Origin: Clostridiaceae bacterium
GTDB taxonomy: Bacteria > Bacillota > Clostridia > DSM-8532
DNA length: 47,666 nt
Direction: 5' to 3'
Assembly (NCBI GenBank): GCA_012719645.1
Contig: JAAXZX010000108.1
Coordinates: 1-47,666 of the forward strand
Each line of letters opens with the position of its first letter. Position 1 is the first letter of the stretch. The notes under the pieces were generated by a model that was given only the letters and a program-made list of their open reading frames with translations, did not search any database and was not told the DNA's origin. Of this stretch, positions 1 through 47,666 are shown piece by piece. Both the position numbers and the translations under genes were made by a program.

Positions 1-333
1 GAATGAAAAAGTATCATAGCCTGCCGCGAACAGCACATATTGCCTGCATCCCATGGCCGTCTCATTCATGAGATGCTTTTCGCAGAAAGCGCTTCGCCCA
101 AGCACTGACGGAGATAGATGACGGTCTGCAATGAATCTCAGCGCTTCCGAGGCATCGCCTTTAAACCCCGGCGCAAAAAACTGAATGCCCTTAGCCATGT
201 TGTCTGCAATACTCAAGTAATCCTCTTCGCCTAAAATAATGCCGGCAATATCATCCTTGAAAACCCATTCGGTGTTATTCCTGTAATGATAGGCACGTGC
301 GAAGCAGCTCACTTTTGCAGTCATATGGTTCAT
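1..333 (-). CDS. Class I SAM-dependent methyltransferase, LCM/PPM1-like (partial)
   Basis: The reading frame runs from an ATG at 333 to the window edge without a stop, so only the N-terminal 111 residues are seen. They resemble the leucine carboxyl methyltransferase-like family (COG3315, often annotated as polyketide O-methyltransferase): an early Ala-Arg-Ala-Tyr-His-Tyr stretch near residue 12, a Leu-Gly-Glu-Glu segment, and a Cys-Arg-Gln-Tyr-Val-Leu-Phe-Ala-Ala-Gly-Tyr-Asp-Thr-Phe segment near residue 95. The last is the family's SAM-binding GxG-like loop. An AAAGGG ribosome binding site lies about 6 bases before the ATG. The substrate cannot be told; these proteins usually methylate small-molecule or protein carboxylates or hydroxyls. 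The C-terminal half lies outside the window. Confidence 0.75.
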   Translation of the reverse strand, partial: MNHMTAKVSCFARAYHYRNNTEWVFKDDIAGIILGEEDYLSIADNMAKGIQFFAPGFKGDASEALRFIADRHLSPSVLGRSAFCEKHLMNETAMGCRQYVLFAAGYDTFSF

Positions 334-493
334 ACAATCAACCCTTTCCGTAATAGCGTTTAATTCTTAATACAACATTTTGCCGTTAACAACAAGACTT
401 TAAATTGCAGCGGAAATATGGTAATATGGGACCATCGAGGAGAGAATTTTCCATAACAAATCCAGGAAGTGCGCGGTTTTTTACCTGTGGACA

Positions 494-523
494 AAACCCT
501 TAAGCAGCACTGCTTAAGGGTTT
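494..523. terminator. Hairpin with T-tracts, probable bidirectional terminator
   Basis: A perfect 13-bp inverted repeat (494-506 with 511-523), with a 4-base loop, carries A residues on one side and T residues on the other. It could stop transcription from either strand. No intact gene ends next to it, so it may be left from a lost gene. Confidence 0.6.
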
Positions 524-740
524 TTCTTCGGTTAAAAGCATGGGAAAACATTGCATGCAGGTGCTTTTGAACCTGAATGCCGAGGGTTGAGCGGCAATAT
601 TAGAGAGCTACATCCGGTATCTTGAAAACGTACCAAACATTCATCTGCTGATACTGGATGACCTGTCGGCTCTGCATGCGGGAAGCTGTTGGCATATCAA
701 GCGGAATTCGTGCCGAGTCATTTCTTTATTTGTTTTTTAT
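524..740. other. Gap without an intact gene; possible decayed ORF
   Basis: This stretch between the hairpin and the repeat cluster has no gene with a start codon and ribosome binding site. One plus-strand frame stays open from 591 into the repeats. Around 603-705 it reads like protein (a Tyr-Ile-Arg-Tyr-Leu-Glu segment followed by Leu-Leu-Ile-Leu-Asp-Asp-Leu), which may be the remains of a broken gene. I cannot assign a family. Confidence 0.25.
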
Positions 741-747
741 TTGAACA

Positions 748-831
748 ACCAAGGGGACAGTCCCCTTGGTTTGTTCGGCCACGAGAACCGCCCCCTTGGT
801 TTGCGACCGCGAGAACCGTCCCCCTGGTTTG
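748..831. repeat. Cluster of three copies of a GGGGACGGTTC-type dispersed repeat
   Basis: Three units lie side by side: a palindromic unit at 748-770 (ACCAAGGGGAC and its mirror), then GAGAACCGCCCCCTTGGTTT at 783-802 and GAGAACCGTCCCCCTGGTTT at 811-830. The same core recurs in this window near 19661-19684, 29310-29326 (diverged) and 40021-40062, always between genes. Short GC-rich, partly palindromic intergenic elements of this kind behave like bacterial REP elements. Confidence 0.75.
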
Positions 832-903
832 AAAAAAGCCATCAGAAAGCCTTGCTGCCAAGGCCTTCTGACGGCGACCATGTACAAAATAAGAACGCGG
901 CTT

Positions 904-1089
904 TTATTTTGTAATAACCACTTTCCCCTCAGAATCGAGAAGAGGTGTAATGCCACCGGCATAACCTGATTTCCATATCAAATAATTAACGCCGGTTACT
1001 TTATCTACAATTATCTGGCGAAAGCCCTCATTTTTTAACTGAGAACCATCTTTATAGATTACTTCGAATCTATCTTCCCACCTTGTCAT
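904..1089 (-). CDS. DUF6440 family small protein
   Basis: A 61-residue cytosolic protein without signal peptide or membrane segment. It matches my memory of the DUF6440 family: an Arg-Phe-Glu-Val-Ile-Tyr start, then Ile-Ile-Val-Asp-Lys-x-Thr-Gly-Val-Asn-Tyr-Leu and a Ser-Gly-Tyr-Ala-Gly-Gly-Ile-Thr-Pro-Leu-Leu-Asp segment near the C-terminus. The family is common in Bacillota and has no known function. The start at 1089 is supported by a GGGAGGAA ribosome binding site. It is transcribed alone, towards the repeat cluster at 748-831. Confidence 0.75.
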   Translation of the reverse strand: MTRWEDRFEVIYKDGSQLKNEGFRQIIVDKVTGVNYLIWKSGYAGGITPLLDSEGKVVITK

Positions 1090-1127
1090 TTCATATTCCT
1101 CCCAATAAATTCATGTTTCAGGCACAG

Positions 1128-1162
1128 ATTATACACCAAAAACCCTTGAGTTACTATAGTAA
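1128..1162 (-). promoter_or_regulatory. Possible promoter of the DUF6440 gene with palindrome
   Basis: On the minus strand a perfect TATAAT lies at 1133-1128, about 40 bases before the start codon of the DUF6440 gene. Roughly 17 bases upstream, where the -35 box would be, sits the perfect 12-base palindrome TTACTATAGTAA (1151-1162). No good -35 consensus is present, so the palindrome may be an activator or repressor site. Confidence 0.4.
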
Positions 1163-1267
1163 ATAGGCTATGTATTCTTTATTCGCATCCCGGTTTTATT
1201 AACTACAATCAACTCATAGTCCCGCACTTTTCATCCTTTAAAATTCAATAACATAAATAAAAAAACA

Positions 1268-1302
1268 AAAGCCTTGAAAACATTTACATTTTCAAGGCTT
1301 TT
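1268..1302 (-). terminator. Rho-independent terminator of tRNA-Ala
   Basis: A 13-bp inverted repeat (AAAGCCTTGAAAA and its complement) with a short loop lies directly after the 3' end of the tRNA on the minus strand and is followed by a T-rich run. Confidence 0.8.
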
Positions 1303-1306
1303 AGCC

Positions 1307-1382
<76 letters not shown>

Positions 1383-1518
1383 ATATATGGCTTAAGAGAA
1401 CTTTCTCTTGAGCAAGCATAAACAATTATAGCATCAACTTTATAGGTAGGCAATAGACTTGTTTGGATTTTTTCAAGATAAAACTGGGCTTTTAAGAAAT
1501 ATCCGGGAGGAAGCCAAA

Positions 1519-1560
1519 AGCCCCCAGGCTCCAAAGGAATGGCTGGAGCGCCGAGGGCTT
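1519..1560 (-). terminator. Terminator of the alcohol dehydrogenase gene
   Basis: A long, slightly imperfect GC-rich stem (AGCCCTCGGCGCTCC pairing with GGAGCCTGGGGGCT) lies 24 bases past the dehydrogenase stop codon. On the minus strand it is followed by a short T run. Confidence 0.65.
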
Positions 1561-1583
1561 GATTCATTTCACTAAAGCATGGG

Positions 1584-2753
1584 CTATTTCGCAAGTTTCA
1601 GGATTTCATAAACGGCCTGCTTGTTGAGCTTTACGAAACCTCCCACGGTATGGGTATCCGATGAAGTGCATTTGTCAGCCATCTCTTCAAGCCTGCTGTC
1701 ATCGATGCCGGCCTCGCTGAGGGATACGGGAAGCCCGATGGACGAGAAGAAAGCCTTGAGCTTTTCAATACCCTTGAGGGCTGTTTCCTCGGGATTGCGG
1801 AAGTTGTATTCCACGTCCCAGACCCGCACAGCGAACTGGGCGAAGCGCTCGATGTCGTGTTTGTACACATACTTCATCCAGGCCGGGAACACGATGGCCA
1901 GGCCGGCTCCATGGGCAATATCATATATGCCGCTGATCTCATGTTCGATGTCGTGGGATGCCCAGTCTTCATCCCTTCCTGTTCCCAGGAGGTTGTTATG
2001 GGCCACGGTAGCTGTCCACATGATCTCCGCGCGGGCTGCGTAATCGGTGGGATTGGCCAGTGCCTTGGGCACATTGTTGATAAGGGTTTTCATGGTAGAC
2101 TCACAGAGCCTGTCGGTGAGTTCCACATCCTTCGTATTGGTGAAGTACCTTTCCATGATATGGGCCATTATGTCGGCGGCGCCGCAGGCAGTCTGGTAAT
2201 TGGGCAGGGTATAGGTGAGCTCGGGATTCAGTATGCTGAACCTGGGGAAGATACGATCGGTGGTAAGCCCTCTCTTGTACCAGCCGTCTTCATTGGTGAT
2301 GACCGAACTCGGGCTGGCTTCGCTGCCTGCAGCCGGAATGGTCAGAACCACGCCCACAGGCAATGCTTCCTTCACTTTAGCTTTACCAATATAGAAGTCC
2401 CAGACATCACCGTCATAGGGAACGCCTACGGCTATGGCCTTGGCCGAGTCGATGGCGCTTCCCCCTCCGACAGCCAGGATGAACCTGATCCCTTCCTTCC
2501 GGCATATCTCGATGCCCTGCCGCACAAGGGACAATCTTGGATTTGGCTGGACCCCTGCCAGTTCTGTGAATTCAACGCCAGCCTCTTTCAGAGACTTTAC
2601 AACTGTATCGTACAGCCCGATTTTCTTTATACTGCCACCGCCATAGTGGAGCAAAACCTTATCGGCATGTTTCTTAGTTTCAGCGCCCACCAGGTTCTCT
2701 GTTCCCTTGCCGAAAATGATTCTGGTGGGATTCAGGAATATGAAATTATTCAC
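1584..2753 (-). CDS. Iron-containing alcohol dehydrogenase (butanol dehydrogenase type)
   Basis: The 389-residue protein is a full-length group III (iron-dependent) alcohol dehydrogenase, closest in feel to the NADPH-dependent butanol dehydrogenases BdhA/YqdH. It would reduce aldehydes to alcohols in the cytosol during fermentation. The nucleotide-binding GGGSAIDSAKA motif lies near residue 97. The metal ligands are visible as Asp and His in GAADIMAHIMERYF (about 192-205) and two His in the HDIEHE and DIAHGAG segments (about 268-282). It starts with GTG preceded by AAGGGGG. It stands alone and diverges from the sugar kinase at 3103; the shared 349-bp gap may coordinate them. The physiological substrate is not clear from sequence. 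Confidence 0.92.
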   Translation of the reverse strand: MNNFIFLNPTRIIFGKGTENLVGAETKKHADKVLLHYGGGSIKKIGLYDTVVKSLKEAGVEFTELAGVQPNPRLSLVRQGIEICRKEGIRFILAVGGGSAIDSAKAIAVGVPYDGDVWDFYIGKAKVKEALPVGVVLTIPAAGSEASPSSVITNEDGWYKRGLTTDRIFPRFSILNPELTYTLPNYQTACGAADIMAHIMERYFTNTKDVELTDRLCESTMKTLINNVPKALANPTDYAARAEIMWTATVAHNNLLGTGRDEDWASHDIEHEISGIYDIAHGAGLAIVFPAWMKYVYKHDIERFAQFAVRVWDVEYNFRNPEETALKGIEKLKAFFSSIGLPVSLSEAGIDDSRLEEMADKCTSSDTHTVGGFVKLNKQAVYEILKLAK

Positions 2754-2929
2754 CTTGTTACCCCCTTCTTTTTCTGTTTCTTAATCAATATTTTACCCTA
2801 TTTTGATCAGTTTAAGAAATCTTTTAGTGCGAGATGCCGCCGCTGTCTTTAAAAAAATACCTTTTTGCGCAAACAGGGCGCATTGGTGTATGTACAAGCC
2901 CTGTCTGCATATGATAAGCTAATAACGCA

Positions 2930-2983
2930 CCGGTTTTTTCGTCCAATTACCTGAAGTCAGGGGGCATATGAGGAAGAAACCGG
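2930..2983 (+). other. Stem-loop in the 5' leader of the sugar kinase; rest of the gap
   Basis: CCGGTTTTTTC at 2930-2940 pairs with GAAGAAACCGG at 2973-2983 (11 bp with one G-U pair) and encloses a smaller hairpin, CCTG-AAGT-CAGG at 2950-2961. Another inverted repeat, ACAGGGC/GCCCTGT, lies at 2873-2879 and 2898-2904. These sit 120-230 bases before the kinase start and may be operators or a structured RNA leader. I do not recognise a known riboswitch. Confidence 0.45.
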
Positions 2984-3102
2984 AAATGTTATAGATGATG
3001 ATTTTCAGGGTAAAAACCTTTATACACAAGGATTCAGCCGCGTTCCCGGGCTTGTGGGAAGCGGTAAGGCATAAATCAATATAGTCTTAGGGGGAATCAT
3101 TT

Positions 3103-4707
3103 ATGAATCTTAATGATGCCAGGAATGACATCCTGAACGGCAGAACTGCTATCGGAATCGAGCTTGGCTCCACGCGCATCAAGACGGTGCTGATCAATTC
3201 CAACAATGAGCCTATCGCCGCCGGCAACCATAACTGGGAAAACCAATATATCGATAACATCTGGACATATGATCTGGATGATGTCTGGAGAGGCCTGCAG
3301 GACAGCTACAGTAACATGCTGAAGGACGTGGAGGAAAAATACGGCGTTAAGCTCCAGACCACCGGAGCCATAGGCATCAGCGGCATGATGCACGGCTATC
3401 TTGTTTTTGACAAGTCAGGGAAGCAGCTGACCAACTTCCGCACCTGGAGAAACACCATCACGGGCCAGGCTTCCGAGTATCTGACAAAGCTTTTCAACTA
3501 CCCCATTCCCCAGAGATGGAGCATTGCCCATCTATACCAGGCAATTCTCAACGGGGAGGACCACATTCCCCAAATCGACTATATGACAACCCTTGCAGGC
3601 TATGTCCACTGGAAGCTGACAGGCCAGCGTGTACTGGGCATTGATGAGGCGTCGGGCATGTTCCCGATCGATATCAGGACAAGCGACTGGAACAAAATAA
3701 TGATTGAGCAGTTCAACAGCCTGGTGCACCCGAAGAAATATCCATGGCGTATTGAGGATATCCTGCCGAAGGTCCTGTTGGCGGGTCAGAATGCCGGAAC
3801 CCTTACCGAAGAAGGGGCAAGGCTCCTGGATGTTACCGGCCAGCTGAAGCCGGGCATCCCGTTCTGCCCTCCCGAAGGCGATGCCGGAACCGGAATGGTG
3901 GCCACCAACAGCGTCGCGGCACGTACCGGTAATGTTTCGGCAGGAACATCGGTCTTCGCCATGATCGTTCTGGAAAAGGAACTGTCCGCTGTATATTCCG
4001 AACTGGATCTTGTGACCACTCCCGACGGAAAACTTGTGGCCATGGTACATTCCAATAACTGCACATCGGACTATGACGCATGGATAGCGCTGTTCTCAGA
4101 GGTCATCAAATCCCTTGGCATGAGCGTTGAAAAGCCGAGGCTCTACGACACGCTGCTGGGCATGGCCCTCCAGGGCGATCCCGACTGCGGCGGGCTTCTG
4201 TCCTACGGATACCTTTCCGGCGAGCATATTACCGGTTTTGAAGAGGGAAGGCCGTTGTTTGTTCGCCTGCCGGGGAGCCGGTTCAACCTTGCCAATTTCA
4301 TGAGGGTTCACCTGATGTCCTCGCTGGGCGCTCTGAATACAGGTATGAGGATCCTTTATGAGAAGGAAAACGTGAAGATAGACGAGATGCTGGGCCATGG
4401 CGGTTTCTTCAAGACAAAGGAAGTGGGGCAGAGGATCATGGCTGCCGCCGTAAATGTTCCCGTATCGGTAATGGAAACAGCCGGGGAAGGCGGAGCGTGG
4501 GGAATCGCGCTGCTGGCTTCCTACCTGGTGAACCGGGAAGAGAACCAGACTCTGGACGACTTCCTCAACAAGAAGGTATTCTCACAACAGCCCAAGACCA
4601 CTGTAAATCCCGATCCCAGGGATGTAGCCGGTTTCAATGAATTCATGAAGCGTTACACCCAGGGGCTGGCAATAGAGCGGGCCGCGGTGGATAACCTGAA
4701 GGAATGA
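3103..4707 (+). CDS. FGGY-family carbohydrate kinase
   Basis: The 534-residue protein has the two actin-like domains of FGGY sugar kinases, which phosphorylate ketoses or polyols with ATP in the cytosol. An N-terminal phosphate-binding [11 protein letters not shown] lies near residue 18, [14 protein letters not shown] near 90, the second-domain [12 protein letters not shown] near 280, and a C-terminal [15 protein letters not shown] near 430 with the GEGGAWG adenosine motif near 463. It resembles xylulokinase- and ribulokinase-like proteins of clostridia but is not a canonical XylB or AraB, so the sugar is left open. An AGGGGG site precedes the ATG. It is monocistronic with its own terminator. 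The divergent alcohol dehydrogenase hints at a shared sugar or polyol pathway, which is inference. Confidence 0.85.
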
Positions 4708-4798
4708 GCATTGAAACAGATGGAACAGGTAGATAGGTTCGAAGCCTGTTAATAACGGCTAATTTCATACATTGCTTTTGACTAAAATATGCAGGAAT

Positions 4799-4851
4799 AA
4801 CCCCTTTACATGGTATTATTATGCCGGAACCCCGCCATTAAAGGGGTTTTT
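4799..4851 (+). terminator. Terminator after the sugar kinase
   Basis: AACCCCTTTA (4799-4808) pairs with TAAAGGGGTT (4839-4848) across a 30-base loop and is followed by TTTTT. A shorter alternative stem using ACCCC (4830-4833 region) closes a smaller loop. Confidence 0.75.
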
Positions 4852-4950
4852 CTTATGCCAGAAAGCAGTATTCATTCTGGCAGCCATTGCAGCAATTATG
4901 ATAATATGGAAAAATATAAGGGGTTTCATTAAGGAGTTGAGGGGTCAAGT

Positions 4951-5697
4951 ATGGTATGCAAATATTGCGGCGCTGAATTTGAGGACAATGCTCCCCAATG
5001 CCCTTTTTGCCATAGCGAAAATACCGAGCTTGCAGAAAGGATCTATAAAAAGCAGGTTGGGGAAGTTCTCGGAAAGATCAGAAATGTCAAAGAGGAAGCG
5101 AAAAAAGAGGAAAGAAGAATTTCCAGGAAGGCTGTAAAGATATTTCTTGTTTCCGTGGCGGTTTTATTGGCCGTTATTGCTTTGTGGCATATTGTTTCGG
5201 AAGTCATTTCGGTAGTTAAAATCAACACGGAAAAGAAAAAAGAAGACGTATACCTGGCAGAACTGGACGCATATTACCAGAAAGGGGATTATGACGGACT
5301 TAAGGAATACTACTACGGCAGCAGCGACGTTTTTACATTCAGGGCCGAAAAGTATCGGGAAGTTGTTTATGCTTTGGGATATATGTATAATATCAGAAGG
5401 TTTGAGACGGAAGAACCTTTGTTCCCTATAACCATATACGCCATCCTCGAAGATTTCAACGGATTGTACAGGTTGACCGAAGAAAAAACGAATGATAGTA
5501 CCGTTTACGGGAATGAAGATGTACTTTTGGGTTTTCTGGCTGAAGCAGAAGAGTTTTTAAAAGAAACGCTGGGTATGACCGAAGCCGGGATAGAAGCGGT
5601 GAAGGAGGCAAAGTTGGAAAATGGTTCTTTTGACAGTACGCTTCAGGATATAACCGATGAAATCTGCAACCGCCTTGGGATCAAAGAAGAATACTGA
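4951..5697 (+). CDS. Zinc-ribbon single-pass membrane protein (trio, first)
   Basis: A 248-residue protein of unknown function. Residues 3-20 form a zinc ribbon with cysteines at 3, 6, 17 and 20. A charged, probably coiled-coil stretch follows (about 30-60), then one membrane segment (about 62-85), then an acidic, Tyr- and Glu-rich domain of about 150 residues that looks all-helical. By the positive-inside rule the zinc ribbon is cytoplasmic and the C-terminal domain external. It is the first of three adjacent genes with the same plan; an Asp-Ala-Tyr-Tyr-Gln-Lys-Gly-Asp-Tyr-Asp segment just after the membrane helix recurs in the third protein. AAGGAG-TTGAGGGG precedes the ATG. Codon use is more A+T-rich than in the flanking genes. 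A role in sensing or envelope assembly is only a guess. Confidence 0.8.
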   Translation: MVCKYCGAEFEDNAPQCPFCHSENTELAERIYKKQVGEVLGKIRNVKEEAKKEERRISRKAVKIFLVSVAVLLAVIALWHIVSEVISVVKINTEKKKEDVYLAELDAYYQKGDYDGLKEYYYGSSDVFTFRAEKYREVVYALGYMYNIRRFETEEPLFPITIYAILEDFNGLYRLTEEKTNDSTVYGNEDVLLGFLAEAEEFLKETLGMTEAGIEAVKEAKLENGSFDSTLQDITDEICNRLGIKEEY

Positions 5698-5721
5698 TTC
5701 TGGTTTGAAAGGGAAGATAAA

Positions 5722-6525
5722 ATGAAATGTAAAAACTGCGGTGCATCGGTTCCTTCGAGATTGCCGGCCTGTGAATACTGCGGAACGGCAAACGAAGTAT
5801 ACATAAAACGAAAACAGGAAATGGAATTCCTGCTGAATATCTTCAACAGGGCAAAGCGCAGGGCGCTTATTGAGGCCGCGCCGGATATTGCGGTCAGGGT
5901 GCTTAACAAGTTCGTCATTGCGGCCGCAATTTTGCTGGTTGCCGCCCTGTTCGTGAATTTTGCGGTTTTTATGCTGACCGAAAGAGCGTACCGCGAGAAA
6001 CCCGTCGGTAATGAAGAAGAGCATTTGCAGGTTCTTGAAAAAATGCATGAGGAGAAAAGGTTCGACGAAATAGGCGGGTATTTATACCAGAACAATCTTT
6101 ACAGTGACCGTTACCTAATATATCAGCAGGCTCAGGCAATTTATGAGGATATCAGCTTTTTCTGGTCAAACGCAGGTTACTTTGAGAACACCCGCAATGA
6201 GACAGAAAGCGGAAAGAACCCTCAACAAGCCACTGAAGAAGACGCAAGAAGGAAGTTTGCCGATTTATTGAGCTGCGCCAATGAGGTTTTCAATTTCATT
6301 AAAGAAGACGGAATATACTCCTACCAGGACGAGTTGCTTCCGGAGAATATGGATTATTACCAGGAGTGCGTAATGGAGGTTACGGCCTGCCTTAAGTACA
6401 GATGCGGATTGAGTGATGAAGAAATAAAAACTCTCGGTGAGTTTAAAAATTCATATTCCACTGAGTTTACCGGCTACTGCAATGAATTGTATGATAAATA
6501 TTCATCGCAAAGGGAGAGTAACTGA
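5722..6525 (+). CDS. Zinc-ribbon single-pass membrane protein (trio, second)
   Basis: This 267-residue protein has the same architecture as its upstream neighbour. A zinc ribbon has cysteines at 3, 6, 17 and 20 (identical spacing). A basic linker follows (about 29-50), then one membrane segment (about 63-85) and a 180-residue acidic, helical-looking external domain. The domain carries a Val-Leu-Glu-Lys-Met-His-Glu-Glu-Lys-Arg-Phe-Asp stretch in the position of the KGDY-like repeat of the first protein. The gap to the first gene is 24 bases with an AAAGGGAAG ribosome binding site, and the stop codon directly abuts the third gene's ATG, so the three genes form one operon. No known family is recognised beyond the zinc ribbon. 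Confidence 0.8.
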   Translation: MKCKNCGASVPSRLPACEYCGTANEVYIKRKQEMEFLLNIFNRAKRRALIEAAPDIAVRVLNKFVIAAAILLVAALFVNFAVFMLTERAYREKPVGNEEEHLQVLEKMHEEKRFDEIGGYLYQNNLYSDRYLIYQQAQAIYEDISFFWSNAGYFENTRNETESGKNPQQATEEDARRKFADLLSCANEVFNFIKEDGIYSYQDELLPENMDYYQECVMEVTACLKYRCGLSDEEIKTLGEFKNSYSTEFTGYCNELYDKYSSQRESN

Positions 6526-6990
6526 ATGCACAGGTCTGATATGAGTAAAATTGTGCCGAAAGTTATAATTCGGATAGTTGTTCTTGTTTTCTTGATTGTT
6601 GTAATCGTATCCATTGTGACTATAACAATAAAAGACCTCATGGAGGATGTGGGGGACAGCGGGATGTACCTCACCTCGCTGGAATATAGCTATTATAGCG
6701 GAGAATATGGCCGGCTGTTCAGCATGCTGCCCGGTTATGATAAACGCTATACGGGGGAGTATTCAGTTTATACCGAGATGGCCCTGATTTATCGCACGTA
6801 TGAAAAATATCTTTTCTGGAACGATATTGTGGCAAGATGCGAGAATGATGATGAAAACCTAAAATACTACGAAAACTACAGGTCTCGGTACCTTGAGGAA
6901 TTGAGCCGGAAAATGAAATCTCTTAAGCATGAGGAAAACCGGTTGATAATGGATAAAATTATCAGGGATGCGGGTATTGAGCTTATATAG
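6526..6990 (+). CDS. Single-pass membrane protein without zinc ribbon (trio, third)
   Basis: A 154-residue protein that begins with a membrane helix (about 13-35). It lacks the zinc ribbon but keeps the external part of its two neighbours: a Leu-Glu-Tyr-Ser-Tyr-Tyr-Ser-Gly-Glu-Tyr-Gly-Arg-Leu segment aligns with the corresponding region of the first protein, followed by a Tyr-Thr-Glu-Met-Ala-Leu-Ile-Tyr helix. Its ATG follows the upstream TGA without a gap, so it is translationally coupled. A later ATG at 6541 is possible. I read it as a paralogue that lost or never had the cytoplasmic domain. Function unknown. Confidence 0.75.
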   Translation: MHRSDMSKIVPKVIIRIVVLVFLIVVIVSIVTITIKDLMEDVGDSGMYLTSLEYSYYSGEYGRLFSMLPGYDKRYTGEYSVYTEMALIYRTYEKYLFWNDIVARCENDDENLKYYENYRSRYLEELSRKMKSLKHEENRLIMDKIIRDAGIELI

Positions 6991-7045
6991 GAACTCAATA
7001 TATTGGGAATGTTCAGCCTTTGGAAGCCTGTTAGAAAAATAAGCG

Positions 7046-7065
7046 CCCCCGGCTAAGACCGGGGG
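7046..7065. terminator. GC-rich hairpin shared by the trio operon and hicB
   Basis: CCCCCGG at 7046-7052 pairs with CCGGGGG at 7059-7065 around a 6-base loop. It lies 56 bases past the membrane-protein trio on the plus strand. On the minus strand it overlaps the last codon and stop of the hicB reading frame. Confidence 0.7.
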
Positions 7066-7532
7066 TTATTCCTGATTTGAAGTTTATACCTGCTTTTTCG
7101 TGTTTTATATTGAGCCGGCAAGGGACTACAGCTGTGTGAATTATTGCTTACTCGCTCTATCAAAGCCTCTTTCAGAACGGCTGAGAAGTTTATTCCTGCC
7201 TTCTCAGCCTTGGTGTTGAGCCAATTGGGAATCGTCAAGGTTTTCTTGATGGCCTTGCTGTCATTTAAAGCCCGGTATTCAACAGTATCAACAAGCATTA
7301 AGTTCACAAACTCGTCCGGATAATGCTCAATCTCAAACGCATTCGACGCCGGGGGAATAATCTCATTGTTATCCTCCGCATCGCAGAGCCACATAGCGAT
7401 AGCATCTTTGGCCATATCAAGAGCATCAATAAGGTCATTTCCTTCCGTGACACAACCGGGAAGGTCGGGAACTCTTATAAAGTATTTGTCGTTTTCAAGC
7501 TTCTTAAAAACGGCAGGGTATACATATCTCAT
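7053..7532 (-). CDS. hicB: HicB-family antitoxin
   Basis: The 159-residue protein has the two parts of a HicB antitoxin. The first is a degraded RNase H-fold domain (residues 1-65, with Phe-Ile-Arg-Val-Pro-Asp-Leu-Pro-Gly-Cys-Val-Thr-Glu-Gly and Ala-Leu-Asp-Met-Ala-Lys-Asp-Ala-Ile). The second is a ribbon-helix-helix DNA-binding segment (about 98-128, Thr-Ile-Pro-Asn-Trp-Leu-Asn then Lys-Ala-Gly-Ile-Asn-Phe-Ser-Ala-Val-Leu). HicB normally neutralises the HicA mRNA interferase and represses its own operon. About 30 residues after the RHH part look unlike the family, are rich in Ser, Arg and Lys, and run into the terminator hairpin. This suggests a C-terminal frameshift. Only the tail of a hicA gene is left upstream. 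Confidence 0.88.
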   Translation of the reverse strand: MRYVYPAVFKKLENDKYFIRVPDLPGCVTEGNDLIDALDMAKDAIAMWLCDAEDNNEIIPPASNAFEIEHYPDEFVNLMLVDTVEYRALNDSKAIKKTLTIPNWLNTKAEKAGINFSAVLKEALIERVSNNSHSCSPLPAQYKTRKSRYKLQIRNNPRS

Positions 7533-7573
7533 ATATTACACTGCTCCTTTCATGGTATTGAAGGATGAGGAGC

Positions 7574-7669
7574 TTACTTCAAACCTGCTTCCTTTAAAAT
7601 TGCTTCTGCTGTGTGATTGCTAATCTCTGTGTGCCTCGGAATTGGTATTTTGATATGGTAACAATGCAT
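7574..7669 (-). pseudogene. Remnant of hicA toxin gene (C-terminal end only)
   Basis: Directly upstream of hicB on the same strand, the last 27 codons of an open frame read His-Ile-Lys-Ile-Pro-Ile-Pro-Arg-His-Thr-Glu-Ile and end Ala-Ile-Leu-Lys-Glu-Ala-Gly-Leu-Lys. This is the conserved end of HicA mRNA interferases. The frame can start at an ATG at 7669, but the part carrying the N-terminal helix and the catalytic histidine region is missing. Further upstream the frame reads Ile/Phe-rich nonsense and no other frame restores it. The toxin is therefore dead by deletion, probably between here and the DUF3006 gene at 7770. Confidence 0.75.
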
Positions 7670-7769
7670 AGTTATACTATCCAAGAAAGGAATAGATTGC
7701 AATATTATTATGAATGCTTGAATAAACTGTTGAAATAAAGAGGAAGAACAGATGTTGAAGACACTTACA

Positions 7770-7982
7770 TCATTCAAAAATCTCGTCCATGAGCGATTTG
7801 ATATAAGCTTTTCTTTTTGCGGTTTCAGCAGTATCTATGATATATTTGCCGTCAATTAGGGTCAAAACATCGCCCTCCCTGGCTTCTTCAGGGAGCAGGG
7901 AGCGTTCAATACTTATCATTTTATTCCCATCTGCTTCACAAACAGCATAACTGCCTTCGAATCTGTCAATTGTAATCTTCAT
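7770..7982 (-). CDS. DUF3006 family protein
   Basis: A 70-residue protein that matches DUF3006: an N-terminal Ile-Asp-Arg-Phe-Glu-Gly-Ser-Tyr-Ala-Val segment, a central Leu-Leu-Pro-Glu-Glu-Ala-Arg-Glu-Gly-Asp-Val-Leu segment and a charged helical tail. It probably forms a small beta-barrel followed by a helix. DUF3006 genes are typically found right after secreted ComEC-like metallo-beta-lactamase genes, as here (21-base gap to the gene upstream), and the two are likely co-transcribed. The function is unknown. Confidence 0.82.
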   Translation of the reverse strand: MKITIDRFEGSYAVCEADGNKMISIERSLLPEEAREGDVLTLIDGKYIIDTAETAKRKAYIKSLMDEIFE

Positions 7983-8003
7983 ATCAGTACATCACCATAT
8001 ATA

Positions 8004-9494
8004 TTATCGGGTGCATATGTCGCACGGATCAGACTTCGGGCATTCTGAGAGCTTGCCGCTCAATATCGTCTTGCTGCGCGATAGCGTTGAACAATTATCT
8101 GTATAGTGATATGATTTGCCACCTGGCGTCCAGTATACAATCCTGTCTCCCGCTGTGTCGGGTGACGGTGTTGGAATCGGGGCCGGCGTTGGAGTCGGCT
8201 TTGGGGAAGCACCGGGAGTGGGCGTCGGGGTTGGAGTGATTGATGTTCCGGACGTCCCGGACTGCCCGCCGGATGAGTAGCTTCCCGGGTTGGCATTGAA
8301 CCTTATCGTTTCACCATCGGACACACAGACAATGGTTCCGCTTTCGTCGGTCCGGTATACAGGTATCCCGGCCTGTTTCAGCCGGTTCATCACCGCAGCC
8401 GCAGGATGGCCATAGTCATTACCCTTCTCGACGGATATAACCGCGTATTTCGGTGATACAGCAGACAGGAACCTGGCGGTGGTGGAGGAAATGCTGCCAT
8501 GGTGGCCAACCTTCAGCACATCAGCCTTGAGGTCATAATTCTTTTCAAGCATCTCCCGCTCCGATACATCCTCTGCATCACCGGTAAACAGAAATGAGGT
8601 CTTACCATAGCTGAGTTTAATTACCGCGGACCAGTTGTTCATATCATCGTACTCGGAGGAATTCGGTGCAAGTATTTCAGCGGTTATCAGGCTGTCGCCG
8701 GTCTCGATGCTTATACCGCCCTTTGCTTCGGTAACTTTCAGTCCTTTTTCCTTTATCGCGAGCAGGAGATTTTCGTAGGTTTTTGTTGTCGTTACTGCCT
8801 TTGGCATGTAGATTTTACCGATGTCAAAGGCCTTTATGACCGATGCCATGCTTCCTATATGGTCCTCGTGGGGATGTGTGGCCACAACAACATCGAGCCG
8901 CCTGACTCCCGCGGCATCAAGACAGGCCTTTATTACGGAAAAATCGGCGGCATTGCCCGCATCGATCAATATGTTTCGGCCTCCTGGCGTTTGAATGAGG
9001 ATGGAATCTGCCTGCCCGACATCAATAAAAGTCACCGTGAGTTCTTTTGGCGTTTCAGGGTTGGGAACCGGCGCAGGAGTTTGTGAAGGTACCGATACCG
9101 GTATGGGAGTTGGAGTTGATTCAGGTGCCGGTGTTGGCACAGGTGTTGGTGTTGTTGCTTGCGTCGGGATCTGTGTCGGCGCCTGTGTCGGGGTCGTCGC
9201 CTGTGTACCACCCGGAACTGGAGAGAATGCCGGAGATGATGCAGGTGTGGGCACATCCTCGGGCACAGTTTCCGGTGTGATTGTTTCTACCGGTATTGTC
9301 ATACCGATGTCCGTGGTTGGAACCAGGTTATCTTTAAGGGAAGAAACGGCAAGACCGGTTATGAATAACGCAAAGCCTATGGCCAGTATCAGCCGCGATG
9401 TTTTCAGAGGCTTGTTATGCCGTTTGGCCCATATCGCTGATATAATGCCGAATAAAATACCCGTCAGCCCGGAAAGACCTAACAGAGCGTCTAT
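8004..9494 (-). CDS. Membrane-anchored ComEC/Rec2-like MBL-fold hydrolase
   Basis: The core (about residues 155-375 of the long form) is a metallo-beta-lactamase-fold domain of the ComEC C-terminal type: Phe-Ile-Asp-Val-Gly-Gln-Ala-Asp-Ser, zinc-binding Thr-His-Pro-His-Glu-Asp-His, Phe-Thr-Gly-Asp-Ala-Glu and Val-Gly-His-His-Gly-Ser. Pro/Thr-rich linkers flank it. A short Cys-containing tail (Tyr-His-Tyr-Thr-Asp-Asn-Cys, then three more Cys) closes the protein. The first ATG is at 9302, but the frame is open for 64 more codons upstream. These encode two membrane helices (about residues 3-22 and 34-52) behind a strong GGAGGGG site at 9506-9500. I therefore extend the gene to an apparent ATA start at 9494 (ATC at 9497 is the alternative). 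The active domain probably lies outside the membrane and may hydrolyse nucleic acids or another phosphoester. Confidence 0.85.
   Translation of the reverse strand: MDALLGLSGLTGILFGIISAIWAKRHNKPLKTSRLILAIGFALFITGLAVSSLKDNLVPTTDIGMTIPVETITPETVPEDVPTPASSPAFSPVPGGTQATTPTQAPTQIPTQATTPTPVPTPAPESTPTPIPVSVPSQTPAPVPNPETPKELTVTFIDVGQADSILIQTPGGRNILIDAGNAADFSVIKACLDAAGVRRLDVVVATHPHEDHIGSMASVIKAFDIGKIYMPKAVTTTKTYENLLLAIKEKGLKVTEAKGGISIETGDSLITAEILAPNSSEYDDMNNWSAVIKLSYGKTSFLFTGDAEDVSEREMLEKNYDLKADVLKVGHHGSISSTTARFLSAVSPKYAVISVEKGNDYGHPAAAVMNRLKQAGIPVYRTDESGTIVCVSDGETIRFNANPGSYSSGGQSGTSGTSITPTPTPTPGASPKPTPTPAPIPTPSPDTAGDRIVYWTPGGKSYHYTDNCSTLSRSKTILSGKLSECPKSDPCDICTR
8165..8245. repeat. Low-complexity Pro/Thr-coding repeat (second linker)
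   Basis: Imperfect tandem hexamers of the GGTGTT/GGAGTC type encode the second Pro-Thr-rich linker of the MBL-fold protein. A longer array of the same kind at about 9065-9275 encodes the first linker. These are protein-linker repeats and prone to slippage. Confidence 0.7.
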
Positions 9495-9530
9495 GATAAC
9501 CCCTCCAGACGCAACCTACTTTCTGCCTTA

Positions 9531-9588
9531 ATTCTCATATAGCAGAAATACATTGTCAAATGTTAATAAAATCTATGACAGTTAACAT
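9531..9588 (-). promoter_or_regulatory. SigA-type promoter of the MBL/DUF3006 operon with palindrome
   Basis: On the minus strand a perfect TTGACA (9559-9554) is followed, after 17 bases, by GAGAAT (9536-9531), which lies 37 bases before the proposed ATA start. Just upstream of the -35 box is a 7-bp inverted repeat, ATGTTAA (9560-9566) and TTAACAT (9582-9588), a possible regulator site. The position of this promoter also supports the long form of the protein. Confidence 0.6.
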
Positions 9589-9619
9589 ATGATTATGCTG
9601 TTATTACCAGGAAAAAATA

Positions 9620-9652
9620 AAAACCCTGAAAGCTTAACGCTCTCAGGGTTTT
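9620..9652 (-). terminator. Terminator of tRNA-Arg
   Basis: AAACCCTGA pairs with TCAGGGTTT around a 12-15 base loop. On the minus strand it is followed by a run of T residues just after the tRNA 3' end. Confidence 0.8.
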
Positions 9653-9654
9653 CA

Positions 9655-9731
<77 letters not shown>

Positions 9732-9854
9732 ATGATGCGGCGCCGATGCACCGCTAATATATTATACAAACGCGTTTTCGGTTTGTCAATAGCGTTTGAT
9801 GGCTCTGTTCATGCGCATTTCAGCGCATTTTCGGCCATATCCTGCACTCCGGGC

Positions 9855-11540
9855 TCACGGTTTTATTTTACTCAGTGCCTTCATGGAGTCCGATGCAACT
9901 TCCTCCACAAGCCTGTCATCAAAGGGCGTCTTCAACCCGGTTGATTTCAGGAGGTCAACGAAGGTCATGGTCCCGGCCTTCCTGCTGAAACTGACGTATT
10001 TGTCCCACGCATCCATATAGTCCCTTGCCATGAGGCTTCTGAACTGGAGGGCGCAGATCTGGGCCAGGCAGTAGTCGATATAGTAGAATGGCGAGTTGTA
10101 GATATGGCCCTGCTTCTGCCATGTGCCGCCCCTGCCGAAGAACGGGTCGTCCTCGTAATCCAGGTAGGGCTGGTATTCCCGTTCCAGCCTGAGCCATGCC
10201 TCCTTGCGCTCCTTAGGTGTCATGTCCGGGTTTTCGTAAACCACATGCTGGAACTCGTCCACCAGGCATCCGTAGGGGATGAAGAGCAGGGCGCTGGCAA
10301 GGTGCAAGTACCTGTATTCCTCGGTCCTGTCGCCGAAGAAGAGCTTCATCCAGGGCATGGTGAAGAACTCCATGGACATGGAGTGAACCTCGCAGGCATC
10401 CAGGGTCGGGAACTTGTACTCCAATATCTCCATGCCCTTTGAAAGGTAACCGTTGAAGGCATGGCCGCATTCATGGGTCAATACGTCCACATCCCCGCTT
10501 GTGCCGTTGAAGTTGGCGAATATGAAGGGCGACTCATAGGCGTAGATATAGGTCATGTATCCGCCCGGGGCCTTTGCCTTGCGGCTCAGGACATCCATAA
10601 GCTCGTTTTCCATCATGAACCTGAAGAACTCGCTGGCTTCCGGGGAGAGCATGTCATACATCTTGATTCCTGCCTCGAAGATCTCCTCCGGGGCGCCTTC
10701 AGGCTTGGGGTTTCCGTCTTTGAAATAAAGAGGGATGTCGATATAGGTCAGCCTTTCCAGGCCCAGCCTCTCACGCTGTTCTTCGCGAAGTTTTATGGTA
10801 ATCGGAACCAAATGCCTCTTTACCTGGTCCCTGAACCGTGCCACTTCCCCAGGTCCGTAGCAGTTGCGGCCCATCCTTATATATCCAAGCTCCACGAAAT
10901 TCCTTAAGCCAAGCTTTTTCGCCATCTGGTGACGCACCTTCACAAGCCTGTCGTAGATCTCGTCCAGTTCCTTCTCATTGGCCATGAAGAACTCGGTCCT
11001 TTTTGCGAAGGCACCTTTCCTTATATCACGGTCCGGGGATTCCATGTACGGGACAAGCTGGGAAAGGTTAAGAACCTGGCCCTGGAATTCCAGCTGGGCT
11101 GAAGCTAAAAGCTTCCGGTACTGGGAAACCAGCTTGTTCTCCTCCTGGAGTTCCGGGATGATGACGGGATCGAATGCCTTGAGTTCCAGTTCTGCATTGC
11201 GGAACAACAGGCTCCCCAGACTTTTTTCGAGCTCTGCCCTGAACGGCGAGGCGATAAAGGCCTTGTAGAACCTGTACTGCATCTCCTCAAGCAGCGGCAT
11301 GTTCTCGTCCATGAAGGCCCGTTCCTGTTCGTAGAAGGGGTCCTCGGTGTTCATGGTGTTCCGGATATGGGCAAGGGTGGACATGTCCGAAACCTTTATC
11401 TTGAGGGCGGTAAAGGCCTTATGGGCGTTTAAATGGTCCTGGGCGCTTTTGGCTTCTTCCAGCAACCCGAGCAAATCTGCGCCCATTTTCTGAAGCTCCT
11501 CAATATTCGGCCGCTCGTATGGCATCTGGGAAAACTTCAT
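9855..11540 (-). CDS. M3 family oligoendopeptidase (PepF type)
   Basis: A 561-residue zinc metallopeptidase of family M3 that hydrolyses oligopeptides in the cytosol. The zinc site HECGHAFNGY is near residue 350 (HExxH), with the third ligand expected in the following Glu-containing helix (Ala-Cys-Glu-Val-His-Ser-Met-Ser-Met-Glu-Phe-Phe). A Trp-Gln-Lys-Gly-His-Ile-Tyr-Asn-Ser-Pro-Phe-Tyr-Tyr-Ile-Asp-Tyr segment near residue 480 supplies the conserved Tyr/His substrate pocket. There is no signal peptide. Two ATGs compete: 11540 has GAAAGG 9 bases away and is preferred to 11549, which abuts the same site. A short inverted repeat, ACAGGC/GCCTGT (11556-11579), sits just before the ribosome binding site. 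Confidence 0.92.
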   Translation of the reverse strand: MKFSQMPYERPNIEELQKMGADLLGLLEEAKSAQDHLNAHKAFTALKIKVSDMSTLAHIRNTMNTEDPFYEQERAFMDENMPLLEEMQYRFYKAFIASPFRAELEKSLGSLLFRNAELELKAFDPVIIPELQEENKLVSQYRKLLASAQLEFQGQVLNLSQLVPYMESPDRDIRKGAFAKRTEFFMANEKELDEIYDRLVKVRHQMAKKLGLRNFVELGYIRMGRNCYGPGEVARFRDQVKRHLVPITIKLREEQRERLGLERLTYIDIPLYFKDGNPKPEGAPEEIFEAGIKMYDMLSPEASEFFRFMMENELMDVLSRKAKAPGGYMTYIYAYESPFIFANFNGTSGDVDVLTHECGHAFNGYLSKGMEILEYKFPTLDACEVHSMSMEFFTMPWMKLFFGDRTEEYRYLHLASALLFIPYGCLVDEFQHVVYENPDMTPKERKEAWLRLEREYQPYLDYEDDPFFGRGGTWQKQGHIYNSPFYYIDYCLAQICALQFRSLMARDYMDAWDKYVSFSRKAGTMTFVDLLKSTGLKTPFDDRLVEEVASDSMKALSKIKP

Positions 11541-11807
11541 GAAAACCATCCTTTCACAGGCGTATCAATAGATGCCTGTATCATGAATATGCTTTTCCTA
11601 TTATATCCCATTTCCTTTCGCGAAAACAGGGAGATTCGGGAAGGAAGCACGGCGCTTTCGTGAATCGCGTCTATCCGCGCAATACGTCCCGGAAAAGGCT
11701 GAAATATATAATAATATGCTATCTTTTGCCGTGTTTTTTGTTTTAATGAACCTGTAATTGGTATTATATTTATATTAAGAAAGATTATCAGGCTGGAGTT
11801 GATAGAT

Positions 11808-12854
11808 TTGGGCAAGAAGGCCAAGGGCTATGAAATGGACTTATCCATACTGTGCCACCAGTTTTCGCTGGTTTTGAAATCAGGCATACATCCGGTGGAA
11901 GGAATTCCGCTGGTATTGGAGGATACCGTCAATCCCAGGCTCAGGAAGGCTCTTGAATCCATAAGAGACGAGGTGGTCTTCGGATCCCCCATGCATTCGG
12001 CTTTTGAGGCCTCTAAAGCTTTTCCGGCCTATATGACCGCCCTTGTAAAAGTGGGTGAAAAAACCGGCATGCTGGAACCTGTATTCGAAGGACTGAGCAG
12101 GTTCTATGAAAACATGGCCAATACGAGGAGAAGGATAAGGAGCGCCGTGTCCTATCCCCTTATACTGGCCGTATTCATGCTTGGGGTGATCGCCCTGATC
12201 TCCCTTAAAGTCATCCCCCTGTTCGTGGAGATACTCACATCCCTTGGCGGGACTGTCCCCGCCCAGGCCAGTGTTTTCATCGCCCTGGGGAATGGGCTGA
12301 AGGACGGTTTCGTGATTGCCGCGACGGTCCTGGCCATCCTGATTGTTGTTGGCTGGCTGGTAAAACGCCTGGGTATATTCCGCTCCTTCATTGACAGGTT
12401 CAAGGTTGTAAACCCGTTTACCGGGGCCATCTACAGAAAGATCATCACATCCCGGTTCAGCGGGGCGATGTCCCTGACCCTGAAGAGCGGGATGACCCTG
12501 ACCGAGGGTTTCAGCCTTGTTTCGGGCGTTCTTGACAACAGCTATGTTTCCCGGAAGATTAAAGAGGCCGTAAGTGCCGTTTCCAAGGGCAAGAGCTTCT
12601 GGGAAGCCCTCAAGGATACCGGGCTGTTCCCGGGCCTGTTTGTGCGCCTTGTAAGGACGGGGGAAAAGACAGGAAGCCTTGACGCCATGATGGATAAGGT
12701 ATCGCACACCTGGCAGGAAGAGGCTGACGCGTCACTGGACCGTGTTATAAACTCCATAGAGCCGGTCTGTGTCACTGTCCTGTCGCTTGTCCTGGCGGGT
12801 GTCCTTCTGTCGGTGATCCTCCCGCTGATCAGCATTATGTCGTCCATAGGATAG
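11808..12854 (+). CDS. pilC: Type II secretion/type IV pilus inner-membrane platform protein (PilC/GspF)
   Basis: This protein of about 348 residues has two T2SSF domains. The first covers about residues 10-130 (Phe-Ser-Leu-Val-Leu-Lys-Ser-Gly-Ile-His-Pro, Val-Gly-Glu-Lys-Thr-Gly) and is followed by a membrane pair near 125-150 and 165-195. The second covers about 215-335 (Leu-Lys-Ser-Gly-Met-Thr-Leu-Thr-Glu-Gly, Arg-Thr-Gly-Glu-Lys-Thr-Gly) and ends in a membrane helix. PilC/GspF is the inner-membrane base on which the assembly or retraction ATPase acts. It is shorter than the usual 400 residues, mainly at the N-terminus. The start is uncertain: TTG at 11808 is 10 bases after GGAG, while TTG at 11799 is too close. 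It opens a six- or seven-gene operon. Confidence 0.88.
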   Translation: MGKKAKGYEMDLSILCHQFSLVLKSGIHPVEGIPLVLEDTVNPRLRKALESIRDEVVFGSPMHSAFEASKAFPAYMTALVKVGEKTGMLEPVFEGLSRFYENMANTRRRIRSAVSYPLILAVFMLGVIALISLKVIPLFVEILTSLGGTVPAQASVFIALGNGLKDGFVIAATVLAILIVVGWLVKRLGIFRSFIDRFKVVNPFTGAIYRKIITSRFSGAMSLTLKSGMTLTEGFSLVSGVLDNSYVSRKIKEAVSAVSKGKSFWEALKDTGLFPGLFVRLVRTGEKTGSLDAMMDKVSHTWQEEADASLDRVINSIEPVCVTVLSLVLAGVLLSVILPLISIMSSIG

Positions 12855-12859
12855 GGTGA

Positions 12860-13171
12860 ATGGATTTGAGCGGACGCAACCCGATACATATCAGATTAAT
12901 AATGCTGGCGATTGTGCTCATAATCACCCTGGCCGGCCTGGCCGGTCTTGACAGCTTTTGGGAAGACCACAGCGAATCACGGCCCGAGGATATACGAAGG
13001 GCCGTGCTTGATGCCTGTGTACAGTGCTATGCCCTTGAGGGCAGTTACCCGCCCAGCCTGGAGTATCTCGAAGACCATTACGGACTGATCCTTGACAGGG
13101 AAAAGTACTACTTCTATTACGAGGTGTTCGCGTCAAATGTCATGCCCACTGTGGAAGTTTTCAAGAGGTAA
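12860..13171 (+). CDS. Small pseudopilin-like membrane protein
   Basis: A 103-residue protein with one N-terminal membrane helix (about 12-32) and a short external domain that reads like the C-terminal half of GspG-type pseudopilins. It has an Asp-Ala-Cys-Val-Gln-Cys-Tyr-Ala-Leu-Glu-Gly-Ser-Tyr-Pro stretch, then Leu-Glu-Tyr-Leu-Glu-Asp-His-Tyr-Gly-Leu. It has no prepilin-peptidase site (no Gly-Phe-x4-Glu), so it may stay anchored rather than enter a pilus. It begins 5 bases after the PilC stop and is clearly part of the pilus operon. Function unknown. Confidence 0.72.
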   Translation: MDLSGRNPIHIRLIMLAIVLIITLAGLAGLDSFWEDHSESRPEDIRRAVLDACVQCYALEGSYPPSLEYLEDHYGLILDREKYYFYYEVFASNVMPTVEVFKR

Positions 13172-13682
13172 ATCAATAGCGGGAAACGGACGGCCTTCAA
13201 ACCGTGGCAGCGTCAGCGTTGAAACCATAGCCACAATGCTGCTCCTGCTTGTCCTGGGCATTGGCATTTTTGTTCTTGCCCTGTCTTCAACATCTGCCTA
13301 TACAAGGCTGTATGAGGGCAAAAACTTCAGTTCCGAGCTGAGGGTGGCGCTTTCATACATTCAAATGAAGATCAGGCAGAACGACCTTTATGACACCATA
13401 AGGGTGGAGAAAAATCCCGTCAACGGGGAGTCCGCCATCGTCATCCGGGAAGTGTACAGCGGCGAGGTTTATGAAACCTGGATATACCAGGACGACGGAA
13501 AGCTCCGGGAGGCTATCATGCCCGAGGGGATGCCGCCTTCAAATGATTACAGCTTTGAGATAACCGACGCGGACGGGCTTTCAGTAAAAAAGGATGGAAG
13601 CCTTCTGGACATTGCCGTGTGGCTTGACAGCGGGGAAGGACAGCAAAGGCAGGAAAGCGCCGTAACGCTCAGGTCCGAGTGA
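13137..13682 (+). CDS. DUF4860-type pilus-operon membrane protein
   Basis: The body (Gly-Ser-Val-Ser-Val-Glu-Thr-Ile-Ala-Thr, a membrane helix, then Leu-Arg-Val-Ala-Leu-Ser-Tyr-Ile-Gln-Met-Lys-Ile-Arg-Gln-Asn-Asp) matches DUF4860 proteins of clostridial pilus operons. These look like TadE-type or minor pilins with one N-terminal helix and a beta-rich external domain. The start is uncertain. The ATG at 13137 has GAGGTG 10 bases upstream and overlaps the previous gene by 35 bases. An ATA at 13176 has AGAGGT 6 bases upstream and would give the usual short N-terminus. The ATG at 13236 would lose part of the conserved helix. It is transcribed with its neighbours. Confidence 0.75.
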   Translation: MSCPLWKFSRGKSIAGNGRPSNRGSVSVETIATMLLLLVLGIGIFVLALSSTSAYTRLYEGKNFSSELRVALSYIQMKIRQNDLYDTIRVEKNPVNGESAIVIREVYSGEVYETWIYQDDGKLREAIMPEGMPPSNDYSFEITDADGLSVKKDGSLLDIAVWLDSGEGQQRQESAVTLRSE

Positions 13683-13690
13683 GGGTAAAA

Positions 13691-13713
13691 CCCGTAAAGA
13701 TCCTGTTTACGGG
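13691..13713 (+). other. Hairpin inside the pilus operon
   Basis: CCCGTAAA (13691-13698) pairs perfectly with TTTACGGG (13706-13713) around a 7-base loop, 8 bases after the DUF4860 stop. No T run follows, so it is more likely a processing, stability or attenuation element than a full terminator. The 124-base gap that holds it is the widest gap within the operon. Confidence 0.5.
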
Positions 13714-13806
13714 AGAACCTTCAAAGACCGGAGCGGGGACGGACAGTTGAAGAGACAGAATTACAGGTAAATTCCATAGAGAATAATTACCGAGCGAGAA
13801 GAACTG

Positions 13807-14310
13807 GTGGATGGAATGGGCAGATTTAAGGAAAAAAGAGGATTCACGTTAATAGAACTGATCATAGCCGTGGCGCTGCTGGCCGTCGCAGGGACGGTGG
13901 CAGTGCGCCTCTTTGTCCATGCCCACGTCAATAACCGGCTTGCGGCTGATATAGACAGGTCGGTGTTTTACGGCACATCCTGGATCGAGAGGATCAAATC
14001 CTCACCCGGGGACTGGATCAACGGGAATGCTTCGGCCCTGGATCCTGCCGTTTGCGAATTGGACACCTGCTCATATATCGTCTGTTACGACGAGGACTGG
14101 AACCCGGTCCGTGGCGGTGAAAACCGGCCGCAGGAAGCCGAGTACGAAATATATATTGACCTTTTCAGGATGACAGGGAGCGACAGGCTCTGGGCCATCG
14201 AACTTCGTACCTTCAAGATTGAGCCGTATCCGCTGGACAGTGAGCCCAACAGGGAGATACATTCGCTTTCTGCGCTGGTCAATGTAACCGGGGAGGTGAC
14301 AGGCCCATGA
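13807..14310 (+). CDS. Type IV prepilin-like protein
   Basis: A 167-residue prepilin. A basic leader is followed by the class III signal Arg-Gly-Phe-Thr-Leu-Ile-Glu-Leu (cleavage after Gly by prepilin peptidase, Phe at +1, Glu at +5), a membrane helix of about 20 residues and a 130-residue globular domain with two cysteines. It resembles minor pilins or pseudopilins of the PilV/GspI kind. GTG at 13807 and ATG at 13816 are both possible starts. Its stop overlaps the start of the next gene by four bases. It is the only protein in the operon with a canonical prepilin site. Confidence 0.85.
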   Translation: MDGMGRFKEKRGFTLIELIIAVALLAVAGTVAVRLFVHAHVNNRLAADIDRSVFYGTSWIERIKSSPGDWINGNASALDPAVCELDTCSYIVCYDEDWNPVRGGENRPQEAEYEIYIDLFRMTGSDRLWAIELRTFKIEPYPLDSEPNREIHSLSALVNVTGEVTGP

Positions 14311-14987
14311 AATGGTTAAGGTCTGAAAAGGGCAGCTCCTCGGTGCTTGTCGCTCTTGTTCTGATCGTCCTGGTGGTGTTTTCGGTCCTTGCCGTTACAA
14401 CATCCATGGCCAACCTCCGCCTGGCAAGGAAAAACGCGGACACCGTAAAGGCCTTCTACACCCTCGATTCGGAGGGTGAAAGGTTCATGAACGTCATATA
14501 CAACAGCATCATATTGAGCAGGGACAAGGCCTCCTATGCAGTCCAGTCCATCAGGGACGGGGATCTTCCTTCCGCCGGGCTTCCCGATGCCATCTCGGAG
14601 ATCATAGAAGCAACCCTGGGCAGCCTTTCTGGTACGAACTCCAGGAATGAATACCTGGACGGCCTTTACCCGAAGCTTGTGACTTACTTTGCCATGAATT
14701 CCATCATGGAAGCCTACCCGGGATGCGTGTACAGCAAGGATGCCGACTATACGCGCAACTTCCACATTTACAGCAATGTGCCGACGGAACTGGGCTTCAG
14801 CGTGAGAAAGACATTCATACTCGAATATGAGAACACCTTGAGGTACCTGAACGTGGATGTGGATATAGAAAATCCCGGAAACGGCAGGGAACTTGAGGAA
14901 GTCTGCCGCATCCTTGAATGGCGGCTGTGGCAGGAACCATTTGAATACAGGAATGAAATCGATCTGTGGGAAGGGATACCGGAATGA
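14307..14987 (+). CDS. PilX-like minor pilin/membrane protein
   Basis: A 226-residue protein with an N-terminal Glu-Lys-Gly-Ser-Ser-Ser-Val-Leu-Val-Ala motif followed by a membrane helix (about 13-33) and a large external domain. This layout matches PilX-type minor pilins, whose N-terminus is only prepilin-like. ATGA overlaps couple it both to the prepilin upstream and to pilT downstream, so all three are made together. The function is inferred from context and the N-terminal pattern. Confidence 0.7.
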   Translation: MKWLRSEKGSSSVLVALVLIVLVVFSVLAVTTSMANLRLARKNADTVKAFYTLDSEGERFMNVIYNSIILSRDKASYAVQSIRDGDLPSAGLPDAISEIIEATLGSLSGTNSRNEYLDGLYPKLVTYFAMNSIMEAYPGCVYSKDADYTRNFHIYSNVPTELGFSVRKTFILEYENTLRYLNVDVDIENPGNGRELEEVCRILEWRLWQEPFEYRNEIDLWEGIPE

Positions 14988-16069
14988 AAACGAAGGATAT
15001 CAATATCGAAAAAACATCGGTGCAGCAGCTTCTGAAAATCGCCATGGACAACCAGGCGTCAGACCTCCAGATTACCGTTGGCGTGCCCCCGGTGATGAAG
15101 GTGAAAGGAGAACTGATGTATATAGGCAGCCAGCGCCTGGGGGTAAGGGACACGGAGCGGCTGGTCCACGAGCTGTTCCCCAGCGAGATGGCCTTCCAGG
15201 ATTTCCTTGCCGCCGGTGACCAGGATTTCTCGGTTTCGGTGCCTGGCCTGGGAAGGTTCAGGGTCAATACCTTCAAGCAGAGGGGCTCCCTGGCCGCCGC
15301 CATCAGGATTGTCTTCACCGAATTGCCAAATCCGCAGGAACTCCTGATTCCCCAGTCGGTACTTGACCTTCACAAGCAGAACAAGGGTCTTATCCTTGTT
15401 ACAGGTCCCACAGGCTGCGGGAAATCAACGACCCTTTCGTGTATAATAGACCTGATAAACAGCACACGCAAATGCCACATCCTGACCCTGGAAGAGCCCA
15501 TTGAGTTCCTCCACAGGCATAAAAACAGCATTGTGAACCAGCGGGAGGTGGGGCAGGATACACAGAGCTATGCCAGGGCCCTGAGATCTGCCTTAAGGGA
15601 GTCGCCCGATGTAATCCTTGTGGGCGAGATGCGCGACCTGGAAACCATAGCCATTGCAATGACGGCTGCCGAGACCGGGCACCTGGTCCTGTCCACGCTG
15701 CATACGCTGGGCGCGGCCAAGACCATCGACAGGATTGTTGACGTATTCCCGCCCAACCAGCAGCACCAGATCCGCATCCAGCTTTCCACCGTGCTCCAGG
15801 CCGTGATTTCCCAGCAACTTCTGCCTTCGCCTGTAAGGGGAAGGGTTGCAGCCTTTGAGGTTATGGTTGTGAACAACGCCATCAGGAACCTCATTAGGGA
15901 GGCCAAGACATACCAGATTGACTCCACCATACATATGAGCAGGAGCGAAGGCATGATGAGCATGGACTACAGCATTTCCCGGCTGTATAAGGCCGGACTG
16001 GTGACCAGGGAGGATGCCCTGCTCTACTGCCTCAACCAGGATGTGACCGTCAGGTACATGCAGGATTGA
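14984..16069 (+). CDS. pilT: Pilus retraction ATPase PilT
   Basis: A 361-residue hexameric ATPase of the PilT/VirB11 family. After an N-terminal PAS-like domain with Ala-Ser-Asp-Leu-Gln-Ile, it carries Walker A (Gly-Pro-Thr-Gly-Cys-Gly-Lys-Ser-Thr-Thr, near 138), an Asp box (Thr-Leu-Glu-Glu-Pro-Ile-Glu), Walker B (Val-Ile-Leu-Val-Gly-Glu-Met-Arg-Asp) and a His box (Leu-Ser-Thr-Leu-His-Thr). PilT normally powers pilus disassembly and twitching motility at the cytoplasmic face of PilC. The ATG at 14984 overlaps the upstream TGA; an upstream GTG-like start would add about 6 residues. No PilB assembly ATPase is present nearby. Confidence 0.93.
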   Translation: MKTKDINIEKTSVQQLLKIAMDNQASDLQITVGVPPVMKVKGELMYIGSQRLGVRDTERLVHELFPSEMAFQDFLAAGDQDFSVSVPGLGRFRVNTFKQRGSLAAAIRIVFTELPNPQELLIPQSVLDLHKQNKGLILVTGPTGCGKSTTLSCIIDLINSTRKCHILTLEEPIEFLHRHKNSIVNQREVGQDTQSYARALRSALRESPDVILVGEMRDLETIAIAMTAAETGHLVLSTLHTLGAAKTIDRIVDVFPPNQQHQIRIQLSTVLQAVISQQLLPSPVRGRVAAFEVMVVNNAIRNLIREAKTYQIDSTIHMSRSEGMMSMDYSISRLYKAGLVTREDALLYCLNQDVTVRYMQD

Positions 16070-16085
16070 CGAAAGGATTTTCCCG

Positions 16086-16859
16086 ATGCCCTATATCTGC
16101 GAAAATGAGCTTATGGAGATATACGACAGGCTGGCCCCGGTTCTCGCCGAGCATGGCTATGCGAGCGAAATTGCCATGATCCGGGACTATATGCTCAAGG
16201 TCTCGATAGACCAGGGGGGTGAAAGCCTGGGCAAGCTCATTGTCGATTACAGCCCGAAAAAGAACAGCTTTTCCCTCAGGAAGGATTCCGACCTGTCCCA
16301 GGAGAACTTTGAGAAACTGGCAAGCCTTCTGGCAGATAAGGCCGGTACAGGCCTGAATGTCTCAAAACCCGGGGAGAAAGAGAGCCGCCCGCCTCTTCTG
16401 AAACGGAAAACGGCCATGGAGATAGACTTCAGTGCTCTCCCTGCTCGGTATCAGGCCTTTGTGGACGGGTCCTTCATAGAAAGCCAAATAGGGTATGGCG
16501 CTGTTATCCTGGACCGCGGAGAGCCTGTTGCAGAGTTGTTCGGAAGGGTTGACGACCCCGACGCCTTTGTGTCAAGGCAGGTGGGAGGGGAGATCCAGGC
16601 CGTGCTGGAAACCCTGAAATGGTGCAAAGAGAACGGAATCGCCGAGATATGCATATTCCATGATTTTGAGAACGTGGAAAAGTGGGCCGTGGGAAGCTAC
16701 AAAACCAACACACCCATGACCCAGGCATACAAGCAGTACATCGATTCATGCGGAATAAAGATTTTCTGGCACAAGGTGGAGAGCCACACCGGTGTTGCCT
16801 TCAATGAAAGGGCCGACGAACTGGCAAAAATGGGCGCCCGAGGGCTTTCCCCGCAATAA
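16086..16859 (+). CDS. RNase H-domain protein with N-terminal extension
   Basis: Residues about 115-255 form a type 1 RNase H domain: Ala-Phe-Val-Asp-Gly-Ser-Phe (first catalytic Asp), Gly-Gly-Glu-Ile-Gln-Ala-Val (Glu), His-Asp-Phe-Glu-Asn-Val (Asp) and Asn-Glu-Arg-Ala-Asp-Glu-Leu-Ala (last Asp). All four acidic residues are present, so it should cleave RNA in RNA-DNA hybrids. The N-terminal 110 residues do not look like the usual hybrid-binding domain of RNase H1 and are unassigned. It starts 16 bases after pilT with a GAAAGG site and seems to be the last gene of the pilus operon, an odd partner for pili. Confidence 0.85.
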   Translation: MPYICENELMEIYDRLAPVLAEHGYASEIAMIRDYMLKVSIDQGGESLGKLIVDYSPKKNSFSLRKDSDLSQENFEKLASLLADKAGTGLNVSKPGEKESRPPLLKRKTAMEIDFSALPARYQAFVDGSFIESQIGYGAVILDRGEPVAELFGRVDDPDAFVSRQVGGEIQAVLETLKWCKENGIAEICIFHDFENVEKWAVGSYKTNTPMTQAYKQYIDSCGIKIFWHKVESHTGVAFNERADELAKMGARGLSPQ

Positions 16860-16923
16860 TCCGCCCAATCACGCGGCATTCTGCCGATTCCCCAATGATT
16901 TGCCTGCTCCTTTGGCAATCCAT

Positions 16924-17667
16924 TCATACTTTTTTCTTTCTCCAGTCCATCCGGTTGAGAAGACCTGAATACAGATCATCCTGCATCTCTACGCTCCAGG
17001 CTTTGAGCTGTTCGGGCGTGGGAACGCTGTCGCGGAACTCCACGAAAGGAACATCCTCGATTATTGCTATGGGGGTCTGCTCGTTTGATTCTCCCATTAC
17101 AAGAACTGCCGATGCCGCAAGCCCGTCTGCCACGTTAATGCGGGTCTGCTTGAGCGTTTTTCCGAAGAGATCGGCATGCCCGATCTTTATGGCAATGGGA
17201 CAAAAACCGCAGCAGGCTATGCTCCTTCCCGTAACCCCCAGCCTCATTGGGTTCGAGATGCTGTCGGTTAAGATGATCCCGACATGCCTTACGCCGAAAT
17301 GTTCCCTTATGAATTCCCAGCACCTGTTGGCCGATGCCTGGGGGTCCTTCGGCCACAGGACATAATAGCCATTGCCGTTGGACTCGTCTATGCCGGCTGT
17401 GGGCGCCAGCATGTTGTTCTTTATCGTAAGGTATACTCCGTACTTGTTCTCGGACCTGGGGATGAATAGGTCCGCCTCCCTCTCGATGAGTTCATCCTTG
17501 CTGCATTCCGATACGGGAATGGCGTTCCCTTCGCAGAGTGAAACCACCTTGGACGTTATGGCAATAACCGACCTTTCGGGAACCCTTTCGATGGATTCTG
17601 CCAGAAGGTCTGTAATATCAATTGCTCCGACCTCTACTATCCTTGTTTTTACCGCTGTAACCTTCAT
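16924..17667 (-). CDS. CofE-like F420-0:gamma-glutamyl ligase family protein
   Basis: The 247-residue protein matches the F420-0:L-glutamate ligase (CofE/FbiB N-terminal) fold: Val-Ile-Ala-Ile-Thr-Ser-Lys-Val-Val-Ser near residue 30, Ala-Gly-Ile-Asp-Glu-Ser-Asn-Gly near 98, and Thr-Asp-Ser-Ile-Ser-Asn-Pro-Met-Arg-Leu-Gly near 140. CofE adds glutamate to coenzyme F420 in archaea and actinobacteria. Clostridia generally do not make F420 and no other F420 gene is near, so this member may ligate glutamate or a related amino acid to another acceptor. ATG at 17667 has AAGGAG and is preferred to earlier in-frame starts. It converges with the RNase H gene. Confidence 0.85.
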   Translation of the reverse strand: MKVTAVKTRIVEVGAIDITDLLAESIERVPERSVIAITSKVVSLCEGNAIPVSECSKDELIEREADLFIPRSENKYGVYLTIKNNMLAPTAGIDESNGNGYYVLWPKDPQASANRCWEFIREHFGVRHVGIILTDSISNPMRLGVTGRSIACCGFCPIAIKIGHADLFGKTLKQTRINVADGLAASAVLVMGESNEQTPIAIIEDVPFVEFRDSVPTPEQLKAWSVEMQDDLYSGLLNRMDWRKKKV

Positions 17668-17844
17668 ATATATGCTCCTTCGACTAATGCCACTCATTTC
17701 AGGTCTTAACAATCATACCACAGCGGTACAAAATGGCAAGCCCCCATACCTGCTCATAGGTTGCACCCGCCTGGCCGATATAACATATAACGGGGAGGAG
17801 TGCTTTTACCAGGCATTTGTAGCCAAATCGTAACCAATGTTTTA

Positions 17845-17883
17845 TATACAGAAAAGCGCCTGTCGGGTATAATAGTATTATAC
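17845..17883 (+). promoter_or_regulatory. Promoter of the SpoIID-like gene with palindrome over the -10 box
   Basis: TATACA (17845-17850) and a perfect TATAAT (17868-17873) are 17 bases apart. The -10 box is embedded in a perfect inverted repeat, GTATAATA-G-TATTATAC (17867-17883), 45 bases before the start codon. A protein bound there would block RNA polymerase. Confidence 0.6.
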
Positions 17884-17927
17884 AGGTAATAAGAACCATT
17901 GACATACTGAAGATAAAGGAGTGCGCC

Positions 17928-19652
17928 ATGAATAAAAGATCCTTGGTAGTTCTGACTGTCCTCCTGGCTTTGTGCCTTCTTGTCAGCGGCGAAAGCCGCG
18001 CTTCCGCAGCAACCTGGCCCGATACTGTAAGGATAGGCCTGTATTTTGGCAGCAGTACCGTTGCGAGTGTTTCCTTCAGTTCCAAATCGGGTCTTGAGGT
18101 CGGATCATTCAGAAACGACAGCTTTGAGCAAATCCTGACAATGCCGGGAGGCTCGAATGTCATAATCAGAAGGGATTCTTTTTTCATCAAATCCTCCAGC
18201 GGCCTGACCAGCGCGTATAATCCCTCCGAAGGAAAACCCTTTGAGGGGGAAATCCTGGGTCCGTATCACGTACAGATCGGGGAAAGTGTCGCGAACTATG
18301 CCAAGGCCAAAGAAACTGTTGATCTGCTGACACAGTACGGTATAACGGCATATCCTGCCTTTGAGGATAAATGGTACGTCTGGACCGGGTTCTATCCCGA
18401 TGCAGATACTGCGAGCCAGGAACTGAAGAAGCTGGCTGACAAAATGGGCACTGCGAACCTGAAAGTGATCTCTTCCTCCAATGCCAGGCTCGTGGTCCAA
18501 AACAGCCATGCCGATCCGCTTCTGGTATTCTCCGACGGCACATATAAGCTCAGGATACGGCCTCTTGCGGCCAACAACCCATATGTGCTCACGGTGAACG
18601 GAAAGCAGTACCGGGGCGAGTTTGAGGTAAGAAGGTACACGGACAGCGACCTTACAGTGATCAATATCCTGAATATAGAGGAATACCTTTATGGCGTGGT
18701 TCCCCAGGAGCTTGAGTCGACCGCGCCCATGGAAGCCCTGAAAGCCCAGGCCGTGGCGGCAAGGACGTATACATACAGGAACCTGGGCAAATACTCCAAG
18801 TGGGGCTTCGACCTGGTGAACACGGTAAGCGACCAGGTCTATGCAGGATATGACGGCGAAAAGGCTACAACCAACGCGGCTGTGGACCAGACCAAGGGAA
18901 AGAAGATACTGTATAACGGCAGCCCTATCTCGGTATACTATTTCAGCTCCAGCGGCGGCATGACCGAGAACAGCGAAAACGTATGGGGAACGCCGGTGGC
19001 ATACCTTAAGAGCGTTCCCGACCCGTATGAGGCAGGCAATTCATACAATTACAGCTGGAGCCGGACCTTTACGGCCGAAGAGCTCAAGCAGAGGCTGTTC
19101 TTAAGCGATGTGGAAATCGGCGATATAGTGTCGATAACCATCGAGGAGGTATCAAACGCGGGAAGGCCGATCAAGGTGAAGTTTACCGGGACAAAAGGCC
19201 AGATTACATATTACAGGGAGGATACCAGGAGGGTGCTCGAGCTTCCCAGCAACAACTACACCATCATATCGGGGACAGGAAGCACCTCGGGAACAGGGAC
19301 AAGCAGCGGATCTTCCGGCTCCGGGATTGTCTATGCCATAAACGGGGACGGCAGCATAAAGGCAGTCAGCCTTCCGGGCAGCGTTGCGGTAACGTCCTCG
19401 GGTACCGAGGTTATCGGCGGCTCGGGCACGGTTTACGCAGCCGGCACCTCCGGCGTTTCGGTCATATCGGGTTCATCATCGACTTCGACGGCAAGTCCTG
19501 TACAGGTTTCAGGCAACGTCTATACTTTCGTCGGCAAGGGCTGGGGCCACGGGGTCGGCATGAGCCAGGAAGGCGCCAAGGGCTTTGCCCGCATGGGCTA
19601 TACCTACGACCAGATATTGAAGCACTACTTCACGGGGGTTACAGTGGAGTAA
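17928..19652 (+). CDS. SpoIID/LytB-domain secreted protein with SPOR-like domain
   Basis: A 574-residue exported protein. It has a signal peptide (1-29), an unassigned segment, and an SPOR-like peptidoglycan-binding domain (about 117-190). The SpoIID domain (about 235-400) holds Ile-Glu-Glu-Tyr-Leu-Tyr-Gly-Val-Val-Pro-Gln-Glu and Leu-Lys-Ala-Gln-Ala-Val-Ala-Ala-Arg-Thr-Tyr. A Ser/Gly/Thr-rich insert (about 445-535) comes before the closing Gly-Lys-Gly-Trp-Gly-His-Gly-Val-Gly-Met-Ser-Gln. SpoIID proteins are lytic transglycosylases that cut denuded glycan strands. The extra SPOR domain and the long linker separate it from classical SpoIID and point to a LytB-like cell-wall role. AAGGAG precedes the ATG. 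Confidence 0.9.
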   Translation: MNKRSLVVLTVLLALCLLVSGESRASAATWPDTVRIGLYFGSSTVASVSFSSKSGLEVGSFRNDSFEQILTMPGGSNVIIRRDSFFIKSSSGLTSAYNPSEGKPFEGEILGPYHVQIGESVANYAKAKETVDLLTQYGITAYPAFEDKWYVWTGFYPDADTASQELKKLADKMGTANLKVISSSNARLVVQNSHADPLLVFSDGTYKLRIRPLAANNPYVLTVNGKQYRGEFEVRRYTDSDLTVINILNIEEYLYGVVPQELESTAPMEALKAQAVAARTYTYRNLGKYSKWGFDLVNTVSDQVYAGYDGEKATTNAAVDQTKGKKILYNGSPISVYYFSSSGGMTENSENVWGTPVAYLKSVPDPYEAGNSYNYSWSRTFTAEELKQRLFLSDVEIGDIVSITIEEVSNAGRPIKVKFTGTKGQITYYREDTRRVLELPSNNYTIISGTGSTSGTGTSSGSSGSGIVYAINGDGSIKAVSLPGSVAVTSSGTEVIGGSGTVYAAGTSGVSVISGSSSTSTASPVQVSGNVYTFVGKGWGHGVGMSQEGAKGFARMGYTYDQILKHYFTGVTVE

Positions 19653-19655
19653 AGT

Positions 19656-19686
19656 CAAACCAGCGGAACCGTCCCCCTGGTCTGAT
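19656..19686. repeat. Copy of the GGGGACGGTTC-type dispersed repeat
   Basis: CGGAACCGTCCCCCTGGTCT lies in the 46-base gap between the SpoIID-like gene and lspA, almost identical to the unit at 811-830. Its 3' end runs directly into the AAGGAG ribosome binding site of lspA. Confidence 0.7.
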
Positions 19687-19698
19687 AAGGAGAACGAC

Positions 19699-20193
19699 AT
19701 GGTTTGGGTATTGCTGATTATTGCGGCAGTTGTGATGGACCAGGTGACAAAGCGCCTGGTCGCTGTCGGAACGGATATCGAGATAATCAAAGAGTTTTTC
19801 TACATCACCTATTGTGAAAACAGGGGCGCTGCCTTCAGCATCCTGCAGAACTTCCGGTGGGGGTTCATAGTCCTCACAGTTATCGCCCTTGTCGTGATGG
19901 CCAGGGCCATGATCTCCCAGAAACACGCCCTCGCAAGGTTTTCCCTGTCCCTGCTCATGGGCGGGGCCATCGGGAACATGATAGACAGGCTCTTCAAGGG
20001 ATACGTGGTGGACTTTCTGAACTTTTACCCTTTCGGGTATGACTTTCCCATTTTCAACGCAGCCGATGTCTGCATCACAATCGGCGTAACCTTGCTGTTC
20101 GTCTATATCATCTTTTTCTATAAAGAGCAGCCGAAAGATAAGGTTTCTGAAATAAAAGAGGCAAAAGCCGATTCTCCGGAACCGGAGGAATGA
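19699..20193 (+). CDS. lspA: Lipoprotein signal peptidase (signal peptidase II)
   Basis: A 164-residue integral membrane aspartic protease that removes the signal peptide from prolipoproteins after diacylglyceryl transfer. It has four membrane helices (about 1-18, 52-70, 78-95, 128-148). The catalytic region reads Cys-Glu-Asn-Arg-Gly-Ala-Ala-Phe-Ser, then Gly-Asn-Met-Ile-Asp-Arg-Leu (first Asp) and Phe-Asn-Ala-Ala-Asp-Val-Cys-Ile (second Asp). AAGGAG precedes the ATG. It overlaps the alternative start of rluD, a common pairing in Bacillota. PotD encoded at 28198 carries a lipobox and is a likely substrate. Confidence 0.95.
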   Translation: MVWVLLIIAAVVMDQVTKRLVAVGTDIEIIKEFFYITYCENRGAAFSILQNFRWGFIVLTVIALVVMARAMISQKHALARFSLSLLMGGAIGNMIDRLFKGYVVDFLNFYPFGYDFPIFNAADVCITIGVTLLFVYIIFFYKEQPKDKVSEIKEAKADSPEPEE

Positions 20194-20210
20194 GAAACAG
20201 GGGTTTTTCT

Positions 20211-21146
20211 ATGGAAAGCCGAAGACTCCAATTCCACACGGGAGAGGAAGATGCCGGGCAAAGGCTTGACATATGGCTGTCAGCAAGGCTGGAGGATGTG
20301 ACAAGAAGCTATGTCCAGAAGCTGGTTGGCGATGGCCTTGTGCTCGTTGACGGCTCTCCCGTCAAAAGCGGTCTTAAGCTTAAAAGCGGCATGACCGTGG
20401 ATGTCGTGGTTCCCGAACCGGTATCAAGCGAAATCAAAGCCCAGGATATCCCCCTCGATGTGGTTTATGAAGACTCCGACATAATAGTGGTCAACAAACC
20501 CAAGGGCATGGTGGTCCATCCCGCCGCGGGAAACTGGGATGGGACCCTTGTTAACGCGCTTCTTAAACACTGCGGTGATTCCCTGTCCGACATAAACGGC
20601 GTGATAAGGCCGGGCATTGTGCACAGGCTCGACAAGGACACATCCGGGCTCCTGGTCGCCGCCAAGAACAACGCCGCCCACCAGGGCCTTTCCGACATGC
20701 TTAAAAAGCATGAGATCGTCCGAACCTATGAGGCCATAGTGGACGGTGTAATCAAGGAGGATTCCGGGAAGGTGGACGCGCCCATCGGCCGCCATCCAGT
20801 CAACCGGCTGAAGATGGCCGTAACCTTCAAAAACTCAAAGGAAGCCGTAACCCATTACTCGGTGGTAAGGCGCTTTAAAACCCATACCTGGGTAAAACTC
20901 AGGCTGGAGACCGGAAGGACCCACCAGATCCGCGTCCACATGGCGTATATCGGGCATCCTGTAACAGGCGACCCGCTGTATGGGAAGAAATGCGCCCTCA
21001 TGGACACGGGCGGACAGGTTCTTCATGCCCGCTGCCTTGAATTCGCCCATCCCGTCACAGGAAAGCCCATGCGTTTTGAAACCGGGCTGCCGGACTACTT
21101 TACCGGTCTCATAGGCGCGCTGGAAGACCGGGATAACTCATGCTGA
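20211..21146 (+). CDS. rluD: RluD-type 23S rRNA pseudouridine synthase
   Basis: A 311-residue protein with an N-terminal S4 RNA-binding domain (about 10-70) and a pseudouridine synthase domain. The catalytic motif Gly-Ile-Val-His-Arg-Leu-Asp-Lys-Asp-Thr-Ser-Gly-Leu is near residue 130. The Arg-Thr-His-Gln-Ile-Arg-Val-His motif is near 235. It belongs to the RluA/RluC/RluD group and would modify large-subunit rRNA. The ATG at 20211 has AGGGG 7 bases upstream. The earlier ATG at 20190 overlaps the lspA stop but its GGAGG is only one base away, so the later start is preferred. Which uridine is modified cannot be read from sequence. Confidence 0.92.
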   Translation: MESRRLQFHTGEEDAGQRLDIWLSARLEDVTRSYVQKLVGDGLVLVDGSPVKSGLKLKSGMTVDVVVPEPVSSEIKAQDIPLDVVYEDSDIIVVNKPKGMVVHPAAGNWDGTLVNALLKHCGDSLSDINGVIRPGIVHRLDKDTSGLLVAAKNNAAHQGLSDMLKKHEIVRTYEAIVDGVIKEDSGKVDAPIGRHPVNRLKMAVTFKNSKEAVTHYSVVRRFKTHTWVKLRLETGRTHQIRVHMAYIGHPVTGDPLYGKKCALMDTGGQVLHARCLEFAHPVTGKPMRFETGLPDYFTGLIGALEDRDNSC

Positions 21147-21193
21147 CGGCGTTTACATCCCCTGCTGAAGAGATAAAAAGCATAATTTATTAT

Positions 21194-21223
21194 TGGACAG
21201 GTACATTTCCGTAATGTTATAAT
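21194..21223 (+). promoter_or_regulatory. Promoter of the HMA-domain gene
   Basis: TGGACA (21194-21199) and a perfect TATAAT (21218-21223), 18 bases apart, lie 28 bases before the small metal-binding protein gene. Confidence 0.55.
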
Positions 21224-21251
21224 TTTTTTGTCTACTGTGAGGTGATTCATG

Positions 21252-21452
21252 ATGAGCGAACACGTAACATTCATTGTAGAGGGAATGTCTTGTGAACACT
21301 GTGTAAAAACCATCAGGGATACTGTTTCCAGGCTTAATGGCGTCTACGAGGACCTGGAAGGAAAGCGTGTTGTTGTGGAATATGATACCGAGAGGATGGA
21401 TACGGGAACGATAAGAGGCACAATTGAGGATGCTGGGTATAAGGTCAAATAG
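21252..21452 (+). CDS. Heavy-metal-associated (CopZ-like) protein
   Basis: A 66-residue protein that is one whole HMA domain (ferredoxin-like beta-alpha-beta-beta-alpha-beta). The metal site Gly-Met-Ser-Cys-Glu-His-Cys is at residues 10-16, and the end, Asp-Ala-Gly-Tyr-Lys-Val, is typical. It would bind Cu(I) or a similar soft metal in the cytosol and pass it to a P-type ATPase. No such ATPase or CsoR-type regulator lies nearby, so it is an isolated chaperone gene. ATGs at 21249 and 21252 are both possible; GAGGTG favours the second. Confidence 0.88.
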   Translation: MSEHVTFIVEGMSCEHCVKTIRDTVSRLNGVYEDLEGKRVVVEYDTERMDTGTIRGTIEDAGYKVK

Positions 21453-21461
21453 CGGAGGATG

Positions 21462-21529
21462 AAATGCCTGTCGACGCATAGACGGGCATTTGTGCTGGTA
21501 TTGGGATGAAAGCGCTTTTTGTTTCATCC
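21462..21529 (+). terminator. Terminator-like hairpin pair after the HMA gene
   Basis: AAATGCCTGTC (21462-21472) pairs with GACGGGCATTT (21481-21491), 10 bases after the stop codon. A second hairpin, GGATGAAA/TTTCATCC (21504-21511 and 21522-21529), follows. The T tail is weak. Confidence 0.55.
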
Positions 21530-21621
21530 ATCCGACCAGACAAAGGTGATATTTATCGGTATTTATGGTAGATTAATTATGAGTGAGCGAACGGCGGCAA
21601 TGCCGGCCTGGAGGGGTAATG

Positions 21622-21999
21622 ATGTATCTCCTTGGTAACCTTATCTGGATGATATTCGGCGGGCTTGTGTCCTTCGTATTATGGACTGTTGCAGGTCTCA
21701 TCTGCTGCCTGACCATCGTGGGAATACCCTTTGGCATCCAGTGCTTTAAAATAGCCGCATTCATCCTGTGGCCATTCGGAAAGGATGTAGAAATCGGCAG
21801 ATTCGGGGTCGGAGGTTTTGTGGGGAACCTTATCTGGATCCTTGTTTTAGGCTGGGAACTCAGCATTTCCCACCTGGTTCTCGCTCTTGTCCTTTGCCTT
21901 ACAATAATCGGGATCCCCTTTGGCAAGCAGCATTTTAAGTTTGCCAAGCTTGCCCTGCTGCCTTTCGGGGCAAGGATCTATACGAAAAACTGGATCTGA
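21622..21999 (+). CDS. YccF-family membrane protein
   Basis: A 125-residue membrane protein with two copies of the YccF domain. Each has a Gly-Asn-Leu-Ile-Trp start, a hydrophobic helix and the signature Cys-Leu-Thr-Ile-(Val/Ile)-Gly-Ile-Pro-Phe-Gly (about 29-38 and 93-102). Four membrane segments are expected. The function is unknown. GGAGGGG lies 5 bases before this ATG; an ATG three bases earlier is also possible. The gene leads into nadD with a 15-base gap and may be co-transcribed with it. Confidence 0.85.
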   Translation: MYLLGNLIWMIFGGLVSFVLWTVAGLICCLTIVGIPFGIQCFKIAAFILWPFGKDVEIGRFGVGGFVGNLIWILVLGWELSISHLVLALVLCLTIIGIPFGKQHFKFAKLALLPFGARIYTKNWI

Positions 22000-22014
22000 G
22001 GGGGGTTCAGACTA

Positions 22015-22620
22015 TTGATAGGCATAATGGGAGGAACCTTCAATCCCATACATTACGGGCATCTCCTGATGTGCGAACACATCAGGGAGGAATTCTGCCT
22101 TGAAAAGGTCCTGTTCGTGCCTGCCAAAAGCCCGCCCCACAAGGGTTCCGAGGGTATAGTAGAAACAGGGCGCAGGCTGGAGATGGTAAGGCTCGCCATC
22201 CGGGACAACCCCTTTTTCGAGCTCTGTGATGTGGAGATGAGGATGGAAGGGCCTTCCTATACCGTTGAAACCCTCAGGGTGCTGACCAGGGAGTATGGCG
22301 ACGGAAACAGGCTGTGCCTGATCATCGGGGCCGATTCGCTGGTCCAGTTTCCAACATGGAAGCGGCACGAGGAGATACTCGGGATGGCCGATATAATCGT
22401 GGCAAGAAGGCCGGATACTGAAAACGGCCGGCTGGATGAGACCATCGACAGGCTAAAGGCGGAGCACAACGCCAGGATCCATCTTTCGGGGGCCGCAGCG
22501 CTGGACATTTCATCCACCAGGATCAGGAACCGGGCAAGGGAAGGTCTGTCCATAAAATACATGGTTCCGGATTGCGTGGAAAGATATATCCATGAACACA
22601 GGCTTTATGCGGAGGAATGA
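22015..22620 (+). CDS. nadD: Nicotinate-nucleotide adenylyltransferase
   Basis: A 201-residue nucleotidyltransferase that makes deamido-NAD from nicotinate mononucleotide and ATP. The Gly-Gly-Thr-Phe-Asn-Pro-Ile-His-Tyr-Gly-His motif is at residues 6-16, the Lys-Ser-Pro-Pro-His-Lys motif near 38, Ile-Ile-Gly-Ala-Asp-Ser near 103, and Ile-Ser-Ser-Thr-Arg-Ile-Arg near 165. The start is TTG with GAGGGG 9 bases away. Its stop overlaps the ATGA before yqeK, the usual partner gene. Confidence 0.95.
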   Translation: MIGIMGGTFNPIHYGHLLMCEHIREEFCLEKVLFVPAKSPPHKGSEGIVETGRRLEMVRLAIRDNPFFELCDVEMRMEGPSYTVETLRVLTREYGDGNRLCLIIGADSLVQFPTWKRHEEILGMADIIVARRPDTENGRLDETIDRLKAEHNARIHLSGAAALDISSTRIRNRAREGLSIKYMVPDCVERYIHEHRLYAEE

Positions 22621-22622
22621 CA

Positions 22623-23213
22623 TTGGATGGAATCGATCTTGACCTGATGCGAAAAAAGCTGGCATCCGAGCTTACAGAAAAAAGGTACGTCCACTCGCTC
22701 AACGTGGCGGACACCGCCGTTGAAATGGCAAGGCGCTACGGGGCCGATGAAGAAAAGATATACCTGGCAGGCTTGCTGCATGATTGCGGCAAATCGTACA
22801 AGGGTAACGCGGCGCGTGAGTTTGTGAAAAAGATCGGTTACCAGCCCGATGGGATAGAATTGCTGCAGCCAGGCCTGCTCCACGGCGTTATCGGGGAATA
22901 CCTGGCCCGGCATGAGTACGGCGTTGCCGACCCGGAGATACTTTCGGCCATCAGGTGGCATACAACGGGCAGGGCGGGCATGTCGGTTCTTGAAAAGATC
23001 ATCTATATTGCCGACTACATTGAGCCCGGCCGTAATTTTGAGGGCATAGAGGCCATGAGGGAAGAGGCCTTCCGGGACCTTGACCGGTGCATCGTGCTCT
23101 GCGCCGGCAGCACCATACGTTATGTCTTGGAAAACGGGTACCTGCTGCACCCGAAGACCGTTGAAACGAGAAACCACAGCCTTTTGGCACTGAAGGCTTT
23201 AAATATATCCTAA
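22623..23213 (+). CDS. yqeK: YqeK-type HD-domain diadenosine tetraphosphatase
   Basis: A protein of about 196 residues with an HD metal-dependent phosphohydrolase domain: His near residue 23 (Tyr-Val-His-Ser-Leu-Asn-Val-Ala), the His-Asp pair in Gly-Leu-Leu-His-Asp-Cys-Gly-Lys near 56, and later ligands in Ile-Arg-Trp-His-Thr-Thr and Ile-Tyr-Ile-Ala-Asp-Tyr-Ile-Glu. YqeK family members hydrolyse Ap4A symmetrically. TTG at 22623 has GGAGG about 7 bases away and is preferred to the overlapping ATG at 22617. In most Bacillota, rsfS follows; here a mgtC-like gene does. Confidence 0.88.
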   Translation: MDGIDLDLMRKKLASELTEKRYVHSLNVADTAVEMARRYGADEEKIYLAGLLHDCGKSYKGNAAREFVKKIGYQPDGIELLQPGLLHGVIGEYLARHEYGVADPEILSAIRWHTTGRAGMSVLEKIIYIADYIEPGRNFEGIEAMREEAFRDLDRCIVLCAGSTIRYVLENGYLLHPKTVETRNHSLLALKALNIS

Positions 23214-23228
23214 GAGGTGTGTGATGAC

Positions 23229-23921
23229 TTGAGCTGGCATGAGTTCCAGTTTGAACTGCAGTATGTGCTGATCGTAGCCGCAAGGCTGCTGGTGGCATGC
23301 GTTCTTGGCGGGATAGTGGGCTTCGAGCGCGAGCACACCCGCCATAAACCGGCTGGTTTCAGGACCCATATCCTGGTCTGCATGGGCGCCTGCCTGGCCA
23401 CGCTGATCTCAGAGTTTGCGATTAAGGCTTTCAGCGGGGATGCCAATGTGGACCCCACGAGGATAGCAGCGCAGGTGGTAAGCGGCATAGGTTTTTTGGG
23501 CGCCGGCGCCATAATAAGGCATGGCATTTCAGTCCAGGGCATCACCACGGCGGCCAGCATATGGGCCGTGGCCTGTGTCGGCATCGCCTGCGGCATGGGG
23601 TTTTATACCGCCGCCATCCTGGCCACAGCGCTTATCTGGGCGGCGCTTACGTATCTTAAGGTCATCAAGTCCAGGATGCATATAAGGAAAGCAAGCGTGG
23701 CCCTGACCATAGAATCGGTTGAAGCTGAGATCCTGGGGATTTCATGGGAAAAGGAACTCAAGGAGCTTGGTCTTAATGTTGAGAGCATGGATATCTCAAG
23801 GAGCGGCGAAAAGGTCGTACATAAGATAATCTGCAGGATGGACAGGGACGATGCCCCGGATGTGGAGGCTATTGCCAGGCGGCTTATGAATATAAGCGGT
23901 GTTATCCGTGTATCTATATAA
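23229..23921 (+). CDS. MgtC/SapB family membrane protein
   Basis: A protein of about 230 residues. The N-terminal half has four or five membrane helices with the family signatures Gly-Gly-Ile-Val-Gly-Phe-Glu-Arg-Glu (near 30), Gly-Phe-Arg-Thr-His, Gly-Ile-Gly-Phe-Leu-Gly-Ala-Gly-Ala-Ile (near 90) and Gly-Ile-Thr-Thr-Ala-Ala-Ser-Ile-Trp. The C-terminal 85 residues form a small ACT-like cytoplasmic domain. MgtC-like proteins are linked to magnesium limitation and modulate membrane ATPases; the role here is unproven. TTG at 23229 has AAGAGGTG 9 bases upstream; GTG at 23217 overlaps that site. Confidence 0.88.
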   Translation: MSWHEFQFELQYVLIVAARLLVACVLGGIVGFEREHTRHKPAGFRTHILVCMGACLATLISEFAIKAFSGDANVDPTRIAAQVVSGIGFLGAGAIIRHGISVQGITTAASIWAVACVGIACGMGFYTAAILATALIWAALTYLKVIKSRMHIRKASVALTIESVEAEILGISWEKELKELGLNVESMDISRSGEKVVHKIICRMDRDDAPDVEAIARRLMNISGVIRVSI

Positions 23922-24027
23922 ATGCTTGCGGCAAAAAAGCCGGAAATACAGGCCGGCCAGCCGACGCCGCCGCACCGTGAGGGCCAGCTGACGGGCACAT
24001 GATTTCAGGCCGAAGGAGATGTTTTTG

Positions 24028-24648
24028 TTGGAGAAAAAACAGAAAAAGAAGAGCATAGGCAGGGAAATACTGGAGTGGATCGTGCTGATCCTCGCCGCTT
24101 TCCTGATCACCTCCATCATCCAGAGCGAGCTGTATGCCATAACCGAGGTCAACATGACCTCCATGATGGATACCCTCGTCCAGGGCGACAAGCTGATCAT
24201 GAGCAAGCTGGCCTATGTTTCAAAGGAACCTCAGAGGGGCGACATCATCATTTTCCTCAGGGATGAGCCCATAGGCGGCTTCTTCGGGAGGATGGGCATA
24301 TACATATCCGACGTTGCCATGAAGCTGAAGGGCGATTTCAGGCGGAACCGGCTCATAAAGCGTGTTATCGGTGTTCCAGGGGACAAGGTGGAGATCCGGA
24401 ACAATGTACTGTATATCAACGACGCACCCGTGACCGAGGATTATGCCCGGATCGACCCGGACCTTGGGATCGTGCTCAACGGCAGCATGGATCCTGTTGT
24501 GGTCCGGAAAGGCCAGCTGTTTGTCATGGGCGACAACAGGGGCCAGAGCATGGACAGCCGAAACTTCGGGGTCATCGAATTGGATTGGGTTGAGGGCAAG
24601 GCCATATTCAGGATCCTGCCCTTCGACAAATTCGGCAGGATAGAATGA
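24028..24648 (+). CDS. lepB: Signal peptidase I
   Basis: A protein of about 206 residues that cleaves signal peptides of secreted proteins. One N-terminal membrane helix (about 12-33) is followed by the external catalytic domain. The nucleophile Ser-45 lies in Asn-Met-Thr-Ser-Met-Met-Asp-Thr-Leu and the general base Lys-111 in Arg-Leu-Ile-Lys-Arg-Val-Ile-Gly. Gly-Asp-Asn-Arg-Gly-Gln-Ser-Met-Asp-Ser-Arg near 170 is the box E region. The usual Ser-Met-x-Pro-Thr motif is replaced by Ser-Met-Met-Asp-Thr. TTG at 24028 has AAGGAG 9 bases upstream; the ATG at 24019 directly abuts that site. Confidence 0.92.
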   Translation: MEKKQKKKSIGREILEWIVLILAAFLITSIIQSELYAITEVNMTSMMDTLVQGDKLIMSKLAYVSKEPQRGDIIIFLRDEPIGGFFGRMGIYISDVAMKLKGDFRRNRLIKRVIGVPGDKVEIRNNVLYINDAPVTEDYARIDPDLGIVLNGSMDPVVVRKGQLFVMGDNRGQSMDSRNFGVIELDWVEGKAIFRILPFDKFGRIE

Positions 24649-24667
24649 TATAATGACCTTCCTTAAA

Positions 24668-24702
24668 AAGCTGCCGGGGACAGTCTCCCCGGCTTTTTTT
24701 CA
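24668..24702 (+). terminator. Strong terminator after lepB
   Basis: GCCGGGGA pairs with TCTCCCCGGC around a short loop, followed by seven T residues. The GGGGACAGTC core resembles the palindromic unit of the dispersed repeat at 748-770. Confidence 0.88.
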
Positions 24703-24741
24703 CCTCTTTTTGCGCCTCCGGAAAATTTTTATTTTGGGTAG

Positions 24742-24770
24742 TTGACAACGAAAAAAAACCGTGCAATAAT
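24742..24770 (+). promoter_or_regulatory. SigA promoter of the polyamine regulator
   Basis: A perfect TTGACA (24742-24747) is followed after 17 bases by AATAAT (24765-24770). Transcription would start near 24777, just before the operator pair. Confidence 0.75.
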
Positions 24771-24780
24771 GGTTCTTGCT

Positions 24781-24840
24781 GTTTAGTATAAGTAAACAAC
24801 TTGTCATGTAATACTTTCACGTTGTTTACTGTTATTAAAC
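24781..24840 (+). promoter_or_regulatory. Paired palindromic operators, GTTTA-N7-TAAAC
   Basis: Two 17-base palindromes with identical half-sites lie at 24781-24797 and 24824-24840, with centres 43 bases (about four helical turns) apart. The inner parts also form a perfect 10-bp inverted repeat, AGTAAACAAC (24791-24800) and GTTGTTTACT (24821-24830). They sit just after the promoter and before the HTH regulator gene, so they are the likely autoregulation site and may allow looping. Confidence 0.65.
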
Positions 24841-24920
24841 TCCGGAAAAACGGGGCCTGCGGCCGTGGCGACAATGCCGCGGGGATTTTTGTCCACAGGT
24901 TTTCATCGGGGGAAACTGCC

Positions 24921-25460
24921 ATGTCAATAGGTGAAAAAATAAAAAGACTCAGACTGGCGAATGATATGACCCAGGAGGAACTGGCAGACAGGTGCGAACT
25001 TACAAAAGGTTACATCTCCCAGTTGGAGCGTGACCTTACCTCGCCGTCCATTTCCACCCTCCAGGACATCCTGGAATGCCTGGGCACAAGCCTGCAGAAA
25101 TTCTTCAGCGACGAAGAAGACGAGCAGGTGGTCTTCAAGGGCAACGATTTTTTCGTTAAGGAGATGCCTGAGGAAGGATATGCCATCAACTGGGTGGTGC
25201 CCAATTCCATAAATAGGGCCATGGAACCCATAATAGTGGAGATCCAGCCCGGGTGTTCGGTTACCGAGGACGACCCTCATCATGGCGAAGAATTCGGCAT
25301 GGTGCTCAGCGGGAGCATACAGCTGCTCCTCGGCAAAGAGCGCATGAGGCTTAAAAAGGGTGACTGTTTTTATTTCAAGCCGGACAGGAACCACAGTATA
25401 AAAAATACCGGCAGGTCGGTGGCCCGAGTGCTTTGGATATCATCGCCGCCAAGCTTTTAG
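24921..25460 (+). CDS. HTH-XRE/cupin transcriptional regulator (PuuR type)
   Basis: A 179-residue regulator. Residues 5-60 are an XRE helix-turn-helix (Ile-Lys-Arg-Leu-Arg, Met-Thr-Gln-Glu-Glu-Leu-Ala, Gly-Tyr-Ile-Ser-Gln-Leu-Glu-Arg). Residues about 105-175 are a cupin domain (His-His-Gly-Glu-Glu-Phe-Gly ... Gly-Asp-Cys-Phe-Tyr-Phe-Lys-Pro) that should bind a small ligand. This architecture is used by PuuR-like regulators of polyamine genes. It lies directly upstream of potABCD, with its own promoter and two matching palindromes, so it most likely controls itself and the transporter in response to polyamines. The ATG at 24921 follows GGGGGAAA. Confidence 0.9.
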   Translation: MSIGEKIKRLRLANDMTQEELADRCELTKGYISQLERDLTSPSISTLQDILECLGTSLQKFFSDEEDEQVVFKGNDFFVKEMPEEGYAINWVVPNSINRAMEPIIVEIQPGCSVTEDDPHHGEEFGMVLSGSIQLLLGKERMRLKKGDCFYFKPDRNHSIKNTGRSVARVLWISSPPSF

Positions 25461-25493
25461 TGTCCGGACTACATTATGGAGCGGGGGATTGTG

Positions 25494-26552
25494 ATGGAGA
25501 AAGAGAAGTATCTCATCGAACTGAGGAATCTTACCAAGTCATTTGATGGCGTCAAGGTTGTTGACTCCATCAACCTTAAGATAAAGGAAAACGAATTTGT
25601 AACGCTTTTGGGGCCGAGCGGATGCGGCAAGACCACAACCCTCCGCATGATCGGGGGCTTCGAGGAGCCGGACGAGGGCGAGATCCTCTTTGAAGGAAAG
25701 CTTTTGAATCCCGTGCCCCCTTACAAGAGGAACATAAATACGGTATTCCAGAGGTATGCTCTGTTTCCCCATATGAACGTGTTTGAAAACGTTGCTTTCG
25801 GGCTCAGGATAAAGAAGCTGCCCAAGGACGAGATCGTTGAGAGAGTTGAAAGAATGCTCAAAATGATGGACCTTGAGAACTTCGGGAAACGCCATGTGGA
25901 TTCCCTGAGCGGCGGCCAGCAGCAGCGCGTTGCCATCGCACGGGCCCTGGTAAACGAGCCGAAGGTGCTCCTTCTTGACGAGCCCCTGGGCGCCCTGGAC
26001 CTGAAGCTTCGCAAGGAGATGCAGATCGAACTCCTGGATATGCAGCGCAGGGTGGGGATCACCTTCATCTATGTCACCCATGACCAGGAAGAAGCCCTGA
26101 CCATGTCGGACACCGTGGTTGTTATGAACGAGGGCCATATCCAGCAGGTCGGGACCCCCGAGGACATTTACAATGAGCCCACAAACCGCTTTGTGGCTGA
26201 TTTCATCGGCGAGAGCAACATCATAGAAGCCGTTATGCTGGAGGACAAAAAGGTCATGTTCGACAACCATGTCTTCGATTGCGTAGACACCGGCTTTGAG
26301 CCCAACGAGCCCGTGGACGTGGTAATCCGGCCCGAGGACCTCAAGATAGTCAACAATCCCGAAGAGGGGATGATACAGGGCACGGTGACATCGGTGGTCT
26401 TCAAGGGAGTGCATTACGAGATGCTCGTCGAGAACGAGTACAGGGAATACATGATCCACAGCACCCTGATGCATCCCGAGGGAAGCCAGGTTGGCATGAA
26501 CATACAGCCTTTCGATATCCACGTCATGAAAAAGGAGGGATATGGGTCATGA
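25494..26552 (+). CDS. potA: Spermidine/putrescine ABC transporter ATP-binding protein
   Basis: A protein of about 352 residues with an ABC ATPase domain: Walker A Gly-Pro-Ser-Gly-Cys-Gly-Lys-Thr-Thr near 40, signature Leu-Ser-Gly-Gly-Gln-Gln-Gln-Arg near 137, Walker B Val-Leu-Leu-Leu-Asp-Glu-Pro-Leu near 157, and His in Val-Thr-His-Asp-Gln-Glu-Glu. A C-terminal TOBE domain follows (about 270-345). It energises uptake through PotBC. GGGGG before the ATG at 25494 makes this start better than an ATG 18 bases earlier. The last four bases overlap potB. Confidence 0.94.
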
Positions 26553-27397
26553 GAAGGATGAGGCTCCTTGCCTATCCCTATTCGGTGTGGATGGCCATAT
26601 TTATCGTTGTGCCGCTTATCCTGGTGCTGCTGTACAGCTTTACCGAGGGTGACATAAGGAACCTCGCGGCGCTCAGGTTCTCCACGCGAAGCTATGAACG
26701 AGTGCTGGAGCCGATCTACCTCAAGGTGATCGTCAACTCCTTTGTCCTGGCGACCATATCCACCCTTTGCTGCCTTGTGCTGGGCTACCCCGTGGCTATG
26801 ATCGTCTCCCGGGCCAATCCGAAGGTAAGGGGCATGCTCCTGATGTTCCTGATTGTACCCATGTGGATGAACTTCCTGCTCAGGACCTACGCATGGATGT
26901 CCATCCTTTCGCCCAACGGGTTTCTGAACAGGCTCCTGGAGCTTGTAGGGCTTCCGAAACTGGAGATAATGCCGGGGAAAACCGCCGTCCTCCTGGGAAT
27001 GATCTACAACTTTCTTCCGTTCATGATCCTTCCCATATACACGGTGTTAAGCAAGATAGACAAGCAATACCTTGAGGCAGCCAACGACCTTGGCGCCAAC
27101 AAGGCCAGGACATTTTTCAAAATCATACTGCCCCTGTCCGTACCCGGGGTGGTGTCGGGCATCACCATGGTGTTCCTGCCTGCCGTCAGCACCTTCGTAA
27201 TCTCCGGGCTCCTTGGCGGAGGCAAGACACCCCTCATCGGGGACCTTATTGAACAGCAGTTTATGTGGGAGGGCAACTGGCACTTCGGGTCATCCCTTTC
27301 CATCATCCTGATGGTTATGATACTGATATCCATGGCCATCATGTCCCGCATCGACAGGAACGGCAAGCAGGATGAAAACGGCCGTGCGAAGGCGTGA
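26549..27397 (+). CDS. potB: Spermidine/putrescine ABC transporter permease PotB
   Basis: A 282-residue permease with six membrane helices. The EAA loop that contacts PotA reads Glu-Ala-Ala-Asn-Asp-Leu-Gly-Ala-Asn near residue 175. The ATG overlaps the potA stop (ATGA), so translation is coupled. Together with PotC it forms the membrane channel for polyamines. Typical length and pattern for the family. Confidence 0.93.
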
Positions 27398-27421
27398 GTC
27401 CGGCAGTAAAGGAGAGGTACT

Positions 27422-28201
27422 ATGAAGAAATTGGCTGTCAGGATTTATATGGGGTTAATCTTTCTGTTTCTTTACGCCCCGATTATAGTGCTGATAATAT
27501 TCTCCTTCAATAAGTCCAAGTCCCGGGGACAGTGGTCAGGCTTCACGCTGGACTGGTATGCCGATCTGTTCAAGGACCGGCTTATTACCGAGGCCTTGTA
27601 CTACACGATTGCCATAGCCATACTGGCGACGGTGATATCCACCATCGTGGGCACCATCGCGGCAATAGGCATACACTACATGAGGGGATTTGGCAAAAAC
27701 ATGATGCTTAACATAAACAACATCCCCGTGCTCAATCCCGACATCGTAACCGGCGTGGCGCTGATGACCCTGTTCATCTCTGCCGGTATGAAGCTGGGCT
27801 TTGTGACCATGCTGATTGCCCATGTGCTGTTCTGCATACCGTATGTGATACTGGCCGTGCTGCCGAAGCTCAGGCAGCTCAACAGGCATATCGCGGAGGC
27901 GGCCCTGGACCTTGGCGCAACCCCTTCCTATGCGCTCAGGAAGATCATTTTACCCGAGATAAAACAGGGCATTATAAGCGGCGCCCTGATGGCCTTTACG
28001 ATGTCCATAGACGATTTCGTTATTAGCTTCTTCACAGCAGGAAGCGAGGTCAGCAACCTGTCAATAATGATCTACTCCATGGCAAGAAGGGGCGTGAAAC
28101 CCACCATCAACGCCCTGAGCACCCTTATGTTCCTGACCGTGGTTATCCTGCTGTTTATAATAAACAAAAAAAGCGGAGAAGGGGAGGAATTACTGCTATG
28201 A
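27422..28201 (+). CDS. potC: Spermidine/putrescine ABC transporter permease PotC
   Basis: A 259-residue second permease with six predicted helices and an EAA loop, Glu-Ala-Ala-Leu-Asp-Leu-Gly-Ala-Thr, near residue 158. AAAGGAGAGG precedes the ATG, 24 bases after potB. The stop overlaps potD by four bases. Confidence 0.93.
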   Translation: MKKLAVRIYMGLIFLFLYAPIIVLIIFSFNKSKSRGQWSGFTLDWYADLFKDRLITEALYYTIAIAILATVISTIVGTIAAIGIHYMRGFGKNMMLNINNIPVLNPDIVTGVALMTLFISAGMKLGFVTMLIAHVLFCIPYVILAVLPKLRQLNRHIAEAALDLGATPSYALRKIILPEIKQGIISGALMAFTMSIDDFVISFFTAGSEVSNLSIMIYSMARRGVKPTINALSTLMFLTVVILLFIINKKSGEGEELLL

Positions 28202-29259
28202 AGAAAAAGATCCTGGTTATCATTGCTATCGTAGCCCTGCTTGCGGTTTCTGTTCCCATGTCGGGCTGCAGCGAAAAGGTTGTTCTCAATGTGTTTAACT
28301 GGGGAGAATATATAGATGAGAGCCTTCTGGACCTGTTCGAAGAACGTACGGGTATTTCCATAAACTATAAGACCTATGACACCAACGAAACCATGCTTGC
28401 CAAGCTGGAGGCAGGCGGCAGCAACTTTGACGTGGTCTTCCCATCGGACTATGCCGTGTCGGAAATGATCAGGAAGGACCTGCTTCTGCCCCTCGACTAC
28501 AACAATATACCCAATTACAAGTATGTGGACGAGAGGTTTAAAAACCTTGGGTACGATCTGGAGAACAAGTATTCGGTCCCGTATTTCTGGGGCACCATAG
28601 GAATCCTTTATGACAAGGAAAAGGTGGAGGACCCCGTGGATACCTGGGAAATCCTCTGGAACCCCAAGTATGCCGGGCAGATCCTGATGAAGAAGGATGT
28701 CCGCGATGCCATGGGCGCAGCCTTAAAAAAGCTGGGCTATTCCATGAACTCCAAAAACGATGGTGAACTCCGGCAGGCTCAGCAGGCCCTGATCCAACAG
28801 AGGAGTATAGTTGCCGGGTATTACGGTGATGAGATAAAGGATATGATAGCCAATGGCGACGCTGCCATGGGCCTGACCTATTCGGGCGATTTCATGGAAC
28901 TCTACTGGGACGAAGAGGCCGATTTCAGCCATATCGGGTTTGCCGTGCCGAAGGAAGGCACCAACATGTGGTTTGATACCATGGCCATCCCCAAGACATG
29001 CCAGCATAAAAAGGAAGCCGAGATGTTCATCAATTTCATGCTTGACCCTGATATTGCCTACCAGAATGCGGTTACTGTCGGTTATCCGTCTCCCAATACC
29101 GAAGCCATGCAGAGGATCAGGGCAGAACATCCCGAAGTGTTCGAACTGGATGCCTTCTGGCCAGATGACGATATAATAAGCAGAAGCGAAGTCTATGTCG
29201 ACCTGGGTGAATACAAGAGCGTGTACAACCAGCTCTGGACCGAGGTGCTTGTGGACTAG
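28198..29259 (+). CDS. potD: Spermidine/putrescine-binding lipoprotein PotD
   Basis: A 353-residue extracellular substrate-binding protein. The N-terminus is a lipoprotein signal with lipobox Met-Ser-Gly-Cys (Cys-24), so LspA should process it. The mature protein begins with the PotD/PotF pattern Val-Phe-Asn-Trp-Gly-Glu-Tyr-Ile. Phe-Asp-Val-Val-Phe-Pro-Ser-Asp-Tyr near 80 and Trp-Phe-Asp-Thr-Met-Ala-Ile-Pro near 257 line the polyamine pocket. It ends the potABCD operon; no clear terminator follows before the decarboxylase gene. Confidence 0.94.
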   Translation: MKKKILVIIAIVALLAVSVPMSGCSEKVVLNVFNWGEYIDESLLDLFEERTGISINYKTYDTNETMLAKLEAGGSNFDVVFPSDYAVSEMIRKDLLLPLDYNNIPNYKYVDERFKNLGYDLENKYSVPYFWGTIGILYDKEKVEDPVDTWEILWNPKYAGQILMKKDVRDAMGAALKKLGYSMNSKNDGELRQAQQALIQQRSIVAGYYGDEIKDMIANGDAAMGLTYSGDFMELYWDEEADFSHIGFAVPKEGTNMWFDTMAIPKTCQHKKEAEMFINFMLDPDIAYQNAVTVGYPSPNTEAMQRIRAEHPEVFELDAFWPDDDIISRSEVYVDLGEYKSVYNQLWTEVLVD

Positions 29260-29305
29260 GCCGCATAAGGGCTCAGCATATGTACTGTCCCGCTGTTAAT
29301 CACAA

Positions 29306-29360
29306 CATCAAGAACCGTCCCAGGTGTAAATACTGGTACTGAAAGGCCAGACCTGGGCTG
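29306..29360. repeat. Diverged copy of the dispersed repeat with inverted repeat
   Basis: AAGAACCGTCCCAGGTGT (29310-29327) shares the AGAACCGTCCC core of the repeats at 783-830. A CCCAGGT near 29319 is mirrored by ACCTGGG near 29351. It lies in the 116-base gap between potD and the decarboxylase. Confidence 0.45.
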
Positions 29361-29375
29361 AGGGGTTGTGTGAGC

Positions 29376-30791
29376 ATGAACACGCCCATATACAATATGC
29401 TTCTGAAATATTCCGGCAAAAGGCCCCTTCCCTTCCACATGCCGGGCCATGTGATGGGAAGGGGGCTGGCCGCATTTTTAACTAGCGCAGGTCCTTTCGA
29501 TATCACCGAGATACCGGGATCCGACTCTCTGCATGATCCCGATGGCGTGATAAAGGATGCCCAGGACCTTGCCGCCCGAGCCTTCGGCGCCAGGAATACA
29601 TACTTCTCGGTAAATGGTTCCACCATTGGTGTACATGCCATGATCCATGCGGCGGTGAAGCCCGGCGGGAAGATCCTGATCAACCGTGACGCCCACACAT
29701 CTGTAATAAATGCCATCTCGCTGCTTAAGGCAGAACCGGTCTTTGTAATCCCGGATTACGATGAAAAACTCCATCTTACCCTTGGCTGCAGGAAAGCCGG
29801 CCTTGAAAGCGCCATGTCCCGGCATCAGGACATCGATGCCGTACTCATTACAAGACCCAATTATTACGGCATTGCCGCAGACGTAAAGGACATGATCCGC
29901 ATCTCCCGATCCCGGGGTATTCCATTCCTGGTTGACGAGGCCCACGGGGCGCATTATGCGTTTTCCTGCCTGTTCCCGAGACCGGTGATGGAACTTGGCG
30001 CCGATGCCTGCGTGCAAAGCCTGCACAAGACACTTCCCGCCCTGACCCAGACCGCCCTTGTCCACGAAGGCGCATCCTCACATCTTGAACCCGGAAGCCT
30101 TTTCAAATACATGTCCATGCTGCAGACCACAAGCCCTTCCTATATACTTATGGCCTCCATAGATATTGCCCGCGAGATCATGGAAAAGAGGGGAGCGGAA
30201 CTCTACGACGCATTATACGAAAGGATCCGGGCCTTTGACCGCGAACTTTCCGGTATTGCAGGCGTAAAGCGGATCAGACCCGATGCGCCCGGTATTGAAA
30301 CCGACTTCTCAAGGATAGTGCTGAGCTTTGAGGAATGCGGTCTTTCAGGGTTCGAAGCGGAAAGGATTCTGCGGGAGTCCTTCGGCATCGTAGCCGAGAT
30401 GGCGGACTATTACCATGTGGTGTTCATCACCACGCCCTTCCATACCGATGATGATTTTGTAGCCCTGATAAATGCGATCAGGGAGACAGTCCGTCACGGG
30501 TACGGACCGGTTGACGACAGGCTCTCCTTTGTCCGGGCGCCTGTTACCCTTCCCGAGAAGGCAATGAACCCCGGGGATGCCGTGCTTAAGCCTTCGGAGC
30601 GCATACCCCTGGAGAAGGCAGGAGGCAGGATAAGCGCCGCATCTGTAACGCCCTATCCTCCAGGGATTCCGCTGGTTTACCCGGGCGAGGTAATATCCAA
30701 AGAACTTGCCGGGTACCTTGCCGAAATCCAACGCTCAGGCGGCCGGGTTCATGGTATAATGGATGGTAGGGTGCAGGTTGTAAAACCGTAG
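29376..30791 (+). CDS. Orn/Lys/Arg decarboxylase family PLP enzyme (YaaO/SpeA type)
   Basis: A protein of about 471 residues of fold-type I PLP decarboxylases. The start is Pro-Phe-His-Met-Pro-Gly-His, with the family's Leu-Pro-Phe-His-Met-Pro. The PLP aspartate and histidine are in Val-Asp-Glu-Ala-His-Gly-Ala-His near residue 190, and the Schiff-base lysine is in Ser-Leu-His-Lys-Thr-Leu-Pro-Ala near 223. A C-terminal small domain covers about 380-471. Related enzymes make agmatine, cadaverine or putrescine. Its place before tmk matches B. subtilis yaaO, and its place after potABCD links it to polyamines. GTG at 29370 is an alternative start. The exact amino acid is not decided by sequence. 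Confidence 0.88.
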   Translation: MNTPIYNMLLKYSGKRPLPFHMPGHVMGRGLAAFLTSAGPFDITEIPGSDSLHDPDGVIKDAQDLAARAFGARNTYFSVNGSTIGVHAMIHAAVKPGGKILINRDAHTSVINAISLLKAEPVFVIPDYDEKLHLTLGCRKAGLESAMSRHQDIDAVLITRPNYYGIAADVKDMIRISRSRGIPFLVDEAHGAHYAFSCLFPRPVMELGADACVQSLHKTLPALTQTALVHEGASSHLEPGSLFKYMSMLQTTSPSYILMASIDIAREIMEKRGAELYDALYERIRAFDRELSGIAGVKRIRPDAPGIETDFSRIVLSFEECGLSGFEAERILRESFGIVAEMADYYHVVFITTPFHTDDDFVALINAIRETVRHGYGPVDDRLSFVRAPVTLPEKAMNPGDAVLKPSERIPLEKAGGRISAASVTPYPPGIPLVYPGEVISKELAGYLAEIQRSGGRVHGIMDGRVQVVKP

Positions 30792-30818
30792 CAAGGTTAT
30801 TTCTATGAGGTTAATCCG

Positions 30819-31457
30819 ATGAGCAGAGGCATTTTTATAACCTTCGAAGGCAACGACGGTTCCGGTAAAACCACCCAGATCCTGCTCCTTTCAGAGTACC
30901 TTAAGCAGAAGGGGCTTGAGGTGGTTACCCTGCGGGAGCCGGGCGGAACGACTATTGGCGAGAAGATACGGGAAATTCTCCTGGATAACAGGAACCGCGG
31001 CATGAGCCCTGTTGCCGAGATGCTGCTGTATGCAGCGTCCAGGGCCCAACTGGTTTCCGAGGTCATAAAACCCGAGCTTGAGAAAAACAGGGCCGTCATA
31101 TGCGACAGGTTCGTGGATTCCTCTCTGGCCTACCAGGGAGTGGGAAGGGGCCTTGGAGTTAATAACGTCTGGGTCGTGAACAGGCAGGCTGTTGACGATT
31201 GCCTTCCCGACATTACATTCTTCATGGACCTGGACGCCGACGCTTCCATGGCAAGGCGCATCGCCAAGGGCGAGGAGGCGGACCGTATCGAAAGCGAAAA
31301 GATGGACTTCCACAGGCGGGTCTACTCGGGCTACCTGGAACTTTCAAGGCGGTACCCCGACCGCATAAAACGCATAGATGTAAACAGGAGTCCTCAGGAG
31401 GTTTTTGCCGAGATCCGGGGATACGTGGACGAGTTTTTGGAGAAAGCCGAAAGGTAA
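30819..31457 (+). CDS. tmk: Thymidylate kinase
   Basis: A 212-residue kinase that phosphorylates dTMP to dTDP. The P-loop Gly-Asn-Asp-Gly-Ser-Gly-Lys-Thr-Thr is at residues 10-18, Arg-Glu-Pro-Gly-Gly-Thr near 40, Asp-Arg-Phe-Val-Asp-Ser-Ser near 95, and a lid with Arg residues near 145. It opens the conserved cluster tmk-yaaR-holB-ricT. The ATG is preceded by a weak GAGG. Confidence 0.95.
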   Translation: MSRGIFITFEGNDGSGKTTQILLLSEYLKQKGLEVVTLREPGGTTIGEKIREILLDNRNRGMSPVAEMLLYAASRAQLVSEVIKPELEKNRAVICDRFVDSSLAYQGVGRGLGVNNVWVVNRQAVDDCLPDITFFMDLDADASMARRIAKGEEADRIESEKMDFHRRVYSGYLELSRRYPDRIKRIDVNRSPQEVFAEIRGYVDEFLEKAER

Positions 31458-31463
31458 AAGGTT

Positions 31464-31928
31464 ATGGGTCTTAAGATCGACAGGGGAGGTTCAGACAGGA
31501 GGCCTTCGCGCCTGACCTCCCGTGTGAGTATTCCAACTGAAAAGGTCCAGGATAAGGGCGGCGCCCAGTTCAGTTCACACATGGACAGGCATTTTGGCAA
31601 TGCCCAGGAAGAGATGCTCAGGCAAATGGCCAAAGAGATCGAAAAACAGGGTGAACGCCTGGCCGAACACATCGACATCAGCGAGCTTAAGGTTTACAAG
31701 CGGATGATTTCGGAGTTCCTGGACCATGCCGTAAGAGGCTCCTCCAAGTTTTTAAAGGAGAGCTTCCTGGACAGGCGCGGAAGACACAGGGTATATGCCA
31801 TTATTAAATCCATCAATGAAAACCTGGATATACTCACCCAGGAAGTCCTGAAGACTGAAAAGAACCGTTTGGAAATACTGGGCAGGATTGAGGACATCCG
31901 CGGCCTGATCCTTGATTTGATCCTTTAA
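31464..31928 (+). CDS. yaaR: YaaR-family protein (DUF327)
   Basis: A 154-residue soluble, mostly helical protein that matches DUF327/YaaR: a basic disordered N-terminus, then a long helical segment with Leu-Lys-Val-Tyr-Lys-Arg-Met-Ile-Ser-Glu-Phe-Leu and Arg-Arg-Gly-Arg-His-Arg-Val-Tyr. It lies between tmk and holB as in Bacillus. The function is unknown. The yaaQ gene that often lies between tmk and yaaR is missing. Confidence 0.85.
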   Translation: MGLKIDRGGSDRRPSRLTSRVSIPTEKVQDKGGAQFSSHMDRHFGNAQEEMLRQMAKEIEKQGERLAEHIDISELKVYKRMISEFLDHAVRGSSKFLKESFLDRRGRHRVYAIIKSINENLDILTQEVLKTEKNRLEILGRIEDIRGLILDLIL

Positions 31929-31943
31929 GCGAGGTATACCGGC

Positions 31944-32936
31944 TTGGGAAGTATTGGCTTTATCGGACAGAAAGAGATTGTTGAAAGGTTTACAGAACAG
32001 TTCAGGTCGGGCATGGCAAGCCATGCCTATGTTTTGTCCGGCCCTCCCGGCATCGGGAAGAAAACCCTGGCTCGCGAAATGGCAAAGACGCTGATCTGCC
32101 TTGAAGGTCCGGATTCGGCGCCCTGCGGGAAATGCCGGGGGTGCAAAAGCTTTGATGCCGGGCTCAATACCAACTTCACAGAGATCGTTCCCGAAACCCG
32201 CAGCGTTCTGATTGACCAGATCCGGGCGATCCTCGACGATATATCGGTCCGTCCGGCCAGGGGCAGGAAGGTGTACCTGATCCAGGAGGCCGACCGTATG
32301 ACGCCGCAGGCCCAGAACTGCCTCCTTAAAACTCTCGAGGAGCCGCCGCCCTACGCGGTTATCATCATGACGGCGGGCAACTTCGAATCCCTTCTCATTA
32401 CCATCCGTTCCAGGGTGGTACATTTCAAGCTCAGCCGCTATTCCGACGAAGAAATAAGGATGATCCTGAAAAGGCACGGGAAGGATCTGCCTGCGGGCGA
32501 CCCTGCCATTGCCTTCAGTGAAGGGATACCGGCAAAGGCTCTTGCCCTTGTGGATAACAAGGATTTTGGCAGAACAAGGGAGCTTGTGTTTTCGTATCTG
32601 TTAAGCGACGGGAGGGATCTGGCCGACTTCGAGCTTAACGAATATTTGTCTGAGAACCGGGACGCTTTGCCCGATTGCCTGGATATCCTGGAATCGGCAT
32701 ACCGTGACGCCATGCTGGTACTATGCGGTAAGACCGGCAGCTTGATTAATTCCGATAAATTCGATAAACTTATGGAGTATGCAAAAAAGAACAGCATACA
32801 GGGTCTTATTAAAAAAATAGAAGAACTGAATGGGGTCCGGAGCAAGCTCAAACGCTATATGAACCACCAGCTCGCGGTAGACCTGGTGACGCTGGCGCCC
32901 CATAAAGGGACGAATCTGACAGAGGTGCATTTATGA
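31944..32936 (+). CDS. holB: DNA polymerase III delta' subunit
   Basis: A 330-residue AAA+ clamp-loader subunit. The P-loop Gly-Pro-Pro-Gly-Ile-Gly-Lys-Lys-Thr is near residue 33. A four-cysteine zinc site is near 55-70 (Cys-Gly-Lys-Cys-Arg-Gly-Cys). The SRC-like motif is Ser-Arg at Ile-Arg-Ser-Arg-Val-Val near 155. It loads the sliding clamp as part of the replicase. The start is TTG with GAGG about 9 bases away. Its stop overlaps the ricT start. Confidence 0.92.
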   Translation: MGSIGFIGQKEIVERFTEQFRSGMASHAYVLSGPPGIGKKTLAREMAKTLICLEGPDSAPCGKCRGCKSFDAGLNTNFTEIVPETRSVLIDQIRAILDDISVRPARGRKVYLIQEADRMTPQAQNCLLKTLEEPPPYAVIIMTAGNFESLLITIRSRVVHFKLSRYSDEEIRMILKRHGKDLPAGDPAIAFSEGIPAKALALVDNKDFGRTRELVFSYLLSDGRDLADFELNEYLSENRDALPDCLDILESAYRDAMLVLCGKTGSLINSDKFDKLMEYAKKNSIQGLIKKIEELNGVRSKLKRYMNHQLAVDLVTLAPHKGTNLTEVHL

Positions 32937-33814
32937 TAAATGTTGTAGGAGTACGTTTCAGAACCGCCGGAAAGATATACTATTTTGACCCCGGCGATCA
33001 TGATATACAACTGGGCGATATGGTCATCGTTGAAACAGCAAGGGGAGTCGAATGCGGAAAGGTGGTCATCGCCAAAAGAGAAGTTCCGGAAGAAGAAGTG
33101 GTGCTCCCCTTGAAGAGCGTGATCCGCAAGGCCACAGAGGAGGACCTGGAGCACGTTGAGGAGAACAAGCAGAAAGAGGTCGAGGCCTTCAGTATATGCC
33201 TTGAAAAGATAAAGAAGCACGGCCTTGAGATGAAGCTGATAGATGTGGAATACACGTTTGACAACAACAAGATCTTGTTCTATTTCACAGCCGACGGCCG
33301 CGTGGACTTCAGGGAACTGGTCAAGGACCTGGCCGCGGTGTTCAGGACCAGGATTGAACTCAGGCAGATAGGCGTAAGGGACGAGGCCAAGATGATGGGC
33401 GCCCTGGGCGCCTGCGGAAGGCCTCTTTGCTGCAGCTCGCATCTTTCCGAATTCCATCCCGTATCAATCAAGATGGCCAAGGAGCAGGCCCTTTCCCTCA
33501 ACCCGTCCAAGATATCGGGAACCTGCGGCCGGCTTATGTGCTGCCTTAAGTATGAGCAGGATAATTACGAATACCTATTGAAGAAGATGCCCAAGGTGGA
33601 CGCGGTGGTCATGACCCCCAAGGGACCCGGCACAGTGGTTTATGTGTCCCTTCTCAAGGAAAGGATCAAGGTTAAGCTTGACAATGACCAGGGAGCCGAT
33701 ATCGAGGAATACAGCATTGACGAAGTTAAGATCGTAAAGGACGCAGAGAAGAAATCCGACCAGGAGGATAAGCTCCTTGAGGAACTGGAAGAACTGAAGG
33801 AGCTTGAAGACTGA
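32933..33814 (+). CDS. ricT: RicT (YaaT/PSP1-family) protein
   Basis: A 293-residue PSP1-domain protein. Several cysteines are visible, including Ala-Cys-Gly-Arg-Pro-Leu-Cys-Cys near 160 and Thr-Cys-Gly-Arg-Leu-Met-Cys-Cys near 200. In B. subtilis these bind an iron-sulfur cluster. RicT works with RicA and RicF in RNase Y-dependent mRNA maturation and in promoting sporulation, competence and biofilm formation. An acidic, Lys/Glu-rich tail follows (about 265-293). It overlaps holB by four bases. RicA and RicF are not in this window. Confidence 0.93.
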   Translation: MINVVGVRFRTAGKIYYFDPGDHDIQLGDMVIVETARGVECGKVVIAKREVPEEEVVLPLKSVIRKATEEDLEHVEENKQKEVEAFSICLEKIKKHGLEMKLIDVEYTFDNNKILFYFTADGRVDFRELVKDLAAVFRTRIELRQIGVRDEAKMMGALGACGRPLCCSSHLSEFHPVSIKMAKEQALSLNPSKISGTCGRLMCCLKYEQDNYEYLLKKMPKVDAVVMTPKGPGTVVYVSLLKERIKVKLDNDQGADIEEYSIDEVKIVKDAEKKSDQEDKLLEELEELKELED

Positions 33815-33859
33815 TAAACTGTCGAAAAAGACAGAAAAAACCGATTGTTTGACAATTGA

Positions 33860-33888
33860 TTGACATTGGTACCATGTTGGTATAGGAT
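33860..33888 (+). promoter_or_regulatory. SigA promoter of the ferredoxin gene
   Basis: A perfect TTGACA (33860-33865) and TAGGAT (33883-33888), spaced 17, lie 45 bases before the ferredoxin start. A second TTGACA-like box overlaps upstream (33849-33854). Confidence 0.65.
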
Positions 33889-33932
33889 ATTCCTGTGGTT
33901 ATTAACCAACAATCCACTTGGAGGTGTTATAC

Positions 33933-34103
33933 ATGGCATACTACATCAGTGAGGAGTGCATCAGCTGCGGCGCATGTCAGGCCGAGTGCCCTGTAGGTTG
34001 TATCTCTGAAGGCGACAGTACATATGTGATAGATGAAGATGCATGCATCGACTGTGGTACATGCGCGGATGTCTGTCCGACTGGGGCTCCGCAGCCTAAA
34101 TAA
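33933..34103 (+). CDS. 2[4Fe-4S] ferredoxin
   Basis: A 56-residue clostridial-type ferredoxin. Each half has a Cys-x2-Cys-x2-Cys-x3-Cys-Pro/Val pattern (Cys-Ile-Ser-Cys-Gly-Ala-Cys-Gln-Ala-Glu-Cys-Pro and Cys-Ile-Asp-Cys-Gly-Thr-Cys-Ala-Asp-Val-Cys-Pro). It carries electrons for hydrogenases, ferredoxin oxidoreductases and similar enzymes. GGAGGTG, its own promoter and its own terminator show a free-standing, probably well expressed gene, inserted between ricT and trmN6. Confidence 0.95.
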   Translation: MAYYISEECISCGACQAECPVGCISEGDSTYVIDEDACIDCGTCADVCPTGAPQPK

Positions 34104-34113
34104 GGAAGTATAC

Positions 34114-34140
34114 AAGAGCCAGGCCGAAGACCTGGCTCTT
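34114..34140 (+). terminator. Terminator after the ferredoxin gene
   Basis: AAGAGCCAGG (34114-34123) pairs with CCTGGCTCTT (34131-34140) around a 7-base loop, 10 bases past the stop codon. The T tail is short. Confidence 0.8.
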
Positions 34141-34245
34141 AGTTCAAAGGCTTCCTTCATGGACAACGCATGCGGGCTATACCCGCTTTTTTAATACCGA
34201 CAATACCATAGCAAAAACCAACGTAACCCGACAGGAGTGAGCCTA

Positions 34246-35016
34246 TTGGGATTCCTGGTTTATGATGATGAAACGCTGGAAGATCTGCAACTGAATAACC
34301 TGTATATCATCCAGAAGAAGGACGCCTTCAGGTTCGGCATGGATGCGGTGCTGCTGGCCGGTTTCGCAAAGGCCAGGCCCGGGGAAACCATCGTGGACCT
34401 GGGGACGGGAACCGGCATCATTGCAATCCTGCTTTCCGCCAAAACCAGGGCGGAGAGGATCATAGGCCTTGAGATCCAGCCCGGCATAGCCGACATGGCC
34501 AGGAGGTCGGTGGAGGGAAACGGGCTTTCCGGCAGGGTCAGCATAGAGGTTATGGATATCCGTGAAGCGGCCCATCATCTTCCCGCCGGCGAGATCGATG
34601 TGGTGGTGGCAAACCCTCCATACACGAAATGGGGCGGAGGTCTTGTGAATCCCGATGAATCCAGGGCCATATCCAGGCACGAGATCATGTGCACCTTAAA
34701 AGATGTGGTTAAGACCGCCGCAAGCCTTCTCAGGTACCATGGCGAGTTCTATATGGTCCACAGGCCGGACCGCCTTTGTGATATCATGGTGGAGATGAGG
34801 AAGAACCAGCTTGAGCCCAAGGAACTGAGAATTGTATGCCCGAGGGCCGGGGACCCGCCTTCGCTCCTTCTTATTAAGGGAATGCGCAACGGAAACCCGG
34901 GTATGAAGCTGCTTTCCCCGCTTTATATATACGATGCCGACGGCAATTATACAATCGAGGCAAGATCCATATACAACCTGCCTGAAAAGGCCGATACACC
35001 TGACGATGCGAGGTGA
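34246..35016 (+). CDS. trmN6: TrmN6-type tRNA1(Val) adenine-N6 methyltransferase
   Basis: A protein of about 256 residues (YabB/TrmN6). SAM-binding Val-Asp-Leu-Gly-Thr-Gly-Thr-Gly is near residue 48 and the N6-adenine motif Asn-Pro-Pro-Tyr near 121. It likely methylates A37 of tRNA-Val. TTG at 34246 has CAGGAG 8 bases upstream and is preferred to GTG at 34237. In Bacillus it also lies near holB and yaaT. The next gene begins 4 bases after its stop. Confidence 0.88.
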   Translation: MGFLVYDDETLEDLQLNNLYIIQKKDAFRFGMDAVLLAGFAKARPGETIVDLGTGTGIIAILLSAKTRAERIIGLEIQPGIADMARRSVEGNGLSGRVSIEVMDIREAAHHLPAGEIDVVVANPPYTKWGGGLVNPDESRAISRHEIMCTLKDVVKTAASLLRYHGEFYMVHRPDRLCDIMVEMRKNQLEPKELRIVCPRAGDPPSLLLIKGMRNGNPGMKLLSPLYIYDADGNYTIEARSIYNLPEKADTPDDAR

Positions 35017-35020
35017 AACC

Positions 35021-35581
35021 ATGGCGATATACCTGAAAACCCCCGTGGACCAGGAGGTTTTAAGCAGCCTTAAAGCCGGTGATGAAGTGTTCATCAGCGG
35101 TACCATATATACGGCAAGGGACGCCGCCCACAAGAGGATGATGGAGCTGATGGAAAGCGGAAAGCCCCTTCCTTTCGATATAAGGGGACAATTCATCTAT
35201 TACGTGGGGCCGTGCCCCGCGCCCCCGGGAAAGGTTATCGGCTCCGCAGGGCCCACCACCAGCGGGCGCATGGACGTCTATACCCCGAAGCTCATTGAAA
35301 TGGGGCTTAAGGGCATGATAGGGAAGGGAGCCCGAAGCAGGGAGGTCGTTGAGGCCATGAAAAAACACGGAGCGGTGTATTTCGGCGCAACGGGCGGAGC
35401 GGCTGCCCTCATAGCGTCCTGCATTAAAAAAGCGGAGGTCATCGCCTTTGAGGACCTTGGCACCGAGGCGGTAAGAAGGCTTGAGGTTGAAAACATGCCC
35501 TGCACGGTCATAATCGACGCCAGGGGCAACGACCTATACATAACCGGAAGGGCCAGGTATGAAAGAAAGGGGCAGGAATAA
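35021..35581 (+). CDS. Fe-S hydro-lyase beta-type subunit (class I fumarase/tartrate dehydratase)
   Basis: A 186-residue protein that matches the C-terminal domain/beta subunit of [4Fe-4S] class I hydro-lyases. It carries Gly-Asp-Glu-Val-Phe-Ile-Ser-Gly-Thr near 22, Tyr-Val-Gly-Pro-Cys-Pro-Ala near 64, Ala-Gly-Pro-Thr-Thr-Ser-Gly-Arg-Met near 79, and Phe-Gly-Ala-Thr-Gly-Gly-Ala-Ala-Ala-Leu near 121. The alpha subunit, which holds the cluster, is normally the adjacent upstream gene but is absent here. It may pair with an alpha subunit encoded elsewhere. AGGTG precedes the ATG at 35021, directly after trmN6. Confidence 0.85.
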   Translation: MAIYLKTPVDQEVLSSLKAGDEVFISGTIYTARDAAHKRMMELMESGKPLPFDIRGQFIYYVGPCPAPPGKVIGSAGPTTSGRMDVYTPKLIEMGLKGMIGKGARSREVVEAMKKHGAVYFGATGGAAALIASCIKKAEVIAFEDLGTEAVRRLEVENMPCTVIIDARGNDLYITGRARYERKGQE

Positions 35582-35585
35582 CGAC

Positions 35586-36248
35586 ATGTTCGATAAGAGA
35601 ATCAACATATTCACAGGCCATTACGGCACCGGAAAGTCCGAGATCGCGGTAAACGCGGCTGTAAGCATAAAGCAGGAAAGGGAGAACGTAGTCCTTGCCG
35701 ACATGGACATAGTAAACCCGTTCTTCAGGAGCCTTGACGCGAAGAACATCCTTGAATCAAGGGGGATAAGCGTTCTGGCGCCCCTTTTCGCCAACACCAA
35801 CGTGGATGTTCCCGCCCTGATCCCCGAGATAGCGGCGGCCATAAAGAACAGGAACAACAGCGTCATCCTGGACGTGGGCGGGGACGAAGACGGAGCAAGG
35901 GTCCTGGGACGTTACCGCAGCGACATCCAGGATGGCGAGTACGACATGTTCTTTGTAATAAACCGGGCAAGGCCCCTGACCGGCGACCTGGAGGACACGC
36001 TGCAATACATGGAAGCCATCCAGGAGGCATCGCGGCTTAAAGTCACAAAGCTTATCAGCAATACTCACTATCTTGACCAGACCACACCGGATGATGTAAG
36101 GCATGGCCTGGAACTTAGTCGCCAGGTATCTGAAAAAACCGGCATCCCCATCGCGGCGGTTTCGGTCATGGAAGGCATGGAATACCTGGCAAAGGACCCG
36201 GACATACCCCTGTTTGTCCTTAGAAAGAACATAAGGCTGCCGTTCTGA
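35586..36248 (+). CDS. P-loop ATPase of the MinD/CobQ type
   Basis: A 220-residue protein with a P-loop near the N-terminus (Gly-His-Tyr-Gly-Thr-Gly-Lys-Ser-Glu), Ala-Asp-Met-Asp-Ile-Val-Asn-Pro-Phe-Phe near 37 and Val-Ile-Leu-Asp-Val-Gly-Gly-Asp-Glu-Asp-Gly near 88. These resemble small SIMIBI-class ATPases. They are often found in clostridia beside ferredoxins and 2-oxoacid:ferredoxin oxidoreductase genes, and this one is two genes after a ferredoxin. It starts 4 bases after the fumarase-like gene and ends this operon. The function is unknown. Confidence 0.8.
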   Translation: MFDKRINIFTGHYGTGKSEIAVNAAVSIKQERENVVLADMDIVNPFFRSLDAKNILESRGISVLAPLFANTNVDVPALIPEIAAAIKNRNNSVILDVGGDEDGARVLGRYRSDIQDGEYDMFFVINRARPLTGDLEDTLQYMEAIQEASRLKVTKLISNTHYLDQTTPDDVRHGLELSRQVSEKTGIPIAAVSVMEGMEYLAKDPDIPLFVLRKNIRLPF

Positions 36249-36430
36249 TACCGATTATGAGATAAAGGATGTACATTGGCATTATTATATGATATCCTGA
36301 ATATACCACTTGCCATTCGGCAGAGAAAAGCTCCATGGGGCATCAAATTACAACAGCTGCAAATAAAGCAGAATGAAAGAAACCAAAATGAGCATAATGC
36401 GTAACTCCATTGTGCAACGAAGGTGTCACC

Positions 36431-37987
36431 ATGAAAATGCTACTGAGTCTTTACCTTATTTTTGCGGTAATTTTGGCCCAGTTTTTTGCCGCGTACTTCT
36501 TCTCAAAAGGCAAGAGCAACTATCGAAGAGCATTCTCTGCCATGGTCATGTGTGTCAGCATCTATCTCTTCGGCTTTTTAATGATCATTAACAGTAACGA
36601 TCTGCAGGAAATGATATTCTGGAACCAGTTTCAATACCTGGGACTGCCTTTTATTTCTGTCTTGTGGCTGCTGGTGGCATTTCTTTACACGAAAGCAACA
36701 TTTCCATTGAAACTCCGGCTGGAGTATGTGCTGTTTGTCGTGCCCGTAATAACCTTTTTCGTGAGGCTGACCAACTCATGGCACCATCTCTTTTATACAA
36801 AATGGGAGGTGAGGCAGGTCTTTGGTTATTACTTCCTGAATATGGAAAGAGGTTTTTGGTACTATGTGAACATTACATATACGATATTGTGCATGCTTCT
36901 GACCGTTATTATCTACCTGGCAGGATACCTGAAGAATAAGGTTGCATTTACCAAATCCCACTTTCTAATATTCCTGTTCGCTTCGTTATTGCCCCTTATT
37001 GGTACCGTGCTGGTTATTTTCGTTTTCAACGAACGGAGCATTGATTATTCCGCTTTGGTAATACCTATATCCCTGTTGACTATTGGTTATGGGATTTTGA
37101 AGCATGATTTTCTGGAAATAAGGACCCTGGCCCGGGAAACAATCTTTGAGAACAACGTGGCAGGAATGGTGGTTTTGGGTCCGGGAAAACGGATAATAGA
37201 CTATAACAGGACAGCCGAGAAGTTTTTTAAGTCACTTGACATTTCATTGACCAATAGTCCCATAGAACAGCTTCTTGGTCATGAAACGGAATTGCTGGAA
37301 ATTTTCAAAAGCGATACCAACCAGGACTATTCCACGGTGATAGACGGGGAAGAACGCTTCTTTGAGATTGACGCATTGCAGTTGGGAGATTCCGGTGATA
37401 AAAGCACAAAACTGCTTAAGTCTATTCGTGATGTCACAGAAGAAAGACGAATCCAGGAGAGACTTAAGTACCTGGCTACTACGGATTCATTAAGCGGCCT
37501 CAATAACCGGGCGCAATTCATGAACCTGGCCCGGAAGGAATTTGCTTTGGCAAAAATGGATAATGAGGCACTGTCAATATTGATTATGGATGTGGATAAC
37601 TTTAAGACCATCAACGATACCTTTGGCCATGCCGCTGGAGATGAAATAATACGTGAAATAGGAAACATCATAAAGACAAGTTTCCGAAAGACTGATATTC
37701 CCGGGAGGCTGGGAGGAGAAGAATTTGCCGTGGTTTTGAGGAACGCTTCCCTGGACGAAGCGGAAATGGTGGCGGAAAAGGTTCGGAATAATATAGCCTG
37801 CAGGAAGGTTGCTTACGGTAAACATGTTCTCAGCTTTACCGTAAGCATCGGGGTGGCGGGAGTACAAGACAACAGGAATGATACCAGCGATCTTGAAGAT
37901 ATTCTGAAAATGGCGGACGATGCCCTGTACAAGGCAAAAGCAAAGGGCCGGAATTGTGTTGTAATTTCAAGGCCGGAGGACATCTGA
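36431..37987 (+). CDS. 7TM-PAS-GGDEF diguanylate cyclase
   Basis: A protein of about 518 residues. The N-terminal 225 residues form seven membrane helices of the histidine-kinase N-terminal 7TM type. A PAS-like domain follows (about 235-345), then a GGDEF domain (about 350-515) with the active motif Gly-Gly-Glu-Glu-Phe and a preceding Arg-x-x-Asp I-site (Arg-Lys-Thr-Asp, five residues before the motif). It should make cyclic di-GMP from GTP and be feedback-inhibited. The I-site and intact active loop make it probably active. AAGGTG lies before the ATG. It is transcribed alone; the 180-base upstream gap shows no c-di-GMP riboswitch. Confidence 0.9.
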   Translation: MKMLLSLYLIFAVILAQFFAAYFFSKGKSNYRRAFSAMVMCVSIYLFGFLMIINSNDLQEMIFWNQFQYLGLPFISVLWLLVAFLYTKATFPLKLRLEYVLFVVPVITFFVRLTNSWHHLFYTKWEVRQVFGYYFLNMERGFWYYVNITYTILCMLLTVIIYLAGYLKNKVAFTKSHFLIFLFASLLPLIGTVLVIFVFNERSIDYSALVIPISLLTIGYGILKHDFLEIRTLARETIFENNVAGMVVLGPGKRIIDYNRTAEKFFKSLDISLTNSPIEQLLGHETELLEIFKSDTNQDYSTVIDGEERFFEIDALQLGDSGDKSTKLLKSIRDVTEERRIQERLKYLATTDSLSGLNNRAQFMNLARKEFALAKMDNEALSILIMDVDNFKTINDTFGHAAGDEIIREIGNIIKTSFRKTDIPGRLGGEEFAVVLRNASLDEAEMVAEKVRNNIACRKVAYGKHVLSFTVSIGVAGVQDNRNDTSDLEDILKMADDALYKAKAKGRNCVVISRPEDI

Positions 37988-38155
37988 TTCAAGATGTTAA
38001 TCAGGGGGAAGCGGGTTCAATACTGCTGACATGAATTCACGTGGGGGCATCCCGGTGTTCTCACTTAAAGTTTAACGGTCTTTGTCACAGGTACGGTCAT
38101 TTTGACAGTCTACACCTGGATTTTGCAGGGATCTTTATTCGACGTGTGTATTCCA

Positions 38156-38184
38156 AACCATTGTTAATATAATATATAATGGTT
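38156..38184. promoter_or_regulatory. Inverted repeat around an AT-rich core upstream of the phosphate transporter
   Basis: AACCATT (38156-38162) and AATGGTT (38178-38184) flank an AT-only core, about 75 bases before the Na+/phosphate cotransporter. It may be a regulatory site or part of the promoter. No clear Pho box is seen. The rest of the 269-base gap shows nothing further I can name. Confidence 0.35.
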
Positions 38185-38256
38185 ATGATCCGTGAAAATA
38201 CGCTCTGCAATATAAGACGAAGCAAGATACGAACACAGGATTAAGGGAGAAATGCT

Positions 38257-39993
38257 ATGGAAATTGTAATGGATCTGCTGCTTATGCTGGGCGGAGTCGC
38301 AGTATTCATGTTCGGCATGAAGCAGATGGGCTCCGGCCTGGAACGGAGCGCAGGATCAAGAATACGAAACCTTTTCAAAAAGATGGACAAAAACAGGGTA
38401 GTCAATTACGGGATCGGAATCGGGGCTACCGCGCTTGTCCAGTCTTCCTCAGCCACTTCGATCATGACAGTCGGGCTTGCCCATGCAAATATCGTGACAG
38501 TCAGGCAAGGTTCGGGCTTTATCCTTGGAGCAAAAGTAGGAACAACTCTTACGGCGTTCCTGTTCGCCCTTTCAGGCATCAGCAAAGGCGGTTTTGACAT
38601 AAGCTACGTTTTCGCAGCGGTTGCGTTCGTCGGCGTCTTCATAACTTTCGCCACAGATAATGAAACGCTCAACAATATCGCGCCTTTCCTGATTGGATTC
38701 GGTATGCTGTTTGTCGGCATGGAAGTGATGGAAAGCGCGATCGGCGGAGCGGATTCTACGCTGAGCATTGAACTCACAAAGCTGTTCAGGTATGAAATCA
38801 TGCAGAATCCCATCCTGCTGTTGATTCTGGGCATTGTTTTCACAGGCATCATACAGTCATCCACGGCCGCAACCGGTGTTTTCATCGCTTTATTGAGCAC
38901 GGGAGTCATCCAGAATGTGGACCAGACATTTTTCCTGATAATGGGCGCAAATATCGGAACATGCAGTGATGGCATCATGGCCTCCCTGACAACCAACGCC
39001 AACGGCAAACGCATCGGGCTGTTCCACCTGATTACAAGCATAATCGGCGCAGCCTCGTTTTCGGTTATCCTGGTACTTTTCAGGGAGCCAATCGTCGGCT
39101 TCTTTGAAAGCCTGTTCCCCGGAAAACCCCAGTTCAGCCTTGCAACCTATAACCTGATATATAATACGATTTACACACTGGTGCTGCTTGCGCTTATCGA
39201 TCCATTGGTCAATCTCGTTACAAAGATGGTTAAAGACAAGCAGGCGGAGCTGGAGGAAGTGTCATACATCGACGAGCGTTTCTTAAGGACTCCGGCTGTT
39301 GCCATTGAACAGTCATTAAAGGAAATGTGCGATATGGCCCTTCTCGCAAAGGAGAACCTTGACAGGGCATTTTCATCCCTGCTCAACAGTGATACGAGCG
39401 AAAGAAAGGCGATCGACGATGCCGAACACCGTATTGACATTTTGACAAGCAAGCTCACAAGCTTCTTTATAAAGATTTCGTCAGTTACAAAACTGCCTGA
39501 GGACGAAGAACTGATCGGCGGCCTGCATCATGTGACCAACGATATAGAACGCCTGGGCGATTACGCTGTGCTTCTGGCAAAGGAAACAAAGTACATGAAG
39601 AAAAACGAAGTCATGTTCGTGGACCAGACCAGGGATGAACTCAACCATATCTACTCGCTCATATCCGAGATGTTCGACCTGGGGTTTGACGCGTTTAAAA
39701 ACCGCAGGACCGAGAACCTGAGAACTATTGCTAATATCCAGAAGGATGTTAAAAAACTGATTAAAGCTACGCGGGACGAGAACGTGGTGCGCCTGAGCTC
39801 GGGGATGTACCCTGTTGAGGTTTCGAAGAGCATTTACTCCGTCCTGTTCTCACTTCAGAGGGTTGCGGATCATATCGTGAACATCGCCTTCTCAATCAGG
39901 TCCACCACCGGAAGAAAATCGGAAGCATTCCAGGCCATCGAGAAAGAAATGCAGAAGAAAGAGAAGTCTCTGTCGGCAAGCCGGTCCATATAA
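38257..39993 (+). CDS. Na+/phosphate cotransporter family protein with PhoU-like domain
   Basis: A 578-residue protein. Residues 1-320 hold about nine membrane helices with two inverted repeats carrying the Gln-Ser-Ser-Ser-Ala-Thr and Gln-Ser-Ser-Thr-Ala-Ala-Thr signatures (about 62-67 and 205-211) of the NptA/SLC34-type transporters. Residues about 335-565 form a helical PhoU-like domain. It imports phosphate with sodium. AAGGGAG precedes the ATG. The stop is followed by a repeat-bearing 3' region and a terminator at 40167. Confidence 0.92.
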   Translation: MEIVMDLLLMLGGVAVFMFGMKQMGSGLERSAGSRIRNLFKKMDKNRVVNYGIGIGATALVQSSSATSIMTVGLAHANIVTVRQGSGFILGAKVGTTLTAFLFALSGISKGGFDISYVFAAVAFVGVFITFATDNETLNNIAPFLIGFGMLFVGMEVMESAIGGADSTLSIELTKLFRYEIMQNPILLLILGIVFTGIIQSSTAATGVFIALLSTGVIQNVDQTFFLIMGANIGTCSDGIMASLTTNANGKRIGLFHLITSIIGAASFSVILVLFREPIVGFFESLFPGKPQFSLATYNLIYNTIYTLVLLALIDPLVNLVTKMVKDKQAELEEVSYIDERFLRTPAVAIEQSLKEMCDMALLAKENLDRAFSSLLNSDTSERKAIDDAEHRIDILTSKLTSFFIKISSVTKLPEDEELIGGLHHVTNDIERLGDYAVLLAKETKYMKKNEVMFVDQTRDELNHIYSLISEMFDLGFDAFKNRRTENLRTIANIQKDVKKLIKATRDENVVRLSSGMYPVEVSKSIYSVLFSLQRVADHIVNIAFSIRSTTGRKSEAFQAIEKEMQKKEKSLSASRSI

Positions 39994-40020
39994 GGCTCTC
40001 AAAGGGGCTGCCCTGTCCAG

Positions 40021-40062
40021 CAAACCAGGGGGACGGTCAAACCAGGGGGACGGTTCTTCTGG
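40021..40062. repeat. Tandem pair of the dispersed repeat (inverted orientation)
   Basis: CAAACCAGGGGGACGGT occurs twice in tandem (40021-40037 and 40038-40054), the second followed by TCTTCTGGTC. It is the reverse complement of the 811-830 unit. Another pair of loosely similar blocks, GCTG-N2-TTACAA-N-CATTT, lies at about 40085-40105 and 40149-40168. Confidence 0.65.
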
Positions 40063-40166
40063 TCCGATCTTCACCGTTCCCCGTTGCTGCATTACAAGCA
40101 TTTCAAGCCAAACGGTCGGTTCTTTTAGCTTATCACCCGATCTCTGCCGCTGAGTTACAAACATTT

Positions 40167-40195
40167 GACCGGGATTACCCGGTCTTTATTTTTAT
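40167..40195 (+). terminator. Terminator after the phosphate transporter
   Basis: GACCGGG (40167-40173) pairs with CCCGGTC (40178-40184) around the tetraloop ATTA, followed by a T-rich run. It lies 170 bases past the transporter stop, beyond the repeat pair. Confidence 0.85.
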
Positions 40196-40279
40196 CGTTT
40201 CAAAACACACATTTTTTAATCCCATGTGATAAAATTAAGGAGACCAAGCCATTATTCCTGCATTCGGGCGGTCAGGGGG

Positions 40280-41992
40280 ATGGATGCTATCATGCAGGAT
40301 GCATTTGAAAGTGAAGTCAAAAAGATAAATAAAGAAATCGCCTGGATGTGCTGGAAGAACAAAGTGGTCGGAGCCAATGTCGCGCTGTTTGATAACGAGA
40401 AGATACTGTATTCATACAATTATGGCTGCATAAACGAGGATGCGAACATTAAAAGCACAAACGACAGCCTGTACATGATAGGCTCAAACACCAAGGTCCT
40501 GACCGCGCTGGGAATCTTCAAGCTTATAGAAAACAATATGATTTCGCTGGACGATGATATCAGGAAATACATACCCGAGTTCAAAATAAACTCCCTTTTC
40601 GGAGATGTAAAAATTACGGTTGAAAACCTTCTGATGCACAGGTCAGGGATAGTTTCAGATCTATATAACCTGATCCTTGACCAGTCAAGGGATTATCATG
40701 AGGTTATTGAGGAACTGGGAAAAACATATCTTACTTCAGTCCCTGGCAGGATGTTTTCATATTCAAATGTAGGCTACACATTGCTGGGGATCATCATTGA
40801 AAGAGTTTCGGGATTGCCATATACGGAATATATCAGAAAAACCATTGCTGAGCCATTGGGAATAAAGATTCATTTCCTTAGGACAAGCGAGGAGAAAAAG
40901 CCGTACTCATCAATCATTTCACTGAGCTATGGCAAAGACGGAAAGGAGATGATTAATGAACCGACCCAGACCATGATTCCGGCCGGGTCAAATACATACA
41001 TGTCCATGAATGATTTCGTGAAGGTCGGCCAGATCTTCCTGAACAAAGACAATACCATACTTAAAAAAGAAACCCTTGAATTCATGGAGAGGCTGAATGT
41101 TTCCGAGCAGATTGACAATGAGCTTCAAAATGTCGGGTATGGCCTGTTTCATAACCAGTACGATTATGGTGAATCCGTGGGCAAGGTATTGGGACACGGC
41201 GGCAATACGACCTGCCATCATGCAATGTTCAACTATATCCCGAGCCTGAAAATAGGCGTCATTACCCTCACCAACAGCGAGCAGGCCACCGCATTGTCCA
41301 GGGCAATAGGACATAAGGCTTTAGCCGCGTATTTGAAAGCAAAGGGGTATATAAGCAGCGAGCTGACCATAGAGCATAAACATGTGCAGGATAGCTGCGA
41401 TGAATACCTGGGACAGTATGCGACCGCGCTTGGCCTCATGGATATCAGGAAGAACAAAAAGAACGAGTTGGCAACCAGGATACTTAAGTTCCCTGTCAGG
41501 CTTATACCCTGCGAAGACGGGTATTTGCAGTGCTATCCCGATAAATGGCTGCACAGGCTGCCACCCATAAAAAGGAGGATAAAAGGCATCCGGCTGAAAC
41601 TGATAAATTACTGCGGCGATGAGGTTATGGTCCTGGAACAGACATCCGGGTACTTTAAAACCAGGACCACAATGGGATGCAGGTATTCGGAAACCGAGAT
41701 CCCGGAATCATTCCGCGAGGCGTGCGGCCTTTATGAAGTAACGAATCAGAACTTAAGCAAGCTGAATATAAAATGCTCATTAAGAATTGAAGATGACAAG
41801 CTGAGGCTGGATGTAAAACTCAATGATATAAAGCTATGCTTTTACCTGAAAGTAATCGATGACAGCATGGCAATAACCCAGGGATTCGGCAGAATGGCAA
41901 GGGAAATGGTACAGATAAATAAAGCCGATGATGGCATATACTTGACTTGTGCCGGGATAATGCTGAGAAGAAAAGAAGACTGCAAAAAATAA
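40280..41992 (+). CDS. Serine hydrolase, class C beta-lactamase-like
   Basis: A protein of about 570 residues with a beta-lactamase/D-aminopeptidase-type domain in its first 370 residues. Ser-x-x-Lys is at Gly-Ser-Asn-Thr-Lys-Val (about 70), Tyr-x-Asn at Phe-Ser-Tyr-Ser-Asn-Val-Gly-Tyr (about 165), and a His-Gly-Gly-Asn-Thr segment (about 315) replaces the Lys-Thr-Gly box. The C-terminal 200 residues look beta-rich and are typical of large members of this group. No signal peptide is seen, so it may be cytosolic. The start is uncertain: ATG at 40280 directly follows GGGGG, ATG at 40292 and a GTG at 40226 are alternatives. The substrate is unknown; peptides, esters or D-amino acid compounds are possible. 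Confidence 0.85.
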   Translation: MDAIMQDAFESEVKKINKEIAWMCWKNKVVGANVALFDNEKILYSYNYGCINEDANIKSTNDSLYMIGSNTKVLTALGIFKLIENNMISLDDDIRKYIPEFKINSLFGDVKITVENLLMHRSGIVSDLYNLILDQSRDYHEVIEELGKTYLTSVPGRMFSYSNVGYTLLGIIIERVSGLPYTEYIRKTIAEPLGIKIHFLRTSEEKKPYSSIISLSYGKDGKEMINEPTQTMIPAGSNTYMSMNDFVKVGQIFLNKDNTILKKETLEFMERLNVSEQIDNELQNVGYGLFHNQYDYGESVGKVLGHGGNTTCHHAMFNYIPSLKIGVITLTNSEQATALSRAIGHKALAAYLKAKGYISSELTIEHKHVQDSCDEYLGQYATALGLMDIRKNKKNELATRILKFPVRLIPCEDGYLQCYPDKWLHRLPPIKRRIKGIRLKLINYCGDEVMVLEQTSGYFKTRTTMGCRYSETEIPESFREACGLYEVTNQNLSKLNIKCSLRIEDDKLRLDVKLNDIKLCFYLKVIDDSMAITQGFGRMAREMVQINKADDGIYLTCAGIMLRRKEDCKK

Positions 41993-42150
41993 GTATTTCT
42001 TTCATTTCGCCGAAAACCTGATGGTGAGGAATGATGAATGAAGAATAACCGGACTACAAATCATTTCATAATGCATCATAGTATGACAATGAACAGTAAA
42101 TAGTTGTCTGTGAAGTTTAAACGCAATAACTATAAGGGGGAAGAGATAAG

Positions 42151-42570
42151 ATGAGTAATTTTATGGTTAAGCACAGTAACCCGGAAGGATTATTTGCTGC
42201 AAGGTTTTACAGCCAGTTGGTCACGGTCAGCGGTAATGCAAAGACTATCTATATCGGAGGCCAAAACGCCATTAACAACAATGGAGAGCTGGTAGGAAAG
42301 GACGATTTCGAACTGCAGACAAAACAGGCTTTGGAAAACACTAAAATAGCCCTGGCATCCGAAAACGCTACCTTCAATGATGTCATAAAGCTTAATATTT
42401 ACATAGCTGATGGATGCGATCCGGCGGTGGGCCTTAAAGCATTTATGGAGACCGTGGGTGAATTAAAAAACCCGCCTTTGATTACAGTTCTCAAAGTAGC
42501 TGGCCTTGCAAACCCTCTGTGCCTGATTGAGATAGATGCCATCGCTGTAGCTGAAGAAAAAGGGGATTGA
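42151..42570 (+). CDS. RidA (YjgF) family protein
   Basis: A 139-residue member of the RidA/YjgF/UK114 family, trimeric enamine/imine deaminases that protect PLP enzymes. The pattern Ile-Tyr-Ile-Gly-Gly-Gln-Asn-Ala-Ile-Asn near 40, Gln-Thr-Lys-Gln-Ala-Leu-Glu-Asn near 62, and the C-terminal Ile-Glu-Ile-Asp-Ala-Ile-Ala-Val fits. The catalytic Arg near 105 of the best-known members (in an Arg-(Ser/Thr) motif) is not obvious; the aligned position reads Leu-Ile-Thr-Val-Leu. It may therefore be a RidA-fold protein with another activity. AAGGGGGAAG precedes the ATG. Confidence 0.82.
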   Translation: MSNFMVKHSNPEGLFAARFYSQLVTVSGNAKTIYIGGQNAINNNGELVGKDDFELQTKQALENTKIALASENATFNDVIKLNIYIADGCDPAVGLKAFMETVGELKNPPLITVLKVAGLANPLCLIEIDAIAVAEEKGD

Positions 42571-42616
42571 GAAATATATGATGGATTTCTCCAGGTTATA
42601 AAGAAAGATAAACCCC

Positions 42617-42829
42617 ATGCCCAAGGACATAGAGAAACAGCTTATCCAGGAAAACCTCATGGATGCATATAGAAGAAGGCCTCCATACCAGCAGAATGAT
42701 TATTTAGGTTGGATCTTTAAAGCAAAGAGGGCGGAAACAAGGGAGAAGCGCATAGCATAGATGATCGAGGAACTGCGGATCGGTGACTGGTATATGGGTA
42801 TGAATTACATACAAGATAAACACAAGTAA
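42617..42829 (+). pseudogene. Remnant of a YdeI/OmpD-associated-type gene
   Basis: The frame from the ATG at 42617 reads Ala-Tyr-Arg-Arg-Arg-Pro-Pro-Tyr-Gln-Gln-Asn-Asp-Tyr-Leu-Gly-Trp-Ile, then Lys-Ala-Lys-Arg-Ala-Glu-Thr-Arg-Glu-Lys-Arg. This is the C-terminal signature of YdeI/OmpD-associated proteins. A TAG at 42758 interrupts it, and the continuing in-frame codons (Met-Ile-Glu-Glu-Leu to the TAA at 42829) still fit the family. It is short and broken, so likely a decayed fragment. The remaining DNA up to 43057 shows only a hairpin and the next promoter. Confidence 0.7.
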
Positions 42830-42855
42830 GAGCAATCTTAATAAGTTTTTTTAGC

Positions 42856-42880
42856 AAAGCAACCATAATGGTTGCTTTCA
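42856..42880 (+). terminator. Hairpin after the YdeI remnant
   Basis: AAAGCAACC (42856-42864) pairs with GGTTGCTTT (42870-42878) around 5 bases. The T tail is short, so termination strength is uncertain. It separates the RidA region from the defence-like operon. Confidence 0.55.
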
Positions 42881-42899
42881 TTGTATGAATGATCTGTCT

Positions 42900-42928
42900 T
42901 TGTCAATTACTAAATCATATACTATATG
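42900..42928 (+). promoter_or_regulatory. Possible promoter of the druA-nurA-herA operon
   Basis: TTGTCA (42900-42905) and TATATG (42923-42928), spaced 17, lie about 130 bases before the first gene. The leader between them and the ATG is A+T-rich with no strong Shine-Dalgarno. Confidence 0.4.
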
Positions 42929-43057
42929 TGTATATAATAACCGCTGTAATATTTTCTCTTAATACAAATAACTAAGAAGTATCATTGTGGTAAATATAAA
43001 CAGTACAAATAATTGCACAAACGAAATAAGCCCGAAAGTAGTTGATGTTTATCAGCC

Positions 43058-44188
43058 ATGAATAAGAAACAGTTAAAAAAACAAATAAAGGCTTCATTAA
43101 AGGAGCAAGGCTTTGTTATTAATAAAAATCGGATCGAACTGCCTTCCGATATTGTAAAAAACAAAATAAGAGAATTGCATGAAACTTCTGTGCGCCATAA
43201 AAGGGAAAATGCCAGCAATAACCTAAAGAAAGGAGAGAAACGTCTTATCCAATATATTGCCAGAGGCAGTGAAATAGATCCGGAGAGAATTAGGCCAAGC
43301 CTGATCACAGTAACCCCAGGCTCGATTGAAGAATTGCTCTTCCGGTATGCCAGCCTGCATTGGAGTATACCCGTTTCTTCCGGTTACGGAAGACGGCTCC
43401 GTTTTCTTGTAATGGATTCACACCATGAGAAACTTATTGGTCTGATAGGCTTGGGAGATCCGGTATACAGCCTGAAAGCAAGAGATGATTGGGTTGGATG
43501 GAACAGCGAGCAAAAAAAAGAAAGGCTCAGTCATGTGATGGATGCTTTCGTTTTGGGTGCGGTACCTCCTTATTCTTATTTACTGTGCGGTAAACTCGTT
43601 GCGATGCTGGCAGCAAGCAATGAAGTCCGGGAAGCGTTTATGGAGAAATACGGGAATAAGGAGACCCTTATTCAGAAAAAAGTACATGATGGCAGCCTTG
43701 CTATGATTACAACTACTTCAGCATTAGGCAGATCTTCATTGTATAACAGGCTGAAATACCAGGATAGACTCCTTTATCATAAGGTAGGTTTTACAAAAGG
43801 TTTCGGCGAGTTCCATTTTTTAAATGGACTTTATGATGAAATCTATAAATATGTGAGCAGGAATTTCGAACCCACATCAAAGCATGCTTCATGGGGCAAC
43901 GGCTTTCGCAACCGAAGGGAGATTATAGGAAAATGCCTGAAAGCTTTGGGGCTTACAAGTGATTGGCTGAAGCACGGTATACAGCGAGAGATCTATGTAA
44001 TCCCTCTTGCCGAAAATACCAGGAATTTTTTACAGGGATATGATAATATATTAATTGAATACAATCAGTCTGTTGATGACTTATTTGAATATTTCAGGGA
44101 AAGGTGGCTGCTTCCCAGGGCAGCAAGAAATAATAATTACTTGAACTTTGACCCGCAATCATATTTATTGTGGGAACAAGGCGGGTGA
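43058..44188 (+). CDS. DruA-like protein (DUF4338)
   Basis: A 376-residue protein that matches the DUF4338 family of DruA, a component of the Druantia anti-phage system. The core segment Ile-Gly-Leu-Gly-Asp-Pro-Val-Tyr ... Arg-Asp-Asp-Trp-Val-Gly-Trp-Asn (about 130-149) is followed by Val-Met-Asp-Ala-Phe-Val-Leu-Gly-Ala-Val-Pro-Pro-Tyr (about 160-172) and Gly-Lys-Leu-Val-Ala-Met-Leu (about 178-184). These are the parts I recognise. No membrane or nuclease motif is evident, so its activity is unknown. The ribosome binding site is weak. It opens an operon with NurA and HerA. No DruE-type DUF1998 helicase is present, so this is not a standard Druantia locus. Codon use is A+T-rich, consistent with transfer. 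Confidence 0.82.
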   Translation: MNKKQLKKQIKASLKEQGFVINKNRIELPSDIVKNKIRELHETSVRHKRENASNNLKKGEKRLIQYIARGSEIDPERIRPSLITVTPGSIEELLFRYASLHWSIPVSSGYGRRLRFLVMDSHHEKLIGLIGLGDPVYSLKARDDWVGWNSEQKKERLSHVMDAFVLGAVPPYSYLLCGKLVAMLAASNEVREAFMEKYGNKETLIQKKVHDGSLAMITTTSALGRSSLYNRLKYQDRLLYHKVGFTKGFGEFHFLNGLYDEIYKYVSRNFEPTSKHASWGNGFRNRREIIGKCLKALGLTSDWLKHGIQREIYVIPLAENTRNFLQGYDNILIEYNQSVDDLFEYFRERWLLPRAARNNNYLNFDPQSYLLWEQGG

Positions 44189-44193
44189 GAGTA

Positions 44194-45339
44194 ATGGATC
44201 AGGATAAATCATTATTTGCCGATTTACCAGTAGCCTTGGTTGATGAGGTATTGAGTAAGGCTTCGGATGCTGGAGCCAATATGCTGGAAACACTCAAGGA
44301 GCTGAAGAAGAATCGTGAAAACCAGCGCAAGGAACTGATAGATAAAGAGTTAATCATCCACGAATCCGACTTGGGTTATCCGCCATTGCCAACAACCTGC
44401 GGAGTAGATGGTTCATATGCGATCGAGAGACTTTTGACGGCTGATTTTGTTGCAGCGGCTGCGGTAGCCGTGGAAGGTCTTACCCCTCCATCAGAGAAAC
44501 GTTATTGGGAACAGCCCAATCATTCTGTCTATATATCAACTGAAACACATAATCCCGATACTTCAACGGTGCTCCGAGCGGTAATGCTGGGCAGGGAATT
44601 ATTACTTGCAATGAAAGCCCCTCACGACATTGTAATGCTGGACGGGACAATGACACTTCCCATAATATATTTCAACCAGGCTTTGAATAAGGCACCTGAA
44701 ACTCCGGAGCTTAATTGTTCCCAGGAATTCCTGAATCATTTCCTTGAATACTTTGAAGCATATCTTTCCATTCTAAAGGGTTCGCGTTCGGACAAGCACT
44801 ATGTTGCTATGCCAAAGTATTCTACCCGAAGAGAGATTGGAAAACTGATGCGTTGGGATATGAAACAGGACGACAGGGGGTTACTGACCAGTCTGTTAAA
44901 ACCAGGAGAACTGACCAAGCCGGTTCCATTGGAGAAACCTGACCAGCCATGGCATCTAAATACAAATGCGGTTCCAAACGTGGGAGGCAGGGCATCAGAG
45001 ATTAGTGAGCAAATCGTCAATGCTTTATATCAGGTATATGTATGTCATTATAAACCTCATAGTTGGCTTCCTGCAATCCGTTTGGAGTTTTCAGAGAGCC
45101 TTGCGAAAAACATGCATCGTATGGCGGTATTAATGCAAGGGATAAAACACCAATGTGCTACCGCATCGATGCTTGAGCCATATCCGATATATCTTGCGGA
45201 TCGCACGGTGAAGGCATTGGCAAGGTCATTGCCGACTTTCCGTCAGGTCGCAACTCAATATATATCAGAAAACTATGATGGAGATATTGGAGAAGTCTTT
45301 TTTTCTATGCATGGTTACCGTAGCGAAACGGGGGGTTGA
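44194..45339 (+). CDS. nurA: NurA-type DNA nuclease
   Basis: A 381-residue protein with a NurA domain, an RNase H-fold nuclease that acts with HerA on DNA ends. Candidate metal-binding acids are Asp-72 in Gly-Val-Asp-Gly-Ser-Tyr-Ala, Glu-135 in Gly-Arg-Glu-Leu-Leu-Leu-Ala, Asp-150 in Ile-Val-Met-Leu-Asp-Gly-Thr and Asp-336 in Tyr-Pro-Ile-Tyr-Leu-Ala-Asp-Arg. Met-Pro-Lys-Tyr-Ser near 206 fits the family. The ATG at 44194 is six bases after the druA stop. The stop overlaps a possible TTG start of herA. In archaea NurA-HerA pair with Mre11-Rad50; none is present here. Confidence 0.87.
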   Translation: MDQDKSLFADLPVALVDEVLSKASDAGANMLETLKELKKNRENQRKELIDKELIIHESDLGYPPLPTTCGVDGSYAIERLLTADFVAAAAVAVEGLTPPSEKRYWEQPNHSVYISTETHNPDTSTVLRAVMLGRELLLAMKAPHDIVMLDGTMTLPIIYFNQALNKAPETPELNCSQEFLNHFLEYFEAYLSILKGSRSDKHYVAMPKYSTRREIGKLMRWDMKQDDRGLLTSLLKPGELTKPVPLEKPDQPWHLNTNAVPNVGGRASEISEQIVNALYQVYVCHYKPHSWLPAIRLEFSESLAKNMHRMAVLMQGIKHQCATASMLEPYPIYLADRTVKALARSLPTFRQVATQYISENYDGDIGEVFFSMHGYRSETGG

Positions 45340-45341
45340 AA

Positions 45342-47126
45342 ATGGAGATCATAACTGAGAGTGTAGAGCAAACTATAAGCCAAACAGAGAGGTTGGGCGT
45401 TGTCGGTTCTCCTTCCTCAACATCACAATTAGCCATGGATATTCTTGGGGTGGCAGCCGGAAGAAAGCTGGTGGGGGAACTGGCATTGTTCCGTTTCCCG
45501 CAGGATGGCCTGGAGCATTATGCAATTGGACAGATAATGGAAGTGGAGCTTCGAAATATATGGCATGAAGACCCGACAATGAGAAGCCTGATACGACAGC
45601 GGGGCAGGGTGGATGCAGTTAGTGAACGGCAGGATACTCACCTGGGTAAAATGATTGTGAGTGCAGTGTTTCAAAACACTGGAAGCAATGTATATGAGCC
45701 AAGTATCTTGGGAACAGTACCTTGCACCGGAACACCGATACATGTGGTAACAGACGAGGTATTGGATACTATTCTACGGCCATATCAAAATCAAATCTAT
45801 TATTTGGGACATGTTTACGGGTCAAAGCCTAAACTCCCATTATGGTTCAAGCATTTTGACAAGGGCCCGGACGGCGCGGGAGAGGCTTACCATATTGGAA
45901 TATTCGGGAAAACAGGTTCCGGCAAATCAGTCCTTGCTAAAATGGTATTGCTTGCTTATGCAAGATACCCTAAGATGGCGCTTCTGGTGATTGATCCGCA
46001 GGGTGAGTTTGCCAAGGATATCCAGGGACAGACATCTGGAGAATTCTCTTTACCGTTAGGAAAGATACTCAATAATCAGGGGAAGAAAACAGTTGTCATG
46101 ACTGTCCGGAATCTTGTTCTGGATACATGGGAATTGTTTGAGCAGATACTATATGAGTCTCCATTCTTTGAAAGACTGAGCATTCCCAAGGGGGATAACA
46201 GAGAAATCGCCTGCAATATACTGGCTGAAAAGCTCGCAAAGGCCAGGGTAAAGCTTGCAGAACTATATCAGCCAGTATCGTTTGAAAAAGCATGGTCTTT
46301 GTTATCTGATGACAAGGTACAAAAGGTTATTTACAAAAGTGAAAGCGCCAGGGAAAGATTTGCTTCGATGCTTGAAGAAGCTGATAAAAATGAATTCTAT
46401 AATGATTATTGGAAGCCTGTAGCCGAACTATTCCGTGAAGACAGGCATGGAGCTCGCTCGGTAAATAATGCTTTGGGATGGTTGCTGCAATTTGGCAGAG
46501 AAAAAGACTCTCCCAATGCCAGACCAGTGCTGGTTGTTGATCTGTCTCGGGAGCAAGCAAAAGGAATGTTCTGGAACGATAAGATACAATCCCTTGTAAT
46601 TAAACGCTTACTGGATGCTTTAAACGCGAATGCCGAGTATTATTATCTCCAGGGACAAAACCTGAACACACTTGTGATCATAGATGAGGCGCATCGTTTA
46701 GCTCCTCGAGAGTTACCAAGGGACGATGATGCTGCCAAGGGGGTTCGCTCTATTCTTGTGGATGCGGCGAGAACAACAAGAAAATATGGTTTGGGTTGGC
46801 TGTTCATAAGCCAAACATTATCAAGCCTGGATATTGAGATAGTGCAGCAGATGCGCATCTTCTTTTTTGGATTTGGACTTGGGCTCGGGCAGGAGTATCA
46901 GGCTTTGAGACAGCTTGTTGGTTCTTCGGGTAATGCTCTGAACCTATATCAATTGTTCAGGGATCCGCACTCAGCATTTGACATGGCAAGCAGGCAGTAT
47001 TCGTTTATGACAATAGGACCGGTAAGCCCATTGTCATTTGCAGGAACGCCATTGTTTTTCAACGCGTTTAATGCAGTTGAAGCTTTCCTTGAAGCGAATA
47101 ATTTCAGAATGAGCTCTGCGCCATAA
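45342..47126 (+). CDS. herA: HerA-type hexameric DNA translocase ATPase
   Basis: A 594-residue HerA/FtsK-superfamily ATPase. The N-terminal 170 residues look like a HAS-barrel domain. Walker A is Gly-Lys-Thr-Gly-Ser-Gly-Lys-Ser (189-196). Asp-Pro-Gln-Gly-Glu-Phe follows near 218, a helical insert covers about 255-390, and Walker B is Leu-Val-Ile-Ile-Asp-Glu (444-449). An Arg-Thr-Thr-Arg-Lys-Tyr-Gly ... Phe-Ile-Ser-Gln segment (477-491) holds the sensor/Arg-finger region. It should translocate DNA and stimulate NurA. The ATG at 45342 has GGGGGG 6 bases upstream and is just past the nurA stop. A TTG at 45336 is an alternative. No further gene follows in the operon. Confidence 0.9.
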   Translation: MEIITESVEQTISQTERLGVVGSPSSTSQLAMDILGVAAGRKLVGELALFRFPQDGLEHYAIGQIMEVELRNIWHEDPTMRSLIRQRGRVDAVSERQDTHLGKMIVSAVFQNTGSNVYEPSILGTVPCTGTPIHVVTDEVLDTILRPYQNQIYYLGHVYGSKPKLPLWFKHFDKGPDGAGEAYHIGIFGKTGSGKSVLAKMVLLAYARYPKMALLVIDPQGEFAKDIQGQTSGEFSLPLGKILNNQGKKTVVMTVRNLVLDTWELFEQILYESPFFERLSIPKGDNREIACNILAEKLAKARVKLAELYQPVSFEKAWSLLSDDKVQKVIYKSESARERFASMLEEADKNEFYNDYWKPVAELFREDRHGARSVNNALGWLLQFGREKDSPNARPVLVVDLSREQAKGMFWNDKIQSLVIKRLLDALNANAEYYYLQGQNLNTLVIIDEAHRLAPRELPRDDDAAKGVRSILVDAARTTRKYGLGWLFISQTLSSLDIEIVQQMRIFFFGFGLGLGQEYQALRQLVGSSGNALNLYQLFRDPHSAFDMASRQYSFMTIGPVSPLSFAGTPLFFNAFNAVEAFLEANNFRMSSAP

Positions 47127-47498
47127 TAAAAAGCATCAACCCCATGATTCTTTTTGCAGTTTATTCAGCATGTCAATACAGATAATAACTTGCTGTGGAT
47201 TTTCTTATCGAGAGTAGCTAAAGATGCTTAATAATATTTAAGTCTGCTGTCTGAAGAATAAGCTAAAAAGGCAGATTGAGTGTTATAACTCAGAGGATAT
47301 CTCAGCATAGGATGATATAGAATTAATAAGCGACCATCAAAAACCTTAGTAATAATCTCATCTGTTTGGCTGATTCTAAACCGGCTTTTTCAGTCTGCCG
47401 AAATTCCAGCATTAACTCAGATATTGCTGTTAACATATATTATGATAAAATTATAGATGTAAAACAAATAAAGTTAAGTTACCAAGGAGGATTAACTA
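47127..47498. other. A+T-rich gap after the operon
   Basis: No coding sequence with a plausible start is visible over these 372 bases. There is no strong terminator for herA; the only clear signal is a promoter-like TTGCTG (47424-47429) and TAAAAT (47446-47451) spaced 16, which serves the small ORF downstream. Confidence 0.5.
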
Positions 47499-47621
47499 AT
47501 GACAAATGATCAAGCATTAAAAGATGGTTCTGCGTCAATTGTTGGGGTAGGACAAAGTAAAATGAAATCGCTATATGTTACTGGCAGATGGTCATTTAGA
47601 TTGTCTGCCAGTTTCATTTAA
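47499..47621 (+). CDS. Small ORF (40 residues) with strong ribosome binding site
   Basis: An AAGGAGG lies 8 bases before an ATG that opens a 40-residue frame ending at the TAA at 47619. The peptide has no membrane helix and no known family. Its last 14 codons coincide with a perfect 9-bp inverted repeat followed by a T-rich stretch. It may be a tiny gene, a leader peptide with an attenuator, or the 5' end of a gene broken by a deletion. The signals upstream are better than expected for a chance ORF. Confidence 0.45.
   Translation: MTNDQALKDGSASIVGVGQSKMKSLYVTGRWSFRLSASFI
47580..47612 (+). terminator. Hairpin in the end of the small ORF
   Basis: ACTGGCAGA (47580-47588) pairs perfectly with TCTGCCAGT (47604-47612), loop 15 bases, followed by TTCATTTA. 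It may terminate or attenuate the transcript that starts near 47458. Confidence 0.5.
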
Positions 47622-47666
47622 AAGAACTATATTAAGCCATTACATGGAGTATTCTGTTTCGAAATC

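What the first reader, a model, noticed from the sequence alone, without database searches (positions are those of the whole stretch)
43058..47126. Three-gene DruA-NurA-HerA operon, a candidate undescribed defence or DNA-processing system
Seen: three genes in one direction (6-base gap, then stop and start regions touching), encoding a DUF4338/DruA-like protein, a NurA-type nuclease and a HerA-type ATPase with intact Walker motifs and candidate nuclease acids. Known: HerA-NurA resects DNA ends in archaea, HerA is a recurrent partner in bacterial anti-phage systems, and DruA is a component of Druantia. Inferred: DruA replaces the usual effector or sensor and the three act as one system against invading DNA. 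No DruE helicase, DUF4297 or Sir2 partner is visible. The locus is A+T-rich, has a promoter of its own and sits beside a decayed gene. I cannot tell whether this combination has been published.
Basis: partly seen in the sequence, partly recalled or inferred. Interest (0 to 1): 0.85.

Follow-up and report, generated by a model that had tools for sequence, protein, structure and literature searches.

The report
Widespread DruA-NurA-HerA candidate defence operon
Three linked bacterial genes, which encode a DNA-pumping ring, a DNA-cutting nuclease and a DruA protein otherwise known from a phage-defence system, recur together across many bacterial phyla and probably form an undescribed system for destroying invading DNA.

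Summary
Window 43058-47126 carries DruA (PF14236, E 1.9e-120), a NurA nuclease (weak by sequence; its predicted fold matches solved NurA, E 3.6e-12) and a HerA/FtsK-type ATPase. The linkage is not a one-off. Of 56 bacterial loci with usable upstream sequence, 54 keep a DruA-family gene in the cassette. In samples drawn without regard to linkage, 7 of 8 NurA-bearing genomes of the own phylum and 17 of 17 in a Chloroflexota class do. All 21 triad genomes checked have one DruA: the triad's, in one case that of a second cassette. Seven of eight archaeal genomes with the closest NurA-HerA relatives have none. The host has AddA, lacks a DruE-type domain, and its four sampled congeners lack the triad. 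Related triads are cargo of a Tni transposon, apparent prophages and viral contigs. Some enclose GmrSD, a NACHT-like ATPase or Sacsin/NOV_C genes. Best explanation: a mobile anti-invader system in which HerA feeds DNA into NurA and DruA, probably GNAT-fold, licenses or directs attack. Defence is inferred; DruA's role is unproven. No paper or PADLOC/NCBIfam model found here describes the combination; subscription literature was not searchable. New variant of the known HerA-nuclease kind.

The parts
43058..44188 (+). druA: full-length DruA/DUF4338 protein, 376 aa, probable GNAT fold
   Evidence: PF14236 E 1.9e-120, 402 bits; PADLOC DruA model 403.9 bits; AlphaFold2 pLDDT 92.8; the Foldseek PDB list is dominated by GNAT acetyltransferases, best E 5.9e-3, none below 1e-3
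44194..45339 (+). nurA: NurA nuclease, 381 aa from ATG 44194 (alternative GTG start 44170)
   Evidence: PF09376 23.2 bits, just over the cut-off; AlphaFold2 pLDDT 90.5; Foldseek best hit NurA of T. kodakarensis HerA-NurA, E 3.6e-12
44407..44412 (+). NurA D72-G73, presumed counterpart of the catalytic Asp of T. kodakarensis NurA (D49)
   Evidence: both invariant in 51 homologues; D49A abolishes the T. kodakarensis nuclease (PMC12977600); the correspondence is inferred
44494..44496 (+). NurA E101, candidate metal ligand
   Evidence: invariant in 51 homologues
44641..44643 (+). NurA D150 at the end of a beta strand of the predicted fold, candidate metal ligand
   Evidence: invariant in 51 homologues; strand 146-150
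45310..45312 (+). NurA H373, candidate C-terminal catalytic histidine
   Evidence: H in 48 of 51 homologues
45342..47126 (+). herA: HerA/FtsK-type ATPase, 594 aa from ATG 45342 (alternative TTG start 45336)
   Evidence: DUF87 46.2 bits; profile matches solved defence HerA proteins and TdpA
45906..45929 (+). HerA Walker A GKTGSGKS
   Evidence: first seven residues invariant, the eighth S in 41 of 42 homologues
46671..46697 (+). HerA Walker B region (LVIIDEAHR)
   Evidence: D448 and E449 invariant in 42 homologues
42617..42829 (+). remnant of an unrelated gene upstream, with an internal stop (context, not part of the system)
   Evidence: frame read

Best explanation
The three genes form one mobile anti-invader (phage or plasmid) DNA-degradation system. 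HerA forms a hexameric ATP-driven DNA pump and NurA a dimeric nuclease at its exit; together they translocate and cut double-stranded DNA that offers an end, while a circular chromosome is largely spared. DruA binds this machine or its DNA and licenses or directs it onto invader DNA, as DruA presumably does for the DruE helicase in Druantia I. Shown here: gene identities, predicted folds, conserved motifs, near-obligate linkage across bacterial phyla, mobility of related copies, accessory defence genes inside related operons, and a normal AddA in the host. Inferred: complex formation, nuclease action in this system, defence as the purpose, and DruA's role.
For: Linkage: the cassette persists across Bacillota, Chloroflexota, Pseudomonadota, Nitrospirota, Poribacteria, Bacteroidota, Acidobacteriota and others. 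Samples drawn without regard to linkage: own class 3 of 3, own phylum 7 of 8, a Chloroflexota class 17 of 17, one of them with a short DruA. All 21 triad genomes searched have one DruA gene: the triad's own, except Pyrinomonas, where it belongs to a second triad. Machine: NurA fold matches solved HerA-NurA complexes, HerA matches solved defence HerA proteins, motifs conserved. Defence setting: GmrSD between nurA and herA in L027 and L055, a NACHT-like ATPase with pentapeptides (L021) or Sacsin/NOV_C (L025, and L074 directly before nurA) between druA and nurA; neighbours include McrB/McrC-like, DNA methylase, STAND-like and Nmad3 proteins. Mobility: TniA/TniB/TniQ directly before a triad (L152), a prophage-like setting (L205), a serine recombinase (L156), viral contigs, absence from four congeners. 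Literature: T. kodakarensis HerA-NurA cleaves both strands and its authors suggest antiviral rather than resection function (PMC12977600); HerA-DUF4297 is a proven defence machine (PMC11291478).
Against: No phage-resistance or biochemical data exist for any triad. The neighbourhood enrichment is weak and roughly measured. Many triads sit among housekeeping genes. The closest archaeal NurA-HerA relatives mostly lack DruA, so the pair has some function without it. Bacterial NurA-HerA of Deinococcus has been studied as a repair complex (PMC9960219).
Confidence: 0.66

Rival explanations
1. Modification-restriction version: DruA is a GNAT-fold enzyme that acylates a DNA base, marking self DNA, and HerA-NurA degrades unmarked DNA.
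For: DruA's PDB fold matches are dominated by GNATs, and a published analysis calls the DUF4338 domain a GNAT (PMC10853773). Many polar residues of DruA are invariant (R112, D120, K179, T219, S221, S226, S227, Y229, R231, H306, R310, R354), as in an enzyme. Mom-family GNATs modify adenine and in jumbo phages are fused to endonucleases (PMC7824862). Cyanophages and pelagiphages carry stand-alone DUF4338 genes. TdpAB, a solved complex, has a NurA-like subunit (8wfd_G) and a HerA-like TdpA.
Against: No profile similarity between DruA and Mu Mom. The GNAT R/QxxGxG/A motif is not retained: position 173 is mostly N or S. Archaeal genomes with this NurA-HerA type mostly lack DruA, so a protecting mark is not needed there.
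Confidence: 0.15
2. A chromosomal DNA-repair or end-resection system, with DruA as an accessory factor.
For: HerA-NurA was described as an end-resection pair in archaea and Deinococcus (PMC9960219), and thermophiles are prominent among the carriers. Two triad carriers (G894, G1114) show no AddA over the model's cut-off.
Against: The own genome and the triad carriers G070 and G134 carry AddA well over the model's cut-off. The triad is absent from all four congeners searched and is mobile cargo elsewhere. Defence genes are inserted inside related operons.
Confidence: 0.12
3. A module used by mobile elements themselves, for replication, packaging or competition with other elements.
For: Triads lie in viral contigs, a prophage-like region (L205) and a Tni transposon.
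Against: Most loci found lie in bacterial genome contigs with differing neighbours; no phage in the 50,697-record phage set carries this NurA.
Confidence: 0.05

Closest known systems
Druantia type I (DruA-DruE)
   Same: Full-length DruA of the same family; plasmid-borne Druantia DruA proteins are 35-40% identical to the window's over 95-98% of its length and stand beside or near a large DEAD/DEAH helicase
   Different: No DruE-type domain in the own genome and no large helicase in related triads; NurA and HerA take that place. [quoted passage not shown] DruA trees separate Druantia from triad DruA
Archaeal and Deinococcus HerA-NurA
   Same: Same two enzyme families, NurA fold match E 3.6e-12 to T. 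kodakarensis and 7.8e-6 to Deinococcus
   Different: No sequence hit to any solved NurA; DruA added; sporadic and mobile instead of a core repair gene
Sir2-HerA and DUF4297-HerA defence systems
   Same: HerA-type ring paired with an effector enzyme; DUF4297-HerA is a proven DNA-degrading anti-phage complex (PMC11291478)
   Different: Partner is NurA, an RNase H-like nuclease, plus DruA; the HerA is only distantly related to the PADLOC and NCBIfam defence HerA models
TdpAB (phosphorothioate-linked HerA-like/nuclease complex)
   Same: Solved TdpAB subunits resemble this NurA (8wfd_G, E 5.1e-4) and this HerA (TdpA, E 1.4e-6)
   Different: Closer to NurA than to the TdpAB subunit; DruA present; no phosphorothioation gene was seen among the neighbours annotated here, but this was not searched for systematically. 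Knowledge of TdpAB's mechanism is from memory

Membership tests
Druantia | DruA protein (type I) | tested here: met
   PF14236 402 bits
Druantia | DruE, YprA-family helicase with MZB/DUF1998 domain, shared by all types | tested here: not met
   No PF09369 match in the own genome; control search positive in 8 of 14 genomes, and L151's Druantia helicase matches it
Druantia | DruB-DruD partners (type I) | tested here: inconclusive
   No conserved extra partner in related triad loci, but DruB-D models were not searched one by one and the own contig ends 540 bases after herA
HerA-NurA | NurA fold with conserved acidic active site | tested here: met
   Foldseek E 3.6e-12; D72, E101 and D150 invariant in 51 sequences
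HerA-NurA | HerA/FtsK ATPase with intact Walker A and B | tested here: met
HerA-NurA | HerA-NurA complex in a 6:2 ratio with ATP-dependent nuclease activity | not testable with these tools
   needs purified proteins
Sir2-HerA / DUF4297-HerA | Sir2 or DUF4297 effector | tested here: not met
   the partner proteins match only DruA and NurA in Pfam
GNAT superfamily (DruA) | GNAT fold | tested here: inconclusive
   PDB hit list dominated by GNATs but best E 5.9e-3, none under 1e-3
GNAT superfamily (DruA) | R/QxxGxG/A acyl-CoA motif | tested here: not met
   the motif's presumed R/Q position (173) is N, S, D, A or T; only G178-K179 is invariant; the placement of the motif was done by eye
Mom DNA-modification family | profile similarity to Mu Mom | tested here: not met
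   hhalign probability 0.1%, E 0.77
TdpAB | link to phosphorothioate modification genes | not tested
   no Dnd/Tdp gene search was run

The most novel reading that the evidence does not exclude
DruA is a stand-alone infection-recognition or DNA-marking module, with a GNAT-like fold, that plugs into different DNA-destroying motors: the DruE helicase in Druantia I, the HerA-NurA pump-nuclease here, and possibly an FtsK-type translocase in haloarchaeal plasmids. The triad would then be a new class of defence that shares its recognition step with Druantia.
Probability: 0.35. Interest if true: 0.8.

Novelty: new variant of a known kind. Interest (0 to 1): 0.62.

Why it matters
If right, this is a widespread system, present in roughly 1 to 9% of genomes in the groups sampled, that PADLOC and NCBIfam report only as an isolated DruA plus generic ATPases. 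It would give bacterial NurA-HerA of this type a purpose, fit the recent proposal that HerA-NurA is antiviral rather than a resection machine, and make the unknown role of DruA testable in a three-protein system much smaller than Druantia I. It also offers a natural contrast: bacterial cassettes with DruA against archaeal relatives without it.

Tried and rejected
(1) Chance or one-genome arrangement: rejected by conservation across phyla. (2) DruA as a transposition-linked DUF4338: rejected for this gene; in the class search the shorter, partial-profile DUF4338 hits, multi-copy and partly broken in G065, are separate from the three full-length triad DruA genes. (3) Complete Druantia: rejected for lack of a DruE-type domain. 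(4) DruA related to Mu Mom: no profile match. (5) Defence-island enrichment by PADLOC family counts near (107), far (112) and random (51): only suggestive, because counts are of model families, far and near do not differ, and the random set contains one cas operon. (6) Sequence search of solved structures with the NurA and DruA profiles: nothing useful. (7) Using the upstream gene (40226-41992) to find an empty insertion site in relatives: the gene itself is not conserved there. (9) Inferring which DruA lineage is ancestral: not possible, the tree is unrooted. (10) Literature searches for the combination found nothing; TdpAB papers are not held.

Full report
OBSERVATION. The window's right end holds three genes in one direction: druA 43058-44188, nurA 44194-45339 and herA 45342-47126. 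The gaps are 5 and 2 bases if the ATG starts are used. Pfam gives DruA at 402 bits, NurA at 23.2 bits (cut-off 21) and DUF87/HerA at 46.2 bits. PADLOC recognises only DruA strongly and NCBIfam none of the three above cut-off. The region is A+T-rich (43.8% G+C against 50.1% for window 1-42500). No plus-strand promoter-like site was found in the 490 bases upstream. The window is one whole contig, so what follows herA is unknown beyond 540 bases.

IDENTITIES. The NurA assignment was weak by sequence, so a model was predicted from 51 homologues (pLDDT 90.5). Its best solved matches are NurA of Thermococcus kodakarensis (E 3.6e-12) and the NurA structures 3taz and 2ygk; Deinococcus NurA (E 7.8e-6) and a TdpAB subunit (E 5.1e-4) follow. 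D72, E101, D150 and other acidic residues are invariant. HerA keeps Walker A and B, and its profile matches solved defence HerA proteins and TdpA. DruA's model (pLDDT 92.8) meets mainly GNAT acetyltransferases in the PDB, but no single hit is below E 1e-3. A published analysis calls the DUF4338 domain a GNAT (PMC10853773). The standard acyl-CoA motif is not kept, while many polar residues are invariant. Uncharacterised proteins of giant viruses and phages match the DruA model more strongly (best E 1.3e-17).

CONSERVED LINKAGE. A profile of NurA found 69 loci in one-genome-per-species contigs, from Bacillota and Chloroflexota to Poribacteria, Nitrospirota, Bacteroidota and archaea. I counted 56 bacterial loci with usable upstream sequence by hand (near-identical loci from related genomes are included). 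In 49, DruA lies directly upstream of nurA on the same strand. In two (L021, L025) one gene lies between. In one (L040) DruA follows herA. In two (L019, L029) a short divergent DruA lies there. L050 has none, but that genome holds a second, complete triad. In L074 a Sacsin/NOV_C gene precedes nurA and the contig ends before DruA could be seen. So 54 of 56 have a DruA-family gene in the cassette. The loci were found with NurA only, so the count is not circular for DruA.

SAMPLES DRAWN WITHOUT REGARD TO LINKAGE. In the own class 3 of 291 genomes have this NurA, and all three have DruA and HerA; the three full-length DruA genes of that class are the same three loci, while the other DruA hits are shorter. 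In the own phylum 8 of 398 have it, 7 with DruA adjacent, including one in the order NurA-HerA-DruA (L205) and one with a broken, divergent DruA (L203); the eighth (L206) shows none on its 11.7 kb contig. In a Chloroflexota class 17 of 199 have it, 16 with full DruA and one with the short type. Starting from DruA in 250 genomes of the order of Tepidimonas, five long DruA genes were found: three triads, one of them with divergent NurA and HerA, one with a large MZB helicase as in Druantia, one undetermined. All 21 triad genomes searched have one DruA gene. By contrast 7 of 8 archaeal genomes holding the nearest NurA-HerA relatives have no DruA; the eighth has it beside herA.

EVOLUTION. DruA, NurA and HerA distances correlate across 38 sequences (Mantel r 0.68 DruA-NurA, 0.35 DruA-HerA, 0.57 NurA-HerA; no permutation of 2000 as high). 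This control ignores shared descent. The correlation is imperfect: L030, L033 and L067 pair a window-like DruA with NurA and HerA of the other group, so parts are exchanged while the triad is kept. In the DruA tree Druantia DruA proteins form a supported clade apart from the triad DruA groups. The tree is unrooted, so the direction of transfer is open.

SETTING. Genes inserted inside related cassettes are GmrSD (L027, L055), a NACHT-like ATPase with pentapeptide repeats (L021; only the repeats reached a Pfam cut-off, the ATPase reading is mine) and Sacsin/NOV_C (L025). Neighbours include McrB/McrC-like proteins, a DNA methylase, a STAND-like ATPase, Nmad3, NucS-like and PIN proteins, but also many housekeeping genes. 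PADLOC family counts (107 near, 112 far, 51 random) are at most suggestive. Mobile contexts: TniA/B/Q directly before the L152 triad, replication and late-regulator-like genes before L205 (read by eye), a serine recombinase before L156, and viral contigs L155 and L156. The host's four sampled congeners lack this NurA.

MECHANISM. In T. kodakarensis the HerA-NurA complex cuts both DNA strands, needs ATP for double-stranded DNA, and its authors consider antiviral defence likelier than end resection (PMC12977600). The own genome and the triad carriers G070 and G134, like three triad-less congeners, have AddA over the cut-off in a single match; G1023 passes when pieces are joined, while the carriers G894 and G1114 stay below it. 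So at least in the own host resection has another provider. I therefore favour an anti-invader degrader with DruA as the licensing or directing part. This last step is inference. The strongest rival is that DruA writes a protective base mark, for which Mom-type GNATs coupled to endonucleases are a precedent (PMC7824862); the missing Mom similarity and DruA-free archaeal relatives speak against it without excluding it.

NOVELTY. HerA-nuclease defence machines and DruA are each known. Their combination was not found in the open literature searched or in PADLOC and NCBIfam. Subscription papers and other catalogues could not be checked. I file it as a new variant of a known kind.

Noticed in passing
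L164 (Pelagibacter phage Mosig) 3695-4993; L165 (Synechococcus phage S-CAM9) 3674-4825: Stand-alone DUF4338/DruA-like genes in cyanophages and pelagiphages, in S-CAM9 between clamp-loader and regA genes of the replication module; possible counter-defence or DNA-modification role.
   Followed up: partly
L100 3672-10723 (Haloplanus plasmid): A long DruA gene followed by two unknown genes and a very large FtsK-type translocase, beside a DEAD/DEAH helicase operon: another DruA-motor pairing.
   Followed up: no
L152 8622-16742: Divergent DruA-NurA-HerA directly behind TniA, TniB and TniQ-like genes, as cargo of a Tni/Tn7-like transposon.
   Followed up: partly
L094 3706-11081 (Rhizobium plasmid): NurA-HerA with a GHKL-type ATPase gene and two unknown genes in place of DruA; perhaps another NurA-HerA defence type.
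   Followed up: no
L065 9968-16832 (Bathyarchaeota): NurA-HerA with a convergent DruA and a protein-kinase/ORC-CDC6-like protein next to it; herA is split into two ORFs.
   Followed up: no
L066 10004-11153 and L199: nurA split into 104 and 297 codon frames in one cassette; frameshift, sequencing error or recoding not resolved.
   Followed up: no
L079, L088, L090-L093 (genome G065): Several short DUF4338 copies in one genome, some with stops: looks like a mobile or decaying family distinct from triad DruA.
   Followed up: no
DruA model against BFVD: DruA-like folds in giant-virus proteins (Faunusvirus, Yasminevirus, Dasosvirus), function unknown.
   Followed up: no
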